Under the pieces are notes generated by a model that did not search any database, was not told the origin of the DNA, and saw nothing but the letters and a program-made list of their open reading frames with translations. From Lacticaseibacillus camelliae DSM 22697 = JCM 13995 (GTDB lineage: Bacteria > Bacillota > Bacilli > Lactobacillales > Lactobacillaceae), in the NCBI RefSeq assembly GCF_001311195.1, contig NZ_BBAJ01000013.1, positions 1 to 44,130 on the forward strand: 44,130 nucleotides of DNA, written 5' to 3'. A program made the position numbers and the translations under genes. Shown piece by piece: positions 1-44,130 of the stretch. Each line of letters begins with the position of its first letter. Position 1 is the stretch's first letter.

Positions 1-1
1 T

Positions 2-411
2 TTTTTTAAGTATTACGCAATCGATGCGGATAAAAATCAGCAGCCCTCTGAGAACATTACCATCAAGCGTTGTCTGATAAACGATATCGGCCGGCTGATC
101 AGCTACAATCGCGGCGACAAATCTGTCATGCAAAACGGCTCTTACATGCGGACACTGACTTTTGACTCTTGCGTGATCGATCACGTCTCGGCGCCATCCG
201 TCATTCACGGCAACGGGACCGCGTTGACCGTCACCTTCACCCATGTTCAATTTGGGCATAACGAAGCGACCCAGCTACTTCAGCTGATTCCTCAGTCGCA
301 GTCATCTTAGAAGACGTCACCTTTCTTGAACCAACCATGATTAAGCAAGGCACCGATACGTGCTCGCTGTGCGGGCATGTGACTCGCATGGTACTGTCCG
401 ATAATGGCTAA
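2..411 (+). pseudogene. 3' end of a right-handed beta-helix protein (partial, frameshifted)
   Basis: The frame is open from the window edge to a stop at 308-310. It shows two repeats of the alternating form seen in parallel beta-helix proteins (ENITIKRCLINDIGRLISY, then TLTFDSCVIDHV), with Asn/Gly turns and stacked aliphatic residues. This fold is common in polysaccharide lyases and pectinases; which family cannot be decided from about 100 residues. Just before the stop, near base 300, a one-base shift into the next frame continues with VILEDVTFLEPTMIKQGTD and a Cys-x2-Cys ending at 411, so the true C-terminus is probably at 411. The 5' part lies outside the window. Beta-helix assignment is likely; enzymatic role is unknown. 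Confidence 0.5.
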
Positions 412-435
412 CTGGTATTCCTCGTTCATGGCATT

Positions 436-553
436 AAAAAAAGCAGCGTCTGCTCGCTGCTTGGCAACTCTATCCTAAGGAGGGGGATAAAAGACGCTGG
501 AGGAAACGTCTTCGTGGAACCATCTCATATTGGAAGTGTCTTATCTCTTCCAT
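436..553 (-). ncRNA. Candidate small RNA (about 118 nt) with strong terminator
   Basis: On the minus strand a promoter-like pair (-35 TTGCAA at 589-584, extended -10 TGGTAAACT with the hexamer at 565-560) is followed about 118 nt later by a perfect 8-bp hairpin (AAGCAGCG/CGCTGCTT) and seven T. Between them lie two more hairpins: AAGACG/CGTCTT and ATCC/GGAT. The 27-codon frame starting at the predicted transcript end (ATG at 553, MEEIRHFQYEMVPRRRFLQR...) has no Shine-Dalgarno site, so the RNA could be a leaderless small-protein mRNA or a noncoding regulator. I do not recognise a known RNA family. Nothing downstream on that strand is a gene, so it is not an ordinary leader. Confidence 0.45.
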
Positions 554-559
554 AAATTA

Positions 560-598
560 AGTTTACCAGATGAACGGATCACATTGCAAGCGCTTTCT
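560..598 (-). promoter_or_regulatory. Promoter with overlapping cre-like site
   Basis: TTGCAA (584-589) and TAAACT (560-565, read on the minus strand) are separated by 18 bases, with TG one base before the -10. The -35 is embedded in TGCAAGCGCTTTCT (plus strand 585-598), which matches the catabolite-responsive element pattern TGNAANCGNWWWCA at all but the last position. This suggests CcpA control of the small transcript. Inference only. Confidence 0.4.
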
Positions 599-839
599 GG
601 AAAATCTTAATAGCATTCACCAATCCTGCTAGAAGGCGCTGTTATCGACCAGCACGACCGCAAACCAGTTGGACAACCCGGGCCCAAAACGCAGAGCCGT
701 CGCGGTGCAGCGGCAGCCGCATAAAAATGCGTGAATAAGTTCAGTATCAGCAGCAAAATCACTCACCGAAGCGTAAGATTAACTGCAATAACGGACTGGC
801 TGACACGTCAGCCTGCACAAACGGTTAAGGAGCTTTAAC

Positions 840-1360
840 ATGACCAATATCCAAATCATCCCTGTCACCGAACCCCAAATCCCCACACTGGTGCGCCTGG
901 CCCGCACCACTTTTGCCGATACCTTCAACGCCAACACGGCCCCGGCCGACATGGCGGCCTTCCTAGACACGGCGTACTCGCCCGAACAGCTCACTCAGGA
1001 GCTGCACACGCTGGGCACGACTTTCTGGTTCATCACAGTCGCCGGCACCCCGGCCGGCTACCTTAAGCTCAACGTCGACGGCGCGGTGACCGCCGATGTG
1101 AAGGCGAAAAACGCGCTGGAGCTGGAGCGGATCTACATTTTACCAGCGTACAAGCGCCAAGGTCTGGGCAGCAAGCTTTACGCTCATGCGCTGAAAATGG
1201 CAAAGGACCGGCACAAGGACACCATCGCGCTCGGCGTCTGGGAACATAACGAACCGGCCAAGCTTTTTACGCCGCACGCGGCTTCCACAAAGTCGGCGAG
1301 CACGCCTTTGTCGTGGGCAGCGACCCCCAGCGCGACTGGCTGATGGAGGCGGCGGTGTAG
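840..1360 (+). pseudogene. GNAT family N-acetyltransferase (frameshifted)
   Basis: The GNAT fold is clear: N-terminal strand IQIIPVTEPQIPTLVRLA, the central ELERIYILPAYKRQGLGSKL segment (acetyl-CoA loop Q-x-x-G-x-G/S) and the beta5 region ALGVWEHNEPAK. After that the frame is lost near base 1262. Reading in the neighbouring frame restores the usual GNAT end (FYAARGFHKVGEHAFVVGSD...) with a stop at 1358-1360, which gives about 173 residues, normal for the family. One base, probably a G in AAGGCT, is missing. The acceptor substrate is unknown; such proteins acetylate polyamines, amino acids or small amines. ATG at 840 is supported by AAGGAGC upstream. The gene stands alone. Confidence 0.75.
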
Positions 1361-1533
1361 CACCATCCCTTACCAATCTTTCGAAATTAAAGTAAAAACT
1401 CTCCTCACGTTTGCGTATTCCTGCAAACATGGGGAGAGATTTGCTGTCATTTAAATTTAGTTGCCGCTTAGATGGAACGTGATGGGGACGCTGGTGATTC
1501 CGCGGGCTGCAGTGCCTTTTTATCTCTCACAGC

Positions 1534-2169
1534 CTACGCGAAGAACCAGTTGCTGGCGTCCGCGTATACTTTCTCGACTGTCACAGGCTTGTCATCGCCC
1601 GGCAGATCCGCACTGCTCTTGAGGCCGGTCCGGGCCAGGACGTAGCACAAGCCCTGGTAGCTTTCGCGGTAGGAAGCCAGCTCCTGCGTGTCGATCTTGA
1701 TCGGTTGGCCAGGGACGACCGGGACCAACTCATCGCGTTCGTAAATGCAATCGCCGGACAGGATCTTCCAGACCCCGTTTTGCTTCTCCAACCGGGTGAA
1801 AATGCGCGCGTAGGAGTGCAAATCAACGGCCTGGCCGTCCAGCTTAATGCGCGGCGACAGCATCATCACCGTCATCTCACCAATCGCCTTGGTCCCATTG
1901 ACCCAGACAGTGGTGTAATTGATTTTGTGTTTCGACCCACCGCCGTTGGCCTGCGCCAATTTTTCAAAATAACCCTTCGCGGGGCCGTCATACCAGGACA
2001 CGTGAATCTGGGCGTCGTCACTGTAGCAGGCCGCCTCTTGGGCATACAGGCCGTTGTCCCGCGTGTAACGCTCGTACTCGAGTAGTTCGCGGATCTCGGC
2101 CCGGTCGGCGAGCGCTTGCTTATCAGTTTGATCCAGCGGGGCATCATAGAATTTTTTATCAGTCATCAT
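1534..2169 (-). CDS. NTF2-like (SnoaL-type) protein, last gene of an aromatic-acid-like operon
   Basis: A 211-residue protein with the cone-shaped NTF2/SnoaL pattern: an N-terminal helix pair (REIRELLEYERYTRDNGLYA), then conserved strands carrying D-x-Q-I-H-V-S-W and a tail of beta strands (SYARIFTRLEKQNGVWKI). Members include small isomerases, dehydratases and ligand carriers; nothing here fixes the reaction. The start has AGGAGG five bases upstream; ATG at 2166 is an alternative. It begins 9 bases after the MBL gene, which itself follows the amidohydrolase closely, so the three form one operon. A second family member lies at 33791-34372 next to no related genes. Family assignment is good; function is unknown. 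Confidence 0.75.
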   Translation of the reverse strand: MMTDKKFYDAPLDQTDKQALADRAEIRELLEYERYTRDNGLYAQEAACYSDDAQIHVSWYDGPAKGYFEKLAQANGGGSKHKINYTTVWVNGTKAIGEMTVMMLSPRIKLDGQAVDLHSYARIFTRLEKQNGVWKILSGDCIYERDELVPVVPGQPIKIDTQELASYRESYQGLCYVLARTGLKSSADLPGDDKPVTVEKVYADASNWFFA

Positions 2170-2178
2170 AAAAACCTC

Positions 2179-3034
2179 CTAAATGTTGAGTGCGTTATAC
2201 ATAATGACAAAAGTCGTGCCAGCAATTTTGTGCGTCCGCGGATGCATGGTGTCACTGTCGGTGACTGGCCCGGTCGGCATCTGCGTAATCGGCGTATCGG
2301 TTTGACCGCCGCCCGCCTTGATGTCGGCGACCCCTTGGATCAAGGTGCTGAGCACGTGAGGTGGAAACGCGTCAACGCGGTGACCGCTGTAAAGCTGTGC
2401 GTCATCCCCGACCAGGTGTTGAAGCTTAGCCAACCCATTCGCCCAAACGGTGAGCGAGGCACAGCGCGCATCGTAAAGCTCGCTCATGGTCAGGGTAGCC
2501 AGCTGTCGCCAGTAAAGCCCAAGTGCCGGTCAACATCGACAAACACCATGCTGCCGGCCGAGTGGCCTGGCAGAGCTAATGCGGTCAATGTGGTGCCGCC
2601 AAGGTCGAAGCGGTCGCCATCATGCAGCGGCTGATAGCTGAAACTGGCGTCTTGCGGCTCTTCGGCTTGCATGTGGGCAACCAGCTCAGCGTTGTGGCCA
2701 CTGGCCACGTCAATCGCGTGCAGGCGAAAGCGCGGATCAAACGCGGCTTCATCACCGCGTCGTCGGCGGGATTCATGTAAACCTGGTCGAACAACTCCGC
2801 TCCGCCGGTATGGTCGGGGTCACCGTGCGTCAGCAGGCAGATGACCGGAAGTTGGGTAATTTTACGAATTTCCTTCAGCAGGTCCCGGTCAATGCCGAAC
2901 CCGGCATCGATCATTGCGGCGCGCTGAGTACCGACCACGAGCTGCTGGGAGAACTTGATGGGGCGATCTGTAATGTTTTCGCTGATGTTGTAGACGCCAG
3001 GGTCAACTTGCGTCAAGGTATATAAGTTTTTCAT
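2179..3034 (-). pseudogene. MBL-fold metallo-hydrolase (two frameshifts)
   Basis: The N-terminal part has the metallo-beta-lactamase signature THGDPDHTGG (metal ligands His, Asp, His), preceded by the usual AAMIDAGFG strand. The central part has LPGHSAGS (third metal His) and FTGDSW (bridging Asp). The C-terminal part carries the last helix and strand (QLYSGHRVDAF). These parts sit in three reading frames: the frame changes near 2730 (before FDPRFRLHAIDVASGHNAEL) and near 2489 (after GDSW). Repaired, the protein would have about 285 residues, normal for the glyoxalase-II-like class of single-domain hydrolases. ATG at 3034 has AGGAGGGG upstream. It lies between the decarboxylase-like amidohydrolase and an NTF2-like gene and probably acts on a product or ester in the same pathway. 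Confidence 0.75.
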
Positions 3035-3045
3035 GAGGCCCCTCC

Positions 3046-4059
3046 TTAATTCAAATGCAGCAACGCGGCCGCATTCTGATTGGCGATTTTTTCCTGATCC
3101 GCTTGCGTCAAGTCAGATTCAGTCAGAAACTTCTGCGCGTCCGCCGGGTGATTGTAGGGGTAATCCAGCGAGTAAAGCAGATGATCGGCCCCGACCTCGG
3201 TCATGGCCAGCGTCAGCTGCGCCGGGAAGAACATCCCGCTTGGCGTGATGTAAAAGTTGTCGCGGTAGGTTTGGCTGATGCTGCGGTCGAGGTGGACAGT
3301 CAGGCCCAACGTTTGGTCCATCCGTTCGAGGAAATTCGGCACCATTTCGCCCCAGTGGCCGGTGATGATTTTGAGCTTCGGGTGGCGATCAAACACACCG
3401 GCCAGGATCAGGCGGATCATCTGCACGCCGAGGTCTTCGTGCCAGCCCCAGCCGGCGCCGGCAAAGGTGAAGGCGGTCAGCTCCGACCAGCCCTGGCCCT
3501 GATAGTAGTGCTCACTGATTTCTTCAGGGATCACTGCCGGATGGAAGTACAGCGGCACATCGAGTTCTTCAGCCTTGGCGAAAATGGGCTCGTACATCGG
3601 GTCGTCGAACATGTGCCCATCGTAGTAACCGTGAATCATCGCACCTTGCAGGCCGAGCTGCTTGACGGCGCGTTCGAGTTCCGCGGCGGCCGCTTCGGGA
3701 TTGCCAACCGGCAACGTCGCCCAGCCGCCAAGACGGTCGGGATGCGCACTGATGGCCTTCGCTAAATCGTCATTCGCCATTTTGCACAGGTCAATGGCGA
3801 CCTTTGGATCCAGATTTTGTGGCGTGTCGTCGCCGTAACCCATGATCTGCATCTGAATCTCGTTTTGATCCATGAAAGCCAGGCGCCGCTCACCGGCGCT
3901 GATGAGCTCAGTGTTGTCGCGCTTGGTCTTAGCAACAAACTCTTCAATGCTGTGGTCATCCGAATTTTTGTGCGGATTGGCCGGCTTTGGCATGTACGGC
4001 TTAGCAGCGTCATTAACGCGCTGTGATTCCCAGTGTTCTTCTAGTGTGATTAATTTCAT
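3046..4059 (-). CDS. Amidohydrolase-superfamily decarboxylase, gamma-resorcylate decarboxylase-like
   Basis: A 337-residue ACMSD/amidohydrolase-2 family protein. It opens with ITLEEHW, an E-x-H metal motif in place of the D-x-H of most relatives; that substitution is typical of gamma-resorcylate and 5-carboxyvanillate decarboxylases. Further family marks are PLYFHPAV (metal His), IITGHWGEMVPNFLERMD (catalytic His) and LYSLDYPYNHPAD (metal Asp). These enzymes remove CO2 from hydroxybenzoates using Mn or Zn; the exact substrate is an inference. The start at 4059 is chosen over the upstream ATG at 4104 because AGGAGG lies just before it and the family begins with this strand. It is the first gene of an operon (11 bases to the MBL gene) behind a TetR gene. 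Confidence 0.8.
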   Translation of the reverse strand: MKLITLEEHWESQRVNDAAKPYMPKPANPHKNSDDHSIEEFVAKTKRDNTELISAGERRLAFMDQNEIQMQIMGYGDDTPQNLDPKVAIDLCKMANDDLAKAISAHPDRLGGWATLPVGNPEAAAAELERAVKQLGLQGAMIHGYYDGHMFDDPMYEPIFAKAEELDVPLYFHPAVIPEEISEHYYQGQGWSELTAFTFAGAGWGWHEDLGVQMIRLILAGVFDRHPKLKIITGHWGEMVPNFLERMDQTLGLTVHLDRSISQTYRDNFYITPSGMFFPAQLTLAMTEVGADHLLYSLDYPYNHPADAQKFLTESDLTQADQEKIANQNAAALLHLN

Positions 4060-4104
4060 GTTGGTTGCCTCCTGATTGAATAAACCCATTGTATGAGGCA
4101 GCAC

Positions 4105-4138
4105 CTACTAAAAATAGCCGTGTTTGTTGTCAAACATG
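4105..4138 (-). promoter_or_regulatory. Promoter and dyad operator of the decarboxylase operon
   Basis: On the minus strand -35 TTGACA (4133-4128) and -10 TAGTAG (4110-4105) are 17 bases apart. The -35 lies inside a 20-bp near-perfect dyad (4119-4138, CGTGTTTG-N4-CAAACATG, one mismatched pair). The position over the -35 and the TetR gene immediately upstream suggest that this is the TetR repressor's operator. The dyad is seen directly; the binding protein is inferred. Confidence 0.6.
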
Positions 4139-4168
4139 GCCATTCTGTCATTTTTCTTCGAATTGGGG

Positions 4169-4741
4169 TTATAGGTCGCGGAAAATCTTGGCCGGCGCCG
4201 GCAGCATCTTCTGAAAAATTGTGATCAACTGACTGCGGCTCAGCTCAGGGTGTTCGTTGACAACATCGGCGAAAGCGAGATACATGCGCGCCAGCAGGTC
4301 GATCATGATCCCCTTCATCGGAATGTTGGTCCCTTCAATACTGCTCACACGCCGAATCTCGCGGCTGAGGTACGCAACAATGAGATCGCCGGCGTGGGCC
4401 CAGCGGACCATGGCGATCAAATCGCGATGTGCAAGCAGCAAATCGACCTTCAAAGGCGCCCCTTCCTCACTGGGATCGAGAGCTTGATCGGCTTTTTGCA
4501 GGGCCGAATTGATGACCCGGGCGACGGTGACTTCGATAATTTCGCCAATACTGTCGTAATGCTGGTAATAGGTCTGGCGGGCGATTTTGGCTGTTTGACA
4601 CAAGGCGCTCACGCTGATGTTGGCAAACGCCTCACCGGCATCGAAGTGCTGTTTCAAGGCAGCGAACAGCTTGTCCTGGGTCGCCTGCAGCCGCTTGTCA
4701 GGCGCCTGATAATAGGCAACTGGAATGTGAACTTTACTCAT
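4169..4741 (-). CDS. TetR/AcrR family regulator of the decarboxylase operon
   Basis: A 190-residue protein with an N-terminal TetR helix-turn-helix (about residues 15-65): FAALKQHFDAGEAFANISVSA is followed by LCQTAKIARQTYYQHY, the recognition helix. The C-terminal ligand domain is all helical and not closely recognisable. It sits directly upstream of, and on the same strand as, the amidohydrolase-MBL-NTF2 operon, with a dyad operator between. It most likely represses that operon and releases it on binding an aromatic ligand. ATG at 4741 has GGGAGG seven bases upstream. Its own -10 (TATAAT at 4794-4789) lies within a weak dyad CTATT-N10-AATAG (4787-4806), which could be an autoregulatory site. 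Confidence 0.8.
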   Translation of the reverse strand: MSKVHIPVAYYQAPDKRLQATQDKLFAALKQHFDAGEAFANISVSALCQTAKIARQTYYQHYDSIGEIIEVTVARVINSALQKADQALDPSEEGAPLKVDLLLAHRDLIAMVRWAHAGDLIVAYLSREIRRVSSIEGTNIPMKGIMIDLLARMYLAFADVVNEHPELSRSQLITIFQKMLPAPAKIFRDL

Positions 4742-4923
4742 GACGCACCCTCCCTTGGTCGATGCAGCAATTGCCAGACTTTACATCTATTATACGGTCT
4801 AAATAGAAAGCATCATCGTGCCGCCAGAATTCAAGCGGTGAGTTCGAAGTCTCCCCCCTGACAGAGTTCCTTTGATTCCTTCGGCTAAACCAGAATTTGC
4901 CGTTGACAAGGCAAGTGCTGCCG

Positions 4924-5816
4924 TTATTTAATCGGCTGCTTTCTCACCTGGCAAGTTTGCATCATCGCATCCAAAAAGGCGTGCGCGGCCGGTGACAGCT
5001 GCCCTGCTTTCGGCCAGATCAAGCTGGCATGTCCTTCCAGCTGTGGGTTCAGCGGAACGAATTGCAGATCCGTCCCTGTCGTATTGACGATGCCATCTAA
5101 ACACACGGCCACACCGATCCCAGCGCTGACCATGAGTGATGCGTTATACAGCAGGTTGTAAGTCGCGACCACTGGAAACTGCTTGGCGCTGGCCCCCAGC
5201 CAATCCCGCAAACGGTCGACGCTGCCCCGCTGCCTGGTCATGATGACGGTTGATTGTGCAAATCACTGGCGGTGACACCCTCAAGCTGCGCCAGTGGCGA
5301 AGTTTTTTTCACTAACACGCCCCAGCGGGTGGCGCCTGGCAGATTGATAAAATGATAATCCTGCTTGTCCGTCGGCTCCATGACGACCCCAAAATCAAAG
5401 AAGCCGGTCTGCATACGGGCGTGCACATCCTCCGCGTCGGTGCTGTAAATATTCGCTACGACTTTCGGGGCCGTCTCCCGCATGTGTCTGATGGCCGCCG
5501 CCACACTGACCATCATCGGGGCCTCAGCACTGCCGATCATCACGCTGCCGCGGACATCGTGCTTGCGCTGGACGTTTGCGACAGTTTTGTCCGCCAACAA
5601 AACGATCTGCCTTGCCTGCTGGGCGAAGTATTCCCCGGCGACGGTCAGCTCAATGCGACGCTGGCCGCGTTCGAACAGCGTCACGCCCAATTCAGCCTCC
5701 AGCTCGCTGAGCTGCCGGGAAATCGTCGGCTGCGACACGTGCAGCTTTGCGGCCGCCCGTGAGATGTTGCGCTCGTCGACCACCATCAGAAAATATCGCA
5801 GAACACGCAGCTCCAT
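4924..5816 (-). pseudogene. LysR family transcriptional regulator (frameshifted)
   Basis: The N-terminus is a standard LysR winged helix (MELRVLRYFLMVVDERNISR, AAAKLHVSQPTISRQLSELE), followed by the linker helix and a type-2 periplasmic-binding-like effector domain (VMIGSAEAPMM...). Near base 5240 the frame shifts by one base between ...DLHNQP and TVIMTRQRGSVDRL, and the second half (AGIGVAVCLDGIV) completes a normal 297-residue protein. The start at 5816 (MELRVLRYF) is chosen because GGAGG lies eight bases before it; the upstream ATG at 5831 lacks this. It is transcribed away from the acetyltransferase/SDR pair and probably controls it, as LysR proteins usually act on the divergent neighbour. 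Confidence 0.8.
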
Positions 5817-5866
5817 TGCGCCCACCTCCATGCTTTTTAGCTATAGTGTAGCATCCGACATAGGTA

Positions 5867-5896
5867 TTAGACAGAACAGCCGGCCGTCTTTATGAT
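5867..5896 (+). promoter_or_regulatory. Promoter of the acetyltransferase-SDR operon
   Basis: TTAGAC (5867-5872) and TATGAT (5891-5896) with an 18-base spacer, 30 bases before the GTG start at 5926. It sits in the short gap between the divergent LysR gene and the operon, where a LysR site would be expected. Confidence 0.5.
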
Positions 5897-5925
5897 AAAT
5901 CTTGTCATCAAAAGGAGGTCATCTC

Positions 5926-6490
5926 GTGAGTATCCCATTGCCACAACTAATCAATGCCGGGGCGGTCAGCTGGACCGGCGCGCTGCCAGCGCAGGTTGAC
6001 GCCATCGTGGCGCAAACTAGCGCGCAGCTGATTAGGTTCAATCAGACCAGCGAAGACGCCGCGCGCCGCACCCTGCTGGCTCACCTGCTGAATGCCCCAC
6101 TACCTGCCACCTCGGCAATCAACCCACCGTTTCAAACCGACTTCGGCCCGCACACGTTTATCGGCGAGCACGTGTTCATCAACCGCGACTGCTTTTTCGT
6201 CGATTTGGGCGGCATCACCATTGAGGACACGTCTTGCTTGGCCCGCGCGTGATGCTGATCTCCGTCGGCCATAACGAGGACCCGGCCTTCCGCCGCGACT
6301 TGGTACTCAAGTCCGTCCGCATCAAAAAAAAGGCGCCTGGCTGGGCGCCAATGTGACGGTCAATCCTGGCGTGACGATCGGCGAGAACGCCATCGTCGGC
6401 TCCGGCGCAGTCGTGACTCACGACGTCCCGGCCAACACCGTTGTGGCTGGCGTCCCGGCCAAAATTATCCGGCCCATTCGTCAAAATTAG
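5926..6490 (+). pseudogene. Maltose/galactoside O-acetyltransferase-like protein (two frameshifts)
   Basis: The middle and end show a left-handed beta-helix hexapeptide protein of the LacA/Maa type: GPHTFIGEHVFINRDCFFVD, then [16 protein letters not shown] (catalytic His region), then [20 protein letters not shown] and the usual end [18 protein letters not shown]. These lie in three frames: one base is lost near 6235 (GACCAC read as GACAC) and an indel occurs in a run of eight A at 6324-6331. Repaired length is about 187 residues, normal. The enzyme transfers acetyl from acetyl-CoA to a sugar hydroxyl. GTG at 5926 is chosen because AAGGAGG lies just upstream. The SDR gene follows 12 bases later. 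Confidence 0.8.
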
Positions 6491-6502
6491 GAGGAAATAC
6501 TT

Positions 6503-7246
6503 ATGATCGAAAATAAAGTTGTTGTCATTACCGGCGCCTCAAGCGGCATCGGTGCCGAAACCGCCAAGCTGCTCGCCAGCCACGGCGCCAAGGTCGTGCT
6601 GGGCGCGCGCCGCGAGGAAAAACTCAAGGCACTGACTAACGCCATCAACAACGCCGGCGGTCAGGCTGCTTACCGCGTCACTGATGTCACTAAGCCCGAG
6701 GACAGCAAGGCACTCGTGCAGCTGGCCAAGGATACGTTTGGCGGCATCGACGTGATGTTTTTGAACGCCGGCTTGATGCCGAACTCGCCTCTGTCCGCGC
6801 TGAAAGTTGAGGAGTGGAACCGCATCGTCGACGTCAACCTGAAAGGCGTGCTCAACGGCATCGCCGCCGCCCTGCCGATTTTTAAAGCGCAACAGTCCGG
6901 CCACTTCATCGCGACCAGCTCCGTCGCCGGCCTCAAGGCTTACCCTGGCGGTGCCGTTTACGGTGCGACCAAGTGGGCCGTTCGCGACCTGATGGAAGTG
7001 CTGCGCATGGAATCCGCTCAGGATCAAAGCAACATTCGCACCGCGACGATTTACCCCGCCGCGATCAAGACTGAGCTCCTGAACACCATCACGGACAAGG
7101 GAGTCGCCGCTAACATGAAGCACGAGTATGACACCTACGAGATTACGGCGGATCGCATCGCCAAAGTTGTCGAATTCGCCATCGATATGCCAGAAGACAC
7201 CAACGTCAACGAGTTTACCGTTGGGCCGACGAACCAGCCGTGGTAA
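6503..7246 (+). CDS. SDR family NAD(P)-dependent oxidoreductase
   Basis: A complete 247-residue classical short-chain dehydrogenase. Visible motifs are TGASSGIG (cofactor loop, residues 10-17), NAG in MFLNAGLM (about residue 90), the catalytic Ser in ATSSVAG (about 140) and Tyr-x3-Lys in VYGATKWAV (about 155). GARREEKL after strand 2 has the Arg-rich start typical of NADP preference. It reduces or oxidises a carbonyl or hydroxyl group; the substrate is unknown. The gene is preceded by GGAGG and is co-transcribed with the acetyltransferase. No clear terminator follows until 7359-7409. Confidence 0.88.
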   Translation: MIENKVVVITGASSGIGAETAKLLASHGAKVVLGARREEKLKALTNAINNAGGQAAYRVTDVTKPEDSKALVQLAKDTFGGIDVMFLNAGLMPNSPLSALKVEEWNRIVDVNLKGVLNGIAAALPIFKAQQSGHFIATSSVAGLKAYPGGAVYGATKWAVRDLMEVLRMESAQDQSNIRTATIYPAAIKTELLNTITDKGVAANMKHEYDTYEITADRIAKVVEFAIDMPEDTNVNEFTVGPTNQPW

Positions 7247-7358
7247 AGGCCACACTCAGCTAACAATGTGCACGCTTCTACGCGGTGATCCCTGGTCTCA
7301 CTTTCTTCTGACTAAGGGGAACCGGACATAATAAATAGAAGTTACACAAGTGAAAGTA

Positions 7359-7409
7359 CACCACAGGGTCAGGCGCGATTCTCACGCCCCCCAGCCCTGT
7401 GGTGTTTTT
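7359..7409 (+). terminator. Rho-independent terminator
   Basis: A perfect 10-bp stem (CACCACAGGG with CCCTGTGGTG) is followed by five T. It ends the acetyltransferase-SDR operon and lies within the 303-base gap before the flavodoxin gene; nothing gene-like is seen in that gap. Confidence 0.8.
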
Positions 7410-7475
7410 AGTTACAGCGTGGCTCAGATCTGCATCGAATTATTCCGGCTCGGCAAAATAATCTTCAAAATCCGC

Positions 7476-7506
7476 TTGCCTTACAGCTACTGTAATGGAC
7501 TATGCT
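7476..7506 (+). promoter_or_regulatory. MerR-type promoter of the flavodoxin-ADH operon
   Basis: -35 TTGCCT (7476-7481) and -10 TATGCT (7501-7506) are 19 bases apart, the long spacing typical of MerR-activated promoters. The spacer carries a perfect 15-bp palindrome, TTACAGCTACTGTAA (7481-7495). The same half-site occurs in the promoter of the MerR gene at 9592 and upstream of the gene at 9875. Confidence 0.7.
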
Positions 7507-7549
7507 TCTTCATGAGCAATCCGGTTTGCCCATGAAGGAGGTCGATCAT

Positions 7550-8020
7550 TTGAACAAAACACTAATTGCCTATTACTCTTGGTCTGGTCACACAGCGGCT
7601 TTAGCTGAGCGGTTGCACGCCCAAACTCATGCAGATCTATATGAGATCAAGGCCCCTGCAGACACCTTTTCAGTTGACATGTACGAAACCGCCGACATTG
7701 CAAAAGCGCAACTAAAGGCTGGTCAGCTGCCGCCACTGGCCGAGCCGCTACCAGACCTGAGCAAATACGACACTATCTTGGTTGGTGGCCCGGTCTGGTC
7801 CGGCGCCCCCGCTACGCCAGTGCTGAGCTTTTTAGCCGCAATTCCAGATGATGATGTTCGACTCGCCCCGTTCTATACCGACGCCGGTACGCCCGGCGAT
7901 TACGAGGCAGTCTTCAAGCGCGCCGCGGGTAAGCATTCAATCGCGTCTGCCCTGGGTCTGCCAGGTTCAAAAGTGGCCACTGCCCAGACGCAAATTCAGC
8001 AATGGTTAAACCAACTATAA
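7550..8020 (+). CDS. Flavodoxin-like protein
   Basis: A protein of about 156 residues beginning TLIAYYSWSGHTAALAERL, which carries the flavodoxin phosphate-binding loop (S-W-S-G-H-T), and with VGGPVWSGAPATPVLSFLA, the family's second FMN loop. It binds FMN and carries electrons or acts as a small quinone or carbonyl reductase. The start is probably TTG at 7550: AAGGAGG lies seven bases before it, whereas the upstream ATG at 7532 overlaps that sequence. It is followed 13 bases later by a zinc alcohol dehydrogenase and is probably co-transcribed with it from a MerR-type promoter, which suggests a role in response to reactive carbonyls or electrophiles. Confidence 0.82.
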   Translation: MNKTLIAYYSWSGHTAALAERLHAQTHADLYEIKAPADTFSVDMYETADIAKAQLKAGQLPPLAEPLPDLSKYDTILVGGPVWSGAPATPVLSFLAAIPDDDVRLAPFYTDAGTPGDYEAVFKRAAGKHSIASALGLPGSKVATAQTQIQQWLNQL

Positions 8021-8033
8021 GGAGCAAATAAAA

Positions 8034-9071
8034 ATGAAAACGACAGTATTTGAGAAACCTGGTAAAGTCGTCCTCAAGGATTTTCCCATGCCAGAAATTC
8101 AAGAACCCAAGGACGCGGTCGTCAAAATCCTGCGTGCCTGCGTCTGCGGCTCTGACCTCTGGTGGTTCCGCGGTCTCGACAAGCGCGAAACGGGCACCAC
8201 GGCTGGGCATGAAGCAATTGGCATCGTGCAATCGGTTGGCGATGGGGTCACCCACGTTCAGCCCGGCGACTTCGTTATCTTACCGTTCACACATGGCTGC
8301 GGTCACTGTGCCGCCTGCAAGGCCGGATTCGAAGGCAACTGCCTGAATGCCAAGGGCCATGGCAGCAGCAGCTTTCAGGGCGAGTACGTTCGCTACACCG
8401 AGGCCGACTGGTCTCTGGTCAAGATTCCGGGGCAGCCTGAGGATTACACCGATGAGCAGCTCAATGACCTGCTGGCCCTCTCTGACGTCATGGCCACCGG
8501 CTACCACGCGGCGGCCAGCGCCGAAGTTCACCCAGGCGACACGGTCGTGGTCATGGGCGATGGTGCGGTCGGCCTGTGCGGTGTGATCGCCGCCAAGCTG
8601 ATGGGGGCAACGCGCATTATCGCGATGAGCCGTCACGCCGATCGGCAAGCCATGGCACGCGAATTTGGCGCCACTGACATTGTCGAGGAACGCGGCGACG
8701 AGGCCGTTGCCAAGGTCCTCGCCATGACCGACGGCGGCGCGGACGCCGTGCTGGAATGTGTTGGCACAGCGCTGTCCGTTGATACCGCGATCAAGGTCGC
8801 GCGGCCAGGGGCCATCGTCGGCCGCGTGGGTGTGCCGCAAGAAGCGACCAATGCTAACGCGATGCCGTTTTGGACCAACGTCGGTCTGCGCGGCGGGATC
8901 GCCAGCGTGACGACCTACGACCGCGGCGTGTTGCTTGACGCAGTCCTGCAGGGCAAAATTCACCCGGGCCACGTCTTCACCCAGCGCTTCGACCTAGCAG
9001 ATGTCCAGTCTGCCTATGAGGCCATGGACAAGCGCGAGGCCATCAAATCTTTGCTCATCGTCAGCAAGTAA
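8034..9071 (+). CDS. Zinc-dependent medium-chain alcohol dehydrogenase
   Basis: A complete 345-residue MDR-family enzyme. The N-terminal GroES-like domain has the catalytic zinc ligands in VCGSDLWWFRG and GHEAIGIV, and four structural-zinc cysteines in GCGHCAACKAGFEGNC (about residues 85-105). The Rossmann domain has GDGAVGLCGVIAAKLMGA (about 180-200). It would oxidise alcohols or reduce aldehydes with NAD(P). AAGGAGC precedes the ATG. It is the second gene of the flavodoxin operon and ends at a bidirectional terminator shared with the convergent MerR gene. MerR-controlled zinc alcohol dehydrogenases (AdhR type) typically detoxify formaldehyde or methylglyoxal; that role is inferred here. Confidence 0.88.
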   Translation: MKTTVFEKPGKVVLKDFPMPEIQEPKDAVVKILRACVCGSDLWWFRGLDKRETGTTAGHEAIGIVQSVGDGVTHVQPGDFVILPFTHGCGHCAACKAGFEGNCLNAKGHGSSSFQGEYVRYTEADWSLVKIPGQPEDYTDEQLNDLLALSDVMATGYHAAASAEVHPGDTVVVMGDGAVGLCGVIAAKLMGATRIIAMSRHADRQAMAREFGATDIVEERGDEAVAKVLAMTDGGADAVLECVGTALSVDTAIKVARPGAIVGRVGVPQEATNANAMPFWTNVGLRGGIASVTTYDRGVLLDAVLQGKIHPGHVFTQRFDLADVQSAYEAMDKREAIKSLLIVSK

Positions 9072-9099
9072 TTAACAAGCCACTCGCTGCCTAATCCAG

Positions 9100-9141
9100 A
9101 AAAATGCACGCTCACCTTGCCTGGTGGGCGTGCATTTTTCT
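9100..9141. terminator. Bidirectional terminator
   Basis: A stem of about 16 bp flanked by A and T runs (AAAAATGCACGC... with ...GCGTGCATTTTT, one G-T pair). It works for the alcohol dehydrogenase gene on the plus strand and the MerR gene on the minus strand. Confidence 0.85.
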
Positions 9142-9151
9142 AACTAGCTAA

Positions 9152-9592
9152 CTATGCTTTGGTGAGCTGCATGTCTGGTGCTTTGTCCGGCGCTTCGGCC
9201 ACGTTTGAAGGCTCATAACTATCCGGCTTTTGGTTGATCAAGACGTCAGCGTAATGGGCAACCTTCTTATTGATGGTTTCCAGATGGTGATTTAACTCAT
9301 CGATTTCCTGAAGCGTCCGCTGCTGCTGGGCCAGCATAATCTGGTATCGCTCAGGCACGGTGTCACTGCCTGCAATGACCAAGTCCACATAATGCTTGAT
9401 GTTGGCCAGCGGCATTCCTGTCTGGCGCAGGCACGTGATTAGGTGCACCCATTCCAGATCCACATCATCGAACACGCGATTGTTGTTCTCGTCCCGCTTC
9501 ACGTATGGCAACAGGCCGTGATCATGGTAAAAGCGCACCGTATATGTGGTCAATCCCATTTTCTTTGCTACCTCTTGAACCGTGTATGTCAT
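9152..9592 (-). CDS. MerR family transcriptional regulator
   Basis: About 146 residues. The N-terminus is a MerR winged helix: MTYTVQEVAKKMGLTTYTVR then FYHDHGLLPYVKRDENNNRV. A long dimerisation coiled coil follows (QQQRTLQEIDELNHHLETIN). No cysteine cluster for metals is present, so it belongs to the AdhR/NmlR-like or small-molecule class rather than the metal sensors. Start at 9592 is chosen over ATG at 9625 because the latter overlaps the gene's own -10 and GAGG lies before 9592. Its three likely targets are its own promoter, the flavodoxin-ADH operon to the left and the NAD(P)-binding gene to the right. Confidence 0.85.
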   Translation of the reverse strand: MTYTVQEVAKKMGLTTYTVRFYHDHGLLPYVKRDENNNRVFDDVDLEWVHLITCLRQTGMPLANIKHYVDLVIAGSDTVPERYQIMLAQQQRTLQEIDELNHHLETINKKVAHYADVLINQKPDSYEPSNVAEAPDKAPDMQLTKA

Positions 9593-9620
9593 TGGTCTAC
9601 CTCGTCTCTTGATTTTCTCT

Positions 9621-9651
9621 ATCATAATCCCTTAGACCCACTGTAAGCCAA
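9621..9651 (-). promoter_or_regulatory. MerR-type promoter of the merR gene
   Basis: Minus strand -35 TTGGCT (9651-9646) and -10 TATGAT (9626-9621) with a 19-base spacer. The element begins with TTACAG next to the -35, exactly as at 7476-7506. It implies autoregulation. Confidence 0.6.
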
Positions 9652-9800
9652 GCCCTAATTACAGTTACTTTAACCCCCGTGATGAAGGCATTACCGTTGG
9701 GCTACTCGCCAGCGACTAAAGCTTTCCCCCACACAGTTTTTATGCTAGAAGTCCCCAAAAGGCTGTCCTAACGGCGCCCAAAATTATTTTAAAAAAAGGC

Positions 9801-9831
9801 TTGCGCTTCAACCAACTGTAACCCTTAAGCT
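9801..9831 (+). promoter_or_regulatory. Possible MerR-type promoter of the NAD(P)-binding gene
   Basis: TTGCGC (9801-9806) and TAAGCT (9826-9831) are 19 bases apart, with an ACTGTAA half-site in the spacer. The -10 is weak, as expected for an activator-dependent promoter, so this is less certain than the other two copies. Confidence 0.4.
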
Positions 9832-9874
9832 GATGACATCAACAAAAAGGGGTACACAAAATAGGAGGAACAAC

Positions 9875-10525
9875 ATGAAACTACTCATTTTAGCGGCGAA
9901 CGGGCAAATTGCCCGCATCGTGGAACACCGGATTTTGACTGAACCGCAATTCAAAGGCGTTGAGTTGACCCTGGGTCTTCGGCGCGCAGAGCGGTTGGCT
10001 AGCCTCGCAGATAACCCGCGCGTGAAGGTCGTCGAGACTGATCTTGAGAATCCTGCATCAGTGTCTACCGCCGTCTTCGGACAGGATCTCGTCTTCGTTG
10101 CCGTCGTCGATCACGATGCCGATAATGCCATGACCAAAAACGTGATTGCCGCTATGAAGGGGCACCATGTTGACCGCGTCGTCTTCACCAATATCCTAGG
10201 GATCTATAACGAAGTCCCTGGTGAGTTCGGCGAATGGAACTTGAACCAAGTCCGCAGCGGCCTAGATGCCGCGATCAACTCGGATCGGCTGCTCGCCGCT
10301 TCTGGGCTGACCTACACCACCCTGCGGCTGCCATGGCTGAACGACCGAGACGAGGTGAAATACACCGTGACGACGAAGAGCCAGCCTTATAACGGTGTCT
10401 CCGGTTCTCGCCAAAGCATCGCCGATGTTGTGTTGAAAATCGTCGCAGACTCCAGTTACGCGGCTAACGACAGCATTGGCATCGCAGATCCCGATACCCA
10501 AGGGCAAACGCGACCAGTTTACTGA
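9875..10525 (+). CDS. NAD(P)-binding atypical SDR (NmrA-like) protein
   Basis: 216 residues starting MKLLILAANGQIARIVEHRI, a Rossmann first strand with the G-x-x-G-style loop shortened to AANGQIAR, then LRRAERLASLADNPRVKVVE (second strand with Arg for NADP). KGHHVDRVVFTNILGIYNEV and TYTTLRLPWLNDRDEV follow the pattern of extended/atypical SDRs such as NmrA or QOR2-like quinone reductases. The active-site Tyr-x3-Lys is absent. It may be a redox sensor or a quinone reductase. ATG at 9875 has AGGAGG upstream; the ATG at 9833 has none. It stands alone and ends at a terminator, and probably belongs to the MerR regulon. Confidence 0.75.
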   Translation: MKLLILAANGQIARIVEHRILTEPQFKGVELTLGLRRAERLASLADNPRVKVVETDLENPASVSTAVFGQDLVFVAVVDHDADNAMTKNVIAAMKGHHVDRVVFTNILGIYNEVPGEFGEWNLNQVRSGLDAAINSDRLLAASGLTYTTLRLPWLNDRDEVKYTVTTKSQPYNGVSGSRQSIADVVLKIVADSSYAANDSIGIADPDTQGQTRPVY

Positions 10526-10534
10526 TCGATCAAC

Positions 10535-10569
10535 AAGGCACCTGGCAAAAAATTCGTCAGGCGCCTTTT
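10535..10569 (+). terminator. Rho-independent terminator
   Basis: The stem AAGGC-A-CCTG pairs with CAGG-C-GCCTT around a 13-base loop and is followed by TTTT. It ends the NAD(P)-binding gene. Confidence 0.7.
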
Positions 10570-10582
10570 GCGTACTTACTTT

Positions 10583-11111
10583 TCAGTACTTTTGCAGGCC
10601 CATGATCACCCAGAAAATGGCGGCAAGCAAGGTGACAATCATCATTGTCGGCGGAAAGGCGAAGGTCAACAGCAATGCCGCGCACTTCACCACCACGTCC
10701 CAAAACAGCAGGCGATTGCGAGGCGCATCCCCCAGCACCGACCGGTACAGTGCCAAGTTGGCCAGCGTCACGCCGATGATGATCAGGCCGTAGAAGACTT
10801 GCGCGCCGACGCTCATGAAGTGGGCCGAGACGATCCGCGTCGCATAAGGCACCAGCGAGCTAAAAAACAGCAACACGATACCGAGCCACGGCGCAGCCGC
10901 GTGATCGTTTTAACCCGGCGCCAGTTGTTGTGCAGCCCGACCCACATTGCCCCGATCCAAAAGAAGCTGATAAAATACGCGATGAACTGATCTCTCAGGG
11001 CCCAAAAGCCGCCCACCGTTATTGCTCAGGCAGCTTCAGATCCAACACTAGAATGGTCATCACAATCGCCAACACGGCGTCGATAAACGTGGTCAAACGC
11101 TCTTTGCTCAT
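10583..11111 (-). pseudogene. TMEM175/DUF1211-like membrane protein (two frameshifts)
   Basis: The start (MSKERLTTFIDAVLAIVMTI then LVLDLKLPEQ) matches the first transmembrane helix of bacterial TMEM175-like potassium channels, where R-x3-F-S/I-D is the family hallmark. Later parts read QFIAYFISFFWIGAMWVGLH (helix with W) and VFYGLIIIGVTLANLALYRS, and the last helix is FPPTMMIVTLLAAIFWVIMG. These lie in three frames, with changes near 11025 and 10900. Repaired length is about 175 residues with six predicted membrane helices, normal for the family. The ATG overlaps the stop of the TetR gene (ATGA), which implies coupled translation. Role: probably a potassium leak channel under TetR control. 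Confidence 0.72.
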
Positions 11112-11728
11112 AGGGACTCCTGCCTTTCAGACATGCCTAGCAGATCATACGGGCTTAAAAAGCGCGTTTTCATGATGATTGCGCAAACCGTCTCCGGTGA
11201 CTCTGGGTTGGCGGACTGCAGCCAGGTCTTGACGATGCTAAACAAGCCAGAAATGATTAGCTCCCAGGCGTAATCTTGGGGAATCGTGGTCGTCACCGCC
11301 ACCTGTCCTTTGAGTTGATTCAGCCGTTCACTAATCGAGGCGCGGACCATCTTCTCCAGCTGAAATTCAAAGCGCGGATCACCCGTTGGCCCGAACAGAA
11401 CCTTGAACATGTCAAATTCCGCGGCCACCAAGCCGACGACCTCCCGCACCACGGGGTACGTCATCTCCCCGGTCCTTTCCGCTGTTGCGACAATCATCGT
11501 GTCCGCAAAGTCAGCGCGAAAGAACGCCGTGATTTGGCTGACCAGATTGTCCTCGTAATGCTCAAGTAGTGCGTATTTGTCAGCGTAGTGGAGGTAAAAC
11601 GTCCCCCGATTGATACCCGCCGCCTGCGTGATATCACGCACCGAAATCTGCTCAAATGGCTTCATCCTCATCAAGGCAATGAACGCTTTCTTAATACTGC
11701 CCTCAGTTTCCACAATTTTCTTATGCAC
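11108..11728 (-). CDS. TetR/AcrR family regulator
   Basis: 206 residues with an N-terminal TetR domain (IKKAFIALMRMKPFEQISVR, DITQAAGINRGTFYLHYADK) and a helical C-terminal domain. The sequence GTFYLHYADKYALLEHYE resembles the TetR subgroup with a C-terminal TetR_C_14-like domain. It forms a two-gene operon with the TMEM175-like gene (4-base overlap) and is divergent from the amidohydrolase gene at 11941, either of which could be its target. The 212-base gap to that gene contains an AT-rich ATTTAAAT stretch but no clear dyad that I could assign. Confidence 0.8.
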   Translation of the reverse strand: MHKKIVETEGSIKKAFIALMRMKPFEQISVRDITQAAGINRGTFYLHYADKYALLEHYEDNLVSQITAFFRADFADTMIVATAERTGEMTYPVVREVVGLVAAEFDMFKVLFGPTGDPRFEFQLEKMVRASISERLNQLKGQVAVTTTIPQDYAWELIISGLFSIVKTWLQSANPESPETVCAIIMKTRFLSPYDLLGMSERQESL

Positions 11729-11940
11729 TGGCTCTGCCTCTCGGATTTAAATTTGTTTCTATTATTCGGCGCCAGTCAAAATAAATCAACACGCGGTTCA
11801 GTTGGTCACGAGATGGCCTACCCAATTGTGACAGTGAACTCAACACTTTATAGAAAGATGGTCATTGCCCGGACCCGTGAACCGTCCTACGATGGGTTTG
11901 AAATAGACGCGGTGTTGATAAAAAATTTGGAGATGTTCTG

Positions 11941-12999
11941 ATGACTGGTATTATCGATGTTCACACGCACTACCTACCCAAGATCTACACTGAGGCATTA
12001 AAACGCCATATCCCAGGTAATCCAGACGGCTGGGCGACTCCTGATTGGACACCGGCAACGACCTTGGACTTCATGAAGAAGAATAATATTAGCTACTCGG
12101 TGCTGTCGCTGTCTTCGCCACACTTCAACTTTGGCGATCGGCAGGAGACACTGGAAATCGCGCGCAAGGCCAACGAAGAAGGCGAGCGCTTGACCATTGC
12201 CCACCCGGATCAGCTGGGCTACCTGGCCTCACTGCCGCTGCCGTATGTCAACGATGCAGTGACTGAGGTGAACTGGGCCCTCGCCCATCATGCCCGAGGC
12301 TTCACTGTCCCGACTAATACTCGCGGCATCTATTTTGGGTCGCCCATATTTGACGAGGTCTATGCGCAATTAAACGCGGCCAAAGCGGTCGTCGCGATGC
12401 ACCCAAATCAGCCTCAGACCTGCCTAAAAACGTCAATATCGACCTACCTACCCCCTTGATGGGGTTTTTCATCGACACGACGATGACCTTCATGAACTTG
12501 CTTGAATACCATTTCTTTGACCGTTTTCCCGACATCAAGCTGATTGTCCCTCATGCCGGGGCTTTTCTCGGGATTCTTGCCGACCGCGACGAGACGTTCG
12601 TAAAAGCGCAATACCAGACAGACCTGTTCGCGGCCATGAAGCACGTCTACTTTGACACTGCGGGCGCGGTTTTTCCCCGGCAACTGCCAATGCTGCTGAC
12701 GCTCGCAGATGAGCAACACATTCTCTACGGCAGCGACATACCCTACACTGAACTGGGGCTTTCCAGTCAGCTGCTCAGCATAATCGTTGATGCCGACGAT
12801 AAGAAAGCAAGCCGCAAGATGAAGCTGGTGCAAACCGCTCACCGTTTTGATCACTTTTACGCCAAGCACAAAAAAACTCGCCGAAATCCCAACCCTGCTG
12901 GACATGGTCATCAAAATGATGAACGGTGCCGAGATCCTGACGCCAACGCTGAAGAAGGAGATTTTGACCGACAATGCGAAAACGCTGCTTGGCCTGTAA
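11941..12999 (+). pseudogene. Amidohydrolase-2 (ACMSD-like) family protein (two frameshifts)
   Basis: The protein starts GIIDVHTHYLPKIYTEALKR, with the D-x-H-x-H metal site of the ACMSD family, followed by AVVAMHPNQP (third metal His), KLIVPHAGAFLGILADRDE (catalytic His) and ILYGSDIPYTELG (metal Asp). The frame changes near 12425 and again in a run of seven A near 12870, after which KLAEIPTLLDMVIKMMNGAE leads to a stop at 12997-12999. Repaired length is about 352 residues. Members are decarboxylases or hydrolases of aromatic acids and lactones; the D-x-H form differs from the E-x-H form of the enzyme at 3046-4059. GGAG precedes the ATG. It is divergent from a TetR gene. Confidence 0.75.
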
Positions 13000-13104
13000 G
13001 CATACTTATTAGACAATAGCATCCCCGACTAAGCAGGGTTAAGACTTCCACGATGGTGTACCCTTGTTGATGACACCCAGCTGCTCAGTCTGCCCAGGCC
13101 TCAC

Positions 13105-13135
13105 AAGAAAACAGGCGACCCCAAAGGACCGCCTG
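13105..13135 (-). terminator. Terminator of the small membrane protein gene
   Basis: On the minus strand CAGGCG and CGCCTG form a stem, with GTCC/GG(G)GTC inside, followed by TTTTCTT. Confidence 0.6.
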
Positions 13136-13170
13136 AGTGAAACTAGTATTTTCTCGTCAAGCTTGTACTT

Positions 13171-13332
13171 TTAATACTTGCCTTCGTTGCTAAACAGATA
13201 ATAGATCAGCATGCCTGCGCCGAGCAGCGCGCACACCCCGCCGATGATGGGAACGACTTTGCCGAACTGAGTGACCGTCATAATGATGGCGCCGCCCACG
13301 AAGAGGAAGCCGCCAGCCTGCAAGTTTTTCAT
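13171..13332 (-). CDS. Small two-helix membrane protein, unknown
   Basis: 53 residues: MKNLQAGGFLFVGGAIIMTV then a short polar turn (TQFGKVV) and a second hydrophobic stretch PIIGGVCALLGAGMLIYYLF with a charged end. No known domain is recognised. AAAGGAG lies eight bases before the ATG at 13332; the upstream ATG at 13371 has no such site. It stands alone with its own terminator. Such Gly-rich hairpin membrane proteins are common in lactobacilli and unassigned. Confidence 0.65.
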   Translation of the reverse strand: MKNLQAGGFLFVGGAIIMTVTQFGKVVPIIGGVCALLGAGMLIYYLFSNEGKY

Positions 13333-13539
13333 CGGGTATCTCCTTTCACGTATGTGCTCAAAGCTTATCATAATTCTTTATCAACTCGCACCATGAAAAG
13401 AGTTATCCTCGCCGACGCAACAAAAGCCTCGATGAGAGCCTTCAGTTCTCCTTCCTCAACTACGAGACTGGTGCATAAGGACGTCGAGATCAGGCCCAGC
13501 TACCCTTATCCCGACGTTTTTTGCGTGGCCGCCATCAGC

Positions 13540-14697
13540 TTAAATATAATCAAAGAACAGCGTCTGACGTGAGGTAAAGGCCCGACTCAACTCAGTGATT
13601 TTCTGAGGATCGCCATGAACCTGCCCTAGCCAGGCCAGTTTCTCAAACGAGCGGACGCCAAGCTACCCTTAACCAGCTGCTGGCCAGCGATCTGGACCTG
13701 GGGCTCGGCATCGGTGCGTTCAACGAAGACTCGCCCGCCCTCAATCGCCAGTCGCCATGAGCCTGAGTTGACCGGCATAAACTCATCACTAAGCCCAATC
13801 ACAATCGGGCCGAGGTCATTCGTGGTGTACGGGTAGCGCTGCAGAAAATCCTGCACGTTCAGCACTCGCACCATCCAAACGCACGCGTCGTGCTGGTTAG
13901 TGCGCCCGGCTCCGGCAATAAATCTCCCAGCCAACCGGCATCGGGAGTGCGGTAGATATAGGTCTTGACCGTATTGCGGTGGGCGAAAGCAAATGCGACC
14001 AGCACCTGAGCAGTCTCAGCATCATCATAGAAGCATTCATCGACACTAAACTCGTCGTCGGCTCGTTTGTAGATTAGGTAGCCACTGGCATTCCCATCAC
14101 GGTATGCGACTGCGGCCTGCAGCCCAGTATCACGCAACGGGCGCAGCTGCCACCACCATTTTTGGCGCACTAAACCACCGCGCCGGGTTGCCGGGTTTCG
14201 ATCATACACCGTCTTGAGCGTAGGAATCGCGGTCGCCCATGCCTCACGGCGCACCTCAACGCCCGCCGGCATCTTCACCTTCGGCAGCCGCGCCGTTTTG
14301 ACCTCATTGGTGGTCTCTGTGATGGCATCCTCAAACCCGAATCGCCGATAAAAAGGCGCTGAAAACGGCATGAGATACGCGAGTGTAAACCCTTGATCAA
14401 CAAGTGTATCCAGCGCTCGCCGCATGAGCAATTCAATATTGCCTGCCCACTGGCTTCGGGATATGAAGCAACGTCGCTGACGCCGGCCATCTTAAAAGTT
14501 GTTTCTCCCATCCGAACATCAAGATGAATCGCGGTGAGCGCACTGACCAGCGGTTCGCCAATACCCCAGGCGCTGGCATGCTGAAATTCCATGATATTTG
14601 CTTTTTCCTCATCGTCATCCATCGACCAGTCAAAAGCATATTTAAGCAGCTGTCGGTACTCTGCGTCGTCGCTGTCGTGTAGTTCTCTAATAGTCAT
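13540..14697 (-). pseudogene. Eis-like GNAT acetyltransferase (three frameshifts)
   Basis: Five successive stretches of one protein lie in different frames: N-terminal GNAT domain (MTIRELHDSDDAEYRQLLKY, ADVASYPEASGQ-like acetyl-CoA region), then FTLAYLMPFSAPFYRRFGFE, second GNAT-like domain (GLQAAVAYRDGNASGYLIYK, DECFYDDAETAQVLVAFAFA), and a sterol-carrier-like C-terminal domain (SWRLAIEGGRVFVERTDA). The end FTSRQTLFFDYI at 13540 gives the free C-terminus that serves as the general base in this family. Frame changes are near 14430, 13895 and 13655. Repaired length is about 385 residues, close to the usual 400. The family acetylates aminoglycosides or protein lysines; the substrate here is unknown. 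Confidence 0.78.
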
Positions 14698-14788
14698 ACA
14701 GCCCTCCCAGACACAATGAAGTTAATATTCTCGTTTAGTTTTGCTTCTATTTTCTCGTTCATTGTAGTTGAAGCTTTGCTCCGTCGCA

Positions 14789-14816
14789 CAAAAAAACGGA
14801 CGCCCGTAAGCATCCG
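14789..14816 (-). terminator. Terminator of the esterase gene
   Basis: On the minus strand CGGATGC pairs with GCGTCCG (one T-G pair) and is followed by seven T. Confidence 0.75.
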
Positions 14817-14878
14817 CACTCAATTTGCCGGTAGCTGTCCGGCTGAGCCACTGGAAATGTTTTCTGAGTGCGCCGGCG

Positions 14879-15847
14879 CTACCCATCATGCCGCCAATAG
14901 TACTTCTCAGTCGCCGCTTTGAACGCGGCCTGCCAGGCAGCCGTGGCCTTCTTCGCAATCGCGGTCTTAGGCGCCACAATGTCGACGCCGTGAAACCAGC
15001 CATCGTAAACGTCGCAGTGCGCGGCAACGCCGGCATCCTGCAAATGCTTAATGTAGGTCAACGTTTCTTGGTAAAACGGCTCGATCGTACCGACAAACGT
15101 GTACGTCGGTGGCAGATTGCGATAGTCCGTGGCTCTCGCCGGGGCAGCGTACGGCGAAACGTGATCGGTGCGATAAGCCGCCCCCAGGTACAGCCGCCAA
15201 GCGTTGGCGTTGCTCTTCGTATTCCAAATCGGCGCATCGTTTTCCGCAGAAGACGCGGTTGGCCGATCATCCAGCATCGGGTAAAGCGGCATCTGAAAGG
15301 CAATGGGAATCTCGCCCTGGTCGCGGGCATACAGCGTGAGGGCAGCGGTCAAGCCGCCACCGGCACTTTCGCCAGCGACAAACAACTGCTCAGGATTGAT
15401 GCCGAGCGCCGCATGATGATCATTCATCCACCTCAACGCTAAATAAGCATCGTCAAGCGCCGCCGGGTACGGGGCTTCCGTAGACAGGCGATAATCGGGC
15501 ATGACGACGACGGCATTGCTCACGGCTTGCACGTGCCGGGCATACGACAGGTCAATTTCCGGTATCTCCATTGCGTAGCCGCCGCCGTGAAGCCAAAGCA
15601 CGCCAGTCGCCAGCGGTTTGGGCTGCATCGGCTGGGCAACGATGATCCGCAGGCGACTGCCATCTGGGCGCTGCGCCCAGTGCTCAGTCACGTTCATGTC
15701 CTTGGGAAAATGCCTTTGGGCGAAGTGTCTCATGAACCAGTTCCCACGGCGGAAAAATTTCGCACTCATCTCTGGCACCAACTTGCGGACCACTACCCCT
15801 AATTTCCGCACATCCGGGTGAATCTGATTGTTTTTAATGTGTGCCAA
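14879..15847 (-). CDS. Alpha/beta hydrolase, hormone-sensitive-lipase (HSL) family esterase
   Basis: About 322 residues with the full HSL pattern: VLWLHGGGYAMEI (oxyanion hole H-G-G-G), FVAGESAGGGL (nucleophile elbow G-E-S-A-G), TYTFVGTIEPFY (acid region; the acid residue is Glu in place of the usual Asp) and YDGWFHGVDI (catalytic His). It would hydrolyse short-chain carboxylic esters in the cytoplasm; there is no signal peptide. The start is TTG at 15847, since AGAGGTGA lies five bases before it; the GTG at 15856 falls inside that ribosome binding site. It stands alone, with its own terminator. Confidence 0.85.
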   Translation of the reverse strand: MAHIKNNQIHPDVRKLGVVVRKLVPEMSAKFFRRGNWFMRHFAQRHFPKDMNVTEHWAQRPDGSRLRIIVAQPMQPKPLATGVLWLHGGGYAMEIPEIDLSYARHVQAVSNAVVVMPDYRLSTEAPYPAALDDAYLALRWMNDHHAALGINPEQLFVAGESAGGGLTAALTLYARDQGEIPIAFQMPLYPMLDDRPTASSAENDAPIWNTKSNANAWRLYLGAAYRTDHVSPYAAPARATDYRNLPPTYTFVGTIEPFYQETLTYIKHLQDAGVAAHCDVYDGWFHGVDIVAPKTAIAKKATAAWQAAFKAATEKYYWRHDG

Positions 15848-15947
15848 AACGCTCACCTCTGCTGACGATCCTTTTCTATACTATCACTGACTAATACTGT
15901 GGCGGTGATCAAGAAACTGCATGTTCAGACCAGCCGCGCCAAAACGT

Positions 15948-16008
15948 AAAAAAACACGCCGGACAGCTCGCACACCAAGTGCATGCGAAACCTCAGACGT
16001 GTTTTTTT
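15948..16008. terminator. Bidirectional terminator
   Basis: An outer stem AAAACACG/CGTGTTTT encloses an inner stem TCGCAC-N4-AGTGC-AT-GCGA; T runs of seven follow on both strands. It ends the nitronate monooxygenase-like gene on the minus strand. Confidence 0.7.
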
Positions 16009-16042
16009 GATGGCCGCAGCTCAGTCGTGCTGCGGGAAAAGA

Positions 16043-17053
16043 CTACTTCGCGTTTTCGTCGTAATCGGCCATCATCTCATCGATGACTTCCTTGACTGGC
16101 TGAATGCTGTGCACCATTGAGATGCCAGTGCCCACGGACACATAGCCGCGCTCCAGGTCACCATCCAGCATGCCAATCCGCATGCCGCTGGTGCCGCCCA
16201 TCAGCTTGGCGTTGGCCTTTTTGGCTTCGGCTGCCGGCAGCGTGCGGTCGTTTTCGGCCAGCTGGTCAACCAACTTGGTCGGCAAAGACCGGTAGTAGTC
16301 TGGCAGCGTCCGGAACAGGGTCAGGTCCTCGGCGTTTGAATCCACGATCAGCTGCTTGACGTTCTCCGCAGCTGGATTTTCCGTTGTCGGGATCAGGCGA
16401 GAACCAACGTAGACCCCTTCCGCGCCCAGCGCAAAGGCCGCGTTGACAGTGCGCGCATCGGCGATCCCGCCGGCCAGCAACACCGGAATTTTCACGGCGT
16501 CGGCGATCATCGGCATGATAGCAAACGAACCGATCTCGCCGCCGGGCATGGTGCCGCCTTCGTCAAAGCCAGTCGCCACGTACACGTCCGCGCCCTGCTT
16601 TTCGACGGCCTGGGCGTCCTCGATCGACGGCTGCAGGGAGCGCACGATGGTTTTAATACCGTGGTCCTTGAGCGTCTTCATGGTTGCCGGGTCGACGCCG
16701 TAAGTGTCGCTGGACACGCCGCCGAGCGAGTTCAGTAGCACGGCCGGCACGTGTTCTTCGATGACGACGTCCAGAATTTTCTTCGTGAAAATCGATGTGT
16801 CGCCACCGGCCACGATCAGCGTGACGGCAAACGGTTTGTCGGTCAGCGCCTGGGTCTGCTTGACCTGTTCGCGCATGCGCTCAGCGGTTTCATCGGCGCT
16901 AGGCGTCACCGTGTGCGCGCCGGCGTTGGGGCCGAGAATGCCCATTCCCCCGGCATTGCTGACGGCGGCGACAAACTTGGCATCCGTCAGCCACGACATA
17001 GCGCCTTGGACGAATGGATACTTGATGCCTAGAATTGATGCGACTCGATTCAT
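16043..17053 (-). CDS. Nitronate monooxygenase / FabK-like FMN enzyme
   Basis: 336 residues, an FMN TIM barrel of the 2-nitropropane dioxygenase family: IKYPFVQGAMSWLTDAKFVA (FMN region), AVSNAGGMGILG, PVLLAGGIADARTVNAAFAL and GAEGVYVGSRLIPTTENPA (phosphate binding). Where FabK and class-I enzymes have E-x-G-G-H-x-G with a catalytic or cation-contacting His, this protein reads FDEGGTMPG, lacking the His. It is therefore probably not an enoyl-ACP reductase; it may oxidise nitronates or reduce an unknown compound. The gene is divergent from a TetR gene with a perfect palindrome between them and has a good promoter of its own. Confidence 0.8.
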   Translation of the reverse strand: MNRVASILGIKYPFVQGAMSWLTDAKFVAAVSNAGGMGILGPNAGAHTVTPSADETAERMREQVKQTQALTDKPFAVTLIVAGGDTSIFTKKILDVVIEEHVPAVLLNSLGGVSSDTYGVDPATMKTLKDHGIKTIVRSLQPSIEDAQAVEKQGADVYVATGFDEGGTMPGGEIGSFAIMPMIADAVKIPVLLAGGIADARTVNAAFALGAEGVYVGSRLIPTTENPAAENVKQLIVDSNAEDLTLFRTLPDYYRSLPTKLVDQLAENDRTLPAAEAKKANAKLMGGTSGMRIGMLDGDLERGYVSVGTGISMVHSIQPVKEVIDEMMADYDENAK

Positions 17054-17084
17054 GTTTTATCCTCACCTTTCGTTATCTAACCTC

Positions 17085-17113
17085 ACTATACAAAGCGCCA
17101 TGACGGGCTTCAA
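17085..17113 (-). promoter_or_regulatory. Promoter of the nitronate monooxygenase-like gene
   Basis: Minus strand -35 TTGAAG (17113-17108) and -10 TATAGT (17090-17085) with a 17-base spacer. The palindrome at 17139-17153 lies just upstream of the -35. Confidence 0.6.
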
Positions 17114-17138
17114 CTGGCAAAGTAGGGTTTTCTGTGCG

Positions 17139-17163
17139 TTAAGTGTCACTTAAAGGGTATACT
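17139..17163 (+). promoter_or_regulatory. Perfect palindromic operator with TetR-gene -10
   Basis: TTAAGTGTCACTTAA (17139-17153) is a perfect 15-bp palindrome around one T. The -10 TATACT (17158-17163) starts four bases later, so the palindrome covers the -35/spacer of the TetR gene and flanks the divergent promoter. It is the most likely operator of the adjacent TetR protein. Confidence 0.65.
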
Positions 17164-17183
17164 GTCCGGTAAGAGGAAAAATC

Positions 17184-17786
17184 ATGAATAAAAACGATCT
17201 GCGTTACCGCAAAACCGAAACCAACTTGAAACAGGCCTACCTGGCGCTGCTGGCCGAGCACGACTGCCGCACCATTACGGTCAGTCAGCTGTGCACCCTG
17301 GCCCAGTGTGCACGCAATACTTTTTACCAGCATTACCCCGACCTCGAGACGCTAAAAGATCACATCATCGGCGAGGTCCTAGACGAAATCTCTGGGGCCT
17401 TCCACACCACCGATACGGACCTGGCGCAGATCGACGCCAACCGGACGCGCCAATACGTTGAAGGCATCATTGCAGGTGTCACCAATCAGCAGGAAACTCT
17501 CCAGCGCCTATTCGCCAAGGACGACGGGACCTTCCAAAAACAGCTGACAGACGTAATTTACGCGCAAGTGATAGCCGGCGACCGCTCGTTATCCAAAGTC
17601 GCCGACACGCCGGTCAACCGTCTCAACGCCGCGTATCTGGCCGCTGCGGTTGCCGGCTTCATCGCCAGCTGGCTCAGCGACCCTGAGGTGACACCGGCCA
17701 TGGCAGAGCAAACGCTGCTGGCGCTTCATCAGCCGACCATCAACACGAGTACCGCTTACCTGACAACGGCATCGCAGAAGGGGTAG
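17184..17786 (+). CDS. TetR family regulator
   Basis: 200 residues. The N-terminal helix-turn-helix is in HDCRTITVSQLCTLAQCARN followed by TFYQHYPDLETLKDHI, a TetR-like form with two cysteines before the recognition helix. A helical C-terminal domain of the TetR_C type follows. It probably represses itself and the divergent FMN enzyme at 16043-17053 through the palindrome between them. ATG at 17184 has AGAGG upstream. No strong terminator follows. Confidence 0.8.
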   Translation: MNKNDLRYRKTETNLKQAYLALLAEHDCRTITVSQLCTLAQCARNTFYQHYPDLETLKDHIIGEVLDEISGAFHTTDTDLAQIDANRTRQYVEGIIAGVTNQQETLQRLFAKDDGTFQKQLTDVIYAQVIAGDRSLSKVADTPVNRLNAAYLAAAVAGFIASWLSDPEVTPAMAEQTLLALHQPTINTSTAYLTTASQKG

Positions 17787-17913
17787 CACTACCCCATTGG
17801 CATCACGCTCGTGTCTCGCTATTCTGGCCGCGGCACTTTACCCATCAAAAAGGCCTGGCCATCCCATAGCTAGACCCGAAACGCGAAAGAAAGCAGGAGA
17901 GATACCCTATCAA

Positions 17914-17929
17914 TGTTTCCCGTGAAACA
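17914..17929. other. parS-like ParB/Spo0J binding site
   Basis: TGTTTCCCGTGAAACA differs at one position from the bacterial parS consensus TGTTNCACGTGAAACA. It lies between genes. Two other sites occur at 32066 and 43272. Confidence 0.55.
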
Positions 17930-18205
17930 TTGCCAACCTTACCCCGACAATCACCGGGCATGATCACATCATAGAATCCCTACCCCACCGGTATCGAAGG
18001 CGATAATCTCTCTCAGCGCCGCAATGCCATGACCATCACCGGTCAGATTAGTCGCGGCAGTGGTTGCCGTTACACCATGACCCCGGTCTACACAGCCCAT
18101 CACAAGCTCGCACCGCAAACTCAACAGCGGCCGCCCTCCAACAGGATACATGTTCCTCTTTGGTTGGCTGCAAACCTTTTCAGGAGAACATCATGCGCGT
18201 ACGCA

Positions 18206-18239
18206 AAAAGCCTGCCAGATCAATTTCTGACAGGCTTTT
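18206..18239 (-). terminator. Terminator of the levR-EIIA unit
   Basis: The stem AAAAGCCTG-x-CAGA/TCTG-x-CAGGCTTTT has T runs on both sides; on the minus strand it lies about 55 bases after the EIIA stop. Confidence 0.8.
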
Positions 18240-18293
18240 CGTGAGTCGCATTGGTCACCTGATCCATCAGGGAAAACAAAGGGTGCCATCGGC

Positions 18294-18693
18294 TCAGAAA
18301 AAATCATCATCCGCATCGAGGTCCAGGACCACCTCGCGAACGTCTTTTTTTAGCATTCTTAATGGCTTTACTCAGCGGCACCGGATCAGTTGGAGAGGCC
18401 AAGACCAGTTGCAGCACTAAGGCCAGATTCATCCCACCGACCAGCCGGACATTCGGCAGGTCGAGCAGTGCCATCGCGGCGTTGCACATTGACCCGCCGA
18501 CAATATCTGCCAAAATGACCACGTCTTGATCCGCAGTGATCGTTTGGCGCAGGTTGGCGATGATCGCGTCAGGCAGTTCACCAGGCATTAACCCGTGTGC
18601 CTCTAAGTTGGCCTGAGGCCCCGCAATCATTTCGACCGCGGCCTTCATCCCCAGTGCCAGTTGATTGTGGGATACCAGAATTATTCTCGACAT
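18294..18693 (-). pseudogene. PTS mannose-family EIIA component (frameshifted at its end)
   Basis: The N-terminus MSRIILVSHNQLALGMKAAV holds the phosphorylated His (residue 9) of the EIIA-Man domain; DVVILADIVGGSMCNAAMAL and VGGMNLALVLQLVLA are further family marks. In a run of seven T (minus strand A) at 18345-18351 the frame shifts; restored, the end reads KDVREVVLDLDADDDFF with a stop at 18294-18296, total about 132 residues, normal. It takes phosphate from HPr and passes it to EIIB. The gene lies 82 bases downstream of the levR-like gene, separate from the IIB-IIC-IID operon on the other strand. It also may phosphorylate or be sensed by the LevR protein. Confidence 0.85.
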
Positions 18694-18775
18694 CTATAAG
18701 ACTCCTTCAGGTTGATTCATCCCTTCACAAGCAAGGAGTATGCCAAGGGACTGTCGAACTATGGCAAAGGCAACG

Positions 18776-21517
18776 CTAGTCCGTAAACACAATGTCGTAG
18801 AGATAATTCAGCTCCCCCTCGGGAACTGTCACGCCATAAGTGGTTTCGATCTCGGATAACGCGCGGCGCAGTTGGGCCAGCCCCTGGACCCGTGGCTCAA
18901 CATCGGTCACATGCGCATACTCCAACGGCTTGTCATTGCGAATCAGACGCTCGATCAACGCCGAGATGTGCACGTACAGAGTCGCCCGCTGATTATTGGA
19001 AAGATGGATTTTCGCGCTGTCCTCCAGCCGCTCAATCATTTTACCAACGATTTTGATCACCTTATGAACGTCTAGGATCGTCACCGCCGAAAGCAGCCGC
19101 TCCAGGGAGAGATTCTGGATGAGTTTGTCATTGATCGAGGCCAGCTCCTCAGCGTCCGTAATTGTCGGAAACAACTGCTGCACAACCTCGGTCCCCTTGT
19201 TTGAAAAGAGCATCTCCAGTGAGATGAAGGGCACGTCCGGTAGTTTCGGATCGTTGGTGCCCACGATTGCGACCACGTCGTATTGCTTAAACATCGGCGC
19301 TTCCCGCTGATATTTGAGCAAAAAGGCGTAGTCGACAGACTCCACTTTATAATTCACGGAAGCCGGAATGCTGTGTTCTAACAACGCCTCGATTTGGCGT
19401 GCGGACCCCACCCCGGTGTGGCAGGTCGTGACGATCATTGGTGTCTTCTCGATCACCGGGTAAGTTAGCTTGTACTGTGGCAACAATTTATCCTGCACTC
19501 GGCGCCCAATCTCATCGATGCCCGCGTCCTGCTGGATCATTTCGCCAACGTAAAGCGCCTCTTGCGTCGACACATTATTGATCAGGAGCAGCGGCCCGGT
19601 CAGCAAGTCGCTCAGGGTCTCCGGCAGCACCATCAGGGAACCCATGTCAACCAACACGATCAGCCCTTTGTGACAATCATACTTTTTGACGTAATCGACC
19701 AGAAAACTTTTGACCTGATCGACAGACACCGTCAGCGGCATGTCGTACGCATCAAAAACCTTGCCATTGAGAAACTGGTTGGTGACATCCGCGATTGAAC
19801 TGGCGGTCGAAAACCCATGGGCCAAGATCAAGGCGTGCTGCCCAGTTTCTTCAGCATTCAGCTCAAGGCTGACCAGGTAGCTCAGCAAAAGTAGCCGGTT
19901 CAGGGCATCCAGCCGAAAGTCCAGCTGGGTCCGGACCAGGTCCAAGAACGCCTTTAGCAGCTGATTTTCGACTGTCGCGTGTTCGGTCAGCAGCGCCAGC
20001 AGGTGCTCAATTTTGGCCTCGTTAGCCGGAGTCAAGGTCAGTTCAAAGTCGTGCTTGCGATACAGAAAATTAGCAATGGTGACGACGGCGTTGCCTTTAA
20101 TTTTCACAAAAAAGCTTGAATTCAAGTAGTCAAACAGCTTCTGAATCACCGCCGTCAGGTACTTCAGCGACTCGTTTTCGAAACGCTTGTCTTGGTGGAC
20201 CATCTGTTCCATCAGCGCGGCCGTTTCTCGGGCCAGTTGTTGCTTCACGACATCCGGTGTGATCTGCTGGGTCTGGTAGTCATTTTCCAGCCGTAAGAAT
20301 TTCTGAATCAGCTCCTTCACCAGCGTATTGTCGTCATGCCAGGCTTTCAGGTAATCCGACAGCACGCTTTTGGGGGTGAAAACCACCGGCTCTTGGACAA
20401 TCGTCTCCTGCTCGTTGACGGCCAGCAAATTGGTCAGCAAGCCGTTGCCGATATTCTCAGTGGCGATCGTCATGGCCTGCTTGCTGTCTGACTGGGAGAA
20501 AACGCGGGCGCAAAGAATCCGCACATCCGATCGCAGCTCACCAACATTGGCTTTGTAGGTGTGATTGTACAGGCGGTTGATGATCCACGGGCTGACCGTG
20601 ATCTGCATATCGAGCCGTTTGGCTCATTGATGAACGCCTGGTAGATATGCGTCCGCAGCTCGATTTTGGACCGGTCGTTGAGATTCGGCACGGTCACCGC
20701 GATTGGAATCCGCCGCATGAACGTCTGGAGGAAAGTCTCCTGCAGATCCTCGGTCGTCGCAAAGACAAGGCGGACGTTTGATCTGCGAATGGCACTGGTG
20801 TCCCCCATGCGCTGGAACGTCCCGGTATCCATGAACGAGAAAAGCTTCTCCTGGCTTTCCGGATCCAAGCGATGGCACTCATCTAGGAACAAGATCCCAC
20901 CATCGGCCGCCTCCAGCATCCCCTTCATGTCACTGACAGCCCCGGTGAAGCTGCCCTTGACGTAGCCGAACAGGTTGCTCGAAAGCAGTTCCGGATTGTG
21001 GTAATACTGCGCGCAGTTAAGCGTTAGAAATGGCGCGTGCGCTTTTAGGATGCCTTCCTGCACGCAGTACTCATACGACAGCTTAGCCAAATAGCTTTTG
21101 CCGACCCCGGTGCTCCCGGAGAGAATAAACGGCAATCCGTTGGGTGGGTATGCCAAGGCGGTAATAATGCGGTCAATGTCCTCCTTCATGCTTTGGTCGC
21201 TGCCGATGAATGACTTGAAGACATTATTTCTCGCCGTTTGCTCGTGTTCAAGGGCGGCTAGTGATGGGTAAACGTCCAGCTTGGGGACAAAAAAACTGCG
21301 CCGCAAACGCCTCGTGGTCGGCAAAATACGTCGGCCGTGACTTGATCTGCAAGACCTGGTGCGCTTTGAGCAACTCATTCAGGTACTGACTGGTCGTATT
21401 ACGGCTCAAGTGCACCGCGCTGGCAATTGCTTCCGTCGTGATCGCGGTCAGGTCGGCCAAGCTTGAGGCCGCCTCGGTCAACTGCCGCACTTGTGCCCCA
21501 ACTTCATGAACCCCCAT
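18776..21517 (-). pseudogene. levR: LevR-type sigma-54-dependent PTS-regulated activator (two frameshifts)
   Basis: A protein of about 913 residues in the LevR/ManR order. Residues 1-90: winged helix (ITTEAIASAVHLSRNTTSQY). About 110-340: AAA+ domain with Walker A GSTGVGKS, the sigma-54 contact loop GYVKGSFTGA (GAFTGA variant), and LFLDECHRL (Walker B). Then PRD1, an EIIA-Man-like domain (HALILAHGFSTASSIADVTN), an EIIB-like domain (IVTTCHTGVGSARQIEALLE) and PRD2 (TLYVHISALIERLIRND with the regulated His). Frame changes: a run of seven T near 21293 and near 20625. Start at 21517 has AGGAGG. It should activate sigma-54 promoters when not phosphorylated by the PTS; two such promoters lie nearby. 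Confidence 0.88.
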
Positions 21518-21569
21518 TGAGTGCGCCTCCTTCGACACATTATAGAATCGTGTCTGTTCTGTCGAAAAC

Positions 21570-21597
21570 ATCATACCATTTATTCACTGGTTCACAA
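21570..21597 (-). promoter_or_regulatory. Promoter of the levR-like gene
   Basis: Minus strand -35 TTGTGA (21597-21592) and -10 TATGAT (21575-21570), 16 bases apart. Between this and the start codon lies an inverted repeat TTCGACA (21531-21537) / TGTCGAA (21560-21566), a candidate enhancer or operator. Confidence 0.5.
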
Positions 21598-21674
21598 GAA
21601 TTTCCTGAAGGCGCTTTTATAAATGTCTTCGCCAGCCCCGTCAAACCACGGTTCACGTCTTATTCGCCAATTAC

Positions 21675-21690
21675 TGGCACCATAGTTGCT
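21675..21690 (+). promoter_or_regulatory. Sigma-54 (-24/-12) promoter of the PTS operon
   Basis: TGGCAC-N5-TTGCT with the GG and GC elements 12 bases apart, exactly the sigma-54 form (consensus TGGCACG-N4-TTGCW). It lies 60 bases before the first PTS gene and is divergent from the LevR gene, whose product has the sigma-54 contact loop. This should be the LevR-activated promoter. Confidence 0.85.
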
Positions 21691-21749
21691 TATTCAACGG
21701 TGAAGGCCTAAGTTCCAAATTCTGCAGAAAAAAAGATGAGGTGATCTTA

Positions 21750-22241
21750 TTGATAAAAATGTTACGCATTGACGAACGCCTGATCCACGGTCAGGTCGCA
21801 CTGATCTGGAGCCGAAACCTTGGCGTCAGTCGGATCATTGTCGTGAACGATAAGGCAGCAAATGATCCGATTCAGACGGCCTCCTTGAAAATGGCGACCC
21901 CTGACACCATGAAAGCAATTGTGTTGACGCGCGAAAACGCCAAGGTCCTGTTTGCCGATCCGCGGATCCAGCAACTCGACAGCTTGATCGTCGTGAATAA
22001 TCCGCAAGACGCGCGCTTCGTCACGGAAATCGTCTCCGGGATCCCACGGGTCAACATCGGCAACTTCGGCCGGGTCGGTAAGGCAGAAGAAAAGAAACAG
22101 TACACGGATAACCTGCGGCTGAGCGACCAAGACGTCGCCGACCTGCAGGCCATCGAGGATTCAGGCATCACCCTCAATTACCAAATTGTACCTGATCAGC
22201 AACTGATTGCATTCGACAAACTCATTAGCAAAGGAGCTTAA
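21750..22241 (+). CDS. PTS mannose/fructose/sorbose-family EIIB component
   Basis: About 163 residues beginning MIKMLRIDERLIHGQVALIW; His in RLIHGQV is the phosphorylated residue of the family. The rest follows the EIIB-Man/Sor domain (RIIVVNDKAANDPIQTASLK, NIGNFGRVGKAEEKKQYTDN). The start is probably TTG at 21750, which gives the family's usual M-I-K-M-L-R-I-D and has AGGTG six bases before it; the next ATG is too far. It carries phosphate from EIIA to the incoming sugar. It is the first gene of the IIB-IIC-IID-esterase operon under a sigma-54 promoter. Confidence 0.88.
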   Translation: MIKMLRIDERLIHGQVALIWSRNLGVSRIIVVNDKAANDPIQTASLKMATPDTMKAIVLTRENAKVLFADPRIQQLDSLIVVNNPQDARFVTEIVSGIPRVNIGNFGRVGKAEEKKQYTDNLRLSDQDVADLQAIEDSGITLNYQIVPDQQLIAFDKLISKGA

Positions 22242-22243
22242 AC

Positions 22244-23057
22244 ATGGTTATTCAAGCCTTACTAATTGCCATTATCATGTTCCTCACCAAATTCCTCGAC
22301 TGGGGTTTCTTCAACATTCAGATCCGGCCGATCTGGATCGGCCCTCTCGTTGGGTTGGCGCTTGGGGACTTGCGCGAAGGCGTTCTAATGGGGGCAGCAA
22401 TCGAGGCCGTCTTCTTGGGCACCTTCAGCGTTGGTGGTTCAGTACCTTCCGATGTCGCCTCTGCTGGGGTGTTCGGCACTGCCTTCGGGATCTTGCTAGG
22501 CAAGGGCACCTCGGCGGCCGTCGCGTTATCCATCCCGATCGGCTTACTCGCGGTGTTACTCTTCAACCTGATTGCCGGTGTCTTCTTCAACTTTGTCGTT
22601 GACTTCGAAGACCGCGCCGTTGCAAACCACAATGATAAGCTTTTCACCGCCGCTCACTACTTCGCCATCATCTTCTACCTACCGTTTATGCGATCATGGC
22701 GTTCGTGATCATGATGGTCGGCGTTGAACCCGTTAAGAGCCTGATGGACAGCATGCCGGGCTTCGTCAACAACGCCTTGACTGCCATGTCCGCTGCACTG
22801 CCAGCCTTAGGATGGCGATCCTGGTCAACTCGATGTGGGATAAGCAATTGATCCCGTTCTTCTTCATTGGTTTCATCCTGGCTGCTTACCTGAACCTCGG
22901 CACCATGCCGATTGCCGTTCTTGGGGCGGCAATCGCGGTTTACTACGTCCTGACCGACTTCAGCAAGCGTAAGAACAACAAGAATAACCCTAGCGGACCG
23001 GCCACCGGCGACACCGGGAAGACTGGCTCCAAAGAAATGGAGGACTTCTTATCGTGA
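22244..23057 (+). pseudogene. PTS mannose-family EIIC permease (two frameshifts)
   Basis: EII-Sor type permease: MVIQALLIAIIMFLTKFLDW, IWIGPLVGLALGDLREGVLM and the conserved IEAVFLGTFSVGGSVPSDVA. Repeated hydrophobic helices follow. The frame changes near 22682 (TVYAIMAFVIMMVGVEPVKS restores it) and near 22812 (AILVNSMWDKQLIPFFFIGF). Repaired length is about 271 residues, typical. The C-terminus is unusually polar (KRKNNKNNPSGPATGDTGKT). With IID it forms the membrane channel that translocates the sugar. The gene starts two bases after IIB and overlaps the IID start (GTGA). Confidence 0.85.
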
Positions 23058-23885
23058 GTACAAAAAAATACGACTTTGACCACTGAAGACAAGAAAAACA
23101 TTCACAGCATCTTCTGGCGCGGCTTCACTGTCATGGGTGAAATGACCTATGTCCGGATGCAGGGACCAGGTTTCGGCTGGACCATGATGCCGCTGCTGCG
23201 CAAGCTTTACAAAAATGACGACGACTACTACGCCGCACTTACCCGGCACATGCAGTACTTCAACACCAACCCTGTTTTCCTGCCGTTCCTTCAAGGGATC
23301 GTCTACTCCATGGAGAAACAGAACGCGGAAAAGCCCGTTGATAACATCGAAGAAAGTGTGCAGGGCCTCAAAGTCGGCTTGATGGGACCACTGGCCGGCT
23401 TGGGCGATTCGTTCTTTACCGGCACCTGGCGTGTCATCACGACCGGGATTGCTTTGGGACTGGCCACTCAGGGCAACGTCCTGGGGCCGATTCTCTTCCT
23501 GCTGCTGTTCCACCTGCCGTACTACTTCGTTCGTTACTACGGCGGCGTCTTAGGTTACAAGGTTGGGGCGAACTACATTTCTGAAGCCCAAGAAAGTGGG
23601 CTCCTCACCTCCATCACTAAAGGTTGCTCCATGCTGGGTCTGATCATGATCGGCGCCATGAGTTTCCTCAACGTGCCCCTAAAGTTCACGGTCAACACCA
23701 AGTTTGGCGGTGTGCCGTTCAAACTGCAGGACACCCTGGACGGGATCCTCAAGGGCATCGTGCCCCTGCTCATCATCTGGCTGATGATTTGGCTGCTCCG
23801 GAAGAAGAAGGTCTCCACGACCGCACTGCTGATTGGCGTCATCGTGATCTCTGCGGTGCTCGGCGGCTTAGGAATCATGATTTAG
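23054..23885 (+). pseudogene. PTS mannose-family EIID component (frameshift in first codons)
   Basis: IIHSIF-type start after MSTKNTTLTTEDKKNIHSIF-like sequence: GTG at 23054 overlaps the IIC stop and is preceded by GGAGG, but a run of seven A at 23061-23067 shifts the frame; with six A the frame joins the long open frame at TTG 23076. The rest is a full EIID: GEMTYVRMQGPGFGWTMMPL, GLMGPLAGLGDSFFTGTWRV (conserved G-D-S region) and a C-terminal helix with LLRKKK. About 276 residues. It is the second membrane subunit of the transporter. If the A run is real, translation could start at TTG 23076. Confidence 0.85.
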
Positions 23886-23898
23886 GGGCAGAACGCAC

Positions 23899-24618
23899 AT
23901 GATCATCGAAGGAAGTTATTTTGCAACTGCACTCTCTCGTCATCAGGATTATGTCGCGGTGCTACCCAAACAGTTGTCACCCGAGACGCACATCATGTTC
24001 CTGTTGCACGGCGTGAACGCCAACGAAAAGACCTGGCTCGTGAACACGCCCCTGCCAGACCTCGCCAATCAGCACAATATCGCGTTCTTCTGCCCCACCG
24101 GCGAAAACAGTTTCTACACGGACCACATGGACGGCGAAGACTACGGTGTGGCGGTCGGCGAGCAGTTCTACCAAGCAATGAGGGCCACGTTTAACCTGCG
24201 CTTCACTTACCTCAACACGGCCATCGCAGGCTACTCAATGGGCGGATATGGCGCGGTCAAGCTGGGGCTGCAATTTCCCTACTACAGCCAAATCGGCGGC
24301 TTTTCACCGGCGTTCATCTTCTATAAGCGCCACCGCGATGATCCCGTCTTCAAGCACGTCTTCGTCAAGGGCCTTGAAGGCAGCGAGAACGATGCCGTTT
24401 ATCTGTTTCAGCAGCGCCAAACCGCCGGCGGGCCGGTGCCAGCGACCCATCTGTACTGCGGCGACGCTGACCCGCTCGATGCGCACACACGAGCGTTCAA
24501 ACAGGCCGTTGATGAGATCGCCCCGGGAACGGTGACCTATAAGCAGCAGCAAGGGTTTCATGACTTCTCGCTGTGGCGGCCGGCACTGGTGGATTTCATT
24601 CAAACCATCTGGCACTAA
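23899..24618 (+). CDS. Alpha/beta-hydrolase esterase (EstA / esterase D-like) in the PTS operon
   Basis: 239 residues with all the marks of the putative-esterase family: FLLHGVNANEKTWLV (oxyanion region), NTAIAGYSMGGYGAVKLGLQ (nucleophile G-Y-S-M-G), HLYCGDADPLDAHT (catalytic Asp) and QGFHDFSLWRP (catalytic His). It is cytoplasmic (no signal peptide). It starts 13 bases after IID and ends at a strong terminator, so it is the last gene of the sigma-54-controlled operon. It may remove acetyl or other ester groups from the imported sugar; this is inferred only from its place. Family members also act on tributyrin and short phenyl esters. Confidence 0.85.
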   Translation: MIIEGSYFATALSRHQDYVAVLPKQLSPETHIMFLLHGVNANEKTWLVNTPLPDLANQHNIAFFCPTGENSFYTDHMDGEDYGVAVGEQFYQAMRATFNLRFTYLNTAIAGYSMGGYGAVKLGLQFPYYSQIGGFSPAFIFYKRHRDDPVFKHVFVKGLEGSENDAVYLFQQRQTAGGPVPATHLYCGDADPLDAHTRAFKQAVDEIAPGTVTYKQQQGFHDFSLWRPALVDFIQTIWH

Positions 24619-24626
24619 CTGAAAAG

Positions 24627-24656
24627 AATCGCGGTTTTGGGGACCGCGATTTTTTT
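24627..24656 (+). terminator. Strong terminator of the PTS operon
   Basis: The 9-bp stem AATCGCGGT/ACCGCGATT with a short loop is followed by a run of T. It separates the PTS operon from the lyase promoter. Confidence 0.85.
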
Positions 24657-24698
24657 CGCCAAAATTTCGCGCCCGACTGGCATAAAATCGACACAATC

Positions 24699-24714
24699 TG
24701 GCATTTTGCTTGCT
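24699..24714 (+). promoter_or_regulatory. Sigma-54 (-24/-12) promoter of the polysaccharide lyase gene
   Basis: TGGCAT-N5-TTGCT has GG and GC 12 bases apart. It continues as TTGCTTATTCAA, the same 12 bases as at the PTS operon promoter (21686-21697). It lies 84 bases before the lyase start. Confidence 0.75.
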
Positions 24715-24797
24715 TATTCAAGCACGTGGGCGATTTTATCCAGGAGGTGAAAGTATTGCATGCTTCAAGGTTCTTACAACATTACAGGAGGAAAGAT

Positions 24798-27700
24798 ATG
24801 AAACACAGATTAGCCTGGTTTGGCTTTATCATGTCAATTGCTGCTGTCTTCACGACTGCACTGCTACCAAATCAAGAAACCAACGCCGCAGCAGATCCTG
24901 CAATCAGTGATGCGGTGACACTCAACATCACCAAAACAAACGGCTTCTTACACCCCGCGATCAGTGTCGATCCAGAGCAACTTCAAAACACGCGCCGCGA
25001 GTTAGCGACGGGGGCGCAGCCATGGCAAGCTTACTATGAAGGCATGGTTCAAAGTCCTTATGCAAGCCGCGACTTCAAGGCGGCCAACTTGAAAAGCGGG
25101 ACCTTCGATACACCAAAAGATGCCACTTTTGCTTCTTCTGGCCAGGAGTTAACCCTTAGCGCCGATGGCTTCCGTGCCTACACGCAGGCCATTATGTATT
25201 ACCTGACTGGGCAAAAGCAGTATCGTTATAATGCCATCCGCCTGGTCCGAACTTGGGAGAACATGGATCCCGCCGGATTCAAATATTACGCAGACGCTCA
25301 CATTCACGCTCCCGTGCCCTTTTACTATATGGTCAGTGCAGCGGAACTGTTAAAGTTCACCTCCGTCGACGGCAATCTCTACACTGATGCTGAGGGTAAT
25401 CAGGTCAATCTGAACTGGACCAGCACGGACAACAGCAAGCTGACTCAGAACTTGATCGATCCTTTAGTCACCAACTTGCTGATCAAAACCAAGGATCAAT
25501 ACTTTGCCCAACATCTTTATCCGTTGACCGGCGCCCTAGCCGCCGCCATCTTTAAAAATGATCAGGCCGCGTACACCGATGCGGTTGAGCAGACCTTTGT
25601 TAACGCTGGCTCGTCGCGACCAAACATCAACGGTGCATTAAACAATCTCTTCCACCAAATGAGTGCTGACGACCCCCGTAATCCCGTCAAGCAGGACTTT
25701 GTTGAACACCTGGAGATGGGGCGCGATGCCAACCATGCAAAGGACGATGTATTCTGCTTCACTGGTCTGGCGCGCGTGATCAATAACCAAGGGACATTAG
25801 TCGATCCAACCACTGGTGAACCCTCGACTGCAGCCAACGCTGTTGACCCTTATCAGTTCGGCAACAACCGGCTAATCGAAGGCGCCGAACAATTCTATCG
25901 GTACAACGACGGGGAAACCATCCCCTGGATTCAAGTGTCCAAACCGGGTGACACTACGCACCCAGCCATTGAGGCCGATGGCGTTCAAAACATCATCGAT
26001 TTCGGTGGTGCCGTCAGCACTGATGGCCGAGGCCGAATGAACAAACCGTATACCTCCAGTGAACTATACGACTACTACCGATTCCAGGAAGGCCTATCCG
26101 CAGCCGAAATCGCCAAGCGCTACCCGGCAGTGGCAACTCAAGCCACCCACCTGAATGGGACCACCTTCTATGAAGGCACAACCGCACTGAACTACTGGGG
26201 CGTGTACAGCGACAATAAGATCACAGAAATTGGCACAGACTACTGGCTCTCGATGCCGGCAGCTAAGGGCAGTGACAGCGCCACTTTCCCGTCAGCGCCT
26301 GCAACCAATGCTGATGTTAGCTTCATTCAACACGGCACGATTCTTGACGAGAATCACGCCAGTTGACAAAGGATGGGATAACCGTCGAAGCCGTATCTGA
26401 CCAGAAGGACATCAAAGAAACAGCTTACGACAAGCGTTATCCGCAAGACACGACCACCGCTCGTGGCGGCTCACAAATTGCCTTAGCCGGGTTGGTCAAG
26501 CCGACAGATGGTTATTTTGCAATCAAGCTGAAGACCAATGGCGTGGCAAAGTTGTTGATCAGCTCAAGCAATTTGCCTAACAAAGCCTATCAAACCCTGA
26601 CCCTTCCAAATACCAAAAATCAGTGGCAAACCGTCGCTTACCCGACCAACGGCGGCCAAGCTTACATGGACTTCTACGCTGTGGTGGGCAAGTCATCTAC
26701 TAAGGTCACTTTTGCCGCAGCCAGCTACACCGATCAGGCCGCACTGCCAGTCATTGGTGAGACCGCTCGTGACACGGCAGTCTTCTTGGGTCACACCATC
26801 ACTCTGAAACTCAGCGCCACTAATGCCACCACCCTAACGTTGGCCGACGGTCCAAAAGGGCTACAACTTGCCGCTGATGGCACCCTATCTTGGAAGCCGA
26901 CCGCTGCTGGTGACTACCCGGTCACAGTGACGGCAACGAATGGTCAGCGAACCGTCAACAAGACCTTTACAATCAGCGTTAAAAAGGACCGGACCACCGC
27001 GTACAACCAAGCCACCCAACAACTCAGTGAAGGCGTTTATACAACCGCTTCGATGGCAAAAATTAATACAGCTGCTAAGGCCGTCATCAATCTGCTCGAT
27101 CATGGTGACGATGCCGCCTTCCAATCAGCGCTTACAGCATATACCGAGGCAATCAAGCAAGGCGAGCTGCTCAATCCAACGCTGGAAGACCATAGCTTGA
27201 ACTACGCAGCATATCCTGACATGACGATTGCCAATTTACTCACCAAAGACACATTGAGCCTCGACCCTAAACAAACCTTCAATACCACCGCACTGGTCGA
27301 CAACGATCCGGCGTCTTACGGCGGTGACTGGATGACTCCGGCCGTGCTAGACTTCGGCGAGAATTATCGGGTGACACTCACCTCCTCCTCATTTCTTGCT
27401 CGTACCGGTTTTCCGAATCGTACGCAAGGCGCTAATCTTTATGCTCAAACGACGCCAAAACTTGGACGAAACTGACCACGACCACAACAAAGCGCGATAA
27501 CCAGATGCAGACAGTGGCAATCGATCAAGCCCAGCAGGGTATTGCTTACCGGTACATTAAGATTCAAGTTGATGAGCCCGGTGAGCCGACCGACCCGGCC
27601 TGGCCTGGAATCGCTAGCTTTGCCGATATCCACTTATTTGGCACTCGGACTGAAGTAACGAAAGATGCCGCTGGTAGTACCCGGCCAAAGCTGCTCAGTG

Positions 27701-28062
27701 AGCCAAGCCAACCGGCGCTCGATGACCACAGCACCAACCAAACCGAAGTGACCAACCCGACCAAAAAGCCGTCACAACCTACTGGAAGCGATGCTAGCTT
27801 CAATCATGGTCAGTCCACTGCCGCTTCACGTGGTCACAACCACCCTTCAGCTGATCAGTCTTCAATCAAGGCTGAGGCCAAATCAAAGAAACCAGCCCCT
27901 ATCAAAGCAAACCGCACAAGTGTGAAACAGGATAAGCATGCAAGGAAGGCTTATCCTCAAACGGGTGAATCCCATCGCCTGACGTATAGTATTGCTGGTT
28001 TACTGATAGCAGCCGTCAGCGCACTGCTGATGATTGCCAGAGTCAAACGCGCCAACAGATAA
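24798..28062 (+). pseudogene. Secreted, wall-anchored alginate-lyase-like polysaccharide lyase (two frameshifts)
   Basis: About 1,087 residues once repaired. Residues 1-33: signal peptide (MKHRLAWFGFIMSIAAVFTT, cleavage near TNAAA). About 45-420: alginate-lyase-like helical domain (FRAYTQAIMYYLTGQKQYRY, AHIHAPVPFYYMVSAAELLK). About 660-730: Ig-like putative He_PIG domain (LQLAADGTLSWKPTAAGDYP). About 735-795: FIVAR-like helices. About 800-945: discoidin-like domain. Then a Ser/Thr/Lys-rich linker, the anchor motif YPQTGES (Tyr instead of Leu in L-P-x-T-G), a membrane helix and a basic tail. Frame shifts near 26357 and 27465. ATG at 24798 has AGGAGG. It probably cleaves a uronic-acid-containing glycan outside the cell; the exact polymer is unknown. 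Confidence 0.78.
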
Positions 28063-28114
28063 CGTCACCACTCAGTAAAGGCTTCGAGATAAAAGTGATA
28101 ATAACTAAATAAGA

Positions 28115-28168
28115 GATCTAGAATCTTTGGCATTGGTCATGAGAATGCTGGAGATTCTGGATCTTTTT
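28115..28168 (+). terminator. Terminator of the lyase gene
   Basis: GATCTAGAATCT pairs with AGATTCTGGATC (one mismatch), followed by five T. Confidence 0.75.
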
Positions 28169-28179
28169 ATGTGAGACGA

Positions 28180-28203
28180 CAAAAAAAGCGGTTATTCACC
28201 GCT
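28180..28203 (-). terminator. Terminator of the quinone reductase gene
   Basis: On the minus strand AGCGG/CCGCT around a 7-base loop is followed by a run of T. It lies just after the stop at 28213. Confidence 0.65.
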
Positions 28204-28212
28204 CTTTGCCAA

Positions 28213-28803
28213 TCACTGCCGTGCGCCGGTCGCATTGGCCTGCTTGAGCCAGCCTTGGCGCTTGGCATCGGAACTCTTTTTCACCATGTTGCAGCTCATC
28301 CACTTCACGTGCTTGAGCCCCATTTTGACGAACGTACCGCGGACCAAGGCGCGCTGGATGGCATTGCCGAAGACCCAGCGGTACAGGCTCTTGGGCGTGT
28401 TCATCGTGGTCATGATGGTGGTCGACTTGAGATTCGGCAGGTTCGAGGCCATGCCGACGCCGCCCTTGGTGTAGTTAAAGGTTTCGCCAGGGAAAACCAC
28501 CTTGTCGATGAAGCCTTTCATCATCGCTGGCATCAGCTCCCACCAAATCGGAAAAATCAAGATCAGGTGATCGGCCGCCTTGACGCGTTCAATGTAGTCA
28601 ATGGCCTGCGGGTCCTGCGCCTTGTGCTTCAGAAAACCAATCAGGTCCTTGCTGTGCATGACCGGGTCAAACCCGTCCGCCTCCAGATCGATCACGTCGA
28701 CGGTGTTGCCCGCCTTTTCCGCACCAGCTTTGGCCGAGGCCATCAGCGCATGGCAGAAGCTGCCGTCATAGGGGTGACTTGTTACGATTACTGTGTTTGT
28801 CAT
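28213..28803 (-). CDS. NAD(P)H:quinone oxidoreductase, flavodoxin-like fold
   Basis: About 196 residues of the KefF/MdaB/NQO family: VTSHPYDGSFCHALMASAKA (phosphate loop H-P-x5-F), KAADHLILIFPIWWELMPAM (P-x-W-W loop against FMN) and GFIDKVVFPGETFNYTKGGV. It reduces quinones with two electrons using NAD(P)H. The start at 28803 is chosen because GGAGG lies between it and the upstream ATG at 28818. A Crp/Fnr regulator lies next upstream on the same strand, about 80 bases away, and could be linked to its expression. Confidence 0.85.
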   Translation of the reverse strand: MTNTVIVTSHPYDGSFCHALMASAKAGAEKAGNTVDVIDLEADGFDPVMHSKDLIGFLKHKAQDPQAIDYIERVKAADHLILIFPIWWELMPAMMKGFIDKVVFPGETFNYTKGGVGMASNLPNLKSTTIMTTMNTPKSLYRWVFGNAIQRALVRGTFVKMGLKHVKWMSCNMVKKSSDAKRQGWLKQANATGARQ

Positions 28804-28882
28804 ATTGTTTGCCTCCAAATGTTGATGAGGTAAGCATAACGAGGTTTGAACAGCGCAGCATTAACGATTGTTAATTCTGAAA

Positions 28883-29416
28883 TTATTTTTTGACGCGGCT
28901 GCGAATTCGGGACAGCGAGACTGGCGTGATGCCCAGATAAGAGGCTAACTCGTACTTCGGCACGCGCTTGACCAGCTTAGGGTCGCTGGCCAGCAGCACC
29001 TGGTAGCGCGCTTCCGGCGAGTCCTGAATGCGATTGAGAAAATACTGCGTGTAATCGATAAACCGGTGGCACACATAATCGGTGAACACCGCCATCAGCT
29101 GGGGCTCTTTTTCCAGCGCCTGCCGCAGCGCCTCACCATCCACGACCGTCACCGTCGTCGGCTCGATCGCCGTGATTGAAAACAGGCTGGGCTTGCGCAG
29201 ATAAAAGCTCTCAAACGACGACACGACCTGCCCTTCGAAGAAAAACTGCACCGTAATATCACGGCCGTCATCGTTGTGCCACAGCCGCACTGCGCCGCGT
29301 TCGACGAAGTACAGCTGGGTGGCAACATCCCCCTCGCGCAGCAGGTCATCCCCGCGGTCGATTGTTTTCTCGTGACCCATTTGTTTGAACCGGTCGTAGT
29401 AGTCACTCAGTTTCAT
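28883..29416 (-). CDS. Crp/Fnr family transcriptional regulator
   Basis: About 177 residues. The N-terminal cyclic-nucleotide-binding-like beta barrel (LYFVERGAVRLWHNDDGRDI, FEGQVVSSFESFYLRKPSLF) is followed by the dimerisation helix and a C-terminal helix-turn-helix (PKYELASYLGITPVSLSRIR). It has no Cys cluster for an iron-sulfur centre and the domain is of the YeiL/Flp-like short type. The start at 29416 is chosen because GAGG precedes it; the upstream ATG lacks a site. Its effector is unknown. It lies just upstream of the quinone reductase and is divergent from xfp, either of which could be its target. Confidence 0.82.
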   Translation of the reverse strand: MKLSDYYDRFKQMGHEKTIDRGDDLLREGDVATQLYFVERGAVRLWHNDDGRDITVQFFFEGQVVSSFESFYLRKPSLFSITAIEPTTVTVVDGEALRQALEKEPQLMAVFTDYVCHRFIDYTQYFLNRIQDSPEARYQVLLASDPKLVKRVPKYELASYLGITPVSLSRIRSRVKK

Positions 29417-29537
29417 CTCAGCGCCTCGTTTCTCTTTCAGATTACTCCGGGCGATTCCACCTAACAGTATATAGAAGAACCTCGACTGTGAGTGCATTTC
29501 TTCAGCTTTTGCTCTGGTAAATACCGAGGCTCACACC

Positions 29538-29591
29538 ATTTTAAGCAAAGATAAGCGATTTTAAGCATAAATCCTTAAAACGTGTTATACT
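29538..29591 (+). promoter_or_regulatory. xfp promoter with paired direct repeats
   Basis: The -10 TATACT is at 29586-29591. Upstream lie two exact copies of ATTTTAAGC (29538-29546 and 29558-29566) exactly 20 bases apart, two turns of the helix, which suggests a dimeric regulator binding one face. TTAAGC in the second copy may serve as the -35, though its spacing to the -10 is 19 bases. Confidence 0.45.
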
Positions 29592-29624
29592 CAAGCTAAC
29601 ATAACCAAGAAAGTAGGGATCTGA

Positions 29625-31991
29625 ATGTCCGAAGTCGATTACTCTTCTAAGGAATATTTTGACAAGCTGACCGCATACTGGCGGGCCGCAAACTATGTCT
29701 CCGTGGGTCAACTGTACCTGCGCGACAACCCGCTGCTGAAGCGGCCGCTCAAGTCCAGCGACGTGAAAGTCAATCCATTGGGCCACTGGGGCACCATTGC
29801 CAGTCAGAACTTCATTTACGCGCACCTGAATCGCCTGATCAACAAGTATGACCTGAACATGTTTTACATTGAAGGCCCAGGTCACGGTGGTCAGGTCATG
29901 ATCTCCAATGCGTACCTCGATGGCACCTACACCGAGACCTACCCGAACATCACCCAAGACGAAAAAGGTATGAAGATCCTGTTCAAGCGCTTCTCGTTCC
30001 CTGGTGGTGCCGCCAGTCACGCCAACGCGCAGATTCCCGGCTCCATTCACGAAGGCGGCGAACTCGGCTACGCGCTGAGCCACGCGACCGGCGCGATCCT
30101 CGACAACCCGGACGTCATTGCGGCCACCGTCATTGGCGATGGCGAAAGCGAAACGGGCCCCTTGGCGGCCAGCTGGTTCTCTAACACGTTCATCAACCCA
30201 ATCACCGATGGTGCCGTTTTGCCGATCATCAACATGAACGGCTTCAAGATCTCCAACCCGACCATCCTATCCCGCAAGACCGATGAGGAACTCACCGAGT
30301 ACTACGGCGGCATGGGCTGGAAGCCTTACTTCATCGAAGGCGATGACCCGGAGAAGCTGAACCCAGAAATGGCAAAAGCCTTCGATTCCGCCATCGAAGA
30401 AATTAAGAGTATCCAGAAGCACGCCCGTGAGACCGGCGACACCACAATGCCGCACTGGCCAGTGATGATCGTCCGCACGCCAAAAGGCTGGACTGGCCCG
30501 AAGAGCTGGGACGGCGATAAAATCGAAGGCTCGTTCCGTGCCCACCAGATCCCGATCCCGGTATCCCGTGATCACATGGAGCACGCCGACGCTTTGGAAG
30601 CTTGGCTCAAGTCCTACAAGCCGGAAGAGCTATTCGATGACAACGGCGTGTTGAAGCCTGAGCTTAAGGCCATGGCTCCGACTGGCACAAAGCGCATGGC
30701 GGATAACCCGATCACCAACATGGGCAACCACACCAAGCCACTGGTCCTCCCTGACTTCCACAAGTACGCCCTCGACAACACCGAGCGCGGCAAGAACGTG
30801 CGTCAGGACATGCTCATCTGGTCCGACTACCTGCGCGATTTAATCAAGCTGAACCCGGATAACTTCCGCGTCTTCGGCCCTGACGAAACCATGTCCAACC
30901 GCCTGTACGGTCTCTTTGATACAACCAATCGTCAGTGGTTAGAACACATTTCCGACAACGGCTCTGACGAGGACATGAACGCGTCCGGTCGCATCATCGA
31001 TTCCCAGCTGTCTGAACACCAGGCGGAAGGCTTCCTTGAAGGCTACACCCTGACCGGTCGTCACGGCGTGTTCACGTCCTACGAAGCATTCCTGCGCGTG
31101 GTGGACTCCATGCTGACCCAGTACTTCAAGTGGATTCGCGAAGCCGCAGACGAGCCTTGGCACCGTCCATATCCGTCACTGAACGTCGTCTCCACTTCGA
31201 CCTCGTTCCAGCAGGATCACAACGGCTACACCCATCAAGACCCGGGTATTTTGACGCATCTGGCCGAAAAGAAAGGCGAATTCATTCGTGAGTATCTGCC
31301 GGCCGACGCCAACTCCCTGCTCGCAATTTCGCCGAAGGTTTTCAGCAGCGAAAACACCATCAACCTGCTCATTACCTCCAAGCAGCCGCGGCCGCAGTTC
31401 TACTCCATTGAAGAAGCCACAGTTCTGGCCAACAATGGCTTGAAGCGCATCGACTGGGCTTCTAACGACGATGGCGTTGAACCGGATGTCGTGCTGGCCG
31501 CAGCCGGGACCGAACCGAACATGGAAAGCCTCGCCGCCATCAACCTCCTGCACGATCAGTTCCCTGACCTCAAGATCCGGTTCGTCAACGTACTGGATCT
31601 TCTGAAGCTGAAGAAGGACGATCCGCGCGGCCTGAGCGACGAAGAATTCGACTCGTACTTCACCAAGGACAAGCCGGTCTTCTTCCAGTTCCACGGCTTT
31701 GAAGACCTGATCAAAGACATCTTTTTCGATCGTCACAACCACAATCTGTTTGTTCACGGCTACCGTGAGGAAGGCGCCATCACGACACCGTTCGACATGC
31801 GGGTCCTGAACCAGCTCGACCGGTTCCACTTGGCCAAGGACGTCGTTGAACACGTCCCAGGTTACGCGGAAAAGGGCGCGGCCTTCGTTCAGAAGATGGA
31901 CGACACCCTGCAGTATCACTACGATTACATCCGCGACACCGGCGAAGACATCCCAGAAGTCCAAAACTGGGTCTGGAAGCCGATCAAATAA
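29625..31991 (+). CDS. xfp: Xylulose-5-phosphate/fructose-6-phosphate phosphoketolase
   Basis: A complete 788-residue phosphoketolase. Recognisable segments are [20 protein letters not shown] (substrate and TPP site), [17 protein letters not shown] (family signature) and [16 protein letters not shown] (G-D-G of the TPP pocket). The enzyme splits xylulose-5-phosphate (and often fructose-6-phosphate) with phosphate into glyceraldehyde-3-phosphate (or erythrose-4-phosphate) and acetyl phosphate. It is the core enzyme of heterolactic sugar and pentose use and its presence fits Lactobacillaceae. The gene has its own promoter and a strong terminator. It is the longest intact reading frame in the window. 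Confidence 0.97.
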
Positions 31992-32015
31992 GACATTCAA
32001 CATCAGTTTGAGAAA

Positions 32016-32049
32016 CGTGCAATCCCCAGCCGGACTGCACGTTTTTTTT
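32016..32049 (+). terminator. xfp terminator
   Basis: CGTGCA-x-TCC pairs with GGA-x-TGCACG and is followed by eight T. Confidence 0.85.
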
Positions 32050-32065
32050 GCCTACCAGGTCATTA

Positions 32066-32081
32066 TGTTTCACGTGGAACG
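32066..32081. other. parS-like ParB/Spo0J binding site
   Basis: TGTTTCACGTGGAACG matches the reverse form of the parS consensus (TGTTTCACGTGNAACA) except for the last base. It lies between xfp and the beta-glucosidase gene, just upstream of its promoter. Confidence 0.5.
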
Positions 32082-32104
32082 CGACGGTACCCGCTGCACT
32101 CCGG

Positions 32105-32137
32105 TATAATAAGCAATGGATGCGGTTTCACCGTATC
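32105..32137 (+). promoter_or_regulatory. Promoter -10 and dyad operator of the phospho-beta-glucosidase gene
   Basis: A perfect TATAAT (32105-32110) is followed by a dyad GATGCGG-N5-CCGTATC (32119-32137, one G-T pair) at the expected transcript start, a position that suits a repressor. No good -35 is seen. Confidence 0.5.
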
Positions 32138-32148
32138 ATGCTGAATGA

Positions 32149-33618
<1,470 letters not shown>

Positions 33619-33745
33619 AACGCGTTTTTTCATCGTTTTCAACCCGGTGTATCAACATTTCCCCCATTTCATCTCACAGCCTAACGTCAAATACAAAATC
33701 CGCGTTTTTTTCACCTGATAAGGCGCGTGGTTGAGCTGTTTTATC

Positions 33746-33784
33746 AAAAAAACACCCACTTTCGACAATGACGAAAGTGGGTGC
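33746..33784 (-). terminator. Terminator of the NTF2-like gene
   Basis: A perfect 12-bp stem (CACCCACTTTCG/CGAAAGTGGGTG) with a 7-base loop is followed on the minus strand by seven T. Confidence 0.9.
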
Positions 33785-33790
33785 TTTGCG

Positions 33791-34372
33791 TTAGCCCTGC
33801 TTAGCCCATGCTTCAGCTTCTGCGTAGACCTTCGCGACTTTATCTTTTTGATCAACGCCCAGCAGATCCTGGCTAATGGTGCCGCCATCCTGGGTGCGTG
33901 TGTACGCCATCCAGCGGTACGGCAGGCGTAAGTCTTTGACATCCGCCGGGTCGATTTTCAGGTCCGTGCCTGGAATCGCAGGAGTCAGCTTGTCGGCCTC
34001 GTAAATCGACAGCATGTCAGCGATGCGCCACTCGCCGTCGCGTTTTTCCACGCGGTAGATCAGGCGCATGAACTCTTCAAGGACAACCTCAACCCCGTGC
34101 AGCTGCTCCCAGTAATCGGAGAGGTTCGGCATCTCGACGTACGCACGGGTCGCGCTGAGCTGATGGACGACCGGCGTGGACACGCGGGTAATGATTGTAC
34201 TGTTCATCTCGGCTGTGCCCTTGCCAATAAAGGAACTGATTGGGCCGCTTTGCCAGCTAGTATGTACGGTCGCATCCGGCCAGTAAACGCTGGTCAGCGC
34301 ATCATTGGCGTTGCGGACCCGGTACTGCCGCTCTGCGGCGACAACTTGTTCAATTGCTGTTGTGTCATCCAT
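33791..34372 (-). CDS. NTF2-like (SnoaL-type) protein, paralogue of 1534-2169
   Basis: About 193 residues: IEQVVAAERQYRVRNANDAL (N-terminal helix), then TSVYWPDATVHTSWQSGPIS (compare YSDDAQIHVSWYDGPAKG in the other copy), MRLIYRVEKRDGEWRIADML and a C-terminal YRESYQG-like stretch (LRLPYRWMAYT). The same domain architecture and length as the protein at 1534-2169 show that the two are paralogues, but this copy stands alone. Function is unknown; SnoaL-type proteins include isomerases and dehydratases of small aromatic or bile-acid-like substrates. The start at 34372 has GGAAGG about ten bases upstream; ATG at 34381 is too close to it. Confidence 0.72.
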   Translation of the reverse strand: MDDTTAIEQVVAAERQYRVRNANDALTSVYWPDATVHTSWQSGPISSFIGKGTAEMNSTIITRVSTPVVHQLSATRAYVEMPNLSDYWEQLHGVEVVLEEFMRLIYRVEKRDGEWRIADMLSIYEADKLTPAIPGTDLKIDPADVKDLRLPYRWMAYTRTQDGGTISQDLLGVDQKDKVAKVYAEAEAWAKQG

Positions 34373-34537
34373 ATTAATCATACCTTCCTGGTTTACGTGT
34401 AATTACAACTTAACTGGTGACAAGCTTACCACCCTGCCAATAAAATACAAGCAGAAATTAAATAACTGCCCTGCACCGGGAGCAGCTCGGCACAAGGCAG
34501 CTATTTTAGAGGTGGTGTTAGTTGGAATTAACGGTCA

Positions 34538-35089
34538 TTAATCCTCGTCGTCATCATCGTCGTCAACTTCAACAAGGTCTTCCCAGGCCGTTTTACCCAG
34601 GAAACTCTGAAGCTTACGGACCGCCTGGTTGTTCTCCCCGCGTAACTTCGTGAGGTAAGCCGCCATGGCTGGGCGTTCCTCGCGCTCGGCCAGCTTGATG
34701 GCGCGGTCGATGTACATGTCTTCAGTGGTGAAGTCCTTGGCGGTCTGTGCGACCATGTTGGCGGCGGTGTCGTACTTCAACCGGCCGTCTTCCTGCAGCC
34801 CGGTGTACTTCGCGAATTCACCAGTCGTGCTGGGGACGATTTGATCCTCATCCAACAGCACCTCGCCGATTTCGTCGATTTGCTGGCGGTTCTGCGCGAT
34901 CAGCTGCTGATAGAAATCTGCAACGGCCAGGCTTTGCTCGCCTTTCACGTACCAGGCGACCTGGTGCATCTTGACGTTCATCACGAACAGATTCGCGACG
35001 ATGTGGCCAGTCATGGCTCCAGCGGTTGGCTTGTGGTGATCCAGATCCGCTTGCTTCACTTCTGCTTCGTATTGTTCATCAATTGTCAT
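34538..35089 (-). CDS. Dps-like ferritin (DNA-protection/iron storage) protein
   Basis: 183 residues. The ferritin-like helices hold the Dps pattern: NLFVMNVKMHQVAWYVKGEQ (ferroxidase His in helix A) and QQIDEIGEVLLDEDQ (metal-binding Asp/Glu in helix B), followed by FTTEDMYIDRAIKLAEREER. The extreme C-terminus is a run of acidic residues (EVDDDDDDED), which could bind cations. Dps oligomers oxidise and store iron and protect DNA from peroxide. It is the last gene of the metal cluster, 10 bases after the HMA gene, on the same strand as the P-type ATPase. This links the ATPase to iron or another redox metal. Confidence 0.82.
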   Translation of the reverse strand: MTIDEQYEAEVKQADLDHHKPTAGAMTGHIVANLFVMNVKMHQVAWYVKGEQSLAVADFYQQLIAQNRQQIDEIGEVLLDEDQIVPSTTGEFAKYTGLQEDGRLKYDTAANMVAQTAKDFTTEDMYIDRAIKLAEREERPAMAAYLTKLRGENNQAVRKLQSFLGKTAWEDLVEVDDDDDDED

Positions 35090-35099
35090 GATTTGCCCC

Positions 35100-35333
35100 C
35101 TACTCGTTGTCCTTCACGCGCACTTTTTTGACTTCGTAACCCAGCTTGGTGACGACGTCCGACAACTGATCGGCAGAGGTCTGGGTGTCGTCGAAATCGG
35201 CCTTCACCTTTCCGGCATTGAACAGCACCTTCACATTGGAAACCCCAGGCTGCTGCTTAACGGCGCCTTCGATCTTGGTGAGGCAAGACGGGCAGGTTAG
35301 CTGATCCAGTTGCATCGTAATTTTTTTACTCAT
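35100..35333 (-). CDS. Heavy-metal-associated (HMA) domain chaperone
   Basis: 77 residues, a single HMA ferredoxin-like domain: ITMQLDQLTCPSCLTKIEGA carries the metal-binding Cys-x2-Cys (residues 14-17), with PGVSNVKVLFNAGKVKADFD as the second and third strands. The residue before the first Cys is Thr, not Met. It would shuttle a soft metal ion, classically Cu(I), to the ATPase, which lacks an N-terminal HMA domain of its own. The gene has its own copy of the regulatory module (35359-35413) inside the end of the ATPase gene and is 10 bases from the Dps gene. Confidence 0.85.
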   Translation of the reverse strand: MSKKITMQLDQLTCPSCLTKIEGAVKQQPGVSNVKVLFNAGKVKADFDDTQTSADQLSDVVTKLGYEVKKVRVKDNE

Positions 35334-35358
35334 TGAAAAGACTCCCTTTCGCTTATTT

Positions 35359-35413
35359 ACAAGTTCATTCTACCGGGTTCGTTACTTCGTGGAATTGACC
35401 GCGGTCAAGTTCG
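35359..35413 (-). promoter_or_regulatory. Duplicated regulatory module, copy B (upstream of HMA-Dps)
   Basis: On the minus strand CGAACTTGA, a perfect dyad TTGACCGCGGTCAA (35395-35408) and, exactly 46 bases after the first element, TGAACTTGT followed by AATAAG. The same elements with the same 46-base spacing stand upstream of the ATPase gene (copy A). A possible -10, TAGAAT, is at 35371-35366. Copy B lies over the last codons of the ATPase gene, so an internal promoter for HMA-Dps is likely. Confidence 0.6.
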
Positions 35414-37304
35414 CGACATTTTCTGATTTTTCTTTGTCGTCGTTTTTCCCGTAGTTGATCAGGCGCATCGCGTTGAAAATAACGACTAAGATAGAAGCCT
35501 CGTGAACGAACATCCCACTGGCCATGTAGATGAAGCCGGCGATCAGGCCCAGCAGCAGGAAGGCGACCACGGCAATGGAGATGAAGATGTTCTCACGCGT
35601 GTTAAGCACGGTCTTCTTGGCCAGCTTGTACGCGTGGTCCAAGGCCGCAAAGCTGGACTTCATCAGGACAATGTCAGAGGTTTCAATCGCGACGTCGGTG
35701 CCTGAGCCCATCGCGATGCCGATGTCGGCAGTGGCCAGGGACGGGCTGTCGTTGATGCCATCCCCAACGAAGGCAACGGTGCGGCCTTCGTCTTCAAACT
35801 TCTTCACATAAGTAACTTTGTCCTGCGGCAGCAAGTCAGCGTGGACCTCATCGATCCCCAGCTGATCCGCGACGTAATTCGCGGTTTGCGTGTTATCACC
35901 GGTCAGCATGACCAGGTGCTTGGCACCGGCCTTTTTCAGCTCGGCCAGCTCATCTTTCAGGCCTTCGCGAATGGTGTCGGCGATGGCGTAAATCGCGGCG
36001 ACCTGCGTATCAACGGCCACAATGACAATCGAACTGCCGGTGGCCTGGAACTGACTTAGCGTCTGCGCCTGTTCGTCGGTTAGCTGAACGTGGTGCGCCT
36101 CAAGCAGCTTGCGGTTCCCGGCGCATACGGTGTGACCGGCAACGGTGGCAGTGATGCCTTGGCCCTTAATGGTGCTGCTGTTTTCGATTGACAGAGACTG
36201 ATAATCCAGGTGAGCGTCATCGGCGGCCTGCGTCAGCGCACGGCCCAGTGGGTGATCGGACAGCGCCTCGACGGCGGCGGTCAGCTGTAATACCTGGTTG
36301 GCGTCTGGACCGTAAACTTTGCTGTCTGCCAACGCGGTTTTGCCTGTGGTCAGCGTGCCGGTTTTATCAAACACGAAGGTGTCGACTTTCGAGAAGGTAT
36401 CCATGGCGGAGCCCCCCTTGACCAAAATGCCGCGTTTGGCGCCGTTGCCGATGCCAGCCACGTTGGAAACCGGCGCGCCGATGACCAAAGCCCCAGGGCA
36501 CCCAAGCACCAACACCGTGATGGCAAGCTTAAAGTCGCGGGAAATCAGGCCGACCACCAACGCGATGACCAGCACCGCCGGGGTGTAATACTTGGCGAAG
36601 CGGTCGATAAACTTTTCGGCATGGGACTTCGTGTCCTGCGCGTCTTCAACCAGCTCGATGATCTTGGCAAACGTCGTGTCGTCCCCGACCTTAGTCGCCT
36701 TGATCTTCACGTACCCGTCGCTGAGCAGCGTGCCGGAGAACACGGTATCCCCGGCGTTCTTGGTGACGGCGCGCGACTCGCCGGTCACGGCAGCTTCATC
36801 GGCGTACCCTTGACCGTCGACGATTTCACCGTCGACCGGGATCGAACCACCGGTTTTGACTTGGACCACGTCGCCGACATCCAGGTCGTCAACGTCGACT
36901 TCTTCAATTGTCCCGTCATCGTGGACCAGTTCCGCGCTGGTCGGTGCCATTTCGGTCAGGCTCTTAATGGACTGACGGGTCTTGGTGAGGGTTTTCTGTT
37001 CCAGGAAGTTCCCGAACAGGAAGAGGAAGGTCACAATGGCACTTTCGTTGTACTCACCGATGATAAACGCCCCGATCACCGCGATAGTGACCAGCAGTTC
37101 AATGCTGATGACCTTCACGCGCAGCGCCTGGTAGGCATGCAAGAAAATCGGAATGCCGGCAACAATCGAAGCAACCATCAAGCTGACCGTATAGACCAGC
37201 GGTGCATTCAGCAGGTATCGGCCTGCGTACCCGAGCACAATCAGAAGCGCCGAAACGGCGGTGAGCTGAGTCGTGTGCTTTTCGATCCACATCTGAAATT
37301 TCAT
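35382..37304 (-). CDS. P1B heavy-metal-translocating P-type ATPase
   Basis: About 640 residues with all P-type motifs: TGES (phosphatase loop), the membrane metal motif LGCPGALVIGAPVSN, DKTGT (phosphorylated Asp), SDHPLGRAL (His-Pro of P1B types), TGDN and GDGINDSP. There is no N-terminal metal-binding domain; the separate HMA protein may serve that role. The metal motif is Cys-Pro-Gly instead of Cys-Pro-Cys (Cu, Cd, Zn) or Ser-Pro-Cys, so the metal is uncertain; linkage to Dps and a copper oxidase further on suggests a redox metal. The start at 37304 (MKFQMW) has GGAG upstream. It is divergent from the MarR gene. Confidence 0.9.
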   Translation of the reverse strand: MKFQMWIEKHTTQLTAVSALLIVLGYAGRYLLNAPLVYTVSLMVASIVAGIPIFLHAYQALRVKVISIELLVTIAVIGAFIIGEYNESAIVTFLFLFGNFLEQKTLTKTRQSIKSLTEMAPTSAELVHDDGTIEEVDVDDLDVGDVVQVKTGGSIPVDGEIVDGQGYADEAAVTGESRAVTKNAGDTVFSGTLLSDGYVKIKATKVGDDTTFAKIIELVEDAQDTKSHAEKFIDRFAKYYTPAVLVIALVVGLISRDFKLAITVLVLGCPGALVIGAPVSNVAGIGNGAKRGILVKGGSAMDTFSKVDTFVFDKTGTLTTGKTALADSKVYGPDANQVLQLTAAVEALSDHPLGRALTQAADDAHLDYQSLSIENSSTIKGQGITATVAGHTVCAGNRKLLEAHHVQLTDEQAQTLSQFQATGSSIVIVAVDTQVAAIYAIADTIREGLKDELAELKKAGAKHLVMLTGDNTQTANYVADQLGIDEVHADLLPQDKVTYVKKFEDEGRTVAFVGDGINDSPSLATADIGIAMGSGTDVAIETSDIVLMKSSFAALDHAYKLAKKTVLNTRENIFISIAVVAFLLLGLIAGFIYMASGMFVHEASILVVIFNAMRLINYGKNDDKEKSENVANLTAVNSTK

Positions 37305-37364
37305 ATCTTCCACTCTCCTTGAAGTTGACCGTTTCGACGCCTGCCGAATGGCCTTTCCTTATTG

Positions 37365-37419
37365 ACAAGTTCAGCTTAAGGCATAGCAGAAAGATTCGAC
37401 TTGACCAGCATCAAGTTCG
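37365..37419 (-). promoter_or_regulatory. Duplicated regulatory module, copy A (upstream of the ATPase)
   Basis: On the minus strand CGAACTTGA (37419-37411), a dyad TTGA-N6-TCAA (37401-37414 on the plus strand reads TTGACC-AGCA-TCAA), and TGAACTTGT (37373-37365) exactly 46 bases later. It is the same arrangement as copy B (35359-35413). The two should bind the same regulator. Confidence 0.6.
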
Positions 37420-37443
37420 CAGAAAATCGCTGAAAAAGTTTTT

Positions 37444-37502
37444 TTAGTTAGTCCCTATTGACAAAAACTAACTAAGTGATTACACTTGTTTCGTTAGTTA
37501 GT
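37444..37502 (+). promoter_or_regulatory. MarR promoter with three operator half-sites
   Basis: The -35 TTGACA (37458-37463) and -10 TACACT (37481-37486) are 17 bases apart. The 9-mer TTAGTTAGT occurs at 37444-37452 and 37494-37502 and inverted (ACTAACTAA) at 37467-37475, bracketing the promoter. This is a typical autoregulatory layout; the inverted pairs suit a MarR dimer. Confidence 0.75.
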
Positions 37503-37547
37503 CTTATTATATGGCTAGCTAAATAAAATTCTTGGAGGTAATCGCTG

Positions 37548-38204
37548 ATGACTCAAGATACTCAACAATTGCTTAGACTCTTTGGCCGCCTGTTCACGCA
37601 GCGAGGCTTTGCGCAAAGTGCCATGTGGACGCTGCATTCCGACCACCGCGAAGGCGACGCCCCGCGCGGCCAACTTCGCGTGCTGCGCCTGATTGCACAG
37701 CACGATCACCTGACTAATGCCGACATCGTTGAGGCCCTCGACATCCGGCCCAGCTCCGCCAGCGCCATGGTGGCAAAGCTCGAGGACGCAGGTTTGATCA
37801 CCCGCATCCCATCCGAAGCCGACGGCCGCGTGCAGTTGATTTCACTTACCGATGACGGCAAACAGTTCATTGAAAGTGTCCGGAACGACAAGGACCAGCT
37901 GGCGGATAAAATGTTCGCCGGTCTGACTGCAGACGAACAGGCGCAGTTGACCGGGTTGATTCTGAAGCTTGTCGGTAGCCTGGAAACCGGGGACCAGGAC
38001 CAGGCTGTCGATGCCTACTTTGAAAAGCTCGGCCAGTTTGGCCCGCGGCGGCACCACGGCCACCACGGCTACCGGCAGGAGTGGGACGGCGGGCCCAGCC
38101 GCGGCTTTGGCGGTTATGGCGAACGCCCTGATTTTGGCGGCAGACCGCACGGACCTCGAGGCGGCAGACCCGGTTCGCACCCTGGTGATAAGGCCGCCGA
38201 CTAG
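37548..38204 (+). CDS. MarR family regulator with His/Gly/Arg-rich tail
   Basis: 218 residues. Residues 1-150 form a MarR winged helix (GQLRVLRLIAQHDHLTNADI, VEALDIRPSSASAMVAKLED, wing ITRIPSEADGRVQLISLTDD) and dimerisation helices. The last 50 or so residues are low-complexity, rich in His, Gly, Arg and Pro (RRHHGHHGYRQEWDGGPSRG, GERPDFGGRPHGPRGGRPG), far longer than usual. The tail could bind metal ions or nucleic acid. The gene is divergent from the P-type ATPase, with its own operator array. It may sense metal or oxidative stress; regulation of the ATPase is possible but the TTAGTTAGT sites are not in the ATPase module. Confidence 0.85.
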   Translation: MTQDTQQLLRLFGRLFTQRGFAQSAMWTLHSDHREGDAPRGQLRVLRLIAQHDHLTNADIVEALDIRPSSASAMVAKLEDAGLITRIPSEADGRVQLISLTDDGKQFIESVRNDKDQLADKMFAGLTADEQAQLTGLILKLVGSLETGDQDQAVDAYFEKLGQFGPRRHHGHHGYRQEWDGGPSRGFGGYGERPDFGGRPHGPRGGRPGSHPGDKAAD

Positions 38205-38218
38205 ACGTACCCCACACA

Positions 38219-38263
38219 CGAAAAAAGGGGCGCCACTCTCACATAGAGTAGCGTCCCTTTTCG
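38219..38263. terminator. Bidirectional terminator
   Basis: A long stem (AAAAGGG-x-CGC-x-ACTCT with AGAGT-x-GCG-x-CCCTTTT) between the convergent MarR and cupin genes. Confidence 0.85.
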
Positions 38264-38282
38264 TCGCGGCAAAGAGTTTCAC

Positions 38283-38623
38283 TCAAGACTGGGCCGGTTT
38301 CACAACGGTCAGCAGCATCTGAAAACCCTCCTTGGCATACAGAGAGTGGCGCTGACCGGCGGGAATCACAATAGTCTGACCAGCCGCCACCATGTACGCC
38401 TGATCAGCAATCGTGATTTCTGCCACGCCGCTCAACACGTTCACCATGCATCGCCAGCGGCTTCGTGACCGCCGATCTCTTCGCCAGTACCCACCGCAAA
38501 CAGGGTCAACGTCAAATCGGGGCGCTGGACCAGGGTGCGACTGGTGACTTCACCGTCGGCTAAGTCAATCAGCTGCTTGAGGTCGACCACGGTGGCTTGT
38601 GGAATTTTATCAATGTAGGTCAT
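38283..38623 (-). pseudogene. Cupin-domain protein (frameshifted)
   Basis: About 112 residues, a small single-domain cupin. VGTGEEIGGHEAAGDA (metal-site His, though the second usual His is absent) joins, across one missing base near 38445, to MVNVLSGVAEITIADQAYMV and VIPAGQRHSLYAKEGFQMLL (second motif with His). The ATG overlaps the stop of the upstream cupin (ATGA). Such proteins often bind metals or fold around small ligands and act as isomerases or in stress; nothing specific is visible. The reconstructed stop is at 38283-38285. Confidence 0.75.
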
Positions 38624-38943
38624 TTGCGAACCTCACTTTCGATTTGCATGAACTTACAGGGCTGCTCAGCGCTTAACGTATGCGCCGTGCCGGCTGGGAC
38701 CACGAGCATCGCTCCAGGCTCGACGACGGTGCGATGATCCGTAAAAATGACAGTCAGTGCTCCATCGAGGCACTGAAAAAGACGTGTTCGGCTGGCAGTT
38801 TCGGTGCTGATGGTTTCCCCTGCTGCCATCGCGTACACTGTCAGCGGCAGCGTAATGCCCAGGCGGCGGGACAATGAGCGGCTGGCGATTTGATGGTCGT
38901 GGTACGGGACCAAAGTCGCCAGTTCAAGCTTAGTTTCTGACAT
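38620..38943 (-). CDS. Cupin-domain protein
   Basis: 107 residues. The cupin barrel is visible in LFQCLDGALTVIFTDHRTVV and VEPGAMLVVPAGTAHTLSAE (second motif G-x5-P-x-G-x2-H). The first cupin motif is weak: the histidines are replaced (AAGETISTETASRTRLFQ), so metal binding is doubtful. The start at 38943 (MSETKLE) has GGAGG upstream. It overlaps the following cupin gene by four bases, so the pair is translationally coupled and may form a hetero-oligomer. Its relative shares the same fold but not obvious close sequence. Confidence 0.72.
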   Translation of the reverse strand: MSETKLELATLVPYHDHQIASRSLSRRLGITLPLTVYAMAAGETISTETASRTRLFQCLDGALTVIFTDHRTVVEPGAMLVVPAGTAHTLSAEQPCKFMQIESEVRK

Positions 38944-39136
38944 CGTGTTACCTCCACTATTCATTACATTAATCATAACCTAGGACCGTCTGGAATTGAT
39001 ACCGTCAAGAGCCTCGGCTGACGGCCGCACTGACGCCAAGGCAAATTAGTTGCCTCAACTCAGCGCCCCAGCATACACTAACCGCGAGACTGGCTAGCAC
39101 CAGCCACTCACCGGGCACAAAGGGAGGCCAGCGGGC

Positions 39137-39596
39137 ATGTACACCTACAGCAAACAACAGCTTTTCTTCACCGCCGAGATGTGTCTGGGCATGGGCTCGT
39201 TGATGAGCGGTCTCAACATCCTTTTCCGGCTGGGCTTGACCGCGGCTGCCTTGACCACGTTTCTCAGCGGCTGGACGCCCACCATCCTGATCGCATTTGC
39301 GTGGAATCTGACGATTGCCGCACCGGCCGTGAACCTGCTGATCAACGTGTTCGCCACCACCCCAGAGCACGCCCTTGATCCCGTACGGCACAACGCATTC
39401 ATCAGTGGGCGACAATCATCATCATGTGCCTGAGCATGTCGACCTGGGGCATGGTAATGGCGGGTGCGCTGCCCGGCATCCCCGTTTCTGCTCTTCTGAT
39501 CACCTGGCGCGCTCCTTCGTGCTGGCCTACGCGATTCGCGGCCTGCTCGTGCGGCCCGCCGCCACCGCATTTTCGCACCGAATATTTCCTGGGTGA
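39137..39596 (+). pseudogene. DUF2798 membrane protein (two frameshifts)
   Basis: The frame MYTYSKQQLFFTAEMCLGMG, SLMSGLNILFRLGLTAAALT, AFAWNLTIAAPAVNLLINVF matches the DUF2798 two-helix repeat. It stops early; one extra G near 39413 and a change near 39505 restore ATIIIMCLSMSTWGMVMAGA and FVLAYAIRGLLVRPAATAFS with a stop at 39594-39596. Repaired length is about 152 residues with four membrane helices. The role of the family is unknown. GGAGG precedes ATG 39137. It is convergent with the multicopper oxidase gene. Confidence 0.65.
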
Positions 39597-39671
39597 TATC
39601 AAAAAGTGGTCCAGTTGACGCGCCATGCGTGCCAGCCGAACCACTTCACTATTTCCCGGGAAAAGATTGGC

Positions 39672-41209
39672 CTACATCTTCATACCCATCTTTTTGTATG
39701 AATCCATGCCGGCCATCCACATGGTGTCTGGATCCACGCCACGCTCTTTGGCGAAGGCTGAGTCAGCGTCTCCATATCCATGAGCCTGTACTTCGGCATC
39801 GGCTTGTTCGGATCGTAAGTCTGAATCTGGGCCATCATGCCGCCGTCTTCGTGCTCGATGATGTGGCAGTGATACATGTAGACGCCTGGCAGGTCGAACC
39901 GCACAAGTAGCCGAACCGTTTCACCAGGGTTAACGCCAACGGTATCCTTGTACCCATGCTCGTTCGGATAAGGCGCACCACCGTTGCGGGAAATGACCAG
40001 GAACTGGGTGCCGTGCACATGGAACGGGTGAACCATGCCGCCGTGCATGGTGTTGGTATTGGTGACATCCCAGTACTGAGCTAAGCCAATCGGCTGCGTG
40101 GCATCGATGCGCTGCATGTTGAACTTCTTACCGTCGATGGCAACTTGCTCATCCATCCCCGACATCACGATCTTGCGGACCGGCGTCGTCGGCAGCACTT
40201 TTGGCGCGTGAATGTCGATCAGGTGATCCGGCAGCACACTGTTATCCGGCTTGAAAGCGTGAATGCGGAACTTCACGATCGGCACATCATCGGAGAACAG
40301 GGTAACCGTGTCGCCTTCCTTATAGTTCTTAAAGTCGACAATGATCTCGGCGCGTTCCGCGCAGGTCAGCATCAGGTGTGTGAAGTGAACTGGCTCCGGC
40401 AGCAAGCTGGAATCACTGGCAATCTGGGTGAATTCCAAATCGTCGGAGAAATGCAGGCGCCACTCACGGCGGTTGGCCCCATCAAGGATCCGCAGACGCA
40501 GCTTTTGGGTGGTGACATCAAAGACTGGGTTGACGGTCCCGTTGATCATCGCAGTCGGGCCCTGCACACCATCTGGATCGTAATCGGCGTGGTAGTCCCA
40601 CTGGTTATTTTCGTGGAAGCGGCGGTCTTGGAGGACCAGCGGAATGTCATCAACGCCGTAAGTCCGCGGCAGCGGCAGGCTGGCCTCGTGCTGATCACGC
40701 ACCAGCACCATTGCGGCTAAACCATGCCAGACCTGCTCAGCGGTCGACGGACACGGGTGCGCGTGCAGCCAAGTCGTCGCGGCCGGCTGGTCAAGCGTGA
40801 AGTCGATTTGCTTGCTTTCGCCAGGGTAAACCGGCGCGTGGCAGCCGCCATCCACGTACGGACCGGATACCGACAACCCATGCCAGTGGAATGTGGTCAA
40901 TTCATCAAGCGAATTTTTCAATGTCACATGAATGTGCTTGCCGACTTCAAACGCCAGCGTCGTGCCGAGCAGCGGCGCGTTGTAACCCCAAGTCTTGGTC
41001 TTGGCGCCGGGCAGGATCTGGGTCTCGCCCTTCTGCGCCTCCAACGTATACCACGCATCGGTGTCAGTCTCTTTGTCAGGCTTTAACAGCGGCGGGATCG
41101 CCAGCTGGGACTCCGGCGCGTCCGCGACTTCAAGCGGCACATAGCCGCCGTCGTGGGTGTTGTACGCCGGTTCATCGAAAAAGTAATCATCATACACATG
41201 CTGTGTCAT
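39672..41209 (-). pseudogene. Multicopper oxidase (frameshift near the C-terminus)
   Basis: About 511 residues, three cupredoxin domains. Copper sites: FHWHGLSVSG (residues about 107-116), WLHAHP, HPFHVHGTQFLVI and YHCHIIEHEDGGMM (Type 1 and trinuclear ligands, with Met in the axial position). It is of the CueO/CotA/bilirubin-oxidase type and oxidises Cu(I), Mn(II) or phenols with O2. No signal peptide is seen, so it may be cytoplasmic. Near base 39763 one base shifts the frame; restored, the end is AFAKERGVDPDTMWMAGMDS then YKKMGMKM, a Met-rich tail suited to Cu(I). The start at 41209 has GGGGAAAG. A Met-rich small protein lies divergently next to it. Confidence 0.88.
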
Positions 41210-41343
41210 AATCTTTCCCCTTTCATCATTGGCAAGGAAATTGTGCCTCACCTAAGTCCGATTCCATTTTAACACGCTTCCAGCCCGAAAACAGTGTAGA
41301 ATAGAATCGTTATAAATAGTGGATAGATCTGGAGGGGTGTAAA

Positions 41344-41520
41344 ATGTCTAAGCTATTTACCTGGTTAATGTTTGCCGCCAACGCTGTCCTAGTATGGATG
41401 GTCTTTGCCACTAACATTAGCATGAATATGGTCAACATGACGCACGCCATGTGGCTCATGGCCATCATCATGCTGGCTGACTCTATCATGTCGCTCTACA
41501 TGATGTACCGCAAGAAATAA
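41344..41520 (+). CDS. Methionine-rich 58-residue two-helix membrane protein
   Basis: MSKLFTWLMFAANAVLVWMV, then FATNISMNMVNMTHAMWLMA, then IIMLADSIMSLYMMYRKK. It has 12 methionines in 58 residues, many in the turn between two hydrophobic helices (MNMVNMTHAM), a Met-x-Met pattern as in Cu(I)/Ag(I) chaperones. The ribosome binding site GGAGG is ideal, seven to ten bases before the ATG, and the frame ends in a basic pair before the terminator. I do not recognise a family. Its position, divergent from a multicopper oxidase with Met-rich tail, suggests a copper-linked role; that is inference. Confidence 0.75.
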   Translation: MSKLFTWLMFAANAVLVWMVFATNISMNMVNMTHAMWLMAIIMLADSIMSLYMMYRKK

Positions 41521-41525
41521 GTGTC

Positions 41526-41552
41526 AGGCCGGGGCAGAGGCTTCGGCCTTTT
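41526..41552 (+). terminator. Terminator of the Met-rich protein gene
   Basis: AGGCCG/CGGCCT around a 12-base loop, followed by TTTT. Confidence 0.7.
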
Positions 41553-41608
41553 GATTACCCTAAAATCACTTAACAGCTATGGCATAATAAACCTAGGAGG
41601 TGAGACGG

Positions 41609-42739
41609 ATGCCCAACATGCTGGATTACGCAAGAAGCTACGCGCAAGAACCGTTCAGCGCCGTGCCACTCGGGCCAATCGACGGGGTGCTCCTTTCGCA
41701 GCTGGCTTACTTCGATTTTGCACAGTTGCCGGTGACCAGTGGCACCCTGCACGCCTTGGATAAAAGCACTCAGCTCACCGCCTTGACCCAGCACACCTGG
41801 CGGCCCGCGGAAAATCTGGCACTGCTGAAACTGATGACTCACGCGCCGCGGTATCGGCCAATTGCGTGGCACGATCAGGTCACCCAACTCGACGTCGAGG
41901 CGCAAAAACAGTTTTCGGCCCTGACGCTCACCCTACCGCACGGCCAGTTCATCGCCTTTCGCGGCACCCGCGCCGATTTTGTCGACTGGAAGGAAGACTT
42001 TAACATGGCCTACATGCAAGCCATCCCGTCTCAGAAAGCCGCTCTGGCCTACTTCAAGCGCATCGCCGCGACCTATCCGGGCCCGTATTTTCTGGGTGGG
42101 CACTCCAAGGGCGGGACGCTGGCGACTTATGCCTTTGTTGAAGCACCTGGTGCCCTTCAGGATCAAGTGCAGGCCGTGTTCAACGCAGACGGCCCGGGCA
42201 TCGGGAAGCCGGTCCCAACGCCGCTTTCACCGCGCGTGCACAAGCTGGTGCCGAAAACCAGCCTGATCGGCACCCTGTTTGATCCCGATTCTGATTTTAC
42301 TGTGGTGCAAAGCCGCGCCCACGGCTTCAGCCAGCATGATCCTTTTTCCTGGACCGTTTCAAGCGAAGATTTCGTCTCGTTGCCGAAAACTGACCTGCTG
42401 TCTCAGCTCAGCCAGGACACAATCGCGACCTGGACCGCCAGCCTGTCAGACGAAACCAAGCAAGCCTGCCTCGACGCGGCTTACGCGTTGGTCACGCGCA
42501 CCGACGCGACCAGTTTTGCCGAGCTGAAAAGCAACTGGCCGCAAAATGCCAAAATCATTCTAGCTGGACTACGGCACGGCGACCCCACGGCGCACCAGCA
42601 GTGGCAACTCGCGATTGGGCAGTTGACTGTCGCCCTGCGCGGTGCCCTGCCCAGGCCGCACCTGCCAGTTGTTGACTGGCCCTGGACCACTGTGGATTCA
42701 CCACAAGATAAGGAGAAACCTTCAAATGATCACGATTAG
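41609..42739 (+). CDS. DUF2974 (Mbeg1-like) alpha/beta hydrolase
   Basis: 376 residues. LTLPHGQFIAFRGTRADFVD, then YFLGGHSKGGTLATYAFVEA, the G-H-S-K-G-G nucleophile elbow of the family, with AVFNADGPGIGKP (acid) and HGFSQHDPFSW (His region). These putative serine hydrolases (Mbeg1-like) resemble lipases; no activity is fixed for most. The first codon is ATG at 41609, because GGAGGT lies seven bases before it; the upstream GTG overlaps that site. The next gene (GNAT) starts inside its last codons (14-base overlap), so the two are coupled. Confidence 0.8.
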   Translation: MPNMLDYARSYAQEPFSAVPLGPIDGVLLSQLAYFDFAQLPVTSGTLHALDKSTQLTALTQHTWRPAENLALLKLMTHAPRYRPIAWHDQVTQLDVEAQKQFSALTLTLPHGQFIAFRGTRADFVDWKEDFNMAYMQAIPSQKAALAYFKRIAATYPGPYFLGGHSKGGTLATYAFVEAPGALQDQVQAVFNADGPGIGKPVPTPLSPRVHKLVPKTSLIGTLFDPDSDFTVVQSRAHGFSQHDPFSWTVSSEDFVSLPKTDLLSQLSQDTIATWTASLSDETKQACLDAAYALVTRTDATSFAELKSNWPQNAKIILAGLRHGDPTAHQQWQLAIGQLTVALRGALPRPHLPVVDWPWTTVDSPQDKEKPSNDHD

Positions 42740-43217
42740 ACCAGCCACTGATGGCGACATGTCCACCGTCTGGCAAATTGAAACCGGCGAAATGGATGAA
42801 ACCAAAACGCCGCACATGATGCAGCCGGATGAATACGATGGGTTCAAAACGGATCTGCTACATCACGCGGCAGTGACACTGGTCGCCTGCACTGACGCCG
42901 GCCAGGTATGCGGCTACATCACGTGCCACTTTGCCGGACCATACGCCAGCATGCGCCACCAGTGGGTCGCCGGCCTGGCTGTCAGCAAGATGGCCCAAGG
43001 CGAAGGTATCGGCCGCGCGCTGATCGACGCAGTCAAGGCCGAGGCCGCCCAGCAAGCCGTCGGCAAAATCAGCTTCCGCGTCCTTGCCAGCAACACTGCC
43101 GCCATCGGCTTTTACCAGCACCTCGGCATGACCCAGGAAGCTCACCACCGCCGCGAATTTTGGCTCGCCGACCAGTGGCAGGACGAGTATCAGTACGCGC
43201 TGTACGTCGGCGTGTAA
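42726..43217 (+). CDS. GNAT family N-acetyltransferase
   Basis: 163 residues: MITIRPATDGDMSTVWQIET opens a canonical GNAT domain; WVAGLAVSKMAQGEGIGRAL carries the acetyl-CoA phosphate loop (Q-G-E-G-I-G) and FRVLASNTAAIGFYQHLGMT the usual end. The start at 42726 is fixed by GGAGA just upstream and by homology of the first strand. It overlaps the DUF2974 gene by 14 bases and is followed by a terminator at 43225-43255. Acceptor unknown. Confidence 0.85.
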   Translation: MITIRPATDGDMSTVWQIETGEMDETKTPHMMQPDEYDGFKTDLLHHAAVTLVACTDAGQVCGYITCHFAGPYASMRHQWVAGLAVSKMAQGEGIGRALIDAVKAEAAQQAVGKISFRVLASNTAAIGFYQHLGMTQEAHHRREFWLADQWQDEYQYALYVGV

Positions 43218-43224
43218 GCAAACA

Positions 43225-43255
43225 GCGCTGAACCTTGCCGCCCAGCGCCGTTTTT
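43225..43255 (+). terminator. Terminator of the hydrolase-GNAT pair
   Basis: GCGCTG and CAGCGC form a stem; a short spacer and five T follow. Confidence 0.6.
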
Positions 43256-43271
43256 AAAATTCCGATCAATT

Positions 43272-43287
43272 TGTTTCACGTGGAACA
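43272..43287. other. parS site (perfect consensus)
   Basis: TGTTTCACGTGGAACA is the exact reverse complement of the Bacillus subtilis parS sequence TGTTCCACGTGAAACA. It lies between the GNAT terminator and a small minus-strand gene. Confidence 0.8.
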
Positions 43288-43293
43288 GCAAGA

Positions 43294-43476
43294 TCAGTGC
43301 CGCGAATTTTTGTCCTTAACCAACTTCTTAACCTGCTTCATTGAAATGACCCGCCCACCGCTTTGCTTCGCTTTAGTAGCAGCGTCTTGCCCCGCCTGCC
43401 TGAGCGTGGCGGCGCGCTTCATGGTCATGATCTTATGCGCCGCAAGATAGTCCAGGTACGTATCCAAATCAGCGAT
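43294..43476 (-). CDS. Small basic protein, unknown (start uncertain)
   Basis: An open frame follows directly after the stop of the P-loop gene and reads IADLDTYLDYLAAHKIMTMK, RAATLRQAGQDAATKAKQSG, GRVISMKQVKKLVKDKNSRH, ending at 43294. The amino-acid make-up, with helix and basic ending, looks like a real small protein, but I do not recognise it. The best ribosome binding site (AAGGCAG) lies seven bases before an ATC codon at 43476; no ATG/GTG is present until much later. Either ATC is a rare start or the true ATG is changed by a sequencing error. Confidence 0.45.
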   Translation of the reverse strand: MADLDTYLDYLAAHKIMTMKRAATLRQAGQDAATKAKQSGGRVISMKQVKKLVKDKNSRH

Positions 43477-43494
43477 GAAGCTGCCTTGTTCCTC

Positions 43495-44090
43495 TTAAGG
43501 TGCGTCAGCTAGCTGCTTGATCACTGCTGCACTGATGATGTCCGGCGCGGAACCTGCCCAGACGCGAGGCTAGTGAGTTCGCCAATTAAGGCAGACTTGC
43601 CACTGGCACTTTGAATGATGCGAATCCGTGTTGTGATGGGCGCGGCCGAGAGCAGCGCCGCCAAGCGGGGCTCTACCCGGCTGCGAAAAGTCACCGCATA
43701 CGTTAAAAAATCCAAGTAGTCTCGGTCCAAATGTTCCTGAAAGCCTGGCGCCATGTCCGGCCGGCTCTGCGGATCGTGGTGGAAGGCCAGTGAACGGCGA
43801 ACTAGACGTAGTGGGGCCACTAGGCTTGGCACCCGCAGCCACACCACTAAGTCGGCGGAAGCGAGCCGCAGCGGAATGGTACTGGTGAAATTACCATCGA
43901 TCAGCCAGTCCTGATGCGCAGCCATAAACTGCGTCTGCTTGGTGATGAAATGGACCTTGGCGGCAGCGGAGTAATCCATCGCGTGCCAGACCCGGTCCAG
44001 CGCCAGCAGCGGCCAGCCAGTTTGCTGCGCCAGCTGTCGGGCCAGTGTCGACTTCCCACTGCCAGGTGCGCCGATCAGCATCACTTTCAT
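43495..44090 (-). pseudogene. P-loop kinase-like protein (FlaR / adenylate-kinase-like; frameshifted end)
   Basis: About 197 residues. MKVMLIGAPGSGKSTLARQL has the Walker A G-x4-G-K-S-T; LALDRVWHAMDYS and DWLIDGNFTSTIPLRLASAD are the substrate-lid pattern of the FlaR-type topology-modulation proteins, which resemble adenylate and shikimate kinases. LVRRSLAFHHDPQSRPD is the lid. The open frame ends at 43521, but one base near 43556 restores APDIISAAVIKQLADAP with a stop at 43495-43497. ATG at 44090 has GGAGG eight bases before; ATG at 44105 does not. The reaction is unknown. Confidence 0.75.
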
Positions 44091-44130
44091 TATCTGCGCC
44101 TCCACTCAAAAAAGTCGCGGTACTTCATTG

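Follow-up and report, generated by a model that had tools for sequence, protein, structure and literature searches.

Introduction

CopY/CopZ copper operons combine a P1B ATPase and a small chaperone of the HMA type, and the membrane motif of P1B pumps is usually CPC or SPC. In the class II architecture of Crp/Fnr promoters, a dyad at -41.5 replaces the -35 element, which is a geometry of activation. Escherichia coli FNR uses a box resembling TTGAT-N4-ATCAA at -41.5 (class II) and an E--SR recognition helix; FNR proper contains four cluster cysteines and is a [4Fe-4S] oxygen sensor. Gram-positive FNR-like proteins often carry two cysteines only, and the cluster activation of FNR-like proteins is disputed, as stated in PMC5039431. 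FlpA is listed among the metal-homeostasis regulons of the Lactobacillales in PMC3616900.

The type of control described here is familiar, and the regulator proposed for the operon is of the Crp/Fnr kind already known. The locus lies in a window of 44,130 nt from Lacticaseibacillus camelliae DSM 22697 = JCM 13995 (GCF_001311195.1, contig NZ_BBAJ01000013.1, positions 1-44,130), in which genes for a P-type ATPase, an HMA protein, and a Dps protein follow one another on the minus strand. Sequence comparison suggests, with a probability of about 0.87, that two copies of a promoter module in this operon, A and B, serve as class II promoters activated by a single regulator of the Crp/Fnr family (Flp type).

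Results

Operon and Proposed Promoter Geometry

The genes and the predicted regulatory elements are as follows.

35382 to 37304, minus strand: P1B-type heavy-metal ATPase, 640 aa (TIGR01525, 569.8 bits; cut-off 346.25)
35100 to 35333, minus strand: HMA-domain metallochaperone-like protein, 77 aa (PF00403; under the CopZ-model cut-offs)
34538 to 35089, minus strand: Dps/ferritin-like protein, 183 aa (PF00210)
37548 to 38204, plus strand: divergent MarR-family regulator, adjoining copy A and probably not the shared regulator
37398 to 37417, minus strand: extended Crp/Fnr dyad of copy A, AACTTGATGCTGGTCAAGTC (core 37414-37401; centre at -41.5 from the predicted start)
37373 to 37378, minus strand: predicted -10 of copy A, TAAGCT, weak (36 bases from the dyad start)
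37366, minus strand: predicted +1 of copy A, G (from the dyad/-10 geometry)
35392 to 35411, minus strand: extended Crp/Fnr dyad of copy B, AACTTGACCGCGGTCAATTC (core 35408-35395; within the last ATPase codons)
35367 to 35372, minus strand: predicted -10 of copy B, TAGAAT (directly past the ATPase stop codon)
35360, minus strand: predicted +1 of copy B, G (from the dyad/-10 geometry)

The ATPase passes the cut-offs of both the Cd-type and the Cu-type NCBIfam models, and the solved structures nearest to it include Cu, Cd, and Zn pumps. Its membrane motif is CPG, as in 30 of 30 orthologues, and no HMA domain was found within the ATPase itself. Among named relatives, the closest matches found come from Lacticaseibacillus hegangensis (94%) and L. 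jixianensis (93%).

The surroundings of the operon have several features of their own. Between the MarR gene and copy A, direct and inverted repeats of ACTAACTAA/TTAGTTAGT (37438-37505) overlap the predicted MarR promoter and are perhaps MarR's own operator; the C-terminus of the MarR protein is rich in Gly/His. On the far side of the operon, an apparent single glycosidase gene (32286-33618, named by eye) is divided between two overlapping open reading frames, 32286-33203 and 33190-33618, which points to a disrupted gene or to misassembly. At 38300-38623, a small cupin-like frame (38441-38623) stops early next to a cupin gene at 38620-38976. A multicopper oxidase gene is located nearby (39680-41251), and a homologue is also close to the operon in two other loci (L125 and L085).

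A sequence-only reading of this window had described the same module as occurring twice with an identical 46-base geometry, its TTGA-N6-TCAA dyad preceding the P-type ATPase and again HMA-Dps, with copy B lying over the last ATPase codons. A pattern search of the window reproduced this arrangement in full. On the minus strand, CGAACTTGA occurs at 37419-37411 (copy A) and 35413-35405 (copy B), and TTGA-N6-TCAA at 37414-37401 (TTGATGCTGGTCAA) and 35408-35395 (TTGACCGCGGTCAA), with no others in the 44,130 bases; GAACTTGT-N-AATAAG follows at 37372-37358 and 35366-35352. The distance between the starts of CGAACTTGA and TGAACTTGT is 46 bases in each copy (37419 to 37373; 35413 to 35367). The ATPase gene terminates with a stop codon whose last base is 35382; the copy B dyad is translated as N-L-T-A-V-N.

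The dyad geometry is best read as that of a class II Crp/Fnr promoter, with a -10 at a fixed spacing, no -35, and a +1 predicted from these elements; a -10 ending at -7 places the dyad centre at -41.5. Such an architecture would account for the 46-base distance being exact. The predicted -10 ends with the first T of TGAACTTGT; GAACTT then forms the discriminator, and the next G the putative +1. The second motif of the earlier description, TGAACTTGT-AATAAG, thus retains its spacing but not its standing as a regulatory box or second protein-binding site, since it comprises the final base of the -10 together with the discriminator and the start region. A sigma-70 scan of 34400-38300 returned no minus-strand promoter pairs; the three pairs found are all on the plus strand. 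TAAGCT of copy A shares only 3 of 6 positions with TATAAT.

Based on the observed sites, their spacing and conservation, the gene linkage, and the protein family, we infer binding, activation rather than repression, and the two start points. A dimer of the regulator would bind AAMTTGAY-N4-RTCAAKTT centred at -41.5, where a -35 would stand, and would recruit RNA polymerase to the -10 at its fixed spacing. Copy A would give rise to an ATPase-HMA-Dps transcript, and copy B, over the 3' end of the ATPase gene, to a second transcript of HMA-Dps. We propose that, as a result of this second transcript, the chaperone and iron storage could exceed the pump.

Occurrence in the Genome

The bare dyad is not rare in the genome from which the window derives: TTGAY-N4-RTCAA occurs 25 times, compared to 6 times for a reversed-pattern control. 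In contrast, TTGA-N6-TCAA-N20 to 30-TGAACTTG is found only twice, as copies A and B (control, 0), and the extended dyad AAMTTGAY-N4-RTCAAKTT, allowing no more than one mismatch, is found in three places (control, 0); two of them are copies A and B, and the third lies upstream of a Crp/Fnr gene. Allowing two mismatches raises these numbers to 18 and 6. A wider regulon in this genome was considered and rejected, as the other 22 core dyads all lie within stop-to-stop frames of at least 80 codons. Among these 22, TANNNT at offset 36 from the dyad start was found in none in the forward and in one in the reverse direction, the latter within a 481-codon frame. At 84.5% completeness (5.9% contamination), the assembly may lack further dyad sites of the genome.

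Across the 100 related genomes, the extended dyad with one mismatch is present in 99, including genomes in which no regulator was found, and genome-wide counts alone are therefore a poor guide; some genomes even score below the control (e.g., 1 versus 3 in G010).

Conservation in Related Genomes

Comparison with orthologous loci, which had been proposed as a check, was carried out on the best 30 ATPase loci among the 100 related genomes (L001-L030, with L001 being the window locus), and the dyads proved to be conserved. A dyad precedes the ATPase gene in 29 of these 30 loci (missing in L010), and one lies between the ATPase and HMA genes, as copy B does, in 23 of the 25 loci that have a neighbouring HMA gene; of the two exceptions, the gene order differs in L030 and dyads precede HMA there, and no dyad is present in L023. 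The prevalence of copy B lends comparative support to the internal promoter before HMA-Dps suggested by the sequence-only reading. In 52 of 53 sites in these loci, the distance from the dyad start to TANNNT is exactly 36 bases. When the best match to TATAAT was chosen freely among offsets 28-45, offset 36 was selected in 45 rows and offset 41 in 6; two rows, the A copies of L001 and L002, remained below the threshold (score <4).

For a broader survey, 111 unique TTGA-N6-TCAA sites (112 rows) were collected upstream of ATPase, HMA, Dps, or Crp matches, up to 300 bases upstream for copy A sites and within 260-400 bases for the others. The set comprises L001-L030 and further-genome regions but not L123-L126, which come from genomes that the set already includes, and it retains a few probably false sites, such as the dyad before Dps in L118 and the Crp-ward orientation in L105. 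A site is present in 33 of 36 further regions, which were hand-picked, many for a Crp match adjoining an ATPase match; no site was found in L112, L115, and L121. Conservation of the dyad core is given by construction, as the core served as the search key. TANNNT occurs at offset 36 in 100 of the 111 sites, the next commonest offset having 12, compared to 2 of 108 on the opposite strands and 6 of 40 for other dyads in these loci. The same offset is seen in other families of the order and, outside the 111 sites, in loci of Bacillus, Compostibacillus, Ornithinibacillus, and a spirochaete metagenome-assembled genome (L086-L089); in the distant locus L090, no site with TANNNT at offset 36 was found.

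A pyrimidine/purine step coincides with the predicted -1/+1 in 94 of the 111 sites, the runner-up among offsets 43-55 reaching 48. Modest conservation is left at offsets 47-52 of this set; it is best explained by the Y-1/R+1 step and the first transcribed bases, though a weak further element may also contribute at these positions.

In 18 of 23 loci, a loose test places copy B against or across the end of the ATPase frame. The corresponding stretch (35382-35411 in the window) is translated as NLTAV in L001-L005 and as KLDxxQ in L017, L020, and L024, with L027 using the same frame as the latter three. Since the putative operator is translated in frames that differ between lineages, the tail residues of the ATPase appear to follow the operator. 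An operator embedded in coding sequence would thus be kept although the protein tail changes.

Candidate Regulator

In the genome of the window, the Crp helix-turn-helix model PF13545 identifies one full-length protein in addition to two weak partial matches. This Crp/Fnr protein of 224 residues scores 78.3 bits with PF00027 and about 71.5-73.4 bits with PF13545, and it matches solved Crp/Fnr structures at ~1e-21 by sequence. It is the likely shared regulator of copies A and B. Its gene lies on another contig, directly downstream of a gene for a CDF-type cation exporter (L033:1-1719, G000:C6), and the third near-consensus dyad of the genome is located between the two, with TAGGCT at offset 36. 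The Crp/Fnr gene is therefore probably autoregulated in this genome, as judged by the position of this site. Several genomes with A or B sites have no dyad near the Crp gene (L065, L066, L068, L071, L150, L151, L152, L154, and L155), which indicates that autoregulation would not be universal.

In relatives, the regulator homologue is often encoded downstream of ATPase-HMA-Dps; in L105 and L106 it is divergent from an HMA-Dps-ATPase cluster, with one dyad in between. Among the matches listed (ATPase at no less than 45% identity, Crp at 100 bits or more), 58 of 59 genomes with an ATPase match also have a Crp match; the two genes are at most 6 kb apart in 34 of these 58 genomes and not in the other 24, in counts where draft contigs may hide linkage and where the genomes are related, so that the Fisher value for the linkage is no probability over independent trials. 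G050 has the ATPase and the sites, and no Crp match was found in it. Together, the conserved dyads and the linkage to Crp genes provide comparative support for a shared regulator, as the sequence-only reading had suspected.

The recognition helix reads E-T/S-I/V/L-S-R in 30 of 30 aligned regulators, and is an FNR-like E-T-I-S-R in the protein considered here. Cys9 and Cys107 are invariant in the same 30; the total number of cysteines is two in 27 regulators and three in 3. The protein has the characteristics of a two-cysteine FNR-like (Flp) regulator, namely cNMP-binding and Crp helix-turn-helix domains, an E--SR helix, and one cysteine each in the N-terminal region and the sensory domain. FNR proper is defined by four essential cysteines, and this regulator has two.

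Alternative Explanations

The gene closest to copy A encodes the divergent MarR-family protein, and the ACTAACTAA/TTAGTTAGT repeats lie between the two, so that the dyads could be imagined as MarR operators at both copies. The repeats are unlike the dyad, overlap the promoter predicted for MarR itself (37458-37486), and are absent from the letters around copy B. Moreover, a MarR gene adjoins the ATPase gene in just 5 of 30 loci, compared to 29 of 30 for the dyad; on this count MarR was rejected as the shared regulator, and control of both copies by it is very unlikely. Control by CopY was likewise rejected: a pattern search of the 44,130 bases found no cop box (TACANNTGTA) in the window, in agreement with the earlier statement that the dyad is not the CopY box.

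Equal spacing might also have been inherited through a recent tandem duplication of one promoter rather than selected. The identity of 0.80 between copies A and B over offsets 42-61 in the window would favour such an event, whereas the spacer (offsets 17-35) is only 0.21 identical there; this dissimilarity argues against a recent duplication and led to its rejection. Over offsets 42-61, identities are 0.80, 0.65, and 0.60 in L001-L003 but average only 0.44 within 22 genomes versus 0.39 across them (spacer, 0.33 versus 0.27), and the near identity of the start stretch is a feature of the closest species group. As the spacing is kept in 100 of 111 sites, including other gene orders, duplication is scarcely credible as its source. 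Somewhat less remote, yet still improbable, is the idea that the dyads are repressor operators or RNA hairpins, such as a terminator or attenuator between the ATPase and HMA genes, instead of activator sites. The dyad is palindromic, Crp/Fnr proteins can repress too, and a terminator-like match overlaps copy B. That match is on the plus strand (35400-35415), however, and no minus-strand terminator-like match was found at copy A or copy B. The same dyad precedes ATPase, HMA, and some Crp genes, and its centring at -41.5 in the absence of a -35 corresponds to the geometry of activation.

Discussion

The signal of the Crp/Fnr protein would probably be the metal or redox state of its two invariant cysteines, Cys9 and Cys107; this is the most speculative part of the model. 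A tentative extension, which we regard as possible but doubtful, is that the protein senses metal or oxidant directly through these cysteines and switches a widespread CPG-ATPase/HMA/Dps regulon for defence against metal and oxidative stress, while the operator in the 3' end of the ATPase gene shapes the tail of the pump (NLTAV; KLDxxQ) in a frame that varies by lineage. The analysis offers concrete targets, exact predicted starts, and a candidate regulator for the metal/Dps operon of many lactic acid bacteria, and sensing by two-cysteine FNR-like proteins becomes directly testable.

A literature search, with older primary papers mostly outside its coverage, did not find Flp control of this ATPase-HMA-Dps operon; the available portions of PMC4628341, PMC4505428, PMC8533434, and PMC6196286 contain nothing bearing on it.

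In its gene content, the operon resembles the CopY/CopZ operons, with a P1B ATPase next to a small HMA protein. It differs from them in that TACANNTGTA does not occur in the window, the HMA protein falls under the CopZ cut-offs, and the ATPase motif is CPG instead of CPC. With regard to the regulator, the protein can be likened at the family level to Lactobacillus casei FLP and Lactococcus lactis FlpA/FlpB, all being Crp/Fnr-family proteins of lactic acid bacteria; the half-site assigned to L. casei FLP reportedly differs from the TTGA dyad described here.

The class II promoters of E. coli FNR are similar in their box, the -41.5 position, and the E--SR helix. With two or three cysteines, the regulators considered here lack the four-cysteine [4Fe-4S] sensor of FNR. 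Mycobacterium tuberculosis Cmr, a distant Crp/Fnr homologue with another regulon, also has two cysteines, its only ones, which form a disulfide, and nitrosation is its main modulator according to PMC5499769. Streptococcus suis FlpS is a two-cysteine FNR-like activator, as is proposed for the regulator here; according to PMC5039431, a Dps-like gene is differentially expressed in the FlpS mutant, and FlpS activates the arginine deiminase system, unlike the metal-ATPase targets predicted for the present regulator.
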